This document shows positions 1 to 64,000 of a stretch of DNA of 64,000 bases, piece by piece (position 1 is the stretch's first letter; every line of letters begins with the position of its first letter). The notes under the pieces were generated by a model. That model made no database searches. It was not told where the DNA came from and worked only from the letters and a program-made list of their open reading frames with translations. The DNA is from Antedon bifida. Its lineage: Eukaryota; Echinodermata; Crinoidea; Comatulida; Antedonidae. The stretch covers positions 14,260,001-14,324,000 of the forward strand of contig OY727102.1 of assembly GCA_963402885.1 (NCBI GenBank). Reading direction: 5' to 3'. Both the position numbers and the translations under genes were made by a program.

Positions 1-292
1 AACTAAGGAAAAACTTTTAGTAATAAATTAATTAAATCGAGTAAAATTAGAGATTGCATACAAGCAATTTTGCTTAAATTTAAAACATGATTGGTTTACA
101 GTTATTTACGAGATGGCCTAAAAGTATAAGAATCATTTTGAAAGAAATTAAATACAAATTGTTGAAAGAAAACTATAAAGCTTATTAAGTGGAATAAATT
201 TTGATATAATAACCACACCTACATTATAACAAATATTAATATTAATATCTTTATTTAATCAAAAAGGAAAAGTTGTTCATCAGAGGCCTATA

Positions 293-412
293 TATTACAG
301 TAATCCCTATAAAGAGACACCTTCAGGATCCCTGATTAGAGGTGCTAAAACATATATTATCCCTTGTTTGTTATACTGGAAAATATCCCCTTAATAGGTA
401 CTGTTAATGTAG
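293..412. repeat. Family I interspersed repeat, decayed copy
   Basis: This stretch begins near tacagtaatccctataaag and ends with tccccttaataggtactgt, so its two ends are rough inverted copies. The same pattern (TACAGT, then CCCTATTAAGG, then GACACC, mirrored as GTGTCCCCTTAATAGGGGTTCTACTGTA-like ends) recurs near 8.4, 30.1, 45.0, 45.8, 50.1, 53.5, 58.5 and 60.4 kb. I call it family I. It resembles a widespread type of small inverted-repeat transposon in invertebrate genomes, but the class is inference. No coding content. Confidence 0.4.
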
Positions 413-2061
413 TTGAAAATGACATATCCACAGAAACAAATTCTGTTTTTCTTTTTCTCTTTTCAGTTTAAGTTATGCTTTAAATTGTGAAAAATAAGAA
501 TTTAAAGCATTTACATTTATGATTTGTTAAATAATTAATCGCCTCTTATTATAGACAAACAACTAATACCAATATTGCAAGCTAATTACTTTGGTCCAGA
601 ATTATATTTAGGACATTAAACTAATTGACTGAGAGTTGTCACAAAGACGCAAATAATAGTAAAGTTATTCCCAAAGCAGGTACACTAGATAGATATATCC
701 TCCATTGGGAGTGTGAATGGAGACAAGATATCATGATGCCCATCTTAAAGATTACTATTAATTTTACCTTTGAGATTCATACATATCATCAATTTAATGT
801 TTTGTAGTTATTCTACATTACTGTTCTAATTCTGCCAATAAGGTTAGTGTTATAAAGTTTATGATTATTTCTAAAAGGAAATTATACAATAGTACATGAA
901 GTATCTAAGTTTTTTTTTTCTTTAAAAGGAAGTTATTTCAATTTTACAATACAAACAACATACATCACACATTCTAGACCTGGGGACTCCAAACTGCGAA
1001 CTCAATCGCTATTGATGGGACGTCCCAGCCAGCATCTTTAAATTACAATGGGCATTCAATTATAATTAAAAACAGTAAAACAAAAACACAGTAGACAAGT
1101 AAGTTTACACACTTGTTTCAATAAATATTACAATTGGGAACCAAAACAATACAATTTTCACATCACAAAAATCAGGTTTGTGTAAATTTAAAGGACATTT
1201 TGAGGAGCTCTGTGAAATGTTGGGAGAAAAACATCAGCAAGAGGCCAGTTTTTTGTTCCAATATGTGTGCTTTTGTCCTGGTATTTAATTTACCAATCAC
1301 AGTGCACCTCTTTGGAAATATCGGTGCGTGACGTTTTATATTCATTTTAAAAGTTGCGGTAATAATAATCAAATATCGCCCCCAACTATGCAATGACAAT
1401 ACTTCTCCCGAGATTTCAAAAGGCTCACAAATGTGTGTATAAAAACATTGAATAAATCTGGAGATCAAAATACTGTATGAGTCAAATTCATCAGAAGTGA
1501 ACAGATGTAGGTTACAGTATGTTTCATTAAAGATAATATATTGATACTAAATTAATTATTCATTTGTTCTTATTATAGTGGTATAGTTTATTTATCTATT
1601 GTTAATATATAATAACAACAGATGTCGTTTGTGTTTCATTAGAAAATATATTTGTAGTCAATTATTCACTCATACTTTCTTATTCATTTGTTTTAGTATT
1701 ATCATGAAGATCATATTACATGGGTTGATGATCACAAATAATTTCTTGATTATTGAAAAGGTAATTTAATCTCTTATTTTTGTAACATTTACATATTTCT
1801 TTGTTTCATATTTGATTTTGAAATTTCATTGGACTCAACAGCAGCAAAAATCTTAATTGTGTTTATGCAAATTTTATATAGGCCTTTATGCGATGTTTTG
1901 TTTGAATTGATTTTCTTTTGTTTGTATATAGTAAATATAGTAGTACACCATACAGTATTAAGTAACAAAAAATAATAATTTAACTTATTGAAATTATTAT
2001 TAGTTGTAAAATCCCTCTGCTGCCCTCTATAATTTGGAAAGAAAAAATTGATTATTTGTAG
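413..2061. other. AT-rich stretch, no gene seen
   Basis: Reading frames of 60 to 98 codons here overlap on opposite strands, lack recognisable motifs and are rich in Phe, Ile, Asn and Lys, as expected from random AT-rich DNA. A somewhat GC-richer patch around 1230-1400 has no coding signature I recognise. Confidence 0.5.
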
Positions 2062-2110
2062 TTCACTATCAAACTTCATGTGACAAAAAAAATGTGATGT
2101 GCCCACTGAG
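2062..2110 (+). mobile_element. Family A MITE, left-half fragment
   Basis: The stretch ttcactatcaaacttcatgt followed by gacaaaaaaaatgtgatgtgccc matches the left half of the family A MITE (complete copies at 18557, 27045 and 34649). The right half is missing and the sequence runs directly into a family J copy. Confidence 0.6.
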
Positions 2111-2290
2111 CAATGTGGGCTTAATCTTTGCAGATTTCTATGGCAAATGTTCCATTTCGATGGCGCTCCACATGGCTATGCGCCAATCTTTTTACTTCAT
2201 ATGCACATAGCCGTGTGTCGCGTCATGAAAACGAAAATTCGCTAAGGCTGTATGAGCGATCTTAAAATGGAGCCTGGGCCGAATCTGAGG
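2111..2290 (-). repeat. Family J repeat, inverted copy
   Basis: Read on the minus strand this contains a ttttcgttttcatgac stretch followed by a tagc(c)tatg-like segment. Both are shared with 38806-38963 and, more weakly, with 36755-36865. It is GC-richer than its surroundings. The better ends at 38.8 kb suggest a TTAA-flanked inverted-repeat element. The assignment rests on visual matching only. Confidence 0.35.
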
Positions 2291-3245
2291 TGTGAATTAT
2301 TATTATTATAGCAGACTGATCTAGGGCTTTTCCCTATGTCTTTAAACCACTCTCAGCCAGGTTCAAACTAAACACCAAATACTTTCTATAAGCTTGCACT
2401 TGTGTGCCTGTCAGCTATGCTAAATTAAGTTAAAAACTAAAACATATGCAAAGTTTGAATGAAATCGTGAATGCTGTTGGTTATTGTCAATATCAGCATC
2501 GAGTAATCATTACTCCCTTGGCCACAAAAGATACAACTGTTCACAAACTTGAGCGTTCTGTCATTGTTGTTATGTTGTCTGTTAATCCAGTTAGAACAAA
2601 TTGAAAGTTAGTGAAGACTATGCAAGGGCAATTGATGTTGTAATAACATTGCTAACCTTTAGTTTACAAAAAAAAATGGAGCCTATTAATAACAACTTTT
2701 ATTTAAACTTGTATGTCAAATTAGTCAACCGGAACCCATTGTCTGAAAGTCAATGGGATTTTGGTTAAATTTAACTGTTTATTTTGTCTTATAAGCAAAA
2801 TCATTATTTCTTGCTTCCTAAAAGTGAATAACTTTATTAAACAAAATTGCCCAATAAAAGTTTGATAGTTTCATCAATTGTTTTGTTCAAGTAAATTTAT
2901 TTTTATAAAATGCTGTAGACTATAAAAAAAATCTGAAATGAAGACGCTTCTTTGAAAAATTGTTATGTTATGTTCAAAACACAATAGTCTGAACAATTAA
3001 TTTTATTCTAATAATGCAACCAATCAATGTTGTTTCTTTATTGCAATTCGTAAACAATTTGAAGTTTAACATTTCAATACATCATGGAAAAAAAATGTCT
3101 TATAAAAGGACAGCAAATGACAAAAAGGGATATTAACTACGAGAATAAAAATGTCTATGTCCAATATACAATTGGAAATACAAATTTATTTGAGAATCTA
3201 TGTACATTATACTAAAATTGTTAAGTTGTATTTGTTGTAGAACTT
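2291..3245. repeat. AT-rich stretch with a decayed family L copy
   Basis: About 2725-2900 shares gtcaatggg, ttttggttaaatt and ctgtttattttgtc with 4590-4640, and with the complement of the complete family L element at 31229-31496. The agreement fades at both ends, so it is an old copy. The rest of the interval holds nothing recognisable. Confidence 0.35.
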
Positions 3246-3306
3246 ATCTTTTTGGAAAGAATTTGGCGCTTTATAAATACGAATTGATTGATTGATTGAT
3301 TGATTG
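3246..3306 (+). repeat. LINE-like 3' tail with (TTGA)n
   Basis: The phrase tttggcgctttataaatacg followed by six TTGA units has the form of a non-LTR retrotransposon 3' end, in which a short conserved tail leads into a simple repeat. No reverse transcriptase code is visible upstream, so at most this is a 5'-truncated insertion. It could also be a plain microsatellite. Confidence 0.35.
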
Positions 3307-5530
3307 TAACCAAATGTGAATGTAGAAATCTACACAGCTCTAAAAACTAAATTGAATTGTTGACCATTGTGAGAGTTGAGTCAGCATTTGTTAAATAGGC
3401 TTAACTACCCACTTTCAATCCACCTGCCACTGCACATAACTAAGTCTGTGTCACCAATATAAATTAACAGGTGTTCACACTTTACATGATCAATTTGAAC
3501 TAATTTCTTATAACGATTTAGTGTTCCTGGTAATTTACCAGGGTTACTTGAGGTTGTAGCTGAGTTTTTATGGCTGATTCAGAGGGTTCTTCCTAAGGGA
3601 AACCCCAGAGGGATCTGATTTTAAAATGTTTATAATATTCTATATTCATGGGAATTATGTTGTTATACTGTTGTTTCAGTTGCTTAGATCATTATTTGCC
3701 TTATTGTTTATCTATATTTATATGAAAAATCTAAAAAATAAAAACATTTTTTTTCCAGGGTAGTCCAAAAATAACAGTCGGTAAATATTAACTAATGAAT
3801 TAATATTAATTTTGAAATCTTCTTTTTCTGTTAAGTTTTATTCTGCAATGTAGTTCCAACGTAGAGGTTCTGAAATTATTCTTAAATCTCTTATTATATA
3901 GTTTTACAATCAAGTATGTTTTTTCTTTTCATTCTTGATATTTTCATTTAAAAGATAATCTTTAATTAATTTAAATACTTGTTACTGTTACTGCCTTTGA
4001 TATTTTTTTTTACAAATTGGCACAGTCAAAATGTTTGATTATTATAATAAACTGTCACAGTACTTTCGAACATAAAAGTTTCAGGTATGTTATTTCTTAT
4101 ATTCTTAGAAATGTTTTCTTGATAGTTTCCATTTAAAAGAATCGTTAATAATTGTATATATAATTTATCTGATTTAAGTTTATTGACTTTTCTTCAGAAT
4201 GTTTCTCTGAATCTAAGGTCATTCAAGGTTGATTGGGATATCATTTATGTGTCAGATACAGACAATTTAATTCCTAAATTCTAAAAAATGAAAATAATGT
4301 TGAGCCTTAATTTAATTGAACTTGGCCTGTTTAAACCTTTAATACCGAGTGATTCACCTTCAGTTTTATTCCAATTTCCAAAACGAAGGTATCATTTAAA
4401 ATTACATTAAGATGTAGCATAAAACCTTTTTTCTCTTTTGTGTGATCTAATTTTGACCCAATTTTATCAATTCTTTATTCTTTTTTTTTTCTTTTCATAA
4501 ATAAATGAAAAAAAATAAATTAATTTTATAACATAAAACAATAATAAAAAAGTAATAAAAAACAAAAGGAGAAATCGCAATAAATAGTCAACTTGACTGG
4601 AAGTCAATGGGTTTTTGGTTGAATTTAGCTGTTTATTTTTTCTTTATTTTTGTCTACTTTTAAAAAAATTTTTTTCTATGGAAGTGATACTTGATTAAAA
4701 CTGCGAAATGGCCTATTCAAAGTATTTTTTTTTTAATCTTCATTTATCTTTAAATTGAAATGTGATACATTTCAAAATTAGATAGTTAATATAATAAGTA
4801 GAGTTTTTATATTTGATGCCAACGTAAACATTGTTATATACTGTATGTGCACATTTTAAAAAAAGCTAAAATAAAGAAAAAACAATCAGTGAGTGATAGC
4901 AGATCAATGTATCATACAAATAGACCTAGTTCTACAACTATAAAATGGGGTCATTCAAAATAAGATATAGGCCATAGTTCGCCTCTTATTTATGCAAGAC
5001 TAATAGCATGTGTAAAGTTACTAAAATAATTATAAATATGGTTTGGAAATTGCATGATTGTTAACCCTGAAGGAATGCATTTTCTTTTTAAAATTAATAA
5101 TTCAATGTTTTATAAATCATAATATTTTAACAAAAACAATTTATTTTAAAGAGCGCTATTTGACATAGATTTACATTGCAATGTCATCGGATTATAACAT
5201 TTTTATAATTAAATTTATCTGTATTTCTTTTTTACCGTAATATTAAGTTGAGAATAATTTGCCTGCAGTTTTAATCTGAACATCTAAATAAATTACAATC
5301 AATATTCCTCATTACATTCATGAACCTTTCTATTTATTTGTAGAAACCGTGCTTACCTACAACATTTTTTACGATTTTTTTATTTGATTATTGCTGGTTA
5401 TATATTTTTGCTATACAAGTTCATTAATCTAATTCTATGGTAGGAAACAATGAAATTTATAAGAAATTAACATTTGGGACCACTTTTCGATGGTCATTTT
5501 GGTTTGGTTTGTACCCAATAGCTATATTTA
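3307..5530. other. AT-rich stretch, one decayed family L copy
   Basis: About 4585-4755 is a degraded family L copy: it shares tggcctattcaaag and ctgtttattttt with the complement of 31229-31496, and ends near atctttaaa. Long A and T runs occur around 4480-4560. No reading frame shows protein motifs. Confidence 0.4.
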
Positions 5531-5536
5531 TTACTT

Positions 5537-5650
5537 CAACCACTGGCTTGGAGGTTGACATCCTTGCTTACCAATCCCATGGTTCCTGGTTCAAATCCTG
5601 TCTAAGATATAGGATTTTTCTGATGTCCAATGTAGTGGTACTACCTATTG
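5537..5650 (+). mobile_element. tRNA-headed SINE fragment (same family as 54.39 kb)
   Basis: There is a pol III A box (tggcttggagg, 5544-5554) and a B box (ggttcaaatcc, 5588-5598), spaced 33 bp apart as in a tRNA. The segment aligns by eye with the SINE at 54.39 kb: both have TGGCTTGG, gcttaccaat/gctaccactcc, CCTGGTTCAA and ctaagat. The overlapping 110-codon frame is a by-product. Confidence 0.5.
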
Positions 5651-6840
5651 CCTCATATTTTTTTCCAGTCAATTTATTAGTGGAGGCAGGTTGTTGTCTT
5701 CATAATATTTTGAAGAATAAAAAAATAACAACAAATTTGGACATATTATACAATACTATCATAATGTAATAATTACTTTATAATGGAATGCGAATTTGGA
5801 CAATGTTTGATATGATTTATATGACGCAATATTGTAGGCAGCAGTTGCAGTAATTGGAGTATTGTTGTAACTGATGAGATTCTCATTGTGAAATAGACTG
5901 GAAATAATCTCTATAAAACTCATTAGAAAACTTAGGAAATAATTTATCATTTTTATTGTACACAAAGTAATCATTTTATGAATAAATTGCTAAAATTTTA
6001 CATTACAATCGGAAACGATCATCTGAGTAAACCAACTGCATCCTTGATTTATCTTGTTGTACAATAGTCATTATCATCCCAGACAATTTAAATTTCCCTA
6101 GATGGTGATGGAAAAGGAAGTAATCCTCCTATCCCCAACCCCCTTTATTTACTTTTCAATCCAATCATCATCACATTTTGTGTAGTAATTGAGACCATCT
6201 GGTTGTAGTGGAGCCCTCTGTCAGAGATCTCCCTGGGTGATAAAAACTGATGTGTCCCCAGATGAAGAGGAGTACGGCAGTCTCTGTCAAGATCCCACGG
6301 GATGATCTGCAGAGACATATACGTTGCTGTGGCTTTCTCTATTTATTCTTTAGTTTCTATTGTTATGCTCGAGACATTGCATAATACTTAGAGTATTACG
6401 TATTAAAATGATGTATCTTTAAAATGTCTGAAAGAAAAGACATTTATTCATTTATGTTGCCACATTTCTCCCCCTCCTTCCCCAAGGTATAATATTGTTG
6501 CAGTCTCAAGTAATGGAAGATATCTTTTATGTTTCCATGGTATCTATCTCACCTACCCCTGGGGTTAATATATTTCCTTAAAGTAGTTAAAATTAGTTAG
6601 ATTATTATGTTTTTTTTCCAAATAAGATGAGTTGTGCGTATAACTTTTTCTTTTCCATGTGGATAGAGTGTTATTTTCTAAAATACTGTACTGTAATAAG
6701 ATTTACTTTTGGTTAATACAGTAGTAATATTCATATCAATATTAATTAGTTGTATATTTCAACATATATTACATTATTTTGGATGCATCACTTTTTGTGT
6801 GCGATACCAATGTAAAGGTGTAATTCCAAATAAATTGAAT
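5651..6840. other. AT-rich stretch, no gene seen
   Basis: A GC-richer patch at about 6080-6310 contains ccctccgtc-like and tctctgtcaag segments but no convincing coding frame or inverted termini. Near 6821-6846, aaataaattgaatgattgat is a weak LINE-tail look-alike. Confidence 0.4.
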
Positions 6841-6842
6841 GA

Positions 6843-6943
6843 TTGATATCATTATTAAATGATATGATATCATTATTAAATGATATATCATTATTTAATG
6901 ATATGATATCATTATTAAATGATATGATATCATTATTAAAGAC
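6843..6943. repeat. Palindromic AT tandem array
   Basis: The motif gatatcattattaa occurs five times in about 100 bp, separated by tgatat. Because gatatc is itself palindromic and atgatat/atatcat alternate, each unit can pair with its neighbours, and the array could extrude hairpins. Confidence 0.75.
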
Positions 6944-8281
6944 ACTTTTTAGTTAGCACTTTAATTTTTGATATTCAATTTTATCTAAAGAACTATCTGC
7001 ATTTAATCAAATTAAAATTAATCTCTACCCAACCGATACATTATGGTTTTCTAAAACTTTCTACAGCCTTTACTGGTTTTATAAATAAAAACCTTAGACC
7101 TTAAAATCAACCTACAAAACTACATTATTCTGACTACTTTATTTTTTTTAATTTAACAAAAGTGTAGGCTATGTCTAATTGTTGATTTATTCTAAAGATT
7201 TAAAAATATTTACTCATCAAATTAACATATTTATACCTATTTTGAGAACCAGACTTTAAGCTGTTTTCCTTCGCACAACTTTAGTAAATACCTTGCATGT
7301 GTCTGTATTATTTTCATGCGTGAATAAATAAACTTGGACTTGAAGTATAGACCCATAGACAACAAATGACAAATGAGAGATAGCTCTTAAGTTTAAAAGT
7401 TAAACTTAAAAGTTTAAAGGCAACCAATTTTTGAATACCATCCCTTGAATTCACGTTTTATTATCCAAAAGTGGAAGTTATAATATACACAGAAAGAGGA
7501 TGACAGACTTAATACGTTCAAGAAGTTATTAAGAACTGCAAGTTTATCAATACAAACTTAACCCTTTGAAGTTTAATATCAAATCAGACGTGAAAATATT
7601 TAGGGGAAACGGAGACACAAATATAGCTCTGATCTTTACACATAATAGTGCACTTTTAAATGGAAACAAATTTCCCTACCCAGTTGTAAGTTTAGAACAA
7701 CCTGACAATCAAATTTATTGGTTAGTGATTGTTAGCGTTATTAATGCATGAAAATATTTATACATGTACATGGTTGAAGAATGTCATTATGGTGGAAAAC
7801 TGAGAGCACAGTTCCAATTAGTGCCGCTTTACATTTATTTTCTACATTTATTTTATGCTATGAAAATAATATAAATTTTGAATTTTGACATTTTGAGTTA
7901 CTAAGAGAATGTGGTTTTTATTGCGTTATATTGTTTATGATAATATAAAATGATCTTTTAAATAATCTTAGCACTTAGTAGGCTATGACCAAATACTGTT
8001 TTTGAAGTCAAATATTATAACCTAGATCTGGTCTTTACTTTTGGAATTGATTTTTATTATTTATTTTATTTTTATATATTTCTATTTTAAAACTGTACAA
8101 TTAGAAAAACAGTAGGCTACACTAGTCTTGAAAGTGTAAATCATTGACTCTGCTCCGATAAACTAGCTTTGATTCAAGCCTATATAACCAAACAGTAATT
8201 CAACAGTAATGGTCAGTGCTCCATCGTCATCGATCTTGCTAACCCACTGTATCTGAATATTAAATTTAAACACTGTACACT
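6944..8281. other. AT-rich stretch, no gene seen
   Basis: A small hairpin lies at about 7390-7416 (ttaagttt ... aaacttaa). The phrase tgaataaataaacttggact at 7319-7341 resembles a LINE 3' tail. The 61-codon frame at 7566-7751 has no recognisable features. Confidence 0.4.
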
Positions 8282-8334
8282 TCTCTGTGTACAAAAGTTT
8301 GACAAAAAAAGTGTGATATGCCCAAATAGAGCTT
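8282..8334 (+). mobile_element. Family A MITE, internally deleted remnant
   Basis: A left-type core (gtttgacaaaaaaagtgtga followed by tatgccc) runs straight into a right terminus (tagagcttta). The middle of the MITE and most of the left inverted repeat are missing, leaving about 50 bp. Confidence 0.5.
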
Positions 8335-8374
8335 TAACTGTAATTTGGATCAGATCATGTTGTTCTGTTGTGAG

Positions 8375-8480
8375 ATGGTACTACTGTACAGCATTGCTCC
8401 TTATTTGATTCACATGAAATTGTCCCCTTAATAGAGGTTGTGAGGAATAATGGTCCCAAAGGAAAGGTTCCACTGTATCA
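8375..8480. repeat. Family I repeat copy
   Basis: It contains tactactgtacag on the left and tgtccccttaatagaggttg, ggtccc and ggttccactgta on the right. These are the family I signature words, out of the order seen in better copies, so the copy is decayed. Confidence 0.4.
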
Positions 8481-9690
8481 AAATCAAGGAAGGTTACTAC
8501 ATTATCTTAGATATTAAACCATGTTTAATCAGAAATATGATTTTAGAATTATATCCTATACATTATTTAAATAATTTTCAATCCTGGTCTCTATTCTCTA
8601 GAAATACTATATAACTTTATTAGTCACCATTGATTGATTTATGCTAAAAGAAAAAGTACAGATAACCGCAACATAATATTGATAATTTAAATAAAAGTAT
8701 GTGACTGCAAACAAATTGAAACAATACAAAGACACTACAGTATTTTCTATGTCTAATGATTGAATTGTAAATAACATTCTACTTTTTAAAACACCATGAA
8801 CAATGTAAATAAACCTACCTACTGATAAATATAAAACATGTATTATAATGAATGTTTGTAATGTGTGACTGCAAATAAAATAGCATAGATGATATATTGT
8901 TCATACAATTTTATGATTTTACCGTATGTACACAAATGTGCTTATGTGCTCATTCATCGCGTGTGGTCGGAGATTATTTTTTACGTTGCTAAAGTTGAGT
9001 TGAGCAGACCAACATTAACATCTTTTCCCACTTTCTGATCTGACTCATTCCCATAGGATTGCTTTTATAGCTCTCCATAGGGAAAGCCAATACAAAGCCC
9101 AGCTTAACGTATTTTAACAACTTAATCCTATCTACTGTTGTTGTCTTTCTATTTTTAATGAATAATTTACTATATTAAATATAGTGAAGTTTGTGTCTAC
9201 AAGAATCTTACTGTATTGTTATTTCACAAACTAATTTAACCTATATATTTTGACTCCTGGCATTGAAAAACAAGTGTTCAACAATTAGGCTAACAAGTAT
9301 TGATGAATTTCAAACAAAGGTATTATTAAGGTATGTTGGATTGCAGATTAATGTGAAAAATGTGGGAAAAAAACTTAAATTTTTAAAGTTTATAAATGAA
9401 TAATATGATGTATTATATTGTTTTGTTAATTTTGTCTTGGTTATTACAACTGCTGCTTGCGCTTCGTCTACTCACTAGCGTTGCACCTACGTCGTTGCGT
9501 TGCATCCAAGTGGGAATTATGCTTTACTGAATGTAGATTTTATATTAGGACTTCAATATTCACTGATTGATTCATCATTTTTTTTTTTTTTGAATAAATA
9601 TTACTCCACTTCCAAAGTTTTTGTTTACATTTATATGACAATAATGTATAATAGTTGTAATATTTTTACATTCGAACATAACATGTTATA
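8481..9690. other. AT-rich stretch, no gene seen
   Basis: Nothing beyond AT-rich sequence is recognised. A slightly GC-richer patch at 9455-9520 (gcttgcgcttcgtctactca) has no coding frame of note. A T run at 9578-9590 interrupts the only local frame. Confidence 0.4.
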
Positions 9691-10279
9691 TTAAAGACAC
9701 CTTCCCTACAATTTGTGACGTTTTGTAAAAATAATACATATATAATACTTTAAAAACATTAAACCAGGTCATTCCTTGTCTACGTTTTATTGTAAATTAT
9801 GATAAAAAGTGAGAAACAATGCACTACCTAAGTAGCTCGCGGCGAGAGACCTGTCGTGGACGGTCTTTAGGCCTAGCCTAGCTAGGCTTAGTTTTGTAGG
9901 CCTAGCTGGTAAACGAACATCGTACGCTAGCTATATACCTAGCCTGACGTTGTATAGTTGCTGCATTAATTGTCTTTCTATTTTTGTCAGACTTCGTTGA
10001 TACAAATTAGGGAAAACCCGGTATTTTCGCTGAAAAGTTTGGAGTCTTCCATTTGTTTTGGTCTCACGATCAAAACAAACAAAAATATCAATCCGCGCGC
10101 AATGCATTTTGGGATTTATAGCGGGCCGCTATAATTATTAGAATCGCCTTTTTTAAACATTTTTAACCATTTAAAGACGAAAAAAGTTATCGCAATAGGA
10201 CCATATAGTTTTATTTTTACATTAAATATAGTTTGTGATCTTAAATTAGATCTAAAAAACGTAGGGAAGGTGTCTTTAA
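9691..10279 (+). mobile_element. Family C TTAA element, copy C1
   Basis: The element (9695-10275, 581 bp) is bounded by direct TTAA repeats at 9691-9694 and 10276-10279. Its ends are inverted: left agacaccttccctac, and right the exact complement of agacaccttccctacg. It carries no open frame of note. The core is GC-richer, with CpGs and the palindromic strings taggcctagcctagctagg and gcgggccgct. TTAA duplications are characteristic of piggyBac and Kolobok transposons, so this is probably a non-autonomous member of one of them; which one cannot be told from the ends alone. A close copy lies at 17645. Confidence 0.85.
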
Positions 10280-10525
10280 GCTACACATTAAAAGCAAATG
10301 CTCATTGACAGTGTAAATGGTGTTAGAACTTGTATAGTACACCGTTTGTTTTTCAGTCATCCATGCTAATTTTAAAATCCCGAGTGTGAAGTTAACCTAA
10401 TTTGTATTGGAATAACAACAAAAATACCAGAGTGCTTTTAAACAAATAACAGTACATAGTTTTATATTTTGTTTACTTATACTATATATATTGTAACTGG
10501 TCAGTTGTGTAAAATTGCTTATTTT

Positions 10526-10612
10526 GGAGGATGAGCTTATACCTGAGGATGGGCTTATACCTAAGGATGTCAATGGGCTTATACCTGAGGATGGGATTAT
10601 ACCTGAGGATGT
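10526..10612. repeat. 18 bp minisatellite, about 4 units
   Basis: The unit gaggatgggcttatacct repeats four times with substitutions and one insertion (caat). It accounts for the KPILRY repeats in the minus-strand 75-codon frame, which is therefore not a gene. Confidence 0.75.
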
Positions 10613-11061
10613 TAAATTGATCTTTTGTTCTAGTATTCATTGACAAATTGTATTTGTTGATTGTCAACAACAAAATTGGAATTGAGCCAAGTTTCATTTC
10701 CTCGGTCAACCACGTTAACTACATAATAATACCGATTTACGTGGTTTTCCTCAAGGACAGTACATTTCCTGTTTTGAAATGCAGAATATCACGGAGCATT
10801 TGGTGCGTCGCCAATGGCATGTCCACTCTTGGTATTATTGACCAATTGGATTATATGGTCACTAAGCTTTTTGTTCAGTGTTCAAAGAAGTAAAGTGGTA
10901 ATGTTATAAGATTAGAGTGACCACAAGCAAATGCCCCTGGTCAAGTTGTGATTTGATTAATTTATGTATTACCGAACACATCTGATTCTGATTATATCTA
11001 TTTTATAAGCAAAATTACAGGATTGATATTGTTGCCACTGAAAATATTCTGTAAGCCTTAA
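10613..11061. other. Unassigned stretch, no gene seen
   Basis: An 81-codon plus-strand frame (10648-10893) crosses the interval but shows no domain, signal or splice pattern I recognise. The base composition is close to that of the flanks. Confidence 0.35.
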
Positions 11062-11150
11062 TTGTCTACGCTATCAAACTTTATGTGACAACAAAAATGT
11101 AATGTGCCCATATATGGACATGATGACATCATATCATTTGCCTTCATAAT
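11062..11150 (+). mobile_element. Family A MITE, left-half fragment
   Basis: It starts at attgtctacgctatcaaact and continues through the family A middle (gtgcccatatatggacatga), then diverges before the right terminus. Confidence 0.65.
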
Positions 11151-12823
11151 TATCATAGTAGATTGTTTCTAGGGTCTAACTAAACTGTAAGGTATAGTAC
11201 TACTACTATTTCAAGGTACCAATGAACAGGTTTTACGCATAAGGCTTATTCAGCTGGTCACTTGCAAGGCCAGTAAACTACTCCCTAAACAGTTAAGTGA
11301 GAAGTTTGAGGAGATAGCTGATCTCCTGATTATCTGCTGAATACACCCACTTATAATTTTTAAAAGGTTGACGGTACCATTTTCCATGTGAACAATAATG
11401 GCTTTGTTTAGTTTAACAGGCTTACTAAAACATTTATTACCTGATTTTCATAAGATTTTAAAGGATGGTATCATAATGTTCATACACCGAAGGTGGAGGT
11501 TTGTTCTCTCTGAGTGCCCTTCTAGTTTATAGTGTGTTTTATCTGAAATTGCGAGAGTTAGGTTTTAAATGAAAGTATTTTTAATTTCAGCAGTAGGATT
11601 GTTGTCTGCTGCCATCTATAATTCATTGTCATCTAGATGCTGTCAAGTAGAACAAAGTTGTTCAATTAATGTATAGTACAACTGTAGTATTCTGTAAAAT
11701 TAACCACTTTAGATTCCGCAAGATTTTGTCATTCTGAATCAATGCTAAAAATACAATGTTTAACAAACAAACATAGAATTATTTGGAACCTACATACTAT
11801 CACCTGTGAAACCAACAAGAGGCAATTATGTACATACTACACTACAGCTAACCTACTGTATTGTTGGATAATAAAATAGGGGTTATACTACACTTTAGAA
11901 TAGTAGGATATCATGCTACAAATTGTCTTACGGTTTCTATCAGTTATTGTTTTTCTAGTATCTTTCTACAGTAGTGCCTATATGAAATTTACCTTGACCA
12001 TTTGTTTTGCTTAGCAGCTGGAGTTAGCTACCCAGTTAAGTACCCATAGCATTATTCTCATTACCTTCAAATTACACTAATTAAAGAACACTAAGAATAT
12101 AAGTTTAATTTGTTGTAATAAAAATGTTAGTGGTCCTCTGTCATGTTTCTAATTACAAATGTCCCCAGTTAAATCACCTACGGCAAAGTATTATGGATTC
12201 CTACTTTGAATTCCATCAATCACTGTCAGAGAATACTCATTATCTTGCTACCATAAGAATAATAAATCACTAAATAGATACAAAATTCACAACATTTCTA
12301 TTTAAAGTTACGATTGATTCGCAAACTAATGGACCAATAGATTCATTCACAATTTATGAAAAGCATTCGATAAATTACAAGCAAAAAATTTCGCCTTAAC
12401 AAATTTTCATTGGTATAGAATAATAAATTCTATGAATTGTAAGTTTGATATTTACTAAATTACAATCACTACAAAATCTTGCAGTGTGTTTAAAACTTAC
12501 TGTAGTACAGATCTATTTAAGTGAATGTAAAAGTACTTATATAATTTAACCATGTTCTATTTCTCACTCCTCACAAAAAAAACTTCTTTAAGTATACCAT
12601 CATTTAGTCTCATCTGTTTTGGCTCTGAATTAAAAGTTGTCACAAAAGAAAAGAATCTCTACCACCTCCTCCCCTTGCTATTATCAGCAACAGACAATTT
12701 ATGGCATCTTTTCAAGCTGGCAGAAATGGGGACTGCAAAATAAAGTATCTATTGTCAATATTAAATCCACGATTGAGAGTAATTTACAGTATATTTTTGT
12801 CAGCAGAAATAGATAAATTTTAG
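11151..12823. other. AT-rich stretch, no gene seen
   Basis: It contains the short recurrent word tctgctgccatctata at 11607-11622 (see findings). No reading frame is convincing: the frames at 12552-12743 and 12699-12905 overlap on opposite strands, and the latter lies partly within a small transposon. Confidence 0.4.
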
Positions 12824-12973
12824 CAGTGGCGTAATAGCTTGAGCGCGCACTGGTTAAACCCAGGGGCCCCAGAGCATAAGGGGCCACAGAGCATAAGCAG
12901 CCCAATGCAACTACCCATGGAGGGCCAATGAGTACTAAACAAAGCGGCCTTTGTCACATGCATTATGCCACTG
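12824..12973. mobile_element. Small hAT-like MITE
   Basis: The 150 bp element begins cagtggcgtaat and ends attatgccactg, giving a terminal inverted repeat that matches at 11 of 12 bases. The flanking octamers aattttag and tattttgg agree at 6 of 8 positions, consistent with an aged 8 bp target-site duplication. The CAGTGGCG start and 8 bp duplication are typical of hAT elements. The interior is GC-rich (ggggcccc) and non-coding. Confidence 0.65.
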
Positions 12974-15127
12974 TATTTTGGTAAAATAAATTGAAAAGTA
13001 CTCTTTTGACGCTTGCCAACCACTAGGCCCCATATTATGAAAGTTTACAAACGCAAACCCAATATGCTACATTTCTCCTTTATGTAAGGTCGCATTACTT
13101 GATTGATTCGATGCTTATTAATAAAATTGAGACAAACCGAAACTAGCATACTCAACTCGACCGTATACACGTGGAAAGGAAGTTTAGTAATTACCAAATA
13201 AAGACAATAATTGGCAATTGAAATGATAGAAGTAATGTTTGTAACTTGTAGTTTGGTTAGCTGGCCTTCGATACATCGTTTTTTAATAGATTTATTAGAT
13301 GACATTTTAGCCTAATGGGAAATCAAAGTGAGTTATGTTTAAATGTGTAGGACGTTTCAATTTTGTACTGTTTCTCTTGTGACTGTTATTGATGTGGTGG
13401 ATAGTTTTGGCAATGTTTCTAGTATAGTGGATGTTACAAGAACACCATACTTACTAAAAAATCAAATTCGTAGGGGGTCAATTCATCCTGCTATCATGAC
13501 CTTATAAGACCATTGACTAATGACAAAAATAAGTTTGGCTACTTTTGTAGCCTACACTCTTTCATTCCATTTTCCCAAGTGTCTTCTCATCTCTTTATAG
13601 GCAAGTAAACACATTTAAAATAATGGAACATTTTGAAGAATAACTGACACATACAGTATATATTTTTAATTCATGAATTAGTTATTTCAAGTTATTTTGT
13701 TATTTGATGTTCTGAAATGTCAAAATATTATTTTAAAATCTAAAATTGTCTAAGGTAAACACACTTTCTTAAATATAATCTATTCTTCATTGGATATAAT
13801 CATGATTGACATTCAATAATCGACTTTAGTAAATTACAAACCAATTTCATCATCTTCTCAAGACCAAAAACATTAAATGCGTTAATCAGTCGCTTTTAGT
13901 GTCAAGGTCTGTCTTAAAGTTCACGCAAAAGTCAGTTGGTAATTCGTCAAAATCAATAAAAATCATTACATAAAATTATCCATAGAAAGTGAAGGTGTAT
14001 GTTTTCGCACTTCACTAAATACCTGTTTCCGATCGATATGGTTGCATTGTCGGAAGTCGTAGCGGCGTACGCAGTATCAAGGGGGTGTTAATAAAGAAGC
14101 AATCATGGTGCGTGAGTTCTAGAAGAACCGAATGCAAACCTTTTAAGATGTATTGTTCGCTTGTATCATCTACGTATCAATTACCAAGATGTCATGCCAA
14201 GATCCAAGAAGGAGAATTTGAAAAATCATTACGTTGCTAAATTTGGAAAGCAAATAATGTCTACACTGCAGTTTATTTTAATTAATTTGATTCATAGTAA
14301 AGCTGTCAAGGTTAACATTTAATTGATATTAACTTTTAAGATTAATATAGTCCTATACAGTACTGTATATAAAAAGTTTTATATAAAGTAAAAACCTCTT
14401 GATCTACCTTCACAGAAAATGGGCGCATTTATTTTTAATATATTTTTTAAATAAATGTTATTGAGCTTGAACATAATGAGTAGGTAAAAACAGAAATGCA
14501 GCTTTTAAAATGATCAAATCACCAGTGTAATAAAGGGGGTGTCCTTGAAACCAGAGAGCCTACAGTACCCTGACCAAATCTATATTACTCAAGTTTTTCT
14601 GGAACAGTTTATAAATATCACTTGACTTAAGTATTGTTTTATAAATTTGTATTTGTTGTATTTAATTTATAGTTTTGTACGTTGTATATGTGATCAAGTT
14701 TTCTGATTTAAAATAAAATAATTATTATTGTATTAAGCATATCAAATGAACAAACTGCCTTTAGTAGTGTCAACTGTATGTTCTACCATAGTTGCCAATG
14801 TAAATTTCCTTGTTTCTTTTGTTAAATTATTAAAATTTCCGTAACAAAACGTCTTTGAACAATTTGTTTATCATGAGGCCTATACTTCAGTACTTGATTT
14901 TGATTTGAATTTATTTTGAAAATCGTTTAAAATTAACACACAAAGTAACATTACTTAACTACTGACATTAATGCACGTTTTTCAAAACATGCACACCAAT
15001 GTTAACAAGTGAATTAATAGGTCCTCATAATATAAATGGAATGTTCTCTGTTTATTTTGATTTACAACTGTTTATAACTGAACATCTGGCGTAACATGAA
15101 AAACAAAAATATATGCTAATGAATGGA
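12974..15127. other. AT-rich stretch, no gene seen
   Basis: The minus-strand 86-codon frame at 13045-13305 has no motif I know. A short CpG-bearing patch near 14030-14110 (ggaagtcgtagcggcgtacg) stands out by composition but has no coding frame or repeat partner in this window. Confidence 0.4.
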
Positions 15128-15560
15128 TTATATGCAGGAAACCAGGTTTTTGCAGTGATTTATAAGATTACGTTCGTCACGATGTAGATTAGTTGCGATG
15201 TTAATTGTGGTGTGGTAACGCCTGTGTTTTTGTTCAATAGTGTGGTATGTGGCTTCTGATTTTAAAAGCCTTCTGGATATAGGTTTAAGGAAATGTTGGA
15301 GCGGGTTGCCTCTTATTGTTGATGAACATCGATTAAAAATACTTTCATCATTCATCATTTCAGCCATTGTCAGCCAACTGCAGGGCGAAAGGCCTCCCCA
15401 AGCTGAACCCATCCTTTTCTGTACCATGTCCAAATAAACACCCAATTGTTCGAATAACGGACCTGATAGGGCCTGGGAATTTGAATAAGCATGGGTATCT
15501 TTAAGCTCTTTGCAACCTCATTTTGTGACATGTAGAGTTGACTGCAAATTGCAGAACACA
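15128..15560 (-). pseudogene. LINE ORF2 C-terminal relic
   Basis: The minus-strand frame ending at 15128 encodes about 105 residues, including SIFNRCSS, PLQHFLKPISRR, a YHT...KHRRYHTT segment and a final RNLINHCKN. The order 'F-x-R ... hydrophobic LP-like ... Y-x-x-R-x-x-x-H ... RN-F/L-I-x-R/H-C/M-L' is how many jockey/CR1-type LINE polyproteins end, just before the stop and 3' UTR. A second minus frame (15370-15561) overlaps the start, which suggests a frameshift. There is no reverse transcriptase catalytic core, so this would be a 5'-truncated dead copy. The assignment is from pattern memory; a protein search would settle it. Confidence 0.4.
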
Positions 15561-15769
15561 TCTTTGACCATTCAAAGAAATTGGTCTAAAAATGCATGTT
15601 CATTAAAAAGTCGTCATTCTAACAGTGTAAATACATAATGTTGTAATGTTGTTAAATTTATATAGCGATTTTAACAATCATTGTCATTTGCGCAATTAGA
15701 AGGTTTCCTACCACCACAAATGGCATTGGTTATTAATAGATAGAATAAAAAGGGTTTGTCACTAGCATA

Positions 15770-15960
15770 GTACAGCCGGCTCTACCTACCAGACTTTCTG
15801 TAAACTGGGAATACTTTCCCACACCCAAACTTTTCTTAAGATCCAACATTCTCAAATTCTTTATTACCATTAAAAATAAGAATAGAATTTCTGGAAAACC
15901 AAACATAGTAGCCAAGCCCAAAGGGGGTCTGGTATTTAGAGCATTGACTATATAGAGATG
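15770..15960 (+). repeat. Family M repeat, copy 1
   Basis: acagccggctctacctacca, followed by gactttctgtaaact and cttttcttaagatccaa, aligns by eye with 33861-33955 (acagttggctctcccaatac, gactctctgaaaacc, gtttcttaaggtccaa). The form resembles inverted-repeat DNA transposons that carry 'CCGGACTCTCTG' words. The class is not determined. Confidence 0.45.
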
Positions 15961-17640
15961 TTTTATATCATTTTTTTAGCTAATACAAGCTAAATATTAT
16001 TTAAGTTTTATGGAATGAATAAAAGTGTATAAACACATTAAGATGAGTGATAGTTTGCATACAAATCAGCTATGAGCACTTTAAATGTGTTTTTGGATCG
16101 CTATTCCAATAAAATCTACAAAGTGCTTCTTATTAATGTGCACATGTGTTACAAAAACATAAAAATATGAGCTAAAGCAAGATTTTGTCATTACGCTGGA
16201 CATGTTGTTACATAAATATAACACTACAAGGTAGTAAAACAATATTTTATTTGGTGCATTCAAATATGTAACACAATCTTTAGTAAATCTGGTTTTCTTT
16301 GTTATTTTCCAAGATAGGTTTATAAAAATAAATCTTGATAAACTGTTAATTTGTTGAGTGGTACAAAATCTGTTATTAGTGTTAGTTATTTCTTAAAATA
16401 AAAAAAATAGGGAAACTTGCATTCCCATTGAATCCACTCATAAAAGAAAAAATGTACTTAAAAAAAGTCAATACAAACGAAATAAAATGTGACCAATAAA
16501 AACGTTTCAGAACCAACATTCGACTTGCTATATTTCATTTGAAATAGTAACATAAATGACTTTTTTAATTTATGGTGATGCATATTCAAATAACTTCTAA
16601 TATCATAGATTTTCTCACACTATAACATAATTCTCTTACCAAATCTCATAAACCCCATGGAAAGTTTCCCCACCTGTTTGTATAGCTTGTGAGCTTTACA
16701 TTTATATACCATGTAATATACTGTAATGCGTGTATGTTAGTTTTAAACTTGCATAAACACAATTAATATCATTTTTCACCTTGTTGTGGTGTTAAACAAT
16801 TGTTTACAGTACTGGGAATAGTCAATCTTATATTTTGTATATATTGATCATACTAAAAATTATGTGAACTTTTGTGAATAAAAATGAAAAAGCTCTTCTT
16901 GCTTATGTACAGTGTTAGAGTGAAATGCATAATGCCTGTTGCACCTTGCAGATTCGGCCAGCATATTCCAAATATGCCAATACTTCATTTAAACGTTAGC
17001 ATACGCAGGGTTTTTTAAACGAATACATGGCATATTGCATAACAACGTTTACATAATAATTATATGAAACTTTGCGAAACCTACAAATGTTTAGTATGTT
17101 GCAAGTATTCATAACTTTTATGGCCACTGATAGATTTACTTACACATCAAATGTGTTCTTGGACGATCATGTTATTTGCGGAAATATACACTGTACAACC
17201 GAGAAAAATACTGGCTACCCAGCTGTAAGACTCACCACCAACTAAACATTTTGCCTATACAGAAGCCTGCGGTTTGAATATAAATTTTAAAACAAAAATA
17301 TGGGTATTAGTTTTTTTTAATTTAATAGGTCAAATCCTAGAATTAAACTTGATAATACAAAGACGTATTATAAGACAATATTAAATATCAATAAACATAA
17401 ATTGGAACATTTGTAATTGAATTTGTAATTGGAAGATGTTATTGTACTTTTAAAAATAATTATAGGTTTATTAATTAAATATAAATAATTTAGAAACTTG
17501 ATGAATAAATATTTAAAGTAAGATTGAATAATTTATTACTTTAACATTGTCTAGTTTATAAAACTTAAAAGAAACAAAAACCAATAGAGATATAAATATT
17601 TAATGTATTCTATTTGACATAATTTAAAAGTTAATTTCAT
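15961..17640. other. AT-rich stretch, no gene seen
   Basis: Mostly simple AT-rich sequence. A patch at 16920-17040 (ccttgcagattcggccagca) is GC-richer but has no partner or coding frame that I can identify. Confidence 0.4.
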
Positions 17641-18275
17641 TTAAAGACCCCTTCCCTGCAATTTTGGACGTTTTTTGGAAAATAATACATATATATCACT
17701 TTAAAAACATTAAACCATGTCATTCCTTGTCTTAAATGTACGTTTTATGGTAAATTATGATAAAAAGTGAGAAACAATGCACTACCTAAGTAGCTCGCGG
17801 CGATCGACCTCTCGTGGACGGTCTTAGGCCTAGCCTAGCTAGGCTTAGTTTTGTAGGCCTAGCTGGTAAACATCGGTAACGTACGAACATCGTACGCTAG
17901 CTATATACCTAGCCTGACGTTGTATAGTTGCTGCATTAATTGTCTAGTCTATTTTTGCCAGACTCCGTTGATACAAATTGGGGAAAACCCGGTATTTTCG
18001 CTGAAAAGTTAGGAGTCTTCCATTTGTTTTGGCCTCACGATCGATCGAAAAGTGGGCGAATTACAGGTGAAAAACAAAAATATCAATCCGCGCGCAATGC
18101 ATTTTGGGATTTATAGCGGGCCGCTATAATTATTAGAATCGACTTATTTTTCACATTTTTAACCGTTTAAAGACGAAAAAAGTTATCGCAATAGGACCAT
18201 ATAGTATTATTTTTACATTAAATATAGTTTGTGATCTTAAATTAGGTCTAAAAAACGTAGGGAAGGGGGCTTTAA
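17641..18275 (+). mobile_element. Family C TTAA element, copy C2
   Basis: This is the second good copy of the element at 9695. Bounded by TTAA at 17641-17644 and 18272-18275, it spans 17645-18271 (627 bp). Its ends are agaccccttccctgca and the complement of agcccccttccctacg. The whole interior aligns with C1, with two extra pieces: about 12 bp duplicating a ggtaac/gtacg word near 17872, and about 30 bp (gatcgaaaagtgggcgaatt) near 18040. High similarity over nearly 600 bp suggests both copies spread fairly recently. Confidence 0.85.
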
Positions 18276-18553
18276 TATTTAAAGAAATTCATTCATTTTA
18301 ATAAATAATAAACGCATGGATTTATTATATTGATATGTTTTTTTTGTGGTGGTATTAATATTTAAGTAACAAGAAAGTGGAGCCAGAGAATGTTTGTTTG
18401 TTTTTATGAGGGAGGGTGAGAGCTGGGGATATTGCCACTGAATAAGTTTGATATTGAATACATTTGATAAGATCGTTTAAAATTTATAATTTTAAACTTA
18501 CTCTTCCATATATCTAAATAACTCAATTTTTATATTAACAAATATTATTAGCG

Positions 18554-18696
18554 TTAAGCTCTGTCTATACTATCAAACTAGTTTGACAAAAAAAGTATGA
18601 TGTGCCCAAATATGGTGATGATATGCCCAAACAGGTTAATGATATGACATCATCATGTCCATATATGGATAGTTTGATAGTATAGACAGAGCTTTA
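18554..18696. mobile_element. Family A MITE, complete copy A4
   Basis: A 137 bp element (18557-18693) with inverted ends agctctgtctatactatcaa... that are perfectly complementary for 23 bp. It is flanked by the 3 bp direct repeat TTA. TTA/TAA duplications are the hallmark of PIF/Harbinger transposons, so this is probably a non-autonomous Harbinger-type MITE. The middle contains gatgtgccc, tatggt and catcatgtccatatatgg, which itself folds back. Confidence 0.85.
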
Positions 18697-20560
18697 GATA
18701 GTAGACAAATAATTTAAATCGCCAATGAGTTGAGCCCGCCACTTCTATAAATATAGATATCTGTATTGCTAATTTGTATTTAAAACCCCCTTTTTCTCAG
18801 ATTAATTTTTTTTTACTATATTATTTTTTTTGTCAATTATTTATATTGTTGACTTTAATTATCATCTCTGTTGGAGGAAAAAAACCTTGAGTTTAATAAA
18901 TGTCAAATTCTGTTTTCAACAACTTTCCAACTTTTGTGTAAGATCCCCAAATGTGTTAAAATTAAATCAACGAAGGTGCAAATGAATGACCATGATAAAG
19001 GCCCAATGGAACCATTCACGCTCTACTCGAGCATCTTAGTAATATACCGCAGACAGGATACAGCAACTAGCTTGGGTATTTATATTCAATCATTAGCAAA
19101 AAAGTAGGCAGAGTATTAGAAGGCCACCGCTTTTATGCAACCTAAACAAATTGCTTCATATACAACAGATACATTAGTCATATAGAACATAAAACAATGT
19201 GACAGACAGGATATTGTTAAAAGGCTATGGTATCTATTAATCATTGGCAAAAAGTTTATAGAATATAAATGCCACCACATTTAAATTTGATATCAAAATA
19301 CTGTATGCGTATATGTACAGTGAAAAAAGTTTTGTTACTGTATAGCTAGCTAGACAATATACAACAGAAGGATCATATGTGCACAAACTATGCCTATAAA
19401 AACCCACGTATGCAAAAAAAATCTGTGTGAAATTTAATAACAGCATCGCCTGTTCTGCGAATGGAAGCATCGACGCGATCTCTCCTTCACAAAAACCATC
19501 ACACACATTAACTTAACTCATTAAATAAAATAAAGACAACCAATTGTTTCATTTTATTTTATTAAAATCACAATTGGCAGTAGCAACAATTTCAAAAATA
19601 AACTTTTTCCATTTTTTTTGTGGTTATTAATTAATAGATGATGTTCACAAGCAGTAGGCTTATATAATTTAGGCAACAACAATTTGGCATTGGTAATCAA
19701 TTTACAGCTGTAGAGTTTATCAAAATGTCGTGCTTACCAATAAAATAAGTCCACTAGGTTTTATAACTTAATCTAAAATAAGCTTTAAAAAATAACATAA
19801 AGAAATACATTTCAAAATAAAGCCTGTTCAATTTATGTTTTTTTTAACTAAATGAAACCCTTTATCAAAAATGGAATGTCTCATGCCAAATTTGACAAGT
19901 TACTCACTTTGATTTGAATGTTATCACACCTGTAAATATTTTGTTCATCACCCACGTATGAATTTAAAAATAATACCAATTTGCATCAAATATTTGACCC
20001 AGCATTGCACTCTCCCAAGGTAAAGTTTAAAGGTCAAAATCATATTATTGCAGGTGTAGTCATAACGCTAGTGGCAACCGTAGTTTGGCCGACGGCCCAA
20101 TTTGGACACCCTCGAAATGACCAGGTGATTTTGGATTTTGATTTTATCTTAAACCTTATTATCGAAAAATTACAAAGGAAAAAAGAAAAACCAGTATCAA
20201 GTTTCTTTAAAATGTTTGCAAAAGTTGCAATCTCTATTGAATTGTTTTTGTTACATAGGAATTTATTTGTCAATATGTTTTGCTGCAAAGAAATGAATGT
20301 TTATTGTAATATATTATATTATTTAAACACAATTTTTTAATTTGTTGTCATGTGACATTCATATTAGTTCTACTGCACGGTAAATATTCTATTTAATGGT
20401 TCTATTAAATGGTTCTATTGCAATATATGGTTACGGTATATAAATCCAAAGGTAAATTACTGAAAAGATGACAATACTGTGGGTATCATCATTGGCTGGA
20501 TCTGAATGGAGATTCAGACAAAATAAGAAAAGCTAAACCTAAACGATAAAGTAAAACAGC
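18697..20560. other. AT-rich stretch, no gene seen
   Basis: The frames at 18871-19107 (+), 19237-19506 (-), 19981-20340 (+) and 20040-20288 (-) overlap or sit alone without domain motifs, and I do not accept them. A short repeated word, attaaatggttctatt, occurs twice in 20395-20425. Confidence 0.4.
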
Positions 20561-20565
20561 CAGAA

Positions 20566-20612
20566 AAATTTGCAAAGCTTTCGGGCAACACAAGCCATTC
20601 ATCAGTGCAAGT
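20566..20612 (-). ncRNA. Hammerhead-ribozyme-like motif
   Basis: The minus strand reads, in order: TTGCA (half of stem I), core CTGATGA, a stem II with GGC/GCC around a seven-base loop, core GAAA, the self-complementary AGCT as a minimal stem III, T at the expected cleavage position, then TGCAA (the other half of stem I, a perfect match). Both invariant core boxes are intact. Stem II is imperfect next to the core (A and T unpaired). Minimal palindromic stem III hammerheads that work as dimers are known from Penelope-like retroelements and retrozymes. This copy is probably a decayed relic of one. Activity is untested. Confidence 0.5.
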
Positions 20613-20699
20613 GATTGGACAGAAATAAAAAGCAATACGTACATGATTTCCAGTATTTTGTGATAGCTACCTGTTAAATTGCATTTTAACACACAATCA

Positions 20700-21218
20700 G
20701 ATGTTTAAAATTGTTATTCTGGGAGAGTGAGAATGCTATTTATTTATCATTTGAAGTCATTTCTCCCAGTTAAAGAAAATTCAGGTAATTCATCAACCCA
20801 CTATTAAACCTAAAAAGGCCATGTATCTGATATCAATGTGATTTGTATTTTGTTTTTTCTAGACTGACTTTCATTTGCCATAATGTCGCCCATCATGGAG
20901 GTCTTTCAATTCCTTTTCACAGAACAATGTTATGTTTTATTCTATATGTCTCAATATTTATAGACAACACACTTGAGTTAATAACAAGTCATAAATCATA
21001 GTGTGAACGATAGCTACTAAAGAATCATCAAGATACCATGAACCTTTCAAATAATATATGACCGTGATTACATTGAGATCATGTCCCCACCTTTACACCT
21101 GACCCATATAATTTGAAAAATAAAAACAATATAGCCTTTATAGTTAGGAGGCTGTGGTATTATTAAAACATGAACATTATATATTTTTGAACAATTAAAA
21201 TCTAATTTCAGATGCCAA
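20700..21218. other. Unassigned stretch, no gene seen
   Basis: About 500 bp of AT-rich sequence between the hammerhead-like motif and the first family B element. No repeat partner or coding frame recognised. Confidence 0.35.
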
Positions 21219-22010
21219 CTACAGCCCTGTTTCTGCTGCCAAGAAAATACCGTATTTAATACGGTATTTTTTGAATACCGTATTTATACCGTATTTTTTT
21301 GGCAGCAGAAACTGCGCTCATAAAAAAAATACCGTATTTTGTATTTTCAAATTTATACCATATTTTCTGTAACCATTTCTGCTGCCATTAAAAAGTACCG
21401 TATTTATTTTTAACCTGTGACATGAGGTCAACATCGTGTTTTTATTTTCTGTTGCTGTCAGCTATTTTACACACGTGTATAGATATATTAGGCGAAAATG
21501 TGGAGCGAATATTTACTATATAAATCTGTGTGGGGAGGGAGGGAGAGGGGAAGCTAAAATGTCCGGCCAACTAAAAGGTAATAAAAGGAACAACCACTTA
21601 TAAAGACATTTCTAAAAAAATAAAGCAGGAGTACGGAATAGATTCCAAAGCAAGTAAATGCAAAGCTGAAAAGCCTGCGAAAGCAGTACAACATTGCAAA
21701 AGATAATAACTCGGGGAGGGAACGAATTACTTGTCCCCATTATGATGTTTTGGCCCGGATATTGGGAGATCGGGCCATAGCTGTGCTTTTACAACATCTC
21801 TATCACTAGGGCTAGGCTGTTGAAAGTGAGACGTAAAACTTTTAATTATCGACCAAATAAATGAATGGCAATTTGGGTAAAAAGGATCAATTTTAACACG
21901 ACCACCCAAGATGTATTGTTAGCAGAAACGGGGTACTAAAAAATATGGTATAAAAAATACCGTATTTTTATACCGTATTTTGAGCAGTTGCAGCAGAAAC
22001 AGGCCCTACA
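21219..22010 (+). mobile_element. Family B element B1 with Myb/SANT-like relic
   Basis: The 782 bp element (21224-22005) starts gccctgtttctgctgcc and ends with the complement of ggcctgtttctgctgc. The 5 bp CTACA is duplicated at both flanks (21219-21223, 22006-22010). Subterminal zones are packed with the near-palindrome ataccgtatt/aatacggtat, probably transposase binding sites (inference). The interior holds a broken coding segment (see 21594-21779). A similar element lies inverted at 25235. The superfamily is uncertain: a 5 bp duplication does not fit Harbinger (3 bp) or hAT (8 bp). Confidence 0.8.
21594..21779 (+). pseudogene. Myb/SANT-like DNA-binding domain, frameshifted
   Basis: Inside B1 one frame gives TYKDISKKIKQEYGIDSKAS, then a frame change near 21668, then KLKSLRKQYNIAKDNN, SGRERITC and PHYDVLARILGDR. 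The layout 'YKDI-x-x-x-hydrophobic ... SK-C-x-x-K-x-x-x-L-R-x-x-Y-x-x-x-KDNN-S-G-x-x-x-x-x-C-P-x-[YF]-D-x-L-x-x-I-[LM]-GDR' is that of the Myb/SANT-like (Myb_DNA-bind_4-type) domain, found in Harbinger-associated proteins and in many domesticated genes. An upstream ATG at 21559 gives MSGQLKGNKR before an in-frame stop. The opposite-strand copy in B2 lacks the DVLARILGDR part. The sequence is not functional as it stands. Confidence 0.6.
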
Positions 22011-24740
22011 GTACCAAGGTAACACTTAGGGTTCATTATGAAACCTGAAAATAGCTTGGTCAATAATTATTCATTAGCAAGTTTTTAATGGTTGTCTATC
22101 TCTATTTAGATGTTATGCATGTTTTTGTTGTTTGTCATCAATTAATTAAACATTTTTTTATTAAAAATAAGCCTTTTCTAGATTTCATCAAATCAATTTG
22201 TTTCACCATGGAGCCGTGGAATAAACGTAAAATAATTTTGCACCTTTTGGTTGGACAGAATGGTTGTAACTAGCGCAATTATACCCATGCATACAATATC
22301 ATATCACATACATATTGTTTATTCATAATTAAGAGAGGGAGAAAATTGGTTGAACTCTATAGTTTCTACTTAAATCGTCCAGGGTTTGCACCGATTGGAG
22401 AGGTTTGAAGTATAGTATAAATATATTTTGATATAAATTACTAACTTTAAATAAAGTGCTTTTTTAGGTGACATGTAACATATTGTTTAGAGACAACAAA
22501 TGAGAAATTCAAATCTTATTTTTAAATTTAATTTTGTAATACCATTTATTGACATATGTAGACTAAGATTAGATTACTAAAGTTGGTTTTGGAAATCTCA
22601 ACAGATCAATCTTCAAATTAAAGTTAAGCAATCCAATTATAGTTTGTTGAAATTTAGTAAGGAATTATTAGCAGCGTGTTTTTAATTATCTCTTCCTTCT
22701 AGTTGGCAAATACGCCAAATAGTTCAGGCTGATTCATGATGAGTAGAAATCAGATGTTATCTGATCTTTAGTATCAAGAAGAATAGAAAGCAATATAAGA
22801 AATTGAAGAAGATAAGACATTAGTTTGGCGCTTTAATTTACCATTTTTAGGCCCTGGCTCCCCTTTTTCAAAATCTTGGATCCACCATTGGATCATGGAT
22901 TTATTGTATCTTCACCATTGAGCTCCAGCCACTGATACCCACAGCATTGTCATTTTTGTCAGTAATTTTCCTTTGGATTTATATATGTAAATATATATCT
23001 ATTCTCTGTTTATCATTTCATAGTTTATGTTGAGGACCCCTCCTGAAACAAGGTTTCTTATCTTGGTATCTTTCTTTTACTTATAATTGATGTAAAAGTT
23101 ATATGGATTACAAAACATAACACCGTGAAAAAATATTACATATACTTAACACTTTTTACATAATAATGATTGCCAAAATTGATGTGTTGTATTTGATAAT
23201 AATTGTGAATAAAGTTGAATTCATAATAATACATTTTATTTCAGCAATTTAGAAGCCATATAAAATTCAAAGAAAAGCACAAGACCATCATCATAAAACA
23301 TCATTTAAAGACAAGAAATCAATAAATACAAATTAAACCCTGAGAAAAGCCACATATTTTTATATTTATATATTTTTATTTATCTTTTTTATTTATATAT
23401 ATTGAATTGACATAACTTGATGTTCATTTTAGTTAAAAGTAAAATGGTTAGTTATATGATAAACAAGAAATATTTCTTACAAAAGTTGCTGCTCATCTCA
23501 TGATTATTTCCGCTACATGCATTTCAATACTAAATATCAGCAAATGTTTTCATAGACTCTCTTTTCCCAGACGTGCTTTGGTGTGTGCGCATGCCCAGTC
23601 CGAGTTTCCAAATACCCATTTTTTTGCCGTAGTAAACTATAAGCTACCTCATCGTAACTGTTTCCTAATGAATCTCTTGAATATAACTGCCTAAAGAAGC
23701 AGTGCGAAAACTAAAAAATTATACTGAAAATAATAAATATAAAAGTATTCAGGTTGATGACATTTCTTTTATAAAGAGTATCTTCAGATTCAAAAAAATT
23801 AATATGAAAGTAAAGGTTATAAACATTCAAATATCAAATATCTAGATATACAGAAGTAACATTATTAATGTAGAATTATTAATTTCGAAAGAGATTTTGT
23901 TATGAGTCATGACACTTTCGTGTTGGATATGTGCCCAATCACAAACAGTACACTGGTGTTTGTGTGTAGCAAAATATCTTTTTAGGACATTTTGCTTTCA
24001 TAAATTTTACTGAATTAATTTATTAAAAAATAGTTTTTGCATACATGTATTTTGAGTTTTTTTTTCTGTTCTGTTACATTAGTAAATTCTGAAAATCATT
24101 TTAATCAAATCAAAAGTCTTAGGTGCAAAAACAACATTGGAACTATTGGAATTATTTGAAAAAAATCTCTACACAAAAGTTTATTTTTTAAGTTTTTTTA
24201 TTCATATTTCACGCTTTAATACTTGCTTGAGTTTTACCTATTCTATTTTAAGATTTCATTTTTATTTGTTTTAATTTACACAATGAACCCGTAATCGACA
24301 ATTGAACTAATGGACGTCCAACTCAGTCTGGCATTTGCAATTACAGATCCAAACATCAATCAAACTACTGACAGTCAACTTTGATATCACTTTAAATTCA
24401 TATAATAAATATATATTAGCATTTCCAATTAGCAATTCTAAAACCAAATATCTGTTATGCATATGAATTTTGTAGTAAAATTATCTACAAAGTATAGACA
24501 GGCAGATCTTTGTACTGTATATTATTGCTATTATTTTGATTGGGTTTAATTTAGATTTAGTTATTTATAGATAATAACAAAAATGAATGGAATAAACCAT
24601 TAATATTAAATTTTGTTTGTACTATATTTTTGGATTTTTTATTTTCAGAAAAAAGATTCACTTGAACAGAACACGAACCAAAAAAAAAAAAATATGGATA
24701 TACTTCCCCCAAAATATGGCTGATTGATAATATAGGCAGA
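22011..24740. other. AT-rich stretch, no gene seen
   Basis: Long AT-rich sequence between the two family B elements. A LINE-tail-like phrase (gaataaagttgaattcataa) occurs near 23209. Frames at 22088-22273 and 23500-23694 have no recognisable motif. Confidence 0.4.
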
Positions 24741-24790
24741 ATATTCTAATAGTGACCATTAGACCACTAGGCTATCAGGTGAAAGGTATG
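24741..24790 (-). mobile_element. Possible SINE tRNA-like head
   Basis: On the minus strand, gcctagtggtctaatggt contains a perfect pol III A box (TGGTCTAATGG) preceded by a tRNA-like acceptor word. It matches the head of the SINE at 51652 (gcctcagtggtctaatggtt). No B box follows at the right spacing, so this is at most a fragment. Confidence 0.3.
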
Positions 24791-25229
24791 TTCAATTCCA
24801 ATTTTCCTTTTAAAGTATTGTGAAACAGCACTATAGCTACTGTATGATGAAATATGTTTTTTTTTTAGTTTGTTGTATTCTAGTTTATTAGTCCTTGTCT
24901 TTCTGTTATTAATATTTATTACATTAGCTTATTTAAACACATTCAGTGACCATTATAATGTACTATTACATCACGCTAAAAATCACACTAAGGACAAGGC
25001 CAAGGTTATCCTGTATTTACATTTTCACAGTTGAATACGTGATGCGAATGAAACCATGATGTAAACTGTATTCAAGTTTATTCAACATGATAAAACTATT
25101 AATTATGAATTAAAATAATATACCATTTCGTTAGAGTTATTATAGAGTTATAGATTGATGAACAAGAAATTGATTTCCAATCAAACATTTGTGTAATTCA
25201 TTCTTGGCAACTGTCTGTCCATGGTATGT
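24791..25229. other. Unassigned stretch, no gene seen
   Basis: AT-rich sequence without repeats, inverted termini or coding frames that I can recognise. Confidence 0.35.
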
Positions 25230-26040
25230 CTATGGGCCTGTTTCTGCTGCAACTGCTCAAAATACGGTATAAAAATATGGTATAAAATACGGTATTTTTT
25301 ATACCGTATTTTTTAGTACCCCGTTTCTGCTAACAATACTTCTTGGGTGGTCGTGTTAAATTTCATCCTTTTTACCCAAATTTCCATTCATTTATTTGGT
25401 CGATAATTAAAAGTCACAATAAAGGAAGTTACGCCTCACTTTCAACAGGCTAGCCCTAGTGATCGTAATGGGGACAAGTAATTCGTTCCCTCCCCGAGTT
25501 ATTGTCTTTTGCAATGTTGTACTGCTTTCGCAGGCTCTTCAGCTTTGAGTTTACTTGCTTTGGAGACAAGTCTATTCCGTACTCCTGCTTTATTTTTTTT
25601 AGAAATGTCTTTATAGACGTGGTTGTCCCTTTTATTACCTTTTAGTTGGCCGGACATTTAGCTTCCCCTCCCCCTCCCTCCCCACACAGATTTATATAGT
25701 AAATACTGTGACGTCCTCGCTCCACATTTTCGCCGAATATATCTATACACGTGTGTTAAACAGCTGACAGAAAATAAAAACACGATGTTGACCTCATGTC
25801 GCAGGTAAAAAAATATACAGTATTTTTTATTGGCAGCAGAAAAGGGTACAAAAAATACGGTATAAATTTGTAAATACCGTATTTTATCCACAAATTTTGT
25901 GGGGAAAATACGGTATACAAAATACGGTATTTTTTTTATAAGCGCAGTTTCTGCTGCCAAAAAAATACGGTATAAATACGGTATTCAAAAAATACCGTAT
26001 AAAATACGGTATTTTCTTGGCAGCAGAAACAGGGCCTATG
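25230..26040 (-). mobile_element. Family B element B2, inverted copy
   Basis: The 801 bp element (25235-26035) is flanked by the 5 bp duplication CTATG (25230-25234, 26036-26040). Its ends are ggcctgtttctgctgc and the complement of gccctgtttctgctgcc. On the minus strand it parallels B1 throughout, including subterminal aatacggtatt clusters. Its ATG-initiated remnant encodes MSGQLKGNKRDNHVYKDISK and continues to a stop after about 52 codons; the second half of the Myb/SANT-like domain is deleted. Two reading frames on the minus strand here (100 and 69 codons) are mostly terminal repeat and not genes. Confidence 0.8.
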
Positions 26041-27041
26041 AGGTCCAGAACCGACCCCCTTAAATTTGTATAACTTTGAGATAGAATTTGTTGTTTTATA
26101 TGAAGTCAGCCTCAGGTACATGGCTATTGCATTTAAAAAGATCAAAAAATCTTGTTTTTGTGTTCATTTAGAAAGCACATCCTTTCATGTGGAAAGCACA
26201 TTCCTTTTTTCTATAGAACCCGAAGAACTTTTAGATCCACCCCAGCCTTATGCACTTAACAGTTACAGCTACCACTGCACACGGAATGATCCCTTTCCTT
26301 CCATGTGTGTGCATGCTTTTCCTTTACTAAATTGTTTAGTTTTTCTCGATCTTGATTCCATGTTCTGTGACTTGTTTGAATGTATTCATTCGTATATACA
26401 GTAAGTACTGTATTCATTTTTATTAACCTGTCTAGGGCAACCCTGCCACAACATTTTTATCTGTTTGGGATTCTGGATTTGTCCATTTCAATCTGTACTT
26501 GCTGTTGTGTGTCTAATTGATTTTGGGAAATGACATAGTTACATTAACCAACATTGCTCAAGGTTCAATTAGCCCTTTCTGTATGTACATGACAACTACA
26601 GAGTTCCTATCAGGATAGTACTGTACACACTGTGGATGATACCCTATCCTTTTGTACTACGTTTTTCCTTTACAACAATTCATGTCCACCAGATCACATC
26701 TTAGCATGATGATTTGATCGGCAAGGGGAAATTAGACAGTTCTGCACTTAGGTTTGTAAACTTTAAATAATCTAATTAAGCATTTTTCTTATTGAAATTC
26801 AATTTCCTTATGATAATAGGAATTATATCATTCTAGATCAACAACTTTTTTTTCTTCTAATGTCAATATAGTTCAAGAAATTTGTGATTGTGCCAAGAAA
26901 TCAATCATTACAGACAAAAAATGGCTACTGTAAGCCTCGGAATTTGTTCAAGCTAAAATATACCCTTGGCAAATTGAATGTTTTGTTTATAATTTGGGAG
27001 TTTTTGTATTGCAAGGCTTTCCCCTAATAGTGACAAGAATT
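26041..27041. other. Unassigned stretch, no gene seen
   Basis: A 112-codon plus frame (26066-26404) runs out of the end of B2 and is Phe/Leu/Ser rich with no domain. I treat it as chance. The word gaaagcaca...tcctttc is duplicated at 26170-26215. Confidence 0.4.
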
Positions 27042-27186
27042 TAAAGCTCTGTCTACACTATCAAACTTTATGTGACAAAAAAATATGATATGCTCATATC
27101 ACTACCATATTTGGGCATATCACTGCCATATTTAGGCACATCACACTTTTTTGTAAAACTATAGTTTGATAGAGTAGATAGCTTAA
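27042..27186. mobile_element. Family A MITE, copy A5
   Basis: A 139 bp element (27045-27183) with TAA at both flanks and the family A left end agctctgtctacactatcaa. The right end has lost a few bases of complementarity. The middle carries the phrase cac(t/a)(a/g)ccatatttgggcatat duplicated with changes. Confidence 0.8.
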
Positions 27187-27579
27187 TACCCTTTTGTTCT
27201 TCCTTGTCCTATAGCTGTTTTATTATAATAAAAAATAAAAACAACAAGGAGAAACTGATATATTTGTAAAAATATAGTGTTAAATCTCTTCAAAATAATA
27301 ATAATTTTGAAATAAATAAAATGCAAGACACGTTTAGTTGCTATGGCAGGTACAAAGAACAAACCATACCACATGTAACTGAATAAACCCCAAAAGTTTG
27401 CCAGGATATCTTTGTCTTTTTCATATAGGAAAGAGGAAGAGCAGGGAATCTTTTCTTTGCATCCAAAATGGATTTACCAAATTTATCCTAACAGGGATTA
27501 TACAGTACATGAGCTCTCCATTTAAATATTGTTTTTAATATTTAAATAGTATAATTAATACGGACAACTGGCGATCAAA

Positions 27580-27790
27580 TTATGTTAATTCACTGTGGGC
27601 ATACAGGTGTATTGGGACGTGTTTCCTTGCTTCCCGCTTCAACACAGTTTGATGGTTTCTAGGTCCAGACGACGACTGACGCCGCATTGATTGACCTGAC
27701 CTACTTAGGTCGTCGGTCTCAATTGCCGCAAATCGAAAGCACCCTATAGTGTGTGGCTCTGTACTTTCAGTTAGTCGCTCTGACATGTAG
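27580..27790 (-). other. Possible host exon, unrecognised 68-residue frame
   Basis: On the minus strand an ATG at 27786 opens 68 codons (MSERLTESTEPHTIGCFRFA...), rich in Ser, Arg and Thr and with much more even base use than the surrounding DNA. A GT resembling a splice donor (cacct|gtatgc) lies near 27610, so the true coding part may stop before the in-frame TAA. I recognise no domain. It could be a first exon of a host gene, a decayed transposon piece, or chance. Confidence 0.2.
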
Positions 27791-28928
27791 GAACATAATT
27801 GTCATGGCTTATTGCCAATAGTACCCCAGATCAGGTATCAAATGTTGTCCCCCATGCTTAAACCGTGCCACGTACAGCTTGACAATCAAACACCTTGTTT
27901 AATCCGAAACCCTATAAATTACGTATTAAATTATGTTTGAAAAGTTAACTTTGGATTTTTAACTGATAAATAGTTTGAAGAAATTAATACATTAAACACG
28001 CATGAATCAAGGAAATTGTATTTGACTTAGACTTCTGTAACCAGAGGAGAAATGTTCTAATCGTTCTCTCAACATCAAAAAGAGTAGGAAGCGTTAAGCT
28101 TAGTAGGGTTAATTCCACATTTAACCTTGTTCTCTGATTGGCTAATCATGTATTTTTATAGCCTAGAGAAATTAGAGCAAAACTTGTACATTGGTTATAG
28201 CTGTTAATTTGATATCCTTTATTTCGGTTTATAATTTGAAATAGTTGTAACCATCATTAATGATTATCAAACGACCTTGATGATTATCTGTTTTCAAAGG
28301 GATTTAAACAGCCTGAAACATAGAAAATTTAGTTTTGGTTTTGGTAGGTGATTTGACAATGTGTTTATGTTCTTTTATGCGAGACCTAATACCAAAGAAT
28401 GAAACTACTGTTCCTCTGTTATTTCCAGTAATGAGGTGTGAAGCTAATAATATAACATCACTGACCATTACATCCCAATTCTAAAGTTTCTTACTAAATA
28501 GACCTACTTTTCATAGCGTTTTAGCTTTTTTGCCTGTTGGTTACAACTTTTTGTTGGGCATGTCACAAACAGTTTTATGGTATGTCTTGTGGTCTGTACA
28601 CTAATTGTAAATAAATTTAATATTTGTCCAGTTTTTATTACTTTGGCCTTTGTGGTAGACCCATCATTACTGGTAATTTCTTTGATTTGTGTTTTATCTA
28701 CCACACATATAAAATGATCTGTATAATTCAGAAACAAAGAATTATATTTATAGATTTGATAAGAATATTTAATTAATATGTTGAATCATATGATCTGTTT
28801 CAAAGTTGTTTTCCTAATGTAAACAGAAAAAAAAGTGAACAAACTATTAGAAGCTAAACCTTAATTATTAGATATTTAAGCTTTTTATTTTTAGTGGAGA
28901 AGAATTATAGTCCCAAATGTCATTAAGT
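27791..28928. other. AT-rich stretch, no gene seen
   Basis: No repeat family or coding frame is recognised. The 77-codon minus frame at 28504-28737 lacks motifs. Confidence 0.4.
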
Positions 28929-29010
28929 TTAAGCTCTATCTACACTATCAAACTACACTAAAAAAGTGTGATGTGCCCACATTTGATAGTAATATGACAT
29001 GACAACATGA
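28929..29010 (+). mobile_element. Family A MITE A6, truncated by minisatellite
   Basis: It begins with TTA then agctctatctacactatcaa and the family core gtgtgatgtgcccac, and is lost at about 29010, where a TTAGGG-like minisatellite begins. No right terminus is found beyond the array. Confidence 0.7.
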
Positions 29011-29345
29011 CATATGTTAGGGTTAGGATTAGTGTTAGGGTTAGGATTAGTGTTAAAGTTAGGATTAGTGTTAAGGTTATGATTAGTCAAGGTTTGGATT
29101 AATGATAAGGTTTGGATTAGTGTTGGAGTTAGGATTAGTGTTGGAGTTTGGATTATTGCTAAGGTTTGGATTAGTGTTGGAGTTAGGATTAGTGTTAAGG
29201 TTAGGATTAGTGTTGAGGTTAGGATTAGTGTTGGAGTTAGGATTAGTGTTAAGGTTTGGATTAGTGTTGAGGTTAGGATTAGTGTTAAGGTTTGGATTAG
29301 TGTTAGGATTTTGATTAGTGTTAGGATTTGGATTAGTGTTAATGC
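29011..29345. repeat. 18 bp NPN-coding minisatellite
   Basis: Roughly 18 units of an 18 bp repeat, consensus g(t)taggattagtgttgga with variants tttgg for taggg and aagg for gagg. The first units include gttagggttagg, which resembles telomeric TTAGGG but is degenerate. As 18 is a multiple of 3, one minus-strand frame stays open as Asn-Pro-Asn-x-Asn-Thr repeats (29083-29424), and a plus frame as LGLVLRFG. I regard both as consequences of the repeat and not proteins. Confidence 0.85.
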
Positions 29346-30055
29346 TCGTGTCTGAACATTTATACTCTGATTGGTGTTTTAGCCCAGGTTTTAGGAGGAA
29401 TGTCATCAGAGGGATTTGAACCAAATGTTTTAATAAATCTGTGAATTTTCATTTCCACCTAAAGTACTTATAAAATGCTTTCTCAGTGTACCTCCTATCT
29501 CCTTTTTCTTAAGCCACATGATGCCCTATGACCTTTTAAAAATGCCAGCCTTCATCAATTTGATGACATAATTGGTGAGTGTAATTTCAACACCTTACAA
29601 CTTGTAAGCCTCCACATTACCAGCTGGTAAACATTATAATTGACAGCTTTGTGGTATGTTTAAAACATTAAATATGGTATATCCCATTGCATACAGGTGA
29701 TTTATGCCTCAAGGGGATTATTATGTTGACCTGAGATGTTCAAGGGGTTAGTTAACAATGGCTTTTTGGGGATTTGAAAGTGCACGTATTCTGCCCTAGC
29801 GGTAGGCTTTTGAAATGTCTACTACTGTACTAGCTGTTTCCAAAAATAACACAAAAATATTGTTTATTGTATAATACAGTTAGGTTTAATATGAAATTAA
29901 TTATCTTCCAACTTTCTCTCTTATTAGCTCTTTCTTAAAAGTAAAGATTTGTTATTGCATTGGATAATTTGAAACCTCACCAAGAGAAATTGTATTGCCT
30001 CATAGCGATATTTTTTGTCTTTAAATGTTTCGTCATTTAAAATTAAGGAGATATT
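29346..30055. other. Unassigned stretch, no gene seen
   Basis: Ordinary AT-rich sequence with no recognised repeat or frame. Confidence 0.35.
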
Positions 30056-30059
30056 ATGA

Positions 30060-30215
30060 TAAGTGAACCCATGCTTTGGGACACCCCTATTCAGGAAAAT
30101 ACCTATTTAGGTACACTTTCCTGTGAAAAAACGAGGAGAAATATTGTTTCACTGCATTCAACCCTCATTAAGGAGACACATATCGAGGGCACATTTTGGC
30201 GGGTCTAACGTATAT
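30060..30215. repeat. Family I repeat copy
   Basis: It contains ctttgggacacccctattca, ggtacactttcctgtgaaaa, attaaggagacaca and tttggcgggtctaacg. Similar words occur in the same order at 45.78 kb and 50.1 kb. Confidence 0.5.
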
Positions 30216-31224
30216 GATAATATGGAATGCACTTATCCATTTTTTTTCTCTTTCTAGATTATTTAGAATATAGATAAACCTTTACCCTATTCAAAATCCA
30301 TTAAGATTATTTAAATTTGTTCCATATTTGGTCATCATCTTGATAATAGTTATTATTTTAATCTTATTTTGATCTTTTAGTAAGTAAAGGTATTTCATTC
30401 CATCTAGATATGTTGATTACTATTTAATCTACCTCATCTAGGGTTAGAATTTGATTAAAATCAGATGTCAGTAATTAATGACACAAAAGAAAGAACTTGA
30501 ATTATGTAGTCTCTTTAACAGGCTGGGATAATAATCTCAGGTGACAAATTTGGAAGGAATTTTGAAGAGGTACAAGCTATAAAATGTGTGAAAATAAACA
30601 ATTCTTCAGAATCAATCATCAGGAACTGACTACTGGAAAGTTTGTGGGGAAACAAGCTGCTTGTTAACCCCAAATAAAATACCTATCACAACAAATAGCT
30701 ACTGAGAAACTGCATTTATTGATGGATTGTAACAATAATCGACATACAATCCCTAAAAACAAGTTCTATTATACAGTACCAAGGAACAGGGTTACTCTAA
30801 ATACAGACATTGAACACTGAGAATTCAAAGTTTATATTATATTTGAAAATTAAATTATCTTTGCATTTAATATTTACACCATGATAATAATAGATTCATA
30901 TTTATTTTTGAGCTTTATAAAGTTAGAAGCACAGCAAAGCCTGAAGTGTAGTTTCCACTAGAGATGCAACGTAAGAAAATGCCCTTCCAACAATAGTGTT
31001 GAAATCAAATATCCCTGGTTGCTTACATTATGTGTACATACACACAACAACCATCATCCCACCCCTCCTAAGGTCCCAAACGTTGCTAATGACCTGGACT
31101 GAGAAAGTTAAACTAAGAGAAGACTTATTGTCCATCTGCAGAAGAAAGTTTTGAATCTCTACTAATTTTATGACTGTGGTTTATGAAATTGTAGTCATAT
31201 TTACTCATTTATTAAAAAATAAGT
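30216..31224. other. AT-rich stretch, no gene seen
   Basis: No recognised repeat family, RNA or coding frame. Confidence 0.35.
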
Positions 31225-31500
31225 TTAAAGATGTATTGTTCCCCCAAATACCTGAAATAAATTTAGAATAATAAAATCAGACTTTGAATAGGCCATTTTG
31301 CAGTTATTCACTTCTGTAGAAAAAAAAATCAACAAAAATAATTATTTCACTTATAAAACGGCAAAAGAAACGGTAACCAAAAACCAGACTGAGTCTGACA
31401 GACAAGATTTAGGTTTTTTTCAGTTTTTGGTCAAAGTGAATAACTATTATGTGACACTAAAATTTTAAAAAAAATATTTTATAAGGGGGACAATCTTTAA
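31225..31500 (-). mobile_element. Family L TTAA element, complete copy
   Basis: A 268 bp element (31229-31496) flanked by TTAA on both sides, with ends agatgtattgttccccc and the complement of agattgtcccccttat. Older relatives lie in direct orientation to its complement at about 2725 and 4585. It is non-coding. As with family C, the TTAA duplication points to piggyBac or Kolobok machinery, but the termini differ from family C. Confidence 0.75.
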
Positions 31501-31793
31501 ACAAAATTGTTGTTGAATAGCCAATTTTAATCACCTAACACATAATAATTATTATTTAAAAAAATTTATTATAATAATTTTTGAAAATGTCTTTTGAACT
31601 ATAAAATATAGGCCTATGTCTATTTATTTAAAATATTTTATACCTATCCAAATTATAGACGGTACTCTTTTACTAAATTTTATTTAGTCAAATTGTCTTG
31701 TATAGTGAAATCATTATTTTTGTACAGTGTATATAAAATAAAATGTTGAGCAAAAAGTGTAAGAAAAAATTATTACTTTATAGTTTGCGCGAT
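31501..31793. other. AT-rich stretch
   Basis: Very AT-rich, no features recognised. Confidence 0.3.
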
Positions 31794-31827
31794 CTTAAAC
31801 CATGGAGGTATACCTCCATGCTTAAAC
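31794..31827. repeat. Perfect 20 bp palindrome between 7 bp direct repeats
   Basis: catggaggtatacctccatg (31801-31820) is fully self-complementary and is bracketed exactly by cttaaac at 31794-31800 and 31821-31827. The arrangement looks like a minimal insertion with a target duplication, or a strong cruciform or dyad protein-binding site. Confidence 0.85.
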
Positions 31828-32925
31828 TAATCATAAGTTGTGGTTTCTACCAAGTACCATAGCTTGGATCGAACTTTAATACCTCTTGGATACCACCTGC
31901 ACATAATCAACTGATCTCGGATGCCATTAAGGAAATGCTAAGTTAAACTTAAGAATTACTTGTCATAGTCTCAAGTTTATGAAACTAAAATCTCGCACAC
32001 CAGAAAATAAAATAGGAACAAATCTTTTCAATGTCGGTCAATGGTAAGAAAATGTCAAGCTAAGCAAAAGATATTTTATTCAGTAACTTTAACTTATATA
32101 TTGAGAATGCCGTTTAGAGTATTTCTAAATATCATTATTTCACAAGAAAATTTGGTAACTTATTCAATCCCAACTAGTTTTCGAAGCAGAAAAAAGCCCA
32201 AGGAAGTAAAAAAACAACAGAAAACGATCCTTATTACATTTTGACTGTGTTAATAAACTTGATCAATTAGCACATTGAAAATGAATTGATTGAGGAAAGG
32301 TATAAACAGAAGTATTACTCATTTCATACTTAAGGATTTTTTGTCCATTTTCATTGCCACCCACATAGACTTAAGTATAAAAAGATGATCATTTTCCAAT
32401 TATTCCAACATCTTATATTGAAAGCTAACTGCTGTTTACATTTTCCTATTTGGGGCATTTCATTTCAACAACTTGTTTAGACGTTAATTTATAATACATA
32501 TTAATTTTATTTTAAACTAATGTTTTAAGTTGATAACATTTACTTGCTTAGAATGTTTGTATTGTCTGCTGCCCTCTATATCATTATTAGAACCCATAAT
32601 AGGTGTGCAATGTTAAAAAATGTCTGCAGCGGGTTTGAAATGGTAAGAAACTTGAAAGTGTCTTTGTTAAACATGAAAGTTACAACAATTTTCATAGGAT
32701 ATCCAATAGATATTGGGAAGAAAAACTAATATAATATAAAATTGGAGCAAAATTATTTATCTAATACAATGAGGAGCTAATTAATCATCCGCAATTAGCT
32801 GTATTATTTTATCATTTAATACCAACCGTGTACCTTTCTTTTTGTCATTAAACTTTGTATTGAAATTATATAACAACAATTTAATTGTTAGAATTTAGTT
32901 GTAATTAGGCCCTGTAAGCATCCCT
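31828..32925. other. AT-rich stretch, no gene seen
   Basis: The word tctgctgccctctata recurs here at 32563-32578 (see findings). No coding frame is accepted. Confidence 0.35.
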
Positions 32926-32928
32926 AAA

Positions 32929-33060
32929 GCTTGGTTCCCACAAAGACGCAACACAAGGAAGTGAGTTGACTATGCAGTGTGAATAATCTATCACTTGTGA
33001 TTGGTCGAATCCCTTACGTTACATTACGTTGTTGTGTTGCGTCTATAGTAGGAACCAAGC
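32929..33060. mobile_element. Family K MITE, single copy
   Basis: A 132 bp element with inverted ends gcttggttcccac...gacgcaacac and gtgttgcgtctatagtagga then accaagc. The repeat covers about 25 bp with a 2-3 bp indel. The target duplication is not clear (taaa/atta). No second copy is seen in this window. Confidence 0.65.
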
Positions 33061-33860
33061 ATTACAGGTAGCTTCCACCAATAAATTAATAGAAATTGGG
33101 AAGCGAAATAGAATACCTTTTGCAGCTACAGATTTTTAATGTCAATTAAAATTATTGGCTCAAGATTCAACTTGAAAACAATTCGTAACTATATAAATAG
33201 TGTTGAGTTATTATGAACGTAATATGTCAATTAAAAGGACTAACAAAGTTGAAATTAATAAGAGGATATTTGATACTCATTTGATGAGCGCCAACAGTGT
33301 CTAGCCATGAACAAACAAATATAAGAAGTCAATCATTAAATGTTTGTTTTGATTGATTTATTCAAATTGAATGAAAATGAATTTGTTTGTTTTACAAATC
33401 TGCAAGATTCAAGTATGATTATTTACCCTATGACTTCTCAGAATCTTCAAGTGCCAAGTCAACAAAATAACAATGTTTGTAAACCTTGGACCTGCTTTTA
33501 TTACTTAAGAGTTCTCAATTTGCTATAATGAATTTCAATTAATTTAATTAATTTTAATGGTCTTGATGGATAATTTCAGTAGTAAATACAAAACTTGGTA
33601 GTCTGATGGTTTATCGTGAAACATTCAGGTAATCTGCATAGTGTATATGGTTGCGAAAGAGATCCACAAATTTAGTCTTTTATTGTGCGTATTATTCATT
33701 TGACCATAACGATCAGGTTTCTCGGTATATAGTACCTCCATTTATATACATTAATCCATAATTTGATTGACTTTTCATAGTATCGTATTGTGTACTCTAC
33801 TCTTGTTTGCTTGTTTCTGATCAATTTTTCTTAGGTGTTACCAAAAAAACTTGCCCTAAG
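33061..33860. other. AT-rich stretch, no gene seen
   Basis: No recognised repeat or coding frame. Confidence 0.35.
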
Positions 33861-33955
33861 TACAGTTGGCTCTCCCAATACCGGACTCTCTGAAAACCGA
33901 AAACTCTCCCAAACGTTTCTTAAGGTCCAAAAGTTCCATAGAAAGCAAAAAAATA
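33861..33955 (+). repeat. Family M repeat, copy 2
   Basis: tacagttggctctcccaata, then ccggactctctgaaaaccg and cgtttcttaaggtccaa, pairs with 15770-15960. It is truncated on the right. Confidence 0.45.
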
Positions 33956-34645
33956 GTAAGTTTATAAAATTTTTATACTGGGAAAAATGTTCAAAGAAAA
34001 TATAATTTTAGCAAAAATCATCTTCATGAAGGTAGTTGTTTCTGTTTGAGGAAATAATAGTAAATAACAATTCATTAGAGGGCGGAAACATGTTACTTAT
34101 GTTAATTATTGTACCACTACGATACCTTTATTTTCATAAATTGTTAACAGATTTCCCAGAGAACACCTTCTTTAATTATTTAAAGTATAATGATTTCTTA
34201 AAAAAGAAAAGAATTCGAAGCAATGACAGATAGTAGTGAGTCTATTGTATTACCATAATAGGGATATAATAACTACAATATGCCTACACATAAATAGGAT
34301 ATAATTCTATATAATTTATATATTTGTTCTCTTCCCTTTCACTCTCAGTACAGTTTTGTCAACTAACTGAATGCTCGGCAGTTTCTAAACTTGATTGATT
34401 TTTAGCGGATTATATTGTCAACTTTTTCAAGTTCTTAAAAGTACTTTTTTTTTATAGTTTACGTTTGGTTTCCTGAATATGAGATTGAGGGATTTAAATG
34501 TTATTTTTATTCAAAGAATAAACTCTGTATGCAACTGATAATGAGTGAAACCTGAATTTGTGGCTTTTCTTTTAAAGGATACAGATTGAAGTTTTATCCA
34601 AATGTTACTAGATATGTTCCATTTTATCACCTACCTTTGTTCCTC
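33956..34645. other. AT-rich stretch, no gene seen
   Basis: No recognised repeat or coding frame. Confidence 0.35.
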
Positions 34646-34799
34646 TAAAGCTTTTTCTACACTATCAAACTTTATGTGACAAAAAAATGTGATGTGCCCA
34701 TATGGACATGATGATGTCATATCAGTACCATATTTGGGGCATATTACTACCATATTTGGGTACATCACACTTTTTTTTGTCAGTGTAGACAGAGCTTAA
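34646..34799. mobile_element. Family A MITE, copy A7
   Basis: A 148 bp element (34649-34796) with a perfect TAA duplication. The left end has a small change (agctttttctacactatcaa), and the right end lost the catcaaac part but keeps gtgtagacagagct. The middle has two tandem copies of the (ac)taccatatttggg word. Confidence 0.8.
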
Positions 34800-35825
34800 C
34801 AAACCATTACTGTTATTGCCATGTTTCCGTACTAAAGTCTTAAATTCTTGCGCATTTTTTCTTTGTTGCATCCTCCTTGGACGGACTCCCACTTTTTGTC
34901 AAACATTCATCAACTTTCAATTCTTTTAAATTAATTAAAAACTTATCTGTTCAGCAAAGGATCTACAATCCGTCTTTTGAATTGCTGCAATATAAATGTT
35001 ATATTATATTTACAGTATTATTATATTATTATTATTACTATGCAACACTTTCAATCAAAGCCCTCCCATTTCCATGTATGTATATGGATTGTTTCTGCTC
35101 CCATGTAATATGTAAGCCCCCATACAGTATATTATGTTTTTTCTTTATAATGTGTATAACTGTATTTTTGGCAGCAGAAAAATGGTACAAATACTAATTG
35201 TTTTTTTCCCCTTTTTTTCTAAATTCTGTTGCTTAGATAATGTGAATATGGTAAAACCTTTTTTATTTTTTCACATTACTAACAAAAATTACGGTAGATC
35301 ACATGGATATGTCTCGGTGAGATTAGGAAAAATGTATATGCCATAAAACTATAAAACGTGGGATGAACCGAATCATCCTCTTTCCTGTATTGGATTATGT
35401 CAAATCTCCGGATATGAAATGATAGCAGTACTACTCGTCATGATAACTTACAGTATAAATAACTTGTTAATGATGATAGCTTGGCACTTGATGAATATGA
35501 CCTGAAAATGGATTTAGAATAATTTAAACATTTCCTATGTAGTATACTGAATTATTCATGTCATAATATGTTTTAAAATTTATTTAAATGTCTTGCTTTC
35601 ATTTAATACAAGTTGATTTTGTTACATTCATTTATTTTTCATGTCCAACAAGTACATTACATACAATAATAAACAATATTAAACAATATTTAAAAAATTC
35701 TAGGCTAAGCCAGCAGCTCAAACAAATTAAATTTTCGTAAACTCGAGCAAGCTTCTGTTAACTTACCTTTTCAATTATTTTTATTATTTATTGATGCATT
35801 TAATAATATAGATTTGACAAGGATT
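34800..35825. other. AT-rich stretch, no gene seen
   Basis: Overlapping frames of 106 and 70 codons (34877-35346) are hydrophobic, Tyr/Phe-rich and unrecognised. A stray ggcagcagaaaaatggtac at 35170 resembles a family B end without the rest of the element. Confidence 0.35.
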
Positions 35826-35990
35826 GAGACACTCTAAATTGCCTGGTGATACACTATAAATTAATCAATTCATAAACAGTTAAGATAAGAAATCTGTAAG
35901 AATGAGAGGAAAGCTGCCTCAACTGGATTCGAACCTGGAACCCTCTTCTTGATATAGACATCTTACCATTATACCACTGGAGCTTTCATG
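35826..35990 (-). mobile_element. tRNA-headed SINE (same family as 51.65 kb)
   Basis: On the minus strand it has A box TGGTATAATGG (35966-35976) and B box GGTTCGAATCC (35925-35935). The cloverleaf does not close at the acceptor stem, so it is not a working tRNA. Its upstream word catgaaagc, its downstream cttacagattt and its later ggcaatttagag all match the SINE at 51645-51840, which defines one family with a tRNA-unrelated body. Confidence 0.7.
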
Positions 35991-36754
35991 GTATGGTTCA
36001 AATTAATACCCTTTAACAATGCTTCGTGACTTGGTATAGTGGAAATTACATAGGTCTGTCATTTTTTAATTTTTTATTAGCTATGTATTTGTAGCGTTTA
36101 AACTTAAAAAACCTAAAAGTTTATGGTGTAAAAATAATAGTCCCAATCAAACAAACCAAAATGAAAGTAGTTTATTTTACACTTTAATTTGATTTGCTTT
36201 TTTTATGATTCTTTTTTCTTCTATTTGTACCAAAATTGTTTCAAGCTTCAATGTTTTCCTTTGTTAATTTTAAGTTTCCTCAATTCAGACTGAGCATTCC
36301 TTTAAGTGTGTTCTTTATAATCATGTACTCAGACTAAAGTGTACATTCTTATTAGACAAGTGTTCCAATATAATAACTTAAAGATGACAGTTAAAAAAAC
36401 ATTAGTGGGCTCTTGATGACTCATTTTTTAATTCAGACACAAAGAAAAATTGTCTTTGTCTTTGGATTTCAAATTTATTAACAACCTACGCACATGGCTT
36501 ATGTTATTATGCAAATTAATTCATTATATGTAAATTACCATTTTTAAATCATTATACTAAATACTATTGAAATATTTACTAAATATCATTTAATGATGTA
36601 TAATAATGTTTATTAGTAAATTCTTTTGTTAGGACGTCCTTTAATTGTACGCTTACTACTGTACAATATTTGTGTTGTCCTTAGTTTTTTTGTGAGTGGA
36701 GAGATTACTTTACCATGGGTTAGGTCATGGAGCAACAATTTTATTTTCTCCATG
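35991..36754. other. AT-rich stretch, no gene seen
   Basis: Nothing recognised apart from AT-rich sequence. Frames of 61-82 codons starting at 36626-36696 run into a family J copy. Confidence 0.35.
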
Positions 36755-36865
36755 GTTAAGGGTCTTTCACACCTGTTCCAGCACGGTTCTGGTCCGGCGC
36801 TGGCAAATCAAATCAAATTTTCAATTTCACGCCACTATGCGCATATCGATTGGTGCATTGATATT
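36755..36865 (+). repeat. Family J repeat, partial copy
   Basis: It starts gttaagggtctttcacacct and continues with gttctggtccggcgctgg and ttttcaatttcacgccacta. The opening matches 38805 (aaagggtctttcataactgc). The right end is not found. Confidence 0.45.
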
Positions 36866-37863
36866 AGTGTTTAGTAGCTAGATAGATTTTGCTATATTTT
36901 CAAATAAGTGGCCGCTTTCATTTGTGGGCATACAGTATGTATAATGTAATCACTATTTGTGCTTTTTCATAAATGATTAAAAGATCCATTTTTTAGTGAC
37001 TTTATTACTGTTTTAGTGACTTATTCACTACTGTAATGTACATAGATGTTCTGTGGTTTACTATATTGCCTAAATACAGTATGTAACATGTAACATGTAC
37101 CATGATAATATTGACATGTTAAAGTTTAGTATTTTACTAACTGTTTATATTCATATCCTAATTCTTGAGTGTGTTTTGAATACAGTATACATAGTGATTT
37201 TCTATCATCTGCCAAATAAATCCCACTATAGACAAAGTTGCATCTTTTAAAATACAAATTATTACAGTATTAGATACCTGGTTTCTCATCCATCCTACTG
37301 CACAACAAATCAAATATAAAGATAAGTTAATATTCATTTTTGATAACACCATCAACAAATCATTATGTTGAATCATGCCTTTGACTTGGTGCGTGCCCAT
37401 TCTTCAACTTCAATCTAAGTAATTATAATTTTAGGCATTTATTTGTTTTTTTCAATAGAGTTATTAATGAGAACCGCATTACCAATCTTGCACCACACCT
37501 GGTGTATAAACTCTAAATAACTTACTAAATAAGTCACCTGGGGCAGTCACCCTGGAGCTTCATTCCATCATGGGAGTGTTTTTACCTCTCTCAATATTCT
37601 TCCAAAAATGTTGGGAGTGCCATAAAAATGATTTTAAAAAGAAACTGTTCCAGCATGCAAACATTAAAAAGATTTCCTTTCTGAAAGGTAGCTGAAAGAT
37701 GACGTTACTCAACCATGGTTGATGTACTACTGTAGTACGCCGGGGTAACCTCCTACACGTCTTTAAAAATGTACTGTACTAAGTACTTTAAAGTGCACAT
37801 GAGCTAGATGTGTACTCTTTATAGTTTATAGTTCTCATCAAAGAAGACTACTACCAGAGCCAT
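36866..37863. other. AT-rich stretch, no gene seen
   Basis: A short direct repeat (acatgtaac) occurs at 37080-37100. No gene or known repeat. Confidence 0.35.
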
Positions 37864-37948
37864 GGAGTGAGTGAGTCTCAAACCCTTGCCGATGTTATGG
37901 CTACGTAATGATGGTCCCACTGTCTTAACCGCTCGACCACACACTTGC
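37864..37948 (-). mobile_element. tRNA-Ser/Leu-like SINE head
   Basis: On the minus strand, gtgtggtcgagcggttaaga carries A box TGGTCGAGCGG (37929-37939), as in class II tRNAs. A degenerate B box (ggtttgagact, 37874-37884) follows at a spacing suited to a tRNA with a long variable arm. There is no closed cloverleaf. It is probably the head of a SINE different from the other two families here, or a tRNA pseudogene. Confidence 0.5.
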
Positions 37949-38803
37949 TCACAGTTTAAAGTACTGGACTTATATACTGTACGCATGCACAGATTAATTT
38001 TATATAATATAATATTAATATATTATTGTTTCCCATCCTATTTATTGATATTTCTTTGCCGCAGGTCATAAATTGTGCTTAAGTTATATAAATGGCACAT
38101 ATGTTATATTTTAATAATACTAATTTAGCCTTGTATCAAGTACCTTCCTGTATTTTTATAGTATAAAAACATAAGCAGATGTTAGTACTGTATGTTGTAT
38201 TGTTAAAAACCAATGTTGAACTATTTGCTTTTAATCCTACTGAGTGAGTAACATACTTGAGCACATGTACTTAAGCATTATATAATAATAGTAGGAATTT
38301 CCTAAGTTTTAATTAAATAGTATTTAATTACTGTAATCTCATCCCAGCTTGTTTCAAGTGTTTCCCAGCTTAGCCACGTAATTAAAATCTATTTGAAAAG
38401 ATTGTTCAGGACATCTATAATCAATTGTGATGATCTTAATTTGTCTAGTCTGTTTCAAATAACAGTTTGTTTAATCTTTTGAATCATTTTTACTATTCAA
38501 TTGGATGTGACGAGTGTTATATAACTGCCAGTGAAGTGGAAGCAGGTGCATGTAAAATAAAATGTTGAAGAAGAATTTGTCTTTATACAGTTTAGAGTGT
38601 GATGTAGAGTAAAATGTAATATAATTCAGTAATATACTTTAAAAACAAAATTAAATTAATTTAAAAAGTTATAGCTTATGAAAAACCTCTAAAACAATTA
38701 TAGGCCTACTATTTTAATTCAATATTTGTACTAGTGAAATTGTTAAAAAAATGACTGTTTAGTCTCCCATTATACAAACTGTGGATTCCATAAACTGGGA
38801 TAA
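37949..38803. other. AT-rich stretch, no gene seen
   Basis: No recognised repeat or coding frame. Confidence 0.35.
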
Positions 38804-38966
38804 AGGGTCTTTCATAACTGCTCCGGTCTGGCTGCGGTGAATAAAATGAAACGCCAATATTTCGTTTTCATGATCACATAGCTATGCACAATAGATATAC
38901 GCATGGAACATCGTGAAAAAAATGTATTTGCCGAAGTCGGGCAGGTGTAAAAAACGCTTAAAGGAG
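38804..38966 (+). mobile_element. Family J inverted-repeat element
   Basis: The ends are aagggtctttcataactgct and the complement of ttaagcgttttttacacctg, so the best-preserved termini read TTAA-(g)g-TCTTTCA-ACCTG-like on both sides. A TTAA is present at the right (38961-38964) and altered to TAAA at the left. The interior (tttcgttttcatga) is shared with 2111-2290. Confidence 0.5.
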
Positions 38967-39736
38967 GTTGCAAAATTAAATCCTATTGTACATTATAAAC
39001 ACATACAACCACAAGTCAATTACAATATACTTTTCAAATAGAACATTCTATCTTTCAGGACATAAGTACATTCAACTGAATTTTATTTTCCACTTCATAC
39101 CCTACATTTATAACTTTTGAAATAGTACCTAAAATTTTAAAGTAAACCTTACACAAAAGCAAATCTTATTTATTTAAAGAAAGTATAGAACTTGAAGCTG
39201 GTATACAATTGAAAGGTATTTGTTAACAGGTGAGAACAATAGACACCAATTCCATTCAGGTGCGCCAATAAGTTACAAGAGGGCATTGAGCCTCCTTTAA
39301 CACAGGTGTTATAAGCTTTTTTGTAAACACTAAAAGTGCAAGGTAAACATTTTATTGTTCTCACTATATTTACCTGGTCTTAGAAGGCTTGTTTCTATTT
39401 TATTTGCTTTTCATCTCGGGGATTTGGATATGCAGAATGAGAGGTTATGGTACTGTAATATTACCTGTGAAATACATGATTTAAATGAATTGTAGAATAT
39501 TGAATTTCAATGCAAAGTTAATGATATAGTTCAGATATGTGTTAAACAGTGAATATTGTTTAATCAGAATTTCTATTTAAAGTTTTTTATTTTGGTTCAA
39601 TATGTAAAACAGAATTTTAATATCCTAATTGGTTCTTTTTTCTAATTGAGGAGATATATACCTCAATCCTAATTAATTTAAATCTCTTTCAAATTTATAG
39701 ATACTGAATTAAATCATCAGTCAAAAACATGTCAGT
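38967..39736. other. AT-rich stretch, no gene seen
   Basis: No recognised repeat or coding frame. Confidence 0.35.
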
Positions 39737-40460
39737 AAGTGTTTTGTGGAAACAGACACTTTCAGTGTCTTCTAGATTGACTTATTGTCATACATGTTTA
39801 AGTAAGTGTCTTGTGGATTGGATCAATAAACACTTTCAGTGTCTTGTGGATTGGATCAGTGTCATAAACTAAGTGTCTTGTGGATTCGATCAATAGACAC
39901 CTTCAGTGTCTTGTGGATTGGATCAACAGACACTTTCAGTGTCTTGTGGATTGGATCAACAGACACCTTCAGTGTCTTGTGGATTAGATCAACAGACACC
40001 TTCAGTGTCTTGTGGATTGGATCAACAGACACCTTCAGTGTCTTGTGGATAAGATCAACAGACACCTTCAGTGTCTTGTGGATTAGATCAATAGACACCT
40101 TCAGTGTCTTGTGGATTGGATCAACAGACACCTTCAGTGTCTTGTGGATTAGATCAACAGACACCTTCAGTGTCTTGTGGATTAGATCAATAGACACCTT
40201 CAGTGTCTTGTGGATTGGATTAACAGACACTTTCATTGGTTCAATAGACACTTAATTTCAGTGTCTTCAGTGGCTTGTGGATTGGTTCAACAGATACTTT
40301 CAGTGTCTTGTGAATTGGTTCAATAGACACTTAATTTCAGTGTCTTGTGGATTGGATCAACAGACACTTTCATTGGTTCAATAGACACTTAATTTCAGTG
40401 TCTTCAGTGGCTTGTGGATTGGTTCAACAGATACTTTCAGTTTCTTGTGGATTGATTCAG
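39737..40460. repeat. 33 bp minisatellite
   Basis: The unit is cagtgtcttgtggattggat followed by caacagacacctt. About 11 regular units span 39868-40230, with irregular units on both sides. The unit is 11 codons long, so frames stay open on both strands: FSVLWIGSTDT repeats on plus (39839-40255) and KVSVDLIHKTL repeats on minus. Within each unit agacac and gtgtct are complementary, so a unit can form a small hairpin. Third-position changes are no commoner than others, so I do not think it is coding. Confidence 0.9.
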
Positions 40461-42579
40461 TGTCATACACGCTAAGCAAGTGTGGTTTTAAAGGGTAAAT
40501 TATGTTCTAATTATTAAGTCTTAATTATAGAGTGAGTAGCTAGAGTACTGTATATTATGAGCTAAACCAAGGATATGCATATCTTGATTACTTTGTTTTT
40601 AACTTGATCTTGTGATCGTTCAAAACTTGGTTTGTGGTTTTCCATCTGCAATTAAAAAACTTAATCTGTTCAAGATTCACCCTATTCTTGATTGACCATT
40701 TTCCAAACTTCCAAAATTCTCCTTGACTTACTTATAACACAGTCCCTATATTTCATCACCAGGTGAAAACGATGACCCAACGCTGACCTCACAGACAAAT
40801 TGTTTCGGCAACATCTTTGATTTATTAGTTGAGGCCGTTTCACATTATCCTTAATGTTACGATGTCATGTTAGTCATCAAGTCTTCTGGGGCAAAACAAC
40901 AAAATGAATCCTAAATCAAATGCTTTCAAATGCTGTTATCATCAAATAATGATTAGGTAATTTACCGGTCATTTGCAAGTCATACTAAATAGAGATCAAT
41001 AGGCTTTATATCATATTTGTACGGCTCCATTTTGTTGAAAAAGTTAACTACCAACATATTTTTCATTTGAACTTTTGCAGATGTTAGGGTTATCAGTTGG
41101 TTGTATGCACTCATTTCTGATGAAAATCAATAACTGTAATTTGATTTGTTTTCTTTCCTTTTTAAAATGATAGATCAAAACGTTATGTAAATTGAAATAA
41201 TGTGTTTTGATTACAAATATTTAGCCACCTACGTAATACTTTTGTCAGCATGCTATACATAGCTGTTATAACCCATGACTTTAGGATGGTCTTTTTTGGC
41301 TTATTCTACATAAAGACTTTATTGAGAAAAAATAAATTCTAGAAATAGCAATAATCCATTCATTGCCTTCCAAAAATGCAAATATTTTAAAACTGTACCA
41401 TGTCTTAAATTTGACTAATTTTCATTCTCTCCATTTAATAAAAACAAAACTTTCATTATTTGTTTTATAACACACCTACTGTTCTAAAATAAACTTGATT
41501 AAATGTATCCATCGTAAATCATTGACGAAGGCTAGGCCGGAAAGCTAGGATATTCAAAAGGCAGTGTTCCCCGTTGATTTTTGAATACAATCAATCAACA
41601 ACGTCGCATTGTAAAATTATCACCATTAGATATCACTTTTTCATTAAGTAGAACTAATACCGAATGGCACGTGATGCGTAATTACCCAATCGAATTGTAA
41701 GAATATAAGCAAGTGTGTAATATAAAACATTATATATAACCAGCGAGTTGTACAACTCCCTGATATAACCAATGGTTTTATATATAACCAATGGTTTTAC
41801 TTATATATAGCTATAAGATTTATAGCCATCTAGTGTTAAGATCATTTGTAGACCACTTAAGGCAATCAAAATCTAATGTGTTCCATGCTACTTATACTTT
41901 AGGCTAGATTGACAGACTGATTCCATAAATGTGTTGTCACCTTCAGCATCTATGCACATGTAATCACATTAAATAGGAATGTCATTATCTTTAGCTTAGA
42001 GCATGGCTTATGGCAACATACAATGTCATTCTCATTGACCCAACTAGCAGAAAATTGTTTTTTTACCATACCATGAATGTAGAAGGTTGCGCATTACTTG
42101 GGGGTAGGAATATGTGTACAGGTATGAAATGTAAAAAATATTGATGGCATGTTAAAAGAAGTTCCTTGTATTGTATTGTAAAATTTAATGTATTTTATTT
42201 TATTATTGAGTATTTAATTTTTATGGAAGCCATCTTGCAGAGATGACAAATAGTTGTGACCAAGTTTAAAAAACAAAAATAACATAGCGTTTTCAGGGAA
42301 TTTCCACTATGTTCTAAATCTTCTCGCTAATTTACTTTAGGCGATCAAAAACATTTGTATAATTTGTTTAATATTAGTAACGTAGGCCAATCTTCAAACA
42401 TTTTACAGTAAATTTTTTTTTAATGGTAATTTCAAACCCAGCCAAGGCATCCACACGTTATTTTTAAACACTGCTACTGTATCACCCGTTATATTCCCTT
42501 TGGTATGAGGATCTAATTATTCACTTCTTTGTTACTGTAGAGGCTGTCTCTGATGATTAGTTAGTACACTTATTAATGT
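40461..42579. other. AT-rich stretch, no gene seen
   Basis: An 18 bp word (tatataaccaatggtttt) is repeated in tandem at about 41763-41799. The phrase tgacgaaggctaggccggaa at 41523 looks hammerhead-like but fails on inspection (see rejected). No coding frame. Confidence 0.4.
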
Positions 42580-42800
42580 CTATGCTACTGTACCTATATT
42601 GTTGAATACCTTCACGTTGTGACCATCCCTGCTGATAGATTCAGACCCAATGTGTGAATCCATGCCAACCTCCAAAGACCTCACACCTGTGCCAATTAAT
42701 ACTACTAATCCAATCAAAATAATACTAAAATTACACGAGACATCCGCGACTGTGCACGGTGCATCAAGGGTCATTTAAACGCTGTGAGTAGAAAGATCAT
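42580..42800 (-). other. Possible host exon with a membrane segment
   Basis: On the minus strand a splice-acceptor-like tract (ctttctactcacag) at about 42783-42796 is followed by an in-frame stop, then an ATG at 42774 opening MTLDAPCTVADVSCNFSIIL and a hydrophobic run SIILIGLVVLIGTGV (about residues 17-31), then RSLEVGMDSHIGSES. A donor-like AAG|GTATTC lies near 42609. This fits a 5' UTR plus first coding exon of a membrane or secreted protein. Base use is more balanced than in its surroundings. I cannot name it, and there is no partner exon in view, so chance is possible. Confidence 0.22.
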
Positions 42801-44150
42801 GTGACGGGCAATACCGAGGATCAGGTGACGTGCTATAACGACCGTTTGTTATGCAGATGTGTTTGCACTAAAAGCAAACGTCGTATTAGATTAGACTTCT
42901 TGAAGCTAGGAGATAAAACATATCGTGAATCTTGGTTTCATATTGCAGGATTTCCGTGGAATCTCTTCAGGTTGAATTGAAATATGAAACATAAATATGA
43001 ATCTCATATCATATATTCACCTTCTTGTGGCCTTATTTTTGCACTTTCTTCATTTCCTCACCCTTTATTTTAAATTGTTGATTATTACACCGAACAGTTG
43101 CATTACTTTATCGAACAATTTAGACCTTATTGTAGACATTCTTCTGTTTAAAATCAAGATGCATTTGACCTTATTAATTTAGCAAAATCAAATTGTTTAC
43201 ATTAAAGTATATATGTAAACTTTCCCAAGAACTTGCAGAAAACCAGAAATTTTCTTTCTTTCAGAATATTTCAACCTTTAACTTGTAATTCTGGTATAAA
43301 AATATATATACCTGGCAGGTTAATAAGGTACAGTTTAATTTTATATCATATAAAACCCTACTGGATGGTACCAGGTCCCACCAGCCGTACTGGACATAGA
43401 TTAGGTATGACCCAATCAATGCAGTTCACAATTCGTTCATTTTGTTTTTTAACTGATAACTCATACAATTCTATTACTTTTACAGACAGTTTATCGTTAA
43501 AAAATTAGTGAAATATGAAATGAATATTAATAAATGTTATTATTACATTATTTTTGCCATTAGTGCACATTACTGTAAAACATTAAATAATGAACTAAAA
43601 TCAACCACACATGCAAATTATCTTTAAATTATCTATGTTTTAATACAGTGTTAATATCCATAGCACTTAACTACTGGCCTACCAGTACATAAAAAAGTAC
43701 ATATTGTCCATTCTAACATCGGTTCATATATCTGTGTCATCTTTTATAAGACCTACTTTTAGTAACTGTGCAAATAAAAAAAGTTTAGGTTTTTTTTACT
43801 AACAAATTAAATCCGATACTTTTGAAGTAAATGTAAAATCTTTTGGCGGCATCCAATATAATCACCGTTCAGGTGTAACTTAGTCGTGTTGATTTCAAAA
43901 GCGGTATTTTGAGATTCTTATTATGAGATCAACAGAGATATGTTTGCACTTGATGGCAATATAGAAGATACAGATAGTAAGCCATAAATGGTGTTTGGTG
44001 TTAGTACACTATACAAAGACATATGGACATGCTTTTTGTATTAAAGATGATGACATAGAAGCTGTAAAATAGAATTGCTACTTGTAAATAAAACATGTTA
44101 AAACTTATATAATGATAACAAAAACTGATGTATTTATTTGCAATTAATCA
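42801..44150. other. Unassigned stretch, no gene seen
   Basis: 42801-42960 is GC-richer, with the words catgtgacgggc and aggtgacgtgc. If the exon on the minus strand is real, this would be upstream intron or 5' region. The rest is AT-rich with no accepted frame. Confidence 0.35.
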
Positions 44151-44154
44151 TCTG

Positions 44155-44940
44155 TCCATTAGTGACCAAAATATGTTCTTAAAATGATTCTAATTGTTAA
44201 CCAAAACTTAAGACCAGTATAACACTATGAGACCATTTTACTGTATCTCAAATGAAGCCTTAATTAAAGTGTTTCTAATTAGTGACCAAAACCAGAGTAA
44301 TATGACGCTAAACAATTTTCTTAGATTAAATCATATGTACCCATAGATGGTCCAAACAGGGATTCTAATTAGTGACCAAAACCAGAGCAATAATGCTAAA
44401 CAATTTTCGTAGATTAAATCATATGTACCCACAGATGGTCCAAAAAGTGATTCTAATTAGTGACCAAAACCAGAGTAATATAATGCAAAACAATTTTCTT
44501 AGATTAAATCATAAGGTACCCACAGATGGTCCAAATCAAAGTGATTCTAATTAGTGACCAAAATCAGAGTACTGTAATATAATGCTAAACAATTTTCTTA
44601 GATTAAATCATATGTACCAACAGATGGTCCAAATCAAAGTGATTCTAATTAGTGACCAAAACCAGAGTAATATAACACTAAACAATTTTCTTAGATTAAA
44701 TCATATGTACCATCAGATAGTCCAAATCAAAGTGATTCTAATTGTGATAAAAACCAGAGCAATAAGCTAAACAATTTTCTTAGAATAAATCATAGGCCTA
44801 TGTCCACACAGATAGTCAAAATTAATATTAGTGATCAAAACCAGAGCAATTTAACACTAGAGACCAATTTTCTGTAGCTCAAATGAAGGCAGTCTTAATT
44901 TGACTCTAATTAGAGACCCAAATTTAAGTGCAAAATTATA
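44155..44940. repeat. ~93 bp tandem repeat array
   Basis: Units begin ttctaattagtgaccaaaac at 44273, 44363, 44451, 44545, 44643 and 44737 (spacing 90, 88, 94, 98, 94). Each contains caattttcttagattaaatc, then atatgtaccca and agatggtccaaat. Shorter related blocks flank the array on both sides (44160-44272 and 44824-44940, each with tcaaatgaag). The overlapping 60-62 codon frames with NNFLRLNHMY are artefacts. Confidence 0.9.
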
Positions 44941-45027
44941 GCACTAGAAACAATTTTGAACACATTGATCGACTTTTGGCCTCTTTATGATACCTATATT
45001 CCATAAATCTTAAGTTGTTTAAGGACG
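44941..45027. other. Short unassigned gap
   Basis: Nothing recognised. Confidence 0.2.
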
Positions 45028-45105
45028 CTTTCTTGAATGAGGTACATTATAGGGCCAATATTTTAACAAATTGGTGTCCCCTTAATAGGGGTTCTACTGT
45101 ATTTG
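45028..45105. repeat. Family I repeat, right end
   Basis: It contains ttggtgtccccttaataggg followed by gttctactgta, the best-preserved right terminus of family I in this window. Confidence 0.6.
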
Positions 45106-45770
45106 AATGTTTGATGATAAACAAGAAATTGTTTTCTAGAAATGCATTCAAACTTCTACACCATTACAGTTATAGCAGTGTAATCCATACAAGCTAAATA
45201 CAATAAGTAGGCCAATGCCAACTGTGAAACTTTATGAAGTAGATGTAAATCATAATTATTTTTATAAAAGATAACAAGATATTTTTCACTGAGTTTTTCA
45301 TATGAAGAGTCGCAATTACATCATAATAGTTAAATCCCATTAGTATAATGCTTGATCAAACATCGTCATTAAAAGAGATGAACTGTATCAGTACTTCATG
45401 TTTTATAGAATTTTTTCCTTTGAAGTTAGAGTAACTTACGCTGATCACGTCAACGGTCTATCATTTGACGGAACAGAAAAAAACGAACCGAACTGACCAG
45501 TAGATTAACACTTCAGACACTCTTCAGGCTTGCTGATTATGAAAATGTTCTTGTAATTATGATCTTATTGGAATTTAACTACAAGAAACATAGCCGTACA
45601 TTAGAGCAGTCTTGTTTGCGCCATCACGGTCCTTTGGGAATCAATCCAAGAAGATAAAAATAACTCTTTTGTTCTTTCTTTGGAATATGTGTTTTATTGT
45701 TTTCTATTCTTTAATATTAATAATGAGTCACACCGTATCATCCAATACATTTACAGATTGATGAATCCTT
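45106..45770. other. Unassigned stretch, no gene seen
   Basis: No recognised repeat or coding frame. Confidence 0.3.
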
Positions 45771-45774
45771 TAAA

Positions 45775-45880
45775 TCCTCTTTTGAGACAAACCTATTTAG
45801 AGGACACCCCTCTTCAGGAGACACTTTCCTGTAAACTGACAATGGGCAATATATGTGTTAACGCTATGGCTTGTGAAAGG
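45775..45880. repeat. Family I repeat copy
   Basis: It contains gagacaaacctatttagagg, acacccctcttcaggagaca, ctttcctgtaaactgac and gcaatatatgtgttaacgct. The last word also occurs in inverted form near 58485, within the family I copy at 58.5 kb. Confidence 0.5.
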
Positions 45881-46725
45881 TACACTAAGGAACACACATA
45901 CACAAAAATTACCTCTGCCAAGAAAGTTATTTATTTATTTGTCTTTCTGTTTGTTTTACGTCAAAACTACTGAATGAATTCTGACTGACTGAAAAATAAC
46001 GCTTTTAGTTATATTTTCACAGTACCATAAATACACAATATTTAGAAATTTTAAACTTCAGGTCATATATCATCATACGAGAATTAAACAAATTGTGTAA
46101 ATGCATAATGCGCGCATAGATGCAGTCATAATTTTTAAAATAGCCAAAATGTTAACTAATGCATGTTTAGGCCAATTAAGTATTTCAAATTTGTATTGAT
46201 GTGCACATACAGCACAAGTAAACTTTATTACATTGTTGGCAGTACCTGGATCAGTAAAGTTATCTAATCAGAAATAAGACTAACATTATTATTATGTTAT
46301 CCTCTTTCACTACTTTTTATCTCTGCTTTTGTTGTTCTATATATTACACTACAATATTTCATTGCTTTAGGCCTAAATATAGTAGACTCCCACTTGGATC
46401 CATCAGTGAGTCACTCTTCCCTAGATCTATCTAAAAGTGTATAGTTACACAATGTATTACACTCACACAATTAAAATATAAGATGAGACTTTAATTTGAT
46501 TGTGCAATAAGCTTTTTCTTGTTTTACTGTATTTGCTAACTGATGGCCTACATTTGACAGATGGTAATATGTTCTTCTGTATTTTATTACCATATGATAC
46601 TTTATGGTGGATGGAAACATAATCTTTACAATCCTATCTTTCAAATAACAGGAGTAAAACACAAATAATCAAAAAATTATATTTATTGTTACACATTTTA
46701 TATTTATATTTGTAAATATTTTTTT
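45881..46725. other. AT-rich stretch, no gene seen
   Basis: No recognised repeat or coding frame. Confidence 0.3.
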
Positions 46726-46782
46726 AATGCACCTTTCTGCTGTGAGTATTTTCTTGAATAAACCTTGAATTTAAATGAATAA
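46726..46782 (+). repeat. LINE-like 3' tail
   Basis: cacctttctgctgtgagtat followed by ttgaataaaccttgaattt and atgaat units has the form of a non-LTR retrotransposon 3' end. No coding part is seen. The call rests on form only. Confidence 0.3.
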
Positions 46783-47281
46783 TAAACATATTTATTTAAA
46801 TTTCACCATATTTTCAGTATTGATTTATGGTCAACAACAATACAAAGTGACAAAATTATATAGAATTTAAAACTCTGTAAAAGATATGAAAATTGTTAAA
46901 ATCAGTTGTTAATGCAGTACTAGGGACCTATGTATGTATGTAACGTATTCAAATAAAAATCTCTGTTTGTAGTAGAATTCATTGACAAATCTACAATTTC
47001 TATTGTATTTTTCTTGATATTAATTGTGTTGTATTTTTTCATATCTAGAGGATATTTATTTGATTATACATGTTATTACACCCAAAAAATAAATGCCTCC
47101 CTCTGAATAAATGCCCCCCTCGAATAAACATCAATCAGATAATACTACTATTATCTGGTGACTGTAGTGAGAAAATTTGTATATTAATTATAAATATAAA
47201 GTTCAATTAGGTGGCAGAACTATTAGTAATATACGGTATATATTATAAATTTATAAAAAATAATGATGACAAATCTCCTGT
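46783..47281. other. AT-rich stretch, no gene seen
   Basis: Near 47085-47125 the word (c)gaataaatgcc(c)cc is repeated about three times. Otherwise nothing is recognised. Confidence 0.35.
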
Positions 47282-47760
47282 CTTCTCTTTGATATGTGGA
47301 TGCCATACCATTAAACCCTAGAGCTTGGATAGCATCGATCTCTTTCATCTTTGACATGTGGATGCCCTACCATTAAACCCTAGAGCTTGGATAGCATCTC
47401 TTTCATCTTTGATATGTGGATGCCCTACCATTAAATTCTTATAGCTTGGATAGCATCTCTTTCACATTTGATATGTGGATGCCCTACCATTAAACCCTAG
47501 AGCTTGGATAGCATCTCTTTTATCTTTGACATGCGGATGCCCTACCATTAAACCCTAGAGCTTGGATAGCATCTCTTTCATCTTTGACATGTGGATATCC
47601 TACCATTAAATTCCTATAGCTTGGATAGCATCTCTTTAACATTTGATATGTGGATGCCCTACCATTAAATCCCTATAGCTTGGATAGCATCTCTTTCATC
47701 TTTGACATGTGGATATCCTACCATTAAACCCTAGAGCTAGGAAAGCATCTCTTTTCATCC
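47282..47760. repeat. 58 bp tandem repeat derived from a SINE head
   Basis: Eight units of 58-60 bp contain tgtggatgccctaccattaa, accctagagcttgga and tagcatctctttcat. On the minus strand the unit reads gggtttaatggtagggcatc then cacatatcaa, which matches the tRNA-like head of the SINE at 51659-51690 (tggtctaatggttagaacat then ctgcatatcaa). The array therefore appears to be an amplified 5' end of that SINE, including its A box. Confidence 0.85.
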
Positions 47761-50100
47761 TCAACATGATATGGTTGAACAGCGCATCAAATAGATACAC
47801 CTTTATTTTAATCACAAATCCTGTCAATGTCAATTTGATTTGTATTCTACTATAATTAAAATTCAGATTGTATAGTTGTACTTTTAAAGTAAATATTCCT
47901 CAAAGACCAATCATCTACTTTATATTCAATGAAATTCCTAAACGCATCATCAATTCCTTTGAAAATGTCCCCCAAATTCCTCATTGCCCTTCGATATGAC
48001 CTGCTTGTTGACCCTAACCCTACCCATATCCCCCAGTAATAATTACAATTGAATATATATTAACATAGATGAGGGTAGTAATTAACATGTCCTCCCCCTT
48101 GCATCATAAGTCCATAAATCATGAATCTTATACTTATCTGTCTTATAGACTTTTTATAGTTTCATTTTAAAGGTGCAGTTCGTATTTTTCCTACTATTTT
48201 ATTTCATTTTACGTGGTTCCCTAGCAAAGGCATAATACCAAATGATGACATTGGCTTTATTATGACCATTAGCACATGATCCAAAGTGGATATCGACTCC
48301 TTAAACTTTGGAAATTACAATGCAACAGGATGGCGTTAGGTCATGTTCAGCACTTAATTTCTAATATTGCCTGGAACATCATTTTGTAGAATAAAAGCTC
48401 GCTTATAATTGATTAATATTGCAATTTTTACCCACTTTAGATTGGGTGCTCTAATACATACGCATTCCATGAGTCGTAGTTGTAAAGAGAAACGCAGTTT
48501 TTAAATAGGGGTAAACAAATTATAATTACCACCGATTATATTGCAGCCAATCATAATACGATATGCATTATTAGTAGGTGCTTGCTTATGAAATCATCCT
48601 TATAGTTTCTCCCTTAAGACCTCAAATTAAGAACATTACCGGTGCCATATGTCTTTTTTATTGCCATTTTCTTTGTTCATAAATGATGAATTTTGAGAGA
48701 TTGTTCTTAAAGAAAATGTTAATCCGATGGAATTCCATGTTTTATTGCTCAATTTAGTAATATTTTTGTTCATTTTAATCTCGACAGTAAAATTCTTAAA
48801 AGGCTTGATAAATCAGAGTGTTTTTTAAAACTGGCATTTTCCTATTATGAACATTTGATCAATAGAAGAATATTAGCCTGTTCTACGTGTATTAAAACAT
48901 CTTGTAAACATATAATGCCTGTTATTAATAAATCTAATGCCATAGTAAATGTTATCAATATGTTATATTATAACATTAATAACTAAGAAATTTAAATGTG
49001 ATGATTCCTAGCAAGACCCACATTTCATGTCTCTCTCATGCTATATACATGACCATATGTTGTGGTAGCACTCGGTCCAAAAAGACTTTGAATTGATTCC
49101 CTATATATGCCCTATATAATCCATGGCGATCGGCACAATTCACTCCTTCAAATCTTGCCAACACCACAAATATACTGTACTTATTTTATTAAAAATAATG
49201 AAAATTTAAAGGTAATTAATCTTAACTTAGCTGATTTTGACCTCAATTTTTGATCCAATATATGCTCAAATGTTGTATAAACCCTCTCAATACAATCCTG
49301 GTCATTTTGATACCCCATGAACAATGTGTATAATGAACAACCGAACAGACACTCTCTCTCTCCCTATCCCTTATAATATAGATTCTACACATTAGATGAA
49401 TTTTTATTGACCAGATATTTGCAATAGGCTTATAATGCTTCCAGACTGTATAGCAATTTTTACGTATTGAAAATATGGGACATACCCCTCTAAATATAAT
49501 GTGACTTAATTACTTAATGAAAGGAGGAGAAGAATATAAATACAAATTCAATTTGTGTAAAAAATATGATTAATACCCAATTTACACAGCATTGTAAGAG
49601 GGAAACCCTTACTAATGAATGCCCCCTGAGAAGGATACCTTTGCACGAGGGAGTATAAAATAAACTAGTCGGTACAATTTGGTACGGCCTTGATCATAAT
49701 TAGTGACTTGAAGGGAACTATAATGTTTACATATTAATGACATATTTCATGTTATTGAATTTAAAATAATATTTTGAAGTTTGTACAATAACTGTTTAAA
49801 CATTTTCTTTATTTTTTTATGCAGCAGAAACAGACTGAAAAGACAGAAAATGTATTGATCATTTCAGTAGATCTAAACTTTCTCTTTGTGTGATATTCTT
49901 TTGTAAGAATCAACTATGACATACTTTAATCAAGTATTATGTAAGATGTTGATGGATTAAAATTAAAATATAAGATGTCAGCAGCATAAATATTTACTAT
50001 TTTATTGAAAATTGTGGATCAAATAGCATAAAACACTGCTTTTGCCTGGATTATTGTATGACCCATTCATTCCATCATTTTTGTTTTTGCATTTAACTAG
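47761..50100. other. AT-rich stretch, no gene seen
   Basis: A stray tgcagcagaaacagactg at 49821 resembles a family B terminus without the rest of the element. No coding frame is accepted. Confidence 0.4.
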
Positions 50101-50104
50101 TGAA

Positions 50105-50445
50105 AAATACAGTCCAACACTTTCTTTGGGACACACTATTAAAGGACACTTCCCCTTGAATTGAACTAGGGTAAATGTATGTAGGGCTACAACCAACACC
50201 TATTCACGGGACATCCCTATTAAGGAACACTTTCCCTTAAAATGAACTAGAGGTAATATATGTACAGGGCTACAACGAACAACAGAGGACACATTCCATT
50301 GAAATGAACTAGGGGAAAAATACAGTATTTGTTTTAACGTTATGATCTACCCCTATTCAGTGTGAACACTCCTAATAAGGAGAGACTTTGTTGTGTTCTG
50401 TTGGCGTCCCCCTTAGTAATAGAGGTTCTACTTTCATTTGCCAAA
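50105..50445. repeat. Family I repeat, internally triplicated
   Basis: Three imperfect direct copies of a ~85-100 bp block (gaactagggtaaat, gggctacaac, ggacatcccta) occur between 50140 and 50330. The copy ends with cgtcccccttagtaatagag followed by gttctact, the family I right end. Confidence 0.55.
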
Positions 50446-51644
50446 AAGTAACATTAAATCATTTTTCACCTGTCTCTCTATATTAATGTTTTTTATATGA
50501 ACTAATACATCACCAGAATATAGTTTTATAGTTTGTTTTATATGTGGCTTTGATTTCAGTAGATTTATTATTACTACTCTCTTTGTGTTTTATTCTTCTT
50601 TTGTAAGAATAGACGTCAACTGTGACATACATATGAGTATTATGTAAGACGATGATGAAGTAATACTGAAACGTAAGATGACATTACTGTCAACATGTCC
50701 ATGATGAATGATCCTCAATACATAAAGCAAATAATACTATAGTGTATTTTAAGAGCCCTGAATTCAACTCTTAATGTTTAATGCTCTAGGGTATATTGCT
50801 TTTTTATCTACATTTAAAGAAACTGTCCTCATTTTGGACATTACAAGACTTTTTCAACTGATTGTAACTCAAGTCTATCAACTGATAGATGAGTCTATAT
50901 CTAGTATATGTAAAATTGTTGTAGATTAAGCTACTGTTCTAATAGCCACACATATTCTCTATGGTATGGAAGATAGAAAGAGGACCCCTACATTAAGGAT
51001 CTAAAACTATATTCTCTGTAAAGATGGTTGATAATAAATGAAGGTTTTATATACCTATATGAATTTAATTTGTTTAAAATAAAGATGATGGTATTATACT
51101 ATAGCATGTTTACTGCTATACATTACAGGTAGAGACTTTTATACATTGAAGATAGCATATGTTACTGCTAATATTCATGTACTATTGCATTATCTACATA
51201 CCTGGTAGCCATATTACAACATATATAAAACATATACCAAAATTACAAGTAAGTGTTCAATAGAGTAGTTATTGAATATAGCATCCTCCAATAGTGAATG
51301 GTGATGTGCAATGGTACAAATATTTTATTGACTGAGAGAGACTGAGAGATGAAAATAGAACTAATCTAAAGTAGATCTTTCCACTTGAAGATTGTGATAG
51401 TACACATTGGAACCTGCATACTGTATGTCACATAAGTTCAATGGAGTTTTAAAAAATAATGTGACCCACAATCCTCAAATCAACTGAATCATCTACTTAG
51501 TTTTATAAATATATATATAGTATATATAGGGCATATACATATGATCTCCGCTTGAGTGTGTGTACAATTGAGGACTAAGTGATGTTCCACCGTACCACAC
51601 CAAGAGTGCTAAAGGGTCGCTTTCCAATCAAATTTGAACAATAC
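50446..51644. other. AT-rich stretch, no gene seen
   Basis: Contains short AT dinucleotide runs near 51510. No repeat family or coding frame recognised. Confidence 0.35.
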
Positions 51645-51841
51645 CATGAAAGCCTCAGTGGTCTAATGGTTAGAACATCTGCATATCAAGGTTCCGAGTT
51701 CGAATCTCGTTTGGGGTGACCTTTTCTCTTTCTCACAGATTTCCCCATCATTATAGTTTCAAATTAATTATAATTAATCATCGGGCAGTTTAGAATTAAT
51801 GTTCTGTGCTTGTTGTGTTTATATATATATATATATATATA
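51645..51841 (+). mobile_element. tRNA-headed SINE with (AT)n tail
   Basis: The head 51652-51718 folds almost as a tRNA: acceptor gcctcag pairs with ttggggt (with GU pairs), the T stem ccgag/ctcgt has 4 of 5 pairs, the A box TGGTCTAATGG is at 51659-51669 and the B box GAGTTCGAATC at 51696-51706. The anticodon arm is poor. A body unrelated to tRNA follows and ends in (AT)10 at 51821-51840. A diverged partner lies on the minus strand at 35826-35990. Pol III transcription from the internal promoter is expected from the boxes. Confidence 0.75.
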
Positions 51842-53505
51842 ATTTTACCAAGTGGTTTAGTGTTTCTTCTGTGCCTTTAAATACACATAATTCATTGCAT
51901 GCATATAGCACTGATACAGACATAGAGCCTTTAACACTGAGTATTGCATGTCAACTGTAGAATGTGACTACTGATACTCTACGAATAACACACCTTGTTC
52001 ATTTTGATTCACACTTCATTCTCACCTGGTAAGGATCATTTATTGTCTGCTACATTTCCACGTTCCCATCTTCTAATTACCTGGAATCTCCTGCGAGCAA
52101 TCTATCATTCAGATCATTTGTCTCGAGGGCACTAACTGATTGGCCGGGTAGCAGGCAACTTGCCGAAGATATTAAGAACTTATTCAAAAGAAATTAAATG
52201 AAAAAATGAGGTGTGATTACTAGGACGGTTATGAAACAAGATCTGAAAGAAGTTTCTGAAAATAGAAAATGAAAAAAGTTGGTAAAGATATATGATGGCT
52301 TAAGAAAAGATAATAAGAAAAATAATTGATCTATAAAAAAGATGAATGAAAGTTAATGAGATAGTGTTAAACGCAGAAGTTGAATAAATGAATATTGAAT
52401 GCCAAAAATACATTTATTTGAATATAAATTTGAACAGATAAACAATAATGGATCAATGATACTGACCAAAAATACTATAAGTCTATTTCGTGCCTAGTTT
52501 ACCTGAATAAACCAACATTTGCCTATTCTCCCAGAGAAGAGAGCTACAACTTGAATATATCAAATGTTATTAAACACCCCTATAAGATAATGGTAGATTC
52601 CATAAATGGTGTCCAGATGAGTTCAGAAATGTCATTGAATTGAGAATGTTTTCTTGAATGTTGAATTACGACAGTCCCAGGCTTTCAATGAATTAATACT
52701 CTCAACTTTCAACAAATAGGAAATTTCCATTATTTTTTGTTTTACTCAAATTATCCACCGCTTCCATCTTCAATCAAAGGTCTTGTAAAGAATGGTACGC
52801 AGGTTTTAAACACAAGTACAGCAGCAGATACCACACACACTTTATTATGCACTCACCAGCCTACCACATCTAACAAAACTCTTCTCAAATAACTGAGTAT
52901 GCAATAGTCCCTAAAATTGTTGAAATAGGGAGAAAATAATGCACAGCATGTGATACAAAATCAACCAATCAAATGTGTTTAAGTTTAATACAGTACATGT
53001 GCAATACATGATATGGATAAAATATAGGTTTTAGTTTGAATTCAAAATTTATGAACAATAATTAATTTGGATTTTGTTTTCATTCTGCCTCTGACTCTGC
53101 AATCAATTAGGGAATAAGTATCAAACTCATTTTTAGATTTTATTAATGATATGAATTTAAAATCTAATAACTTCCCTTTTCAAACAATCTTTTTACATTA
53201 GAGAATTAGGGTAGAAATCCACCAGATTATTTGGACTTTCAATATAATAGTAAATTAATTAGATTCATAAAAACATGCCCAACCTAGTTTAAGCTTTTAA
53301 CATATTAGCTTTAAAAAAAAGTAATTCACATATCACATTTTTTTCATTGTAGTTTTTTTTTTAAAGTAATAAACAAGTTTGTCGCAAACAAAGTATGCCA
53401 TCAGGTACTTCACTTCAAACTAGAAGATTAAAACTTTGCTTCAATTTATTTCTGTTAATTAATCTGGTAATTTCCTGTGAAAAGAATAAGGAGAAATGTT
53501 TTAAC
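51842..53505. other. AT-rich stretch, no gene seen
   Basis: No repeat family, RNA or coding frame recognised. Confidence 0.4.
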
Positions 53506-53910
53506 ACTACAGCCAACCCCTATTCAGGGGCCACACTATTAAAGCTGCTTTCATATCGTGGTCAGATTCTCTCTGATGCCCTGAAAAAAATGTCGTGGAA
53601 ATGGGTTTAGTGATAAAGCATAGGATTGTTCACACCGAATTGTTACGATTTGAATATGTATCTGATTCGGACTCCGAATTTGGAGCGATGGATCAAGAAG
53701 CCATGTTTCCTGAAATCGTATGATTTTTTTCTCTTTCTAAACAGCATGAATGACCTCGCTTGACACTGGATAAACAAATTTGTGTTCGAAAGCATGCTCA
53801 ATGCTCGCGATAGATTTCTCAGGGATTCGGTTCGGCGCGATGTGAAGGTAGCTTTAAATTACATATTGTTGGAAGGTGTCCCCTTAATAGGAGTTCTATA
53901 TACGAATTTG
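53506..53910. repeat. Family I repeat split by a TTAA element
   Basis: The left part (ctacagccaacccctattca then ggggccacactattaa) stops at a TTAA. The right part resumes after it with attacatattgttggaaggt and gtccccttaataggagttct. The intervening 53543-53853 is a separate transposon. Confidence 0.65.
53539..53857. mobile_element. TTAA element nested in family I
   Basis: A 311 bp element (53543-53853) with inverted ends agctgctttcatatcg and the complement of agctaccttcacatcg (13 of 16 match). TTAA is duplicated at 53539-53542 and 53854-53857. The interior is GC-richer, with several CpGs (ggttcggcgcgatg). It is non-coding. Its termini differ from families C and L, so it is a third TTAA family here. 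Confidence 0.75.
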
Positions 53911-54382
53911 TTTAAACTGACTTTAAACAGTGATTATAGTGCCTAACCTACATTTATACATGTATTGGTTCAGGTCGTATGACTATAACGATGATTTATG
54001 GTACAGACATTTATTGTGCACTTGTAATAATTTCATATCATAACCAATAATTAGCTAATAATTAAACCGATCGCCTATTGCAAATAAATTCGAATAATTT
54101 GAAATTTCTTTTAACCTGTCAGCGTAAAGTACATTTGTAATGGATGATTTATTTCTACAATTTATAAAAAAGTTCAATGGATTATGGATATTATAAAATA
54201 TAAATGATACTATTCCTGTCAATTTTCACAATTAAATGGTAGCCTGAAAATAATAGTTAAAAACACCAAATTGATTGGGTGGTTTACAATGCCATTTAAT
54301 CGGTTATCCCTGTTCAACTTTTAGCTGCAACACAAAATAACGGTTATTTGATTGATCGTCGTTGACCGTTCTTTAGTCAATT
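53911..54382. other. AT-rich stretch, no gene seen
   Basis: No recognised repeat or coding frame. Confidence 0.35.
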
Positions 54383-54636
54383 GGAGTGGAGTTGTGGCTT
54401 GGTGGTTATGATGCTTGGCTACCACTCCAAGGGTCCTGGGTTCAAGTCCAGGATTTTTTCTAAGATTAAGAAAATTACAACTCCACTCCCAAAGACTTGA
54501 ATTAAGACTTTGTTTATGTAGAGTATCATCTTGTGTATGTTTGTCTTGTGAACTTCTGAGGGTCCCTAATGATCAGCAATTGCTGGATGGATCACCCTCT
54601 TTAAATATGGTTTAAAAAAAAAAAAAATAAAAAATT
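54383..54636 (+). mobile_element. tRNA-headed SINE with poly(A) tail
   Basis: A box TGGCTTGGTGG is at 54395-54405 and B box GGTTCAAGTCC at 54439-54449. A ~150 bp body follows (gtccctaatgatcagcaatt, then gctggatggatcaccctctt), ending in an A-rich tail from 54612. A relative is at 5537. Unusually, 13 bases at the very start (ggagtggagttgt, 54383-54395) are perfectly complementary to 54477-54489, enclosing the whole tRNA-like part. The 66-codon frame across it is not a gene. Confidence 0.75.
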
Positions 54637-54800
54637 ACTGCCGCATCTTTGTGGCAATGTTTGACCACCTTAAAGCATTGCATTTTGGGTATTTTTATCA
54701 TTTTTTGTTGACGACCCCCACTGATATAAACAGTTATTCGGTTGAAATGCAGTCAATATAACAATTATATTTTAAATATAAACGTTTATTTCTGCGCTGT

Positions 54801-54817
54801 GCAGCAGAAACAGGCCC
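54801..54817. repeat. Solo family B terminus
   Basis: gcagcagaaacaggccc is identical to the terminal repeat of elements B1 and B2 and is followed by cttag, which fits the CTnnn target pattern. No opposite end is found nearby. Confidence 0.5.
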
Positions 54818-55692
54818 TTAGAATCCGACATTAAGGGTAATGACTTGTCTGTCATTGCCAAGTTCATCCAACAGCTAAATTCATCAAGTTGAATTATATT
54901 AATAGATGAAAACCTCATTAACTAAATCCAATATGTTCAGTATGGTTAAAGTGACTACGGTAGCTTGTGTATCTTGAGCAAGATAGATGACATTGTAGGA
55001 AAAATTATAGTCCAAGAGCATTAGTTCATAAGTATAGGCAGACCCGGAAATTTCTGGTAACAAGCTAATTTTTTCAGGAAAGGTCGAGAACTATGATTGG
55101 AACATCATACTAAAAGTCCTGAAAAATCCTCCTTGTGCTCTCCGAGAAATCCAAGATGGCGTCCAAAATGGCTGCCATTTTAAATTGGTCTATAACTTTG
55201 TAAACGCTTGTCGTAGAGTATCGATTTTGGTGTCAAATAGTTCACAATATATACATTCCTATTTGCTCTAACAGAAAATTTTGTCAAAAAATGGCCGCTA
55301 CTACAGTTTCTGGCCTTTGACCTTTGACCTGGTCTTATCATATCTCGGTAATGGCTTGTCATAGAGAATTAAGATTAGGCCCAAATTGTTCAGAACATGC
55401 ATATTTTTATTTGGTGTAATGAAATATTTTATCCCAAAATGACCGGAAGTGAGGTTATTGACCTCTTATTGACCTATTCATATCTCTTTACCGTATCTCA
55501 AGAAATATTTGTCGTAGAGCATTACTTTTGGTGTCATATTGTTTGGAACATATACATTTCTATTTAGTCTAATACAACAGTTTGCCCTCAAATGCTCGGG
55601 AGTAAGTTAATTTATTGAAAACTTAAAAAATCAAAGAGCTACATAGGCAGAGGATATGAATACTGTAGAAAAAATCTAAATCAAAGTTTTAA

Positions 55693-55738
55693 CTCTGCCT
55701 TAAAACATGTTTTGGGCATAGCACATCATCAGGTAAAG
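55693..55738 (-). ncRNA. Hammerhead-like relic, left arm
   Basis: This is the inverted-arm counterpart of 57607-57648. On the minus strand it reads CTGATGA, a weak stem II, then AAAA in place of GAAA, and the palindrome ACATGT as stem III. The stem I strands pair only in part. The mutated second core box means it is probably inactive. Confidence 0.3.
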
Positions 55739-55916
55739 TGAATTGTTACAAAAAGAAAATATGAAGTCAATAAATTACAAAGAATAACTGTCAGTGGCTA
55801 ATCAAAGTTGGTTAAGTAAACAAAAGACAATTGGCAAATACATATGTACACAGCACATATCCGACCATTTATATGCAATTTTGAATTGCGTGCAAACGCG
55901 ACTCTATTGCTCACTA

Positions 55917-56335
55917 TGTCGGTCGGTAAACACTAACTCATATTCATATTTTTTTGTTATTTTGACACTGGATATTAATACTTGTAGGCAAATATAAATG
56001 TTTTTAAACATTTTTCAACATTTTTTAACTTTTTCAGCAATTTCGGTCGGTTGGTCAGTCGGTAAACACTAACTCACATTCATATTTTTTCGTTATTTTG
56101 ACACTGGATATTAATACTTGGAGGCAAATATAAATGTTTTTACAATTTTTTTTACATTTTCAGCAATTTCGGTTATTCGGTCAGTTGGTAAACACTAACT
56201 CATATTCATATTTTTTCGTTATTTTGACACTGGATATTATTTAATACTTGGAGGAAATGTTTTTAAAAATGTGAACATTTTTAAACATTTTTAGCAAATT
56301 CGGTCAGTTGGTCGGTCGGTAAATAAACAATAACT
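55917..56335. repeat. Tandem repeat, 126-136 bp units
   Basis: The start word ggtaaacactaactcatatt occurs at 55925, 56061 and 56187, and a fourth, partial one at 56318. Each unit contains cgttattttgacactggata, then ttaatacttggaggcaaa and cagcaatttcggt. It lies in the centre of the foldback element. Confidence 0.85.
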
Positions 56336-56379
56336 CAAATTTACGCACGCGACTGCAGCCATGTATATGGCCTTGTTGA

Positions 56380-56732
56380 CTTTGTAAAAATGCATTTTGA
56401 AACATTCCTTGCTTTAAATGTTCGTTGTATGGCTTATTTATGATAAAAAGAGAATATACCCTAGGTATTTCACGTCAAACGCTCTTTACTCGGCATGCAT
56501 AGACTTTCTTTTCCAGATTCAGATTTTATTTGGTCCTTGCTGAAATCTATAAAAAATAGATTGGAATACCCGGGCAATGATCCCGGTACCTCTCACATGC
56601 TAAGTGAGAGCTCTACCATTTGAGCTAGTCCCCCAGTTACATATTTAACTGTTTAAAGATGAAAAAAGTATCGCCATATGCCCTATATATGATTTATTAA
56701 ATATTGAAAATATGCAAAATAAGGGTCTTTAA
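56380..56732 (+). mobile_element. Diverged family C remnant around the tRNA gene
   Basis: The left part (cattccttgctttaaatgtt, then tatgataaaaagagaat) matches C1/C2 after their first 60 bases. The right part (aactgtttaaagatgaaaaa, agtatcgc, and terminal gggtct then TTAA at 56729-56732) matches their right end. The C1/C2 core is replaced by the tRNA-like gene. The left terminus is missing. Confidence 0.5.
56562..56634 (-). tRNA. tRNA-Ala (AGC), possibly decayed
   Basis: 73 nt on the minus strand fold as a full cloverleaf. Acceptor gggggac pairs with gtattcc (one mismatch, two GU), D stem gctc/gagc, anticodon stem ctcac/gtgag and T stem ccggg/cccgg are all perfect, and the anticodon loop ttAGCat reads AGC (Ala). 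A T6 pol III terminator follows within about 12 nt. The T loop (atcattg) departs from the usual pattern, with T where A58 is expected, so it may be a recently inactivated copy. It sits inside family C and foldback-element sequence, which suggests carriage by a transposon. Confidence 0.65.
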
Positions 56733-56890
56733 ATCACTTCAACATTGATCAGCAGCATTCTGTTACAGTCATTCATCATCTGATGTTGCATCTTCAACAT
56801 CTTGGTGTTTGTTGCTTCTTTCACATCATTATCATCATGTTCATCTGTATGGGTGTTGTTGCATGTTTGCCCAAAAGTTATGACGTTATG

Positions 56891-56990
56891 ACGTTTGAGA
56901 ACATTCAATAGTGCATTCTCTTTTAAAACAAGGAATGACCTGGTTTCATGTTTCAAAATGCATTATTTTTACAAATAAAATGGTCTTTAA
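56891..56990 (-). mobile_element. Family C left-end fragment, inverted
   Basis: On the minus strand from TTAA at 56987-56990: agaccattttatttgtaaaa, ataatgcattttgaaac and aaccaggtcattccttg, matching the left terminus region of C1 (ataatacat ... aaccaggtcattccttg). Together with 56380-56440 it forms an inverted pair. The 75-codon minus frame at 56729-56956 is of no recognised family. Confidence 0.5.
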
Positions 56991-57606
56991 CATTAAGTTT
57001 TTGACAATCCGGAGTATAATATATGCCATGTACATAGTGTTCCCTGCCAATTGAGCATTTCCATGCGAAATGTATATGACCTGAACATTTCATTCTCACA
57101 CTCACAGTATTATAAAGTCTATACATTTCCTAAATTACATAACATTTCTACTTTTCTGAACAAAAAAAATTATCATAATTTCTATAATAAATTATAAAAA
57201 TAACGACGTGATTTTAACAAAAGCACTAATTCGCGTATGTACTGTAATGCGAGTTACAGACGAATAACGCATTTAAAATGTATTCATGACATCTACATAT
57301 AGGTGACATTTTGTAGCAATAACCTTTCAACCATACTAGTATGAGAATTTCAATTAACGTGTCCTATGATATTCTTTGTTCTATCGAAGTTAAATAAATG
57401 ATTATTTTGGTTTTTTCTTGTATAGTTCATACCCTTATTACAGTAAAATTTACCCTCAAGGTTATTGTTGAAAATAACAAAACACTCTTCAACTACCCAA
57501 TAAAATGTTGCGGAATAACCCATTTTTTTTGTTTACTTAACCAACTTTGATTAGCCAATGACAGTTATTCTTTGTAAGTTATTGACTTGATATTTTCTTT
57601 TTGTAA

Positions 57607-57648
57607 CTTTACCTGATGATGTGCTATGCCCAAAACATGTTTTAAGGC
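57607..57648 (+). ncRNA. Hammerhead-like relic, right arm
   Basis: CTGATGA (57613-57619) is followed by a weak stem II (tgtgctatgccc), AAAA in place of GAAA, ACATGT (57635-57640) as a self-complementary stem III, T at the cleavage position, then ttaagg, which can form five pairs with ctttac just upstream of the core after one mismatch. The order of parts is that of a minimal hammerhead; the altered core box argues that it is inactive. Confidence 0.3.
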
Positions 57649-58439
57649 AGAGTTAAAACTTTGATTTAGATTTTTTCTACAGTATTCATATCCTCTGCCT
57701 ATGTAGCTCTTTGATTTTTTAAATTTTCAATAAATTAACTTACTTCCGAGCATTTGAGGGCAAACTGTTGTATTAGACTAAATAGAAATGTATATGTTCC
57801 AAACAATATGACACCAAAAGTAATGCTCTACGACAAATATTTCTTGAGATACGGTAAAGAGATATGAATAGGTCAATAAGAGGTCAATAACCTCACTTCC
57901 GGTCATTTTGGGATAAAATATTTCATTACACCAAATAAAAATATGCATGTTCTGAACAATTTGGGCCTAATCTTAATTCTCTATGACAAGCCATTACCGA
58001 GATATGATAAGACCAGGTCAAAGGTCAAACTGCCAGAAACTGTAGTAGCGGCCATTTTTTGACAAAATTTTCTGTTAGAGCAAATAGGAATGTATATATT
58101 GTGAACTATTTGAAACCAAAATCGATAATCTACGACAAGCGGTTACAAAGTTATAGACCAATTTAAAATGGCAGCCATTTTGGACGCCATCTTGGATTTC
58201 TCGGAGAGCACAAGGAGGATTTTTCAGGACTTTTAGTATGATGTTCCAATCATAGTTCTCGACCTTTCCTGAAAAAATTAGCTTGTTACCAAAAATTTCC
58301 GGGTCAAACCCTAATGCTCTTGGACTATTAAGTGAGATTTTATCCCATTGCAATGTTTTTTAAAATATAAATGTAGGTGATTGTGTATTACTCACTGCAG
58401 TCTTGCTGATGTAAAGTAAATAAGATATGTTATTATAGA

Positions 58440-58740
58440 ATCACTATTAACACTTCTGGGACCCAATAAGGTGTCCGCTGGTCGTAGTGTAAACACATAT
58501 TGCCCCTAGTACATTTCAAGTTTCCCCAGAATAGGAGTGTCCCATGAGTAGGAGCGTCCCCTGAATATAAGTGTCCCCTGAATAGGAGTGTCCACTGAAT
58601 AGGAGTGTCCCCTGAATATAAGTGTCCCCTGAATAGGAGTGTCCACTGAATAGGAGTGTCCCCTGAATAGGAGTGTCCCCTGAATAGGAGTGTCCCCTGA
58701 ATAGAGAGTTGTCGAAAAGGAGGGGTTACTGTTATCATTT
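58440..58740 (-). repeat. Family I copy with a 17 bp minisatellite
   Basis: The flanks match family I in inverted order: gttaatagtg-like, tgggaccc, ggtgtccgc, ttgccc(ct)agtacatttcaa and, at the other end, ggaggggttactgt. Inside, 58533-58708 is an array of about ten 17 bp units (gtgtcccctgaatagga, with gaatataa and ccactgaa variants). The unit is the complement of the family I word cctattcaggggacac, so the array probably grew from the element itself. The 101-codon minus frame follows the 51 bp (3x17) period. Confidence 0.8.
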
Positions 58741-60238
58741 TTTTGTAGACTTTGTCTCTAGTCTTTTATTTTTGTTGTCATTTTGTATGTTATCATCATC
58801 AGTTATGCCTCTTGTTAAGTTAAATAAGCTATGTTATATTAGAGCTATGCTTCTTGTCTTGCGACACAACGCTTTTTCACAATTCATTTTACTCTGTCAC
58901 AGACAAAAAAAAACCACCCCAAAATAGTCAGAAATTAAAACATCTTGTACAGGCTTTAGGATGTTATGTGTCAACAGAAGGATGTTCAATTGTATTTAAT
59001 TTATTGTTACATTATTGAAAGTAAACTAAAAAAACTGTAATTAAAACCATGATCCTTGAAATAACAGAAGTGATGAAATATTCTATTTTGTGCTAATAAT
59101 GGATGGAATATATTTATTGGGCGGGAAATGTTAAGGGATAGTTAAGATGTGGTCCAGTCACTCAAAAGTACTCCCCGATAGGAAATAATTCACGATTAAC
59201 ATGATTTTGAGTCGTTTCCTAATTCCGCTGTAACAATAAATGACTTGGCGTAGATTGATTTGCGAGTTTTACAAGTGTTACATTTCTATTTGTAATAAAA
59301 TGATGGAAGTTACAGCTGTTTGGAATGTCAAAGGTCACACAAAAGATTTTCTAAAAAACTCATATTTTTATCTTTGATGATTGACAAAAAATATAATTTA
59401 AATACATCGAATTCAAATATTTACTCATCATCAAAACACAAATATTAAACAATATAAATGGAATAAGTAAATTAAATAAATAAATAGATGAAAAGAAATA
59501 AAAACACATAAAACGTAATGAGTATCCCCTTTACATAGGCTGTTTCCATAATACTATACAAATGCGGCATGATCAAGATAATCAAACTAGTACACATTTT
59601 ATATTGTTTAACATTGCTTGCAATTACTGTTTAATACATTTGTATTGGCCCACACACATATTTACTTTATTTCCAATGATTATTAATATTATTGATATAC
59701 CATAAAGTATAATAATATAAAAAAACTATTTATTTTTGTAACACTATTTAACCAGAAATAAAGATACTTTATGCAAACGTAATAAATGTTTGAATTGAAG
59801 ACAAATATATGATATGTAAATAATACACTGTCGTAAAGTAATGTTGTGTTAATGCTATACATTTCAAAATAAAGTTAACGACGACTCCCAGAGGAGCTCA
59901 ATAATATAGTCACAAACATGTGTAAGCAATATTTCAATACTGCAGCCTACTCTATTTCCATAGATTAATATATTAATACAACTTTAACATGATTATGTTC
60001 TTTCAGTTTTGAAGAAGAAGATGATGATAAACAATGATGATACATGAACGAATTGAAAGCAAAAGAAATGCTGCATCATCATGTTTTTCTAATGCAAGAT
60101 TATCAAATATCTAGTAAGACTGCCAAATATTGTGTCATACAATTATGAGTAATAATATTCTATATGAAAGTTTAAATTTCATTAAGTCTAAATTTGATTT
60201 TAATATATATATTTAATTTTTTTAGACATGGGTATGTT
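58741..60238. other. AT-rich stretch, no gene seen
   Basis: No recognised repeat, RNA or coding frame. Confidence 0.4.
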
Positions 60239-60239
60239 C

Positions 60240-60382
60240 TGCTCCGTCTACACTATCAAAGTAGGTTGACAAAAAAAGTGTGATGTGCCCAAATATGGTA
60301 GTGATATGATGTCATCTTGTCCATATATGGACACATCGCATTTTGTTGTCATGTAAAGTTTGATAGTGTAGATAGAGCTTAA
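60240..60382. mobile_element. Family A MITE, copy A8
   Basis: 140 bp with left end tgctccgtctacactatcaa and right end gtttgatagtgtagatagag followed by cttaa. TAA is present on the right but not on the left. The middle keeps gtgtgatgtgcccaaatatg and gtccatatatggac. Confidence 0.8.
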
Positions 60383-60424
60383 GGAACACTTTTATTGTGA
60401 AATACATGAGAACAATACAGTATG

Positions 60425-60545
60425 CATTAACACTACAGCTAACCTGATTTAGGGGACATCCCTATTAAAGGGTACACCTATCGGCCCATGAATTGGATCA
60501 GGATTAACAGCCAACCCCTATTCTGGGGTTTACATAGCAAGTACC
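60425..60545. repeat. Family I repeat copy
   Basis: aacactacagctaacctgat, ttaggggacatccctattaa and, slightly later, agccaacccctattctgggg. Two left-type ends lie close together, so the copy is rearranged. Confidence 0.5.
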
Positions 60546-61180
60546 TTCAGCATCCAACACTCAGAAGATATAATAGCAGTGAAAAAGTAAGTGGTCAGTT
60601 TTTATAGTAATGTACATCAAATGTTTTCAAATTTTTGCTGTCTACATTCTTGGTTTATTTACTGGTCAGATAAAAATAATTGATTTACAAGTGTATATAA
60701 ATAGTATCAAATGTTCTGTATTTATTTTTGTTCAATCTCCTAGATTTTAGTGACAGCATACATTGAATACTATAATAAGAATTTAGCCTACCAGGCGTAT
60801 GTTATGTAAACTTTCTCCCAATCCTTTACATATCAATGGATTTAAAACATAAAAATAAGAATTTTAATTGCAACTCTTGCACATAATTTTACATGCATTT
60901 GCCAAGTTTTCTCGGTTGAAATCTGTGTTTATCAGCAAATCTCCCACCAGGTTGAAGACGGGTACTAACTCTAGTATTATATATTATCAGTTTAGCTGAG
61001 GACATATCAAGAAAAGAAGAAATATAGTTCACAAATAGACAAAAATAGTATATTTTTTGTGCAGCAATGAAATATCTAAATTATTGTTAAAAAAAGAAAT
61101 ACTAATTTGTTCTTGTTTAACAACACCAAAGTAACAAGGTATTTTTTAAGGATCCTTCGAAGGACTAGATAACTTGAATC
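60546..61180. other. AT-rich stretch, no gene seen
   Basis: No recognised repeat or coding frame. Confidence 0.35.
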
Positions 61181-61183
61181 GTA

Positions 61184-61385
61184 AGTTCTGTCTACACTAT
61201 CCAACTTTATGTGACAAAAAAATGTGATGTGCCCATATATGGACATGATGATGTCATGTCACTACCATATTTGGTCATATCACACTTTTTTTGTCAAACT
61301 TGATAGTGTAGACAGAGCTTTAAACTCAAACAATATTCTAAAATGCAGTGAGGTCTACAAAAATGAAAAATACATCTGCATAGAT
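61184..61385. mobile_element. Family A MITE A9 plus duplicated 3' flank
   Basis: The MITE (61184-61319) runs from agttctgtctacactatcca to gatagtgtagacagagct. The ~65 bp that follow (ttaaac...aatattctaaaatgcagt...ctacaaaaatgaaaaataca) are repeated after the MITE copy at 62050. The 136-codon plus frame from 61224 starts inside this MITE and is not accepted as a gene. Confidence 0.75.
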
Positions 61386-62049
61386 TGTATAACATTTCAC
61401 TCATCAATATCTGATTGTACTGTCAAACGCGTAATTGGCACGATGTTGCAGTTTCTCAAGTTGATGTTATCCAGTCATCCAAGTCCGTATGTTTGCGTAT
61501 ACTGGACTTGTTGCTCACTTTACGTTGACATTAATGTTGTTGCGTGTACGCTGCAAAATGAAAGTGAACATGTAAACAATAGTAGTATAAACTGGGTCGG
61601 TTTAGATATAGGTGTCATTTGGGAAGTATTTTGAAGTTTACCCAAATAGCTACTGAGTGAAAGTAAGAAACTTGTCTACTACCATTATTATGGGTGCATA
61701 TTTTGAGACAAAATCTTACAAAACCTGACAGAAATGAAGATACAGTAGTGTCACTACTTTAATAAGCAAAGATATGTATTCAAAAGTTTGAAAAACCTTG
61801 TGTCCAAATCTTTTTAATTTGCAAGTGTATTTCTTATATTAAGAAATAGGATGAATCTTCTTATTACTTTATTGCTTAAAAACTTTGCTTATTTTGAGTT
61901 CTCTTTTTCAGAACTTTTGATGAAATTCTGTATATAACCATTTATTATGTTCTATGAAATAAAAATTGAATTTCTTGATTCATTGGTCCTTTCCATATAA
62001 CACAAATGAATTAATTTTTAGCTCAAGTCTGTATAGTGAAAATTTATTT
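61386..62049. other. Unassigned stretch, no gene seen
   Basis: The first ~240 bp have a more even composition and carry the rest of the 136-codon frame (ISDCTVKRVIGTMLQFLKLM...), with no domain I know. The remainder is AT-rich. Confidence 0.3.
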
Positions 62050-62210
62050 TGGACATGATGATGTCATATCACTACCATATTTGGGCATATCACTACCATA
62101 TTTGGGCACATCACACTTTTTTTGTCAAATTGGTAGTGTAGACAGAGCTTTAAACAATGTTCTGAAATGCAGTCTACAAAAGTGGAAAATACATTTGCGT
62201 ATAGTGAAAA
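62050..62210. mobile_element. Family A MITE A10, right part, plus duplicated 3' flank
   Basis: The left half is missing; it begins ggacatgatgatgtcatatc and reaches the right end gtagtgtagacagagctt. Inside, cactaccatatttgggca is repeated in tandem. The flank after it (taaacaatgttctgaaatgc, then agtctacaaaagtgg and aaaatacattt) matches that of A9. Confidence 0.75.
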
Positions 62211-63273
62211 TTTGTTTTGCTTTTAAGTCTAAATATAACCATCTTAAAAAAAGGTGTCTTTACTATCAAAAGTATCAGTAAAGTTCAGAATCCCTATAAT
62301 ATTTTATTCACCCGCCGGATATTGCCGAAGGATTTGAATATTAATTACATATTTACAAGACTGATGTGGCAAATATTACTGATACTGCCTGCGCTGAATT
62401 GTGTTATTAAAAAAATATGTGTGGCCAAATAATAATGAATAACCTAACGATTCCAATTATTTTAATTACGATTTAGGTATGTACTTAATGTTGTTGTTGT
62501 TGATTGACTGATAGATTTGATGATGATTGACATCTTTGACATACCAATTTAATATATACTGTACAGTAATATGGTATCTAACAAGCTATTAGTATCACCT
62601 CATCAAGACAGAGCAAGAATGTATATTATACTGTCTGCACCAGAAGGAGTTTGTATTAGGCCTATATGTCTTCTGGAAAATAAATGAATTGAATTGAATT
62701 AAATATATTAACATATGCCAAAGTACCATTGCATGCTAGAACTTTCACATATCAAGGCACAGCATCTTTATTCAGTAAAACAAATAAGGCCTAAACATAA
62801 ATTTCATTACAGTCAAAAAACGGAAATAAGAAAAAGAGAATCAACACCATTATAATAACCCCTTACAAATTGGCTTATTTTACCCGATTCTCAGTGCTGC
62901 ATCTCTATATTATGACAATATTCCTCCAGTATCACAGGACTATTCTGTAATACAGCATCACATTGTATCACATGTGGTGCCTGTATCATGAGTAGTGTTA
63001 TAGGTTATTGTGTTTTATGGTCTATGTATATATAGGCCATACAACACACAAAATTAGAACATTTCGATAGTAGGCCTACTGAAACAACCCAAAAAATAAA
63101 ACAATCTGTGCCTGAAGGAAAAATGTGTTTATTTTAAGAATCCATGAATTTGTTGAATTATATTTAATTGCAGCATACGTTTAACCAATCATTAATTTGT
63201 GACGTGTTTGATGACACATACGTGATATAGGCCCTTTATCTTGAATGCAAAATTCAAACTTCCTCAACATCAC
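62211..63273. other. AT-rich stretch with a LINE-like tail
   Basis: At 62655-62700, aggcctatatgtcttctgga followed by aaataaatgaattgaattga has the form of a LINE 3' end. No coding frame is accepted. Confidence 0.35.
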
Positions 63274-63498
63274 TTAGCAAGGTACCACCAGTGCACCGGT
63301 GTTGTATGAATTCCTCTGCGTCTGGTTCAGAACCAGCTCTGGAGCAAGTTCGCCCCAGAGGAAACCCGCTATAATAATCTTTGTAAATATTAATTCAATA
63401 ACATGATCAATAAATGACACTAAATCTATTGTATGTTGATAACTAACCAACCTAGCCGGACTATATTGGCTCTGGGGACTGTTTAACATTAGAACCAT
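63274..63498 (-). pseudogene. Possible LINE endonuclease relic
   Basis: The minus-strand 74-codon frame contains LVSFIDHVIELIFTKIIIAG then FLWGELAPE. In LINE-encoded apurinic endonucleases a run of the type 'F-x-x-x-hydrophobic ... IIIAGDFN' is usual. Here the D and N are missing or out of frame (IIIAG-FLW). The region is GC-richer than its surroundings. The match is short, and no other LINE parts lie nearby, so this is tentative. Confidence 0.27.
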
Positions 63499-63775
63499 AT
63501 GATGATGGAGGAAGTTCTTATTAAATAGGTCGTGTGTGTCACAACTTCACTTTTATTACCGTTTTTACGGCTCATGATTTCTCTTACAAAAAGTGTATTG
63601 TCTAAGAATAAATTAATGTTTCACACTCGCTTTTTTGTCTATGTGCGTGTTGAAAACGATTACAAATAATAAAAAATTCAACCAATAAAAACGCTGAATA
63701 TAATAATTTAATTATAGGCCTAAATATTAAAGAATAAAATTGGCAGATACCGTGTGGATTGTTAGTTGAATGGTA

Positions 63776-63811
<36 letters not shown>
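63776..63811. repeat. (TA)n microsatellite
   Basis: About 17 uninterrupted TA units after tggtacga. Confidence 0.95.
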
Positions 63812-63813
<2 letters not shown>

Positions 63814-64000
63814 AACTGTTTTTAATGATTTGTTTATGTTTTTTCGTTGTTTATATTCACATGCGTCCCCATGTCTAAGGGAAAAAAGAGATTTGATTAA
63901 TTTAATGTTTTTTTAATGAATTCAAAGAAAAAAATGTAATCATTAAGGATACTGTTGTTTTTATTTAAAAATCCCTTTAAAAAGCCCTACTGTATTTGTT
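63812..64000. other. AT-rich end of window
   Basis: Nothing recognised. Confidence 0.3.

Follow-up and report, generated by a model that had tools for sequence, protein, structure and literature searches.

The locus at the centre of this analysis carries two nearly identical sequences in inverted orientation around a centre with no apparent gene, which raises the question of whether they form one mobile element and, if so, what kind of element it is and what moves it. The window examined, meaning the whole stretch of 64,000 nucleotides of Antedon bifida DNA that was analysed, had originally been predicted to hold a foldback element at 55005..58330. These borders proved close to base-exact: identical ends in sibling copies on other contigs place the element itself at 55008..58327 (+ strand, 3,320 bp, J-type tip on the left), with TTA on either side at 55005..55007 and 58328..58330 (no strand assigned). 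The left arm, with the J tip, lies at 55008..55825 (+) and the right arm, with the G tip, at 57527..58327 (−); both were delimited by an inverted-repeat search of the window, in which arm blocks of 424, 274, and 81 nt were 100, 99, and 96% complementary. Aligned to each other, the arms are 96% identical over ~820 columns, with a 16-base segment adjoining the tip in one arm and a 5-base segment in the other; the inverted arms of ~0.8 kb that had been described are present. Three 86-nt units spaced 148-153 bp apart are found in each arm, at 55208..55594 (+; repeat family D3, 69-76% alike) and at 57751..58138 (−; repeat family D4), and the terminal 17 bp, TAGTCCAAGAGCATTAG, occupy 55008..55024 (+) and 58311..58327 (−).

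The centre is a patchwork, as anticipated. A repeat search identified a tandem array at 55918..56323 (+; unit 126-136 bp, ~3 copies; period ~136, 3.1 copies when measured). Some other copies of the family have more units of this array. Three pieces that resemble the dispersed repeat family C share 76-86% identity with window 9722-9779, 10157-10230, 17700-17770, and 18153-18225, and lie in both orientations: 56403..56453 (+; 84% to 17721-17770), 56639..56712 (+; 78-81% to 10157-10230 and 18153-18225), and 56922..56975 (inverted, −; 76-86% to 9722-9779 and 17700-17736). Between the first two lies a tRNA-Ala(AGC)-derived sequence at 56561..56635 (−). No long reading frame was found in the element; the longest stop-to-stop stretch is 94 codons and extends beyond the right end, in agreement with the predicted lack of coding capacity. 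Long inverted arms that make up much of the element, internal repeats, and no transposase are the structure of the foldback class, and window 55008-58327 is a real, well-delimited, structurally foldback element.

We searched the genome (315.6 Mb, 27 contigs) for the terminal 17 bp and found 108 exact sites (57 forward, 51 reverse), compared with 0 for the control. Among the 100 of these 108 sites that were listed, 76 form 38 facing pairs on ten contigs, with 35 pairs spanning 3.1-3.9 kb. The other 24 ends are unpaired, indicating that truncated or altered copies of the family exist too. Variant ends, TAGTCCAAGAGCAV, were set aside as they had just 2 genome sites. Searching with the arm gave 1,211 candidates, of which the 40 scored all matched at 96-100% over nearly the whole arm; the centre gave 1,626 candidates, of which 40 were scored. 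The top 20 loci of the arm-match list were fetched as a young set (L009-L028, L009 being the window copy). All 20 have two facing arms and are ~95-100% identical to the window copy; three of them reach 99.6-99.9% across the whole element, from which we infer recent activity of the family. Older copies (L049, L051, and L058) share the same anatomy at ~80-92% identity, depending on the part compared.

Identical 3-bp flanks were present in 18 of the 20 fetched copies, where ~2.3% per copy would be expected (binomial P ~8e-28), and a terminal base is altered in each of the two copies without them, L020 and L022. The duplications are TTA in three copies, ATA, TAT, and AAA in two each, and TTT, GAA, AAG, ACA, CTA, CTT, CTG, GTA, and AAC in one each, which gives 13 kinds as printed, or 12 once L014 is reversed to match the orientation of the others. 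Because they vary among copies, TTA is the window copy's own 3-bp duplication and is ruled out as a target motif; the TTA flanks originally noted are where they were said to be, but do not constitute a meaningful border. The 500-bp flanks of the 20 copies are unrelated, save for short repeats between a few, and we therefore took the copies as independent insertions. With fixed ends and 3-bp duplications, the family moves as one unit, in keeping with membership of the foldback class. Long inverted repeats are hazardous for assembly, and an assembly or segmental-duplication artefact could in principle mirror a single arm; given facing end pairs on ten contigs, matching duplications, and unrelated flanks, this is extraordinarily improbable. 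Arms occurring singly with other borders, a lack of duplications, and an assembly artefact are all contradicted, and the single element, with copies that end at the same base, stands.

With no gene of its own, the element was expected either to be mobilised in trans or to be a composite; its centre is indeed composite, and it is probably moved in trans by the protein of a longer, coding copy. Three candidates for such a copy were rejected. L029 (7,974 bp) owes its extra 4.8 kb to frames of 438 and 1,007 aa that are LINE-like by eye; L058 proved to be the same non-coding element in an older copy; and in L035 an arm is followed by a RAG1-importin-like frame that is part of a local gene cluster on contig C8 and was not seen with arms. 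Eighteen of the 24 unpaired ends were also followed inward (four more lie within loci fetched otherwise, and C8:23833979 and C10:15349906 were left out). Arm matches of at least 90 nt were present in 13 of these 18 ends, with none such in L034, L043, L044, L045, and L047. At one of the unpaired ends (L040, C12:17803156 onward), an arm of ~416 bp is followed by a 231-aa frame whose best genomic match besides itself, at 93%, is C1:23493613-23494275, within a 744-aa open frame on the minus strand that contains no stops. The shared part of the C12 and C1 genes is 93% identical in protein and 97% in DNA.

The C1 relative spans C1:23492514-23498547 (6.0 kb, its interior known by match coordinates alone) and has family arms at both ends: a left arm at C1:23492514-23492927 (94%) and, on the right, the exact 17-bp end at C1:23498531-23498547 with arm pieces in 23498197-23498547 at 79 and 91%. 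The arm match stops at query position 428 in both loci; the matching part of the gene directly adjoins the arm in C12 but lies ~670 bp away from the left arm in C1. The left end in C1 starts with GTCC, so that TA is missing from its terminus, and the AGT beside the right end has no counterpart in the left flank; movement of this copy as one unit therefore stays putative. For the C12 copy no second end was located, and frames that look reverse-transcriptase-like by eye come next. Two tip types can be told apart, J (TTAGTTCATAAG...) and G (TTAGGGTTTG... or TTAGAGTTTG...). In C1 a J-like tip lies 5' of the gene and a G-like tip 3' of it, and the C12 tip, also 3', is G-like; this orientation by the gene suggests that the foldback inherited its two dissimilar tips from the opposite ends of a coding parent. 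The earlier question whether a longer copy codes for a transposase is answered in part by this relative, in which family arms at both ends enclose a transposon-type frame, but a DDE core was not seen in it; such a core might lie between C1:23495616 and the right arm.

The C1 frame was the best genome-wide match of two related proteins, P0037 (60%, E 3.3e-142) and P0148 (58%, E 2.5e-187). Its relatives are animal proteins (from sea spiders, crabs, annelids, a snail, and insects) and many unnamed metagenome records, and no name among the relatives listed, including the best 120 of 146 and the best 120 of 137, says Academ or transposase. Of successive profiles compared with PDB, the first had no match and the second found Exonuclease 1 (E 0.042). 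With a profile built from 29 relatives, four sequences matched below E 5, all of them Exonuclease 1 (best E 1.1e-4), in an alignment colinear over ~200 residues; the only other match was a 31-residue defensin at E 5.3. The aligned motifs vFDG...R, aDtli, tDtDLl, and GCD are known as XPG/FEN motifs. In Pfam, single members gave weak matches, below the curated cut-offs where these were shown: in a set of 34 members, 6 matched 5_3_exonuc_N (best E 0.0007) and 2 matched XPG_I (0.016), and in the set of 29, 7 matched 5_3_exonuc_N, 2 PIN_4 (0.0046), and 1 XPG_I (0.14). One member also matched DUF3316, which is not a nuclease match, at E 0.001, and the 231-aa C12 frame alone had no Pfam match. The C1-type protein thus appears to bear a region that matches Exo1/XPG-like nucleases, at E 1.1e-4 by profile and weakly in single sequences.

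PMC10045372 gives AcademX duplications of 3 or 4 bp and AcademH duplications of 9 or 10 bp, and relates this difference to nuclease versus helicase. In the present family the duplications, seen in 18 of 20 copies, are all 3 bp, and the arms in C1 and C12 join a nuclease-type transposon gene; the nuclease region together with the 3-bp duplications points to the AcademX lineage. Most probably, the element is a non-autonomous foldback DNA transposon whose ends assign it to the AcademX lineage of Academ and which is moved in trans. The protein of a coding relative would recognise the shared tips, excise the element, and insert it at 3-bp staggered cuts.

A foldback from another superfamily that makes 3-bp duplications (Zator, CACTA/EnSpm, or PIF-Harbinger), with the Academ-type gene brought beside the arms by nested insertion, is a reading that we regard as quite unlikely. 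The damaged left end in C1, where no duplication was seen, and the ~670 bp between arm and gene at that locus are consistent with it, but the junction of family arms with one and the same gene recurs at two loci, in both of which the arm match stops at query position 428, and the tip types follow gene orientation in C1 and C12 as far as seen. PIF-Harbinger duplications are TWA, a preference absent from GAA, AAG, ACA, CTT, CTG, GTA, and others among the duplications found here, and membership of that superfamily was rejected. Duplications of 3 bp nevertheless suit several superfamilies, among them Zator, for which PMC10045372 also gives 3 bp. A Mutator foldback was rejected as well, as its duplications would be 8-10 bp (as given for Tetris in PMC4079207) and those of the present copies are 3 bp.

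Within the AcademX reading, the near-identity of the arms calls for an account of its own. Over the outer 493 bp of the arms in L009-L028, arms of the same side differ by 1.05% between copies, the two arms within a copy by 1.7%, and opposite sides across copies by 2.0%; since 1.05% is less than 1.7%, the arms of one copy have not been homogenised, since the young burst, beyond the same-side arms of others. A comparison of lineages, leaving out the first 60 columns, included 20 left and 20 right young arms, 3 old left arms, and 6 old right arms. Young left and young right arms differ by 1.2%, and young and old arms of the same side by 3.8-4.0%, the old set being small; 200 of 200 block bootstraps agreed that left and right young arms are closer to each other than young arms are to old arms of the same side. 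Two columns are side specific, both near the tip, and six are lineage specific. We read this, with the small old set in mind, as suggesting that the two arms were homogenised after the young and old lineages parted, while a short difference at the tips was kept. The arms may have copied each other by gene conversion or by hairpin-templated repair, and the arm distances fit either route; the short left/right difference next to the tips would be retained from the coding parent. The centre would be a passenger patchwork of tandem array, old family-C fragment, and captured tRNA-Ala gene that was present before the family spread.

A more speculative idea, which we think rather unlikely, is that AcademX transposition itself breeds foldbacks: a flap or hairpin nuclease in the protein would process or repair hairpin intermediates, lengthening and homogenising the arms, while the tips keep the left/right identity of the parent. 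If this were true, the family would document how arms are copied from a hairpin template.

Inverted repeats of great length that contain internal repeats are also found in Galileo and FB of Drosophila and TU of sea urchin, which belong to other superfamilies and have other duplication lengths than the foldback described here. Like AcademX elements of Academ, the present family has 3-bp duplications and a coding relative with a nuclease-type protein; unlike AcademX coding copies, it has no gene, and its arms are ~0.8 kb long, whereas the stretch of arm that matches in the coding copies measures ~0.35-0.42 kb. The C1 relative, at ~6 kb, can be set beside the mean of 5,565 bp for curated bivalve Academ elements given in PMC10294476. 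Tetris of Drosophila virilis, as described in PMC4079207, is similarly non-autonomous, with inverted ends that contain internal tandem repeats and end portions common to another element, but differs in that its duplications are 8-10 bp, it is tentatively assigned to Mutator, and its autonomous source was not found; its abstract and discussion section mention no tRNA, which the present family carries. No combination of Academ and foldback was found in the literature that could be searched. Within that literature, a foldback in what is most likely AcademX is new as a combination, although its general kind is known. Since one genome holds both a coding relative, whose matching arms are shorter, and non-coding foldbacks related to it, the steps between them could be studied in another superfamily, and the concerted evolution of the arms could be dated on the family tree.

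The remaining question concerns the tRNA in the centre, originally described as a nearly intact tRNA-Ala. The sequence at 56561-56635 (minus) scored 39.4 bits against Rfam tRNA, whose gathering cut-off is 29, in a scan of 401 bases under lax filters; a gathering-mode Rfam scan of the 4.4-kb region listed no tRNA match. ARAGORN called tRNA-Ala(AGC) in 18 of the 20 young copies and in L029, and no tRNA in L030, L046, L049, L050, L051, or L058. Host tRNA-Ala genes were represented by 21 different sequences from six loci, most of them other than the nearest from an array at C8:19.00-19.03 Mb; the nearest is an isolated gene, C8:8064953, from which the element's tRNA differs at 4 of 73 bases (26, 30, 58, and 68). 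At base 58, part of box B, 20 of the 21 host variants have A and one has G, whereas the element has T. The tRNA does have the shape described, but its box B is altered and no significant constraint was detected. On sequence comparison, we read the tRNA as a captured host gene that was probably slightly damaged already when the family expanded and is now a passenger; such cargo would be a host gene hitch-hiking and decaying.

tRNA-derived SINEs likewise spread tRNA-related sequence in many dispersed copies, although the tRNA here moves inside a DNA transposon with inverted ends, and it is unlikely that the tRNA part is the head of such a SINE inserted in the ancestor. A tail-like AAATAAAATCTGAATCTG does lie downstream of the tRNA, but of the 25 exact matches to this 18-mer tail in the genome, 24 fall inside element copies by coordinates, leaving one at C8:23007581; a SINE origin is disfavoured because this exact pattern, which diverged tails would escape, is not dispersed. 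We find it very unlikely that the tRNA is functional cargo, through which the family would disperse an active tRNA gene or Pol III promoter. The tRNA is followed by six T in a row, it is callable in most fetched copies, and pooled differences from the window copy in 16 young copies (leaving out L009, the window copy itself, L013, L014, L025, L037, and L039) number 4/1,168 in the tRNA, 49/3,684 in the left flank, and 212/13,896 in the right flank. These pooled counts resemble constraint but count shared changes many times, most flank changes being shared by descent, and we therefore used variable sites instead. The young copies vary at 2 of 73 tRNA sites and 48 of 1,118 others (Fisher P 0.76), and three old copies pooled have 17/213 against 336/3,056 changes (P 0.21); both comparisons have little power, and, with no significant lack of change in either, selection on the tRNA was rejected. 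The altered base 58 and the differences at bases 26, 30, and 68 also argue against a working gene. In L013 and L014 the tRNA is broken by a common deletion, although the two copies occupy different sites and each has its own duplication.

One locus of the foldback family, L043 (C13:9219685, minus strand), is a 154-bp derivative that retains both tips and is bordered by GTA at either side; very little between the tips therefore seems to be needed for movement. Two further loci on the same contig, L044 (C13:10922236) and L045 (C13:10939119), lie 17 kb apart and have their outer flank in common. They also share approximately 450 bp at 94% identity, and their likeness to the foldback family is confined to the outer ~80 bp; they are possibly another subfamily. 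Within the foldback copy L029, an insert (L029:1174-5947) carries two neighboring long open frames of 438 and 1,007 aa, which appear LINE-like by eye.

More remote relatives of the C1 gene, the 744-aa open frame of the 6.0-kb relative of the element, were found at C10:16795218, C10:3283780, and C10:17001883, with identities of 25 to 39% and open frames of 1,458 to 1,552 aa; the protein family is therefore diverse within this genome. A separate frame at L035:825-1169 (C8:21145144) matches the Pfam RAG1 importin-binding domain (E = 1.5e-6) and has 18 relatives at 85 to 88% within a single stretch of C8 (21.56 to 22.21 Mb) and one on contig C22. Together, these form a clustered family of predicted genes resembling the RAG1 N terminus. 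Contig C8 also holds a dense array of tRNA-Ala genes (C8:19002723-19033462) with AGC, TGC, and other anticodons, spaced in steps of ~215 bp; 91 of the 100 tRNA-Ala matches listed in the genome pattern search fall inside it.

Elsewhere in the window, a MITE-like repeat of ~0.6 kb is present in two copies (9642-10279 and 17601-18275) that are 86% identical, with ends resembling AGACNCCTTCCC and TTAA flanks apparent by eye; it fits the dispersed repeat designated family C in the original prediction. A degenerate telomere-like array (29015-29342; unit TGTTAAGGTTAGGATTAG, 18.3 copies) lies in a stretch with a GC skew of 0.19, and a 17-bp tandem array of 11.2 copies (58519-58709) begins ~190 bp beyond the right end of the foldback element.
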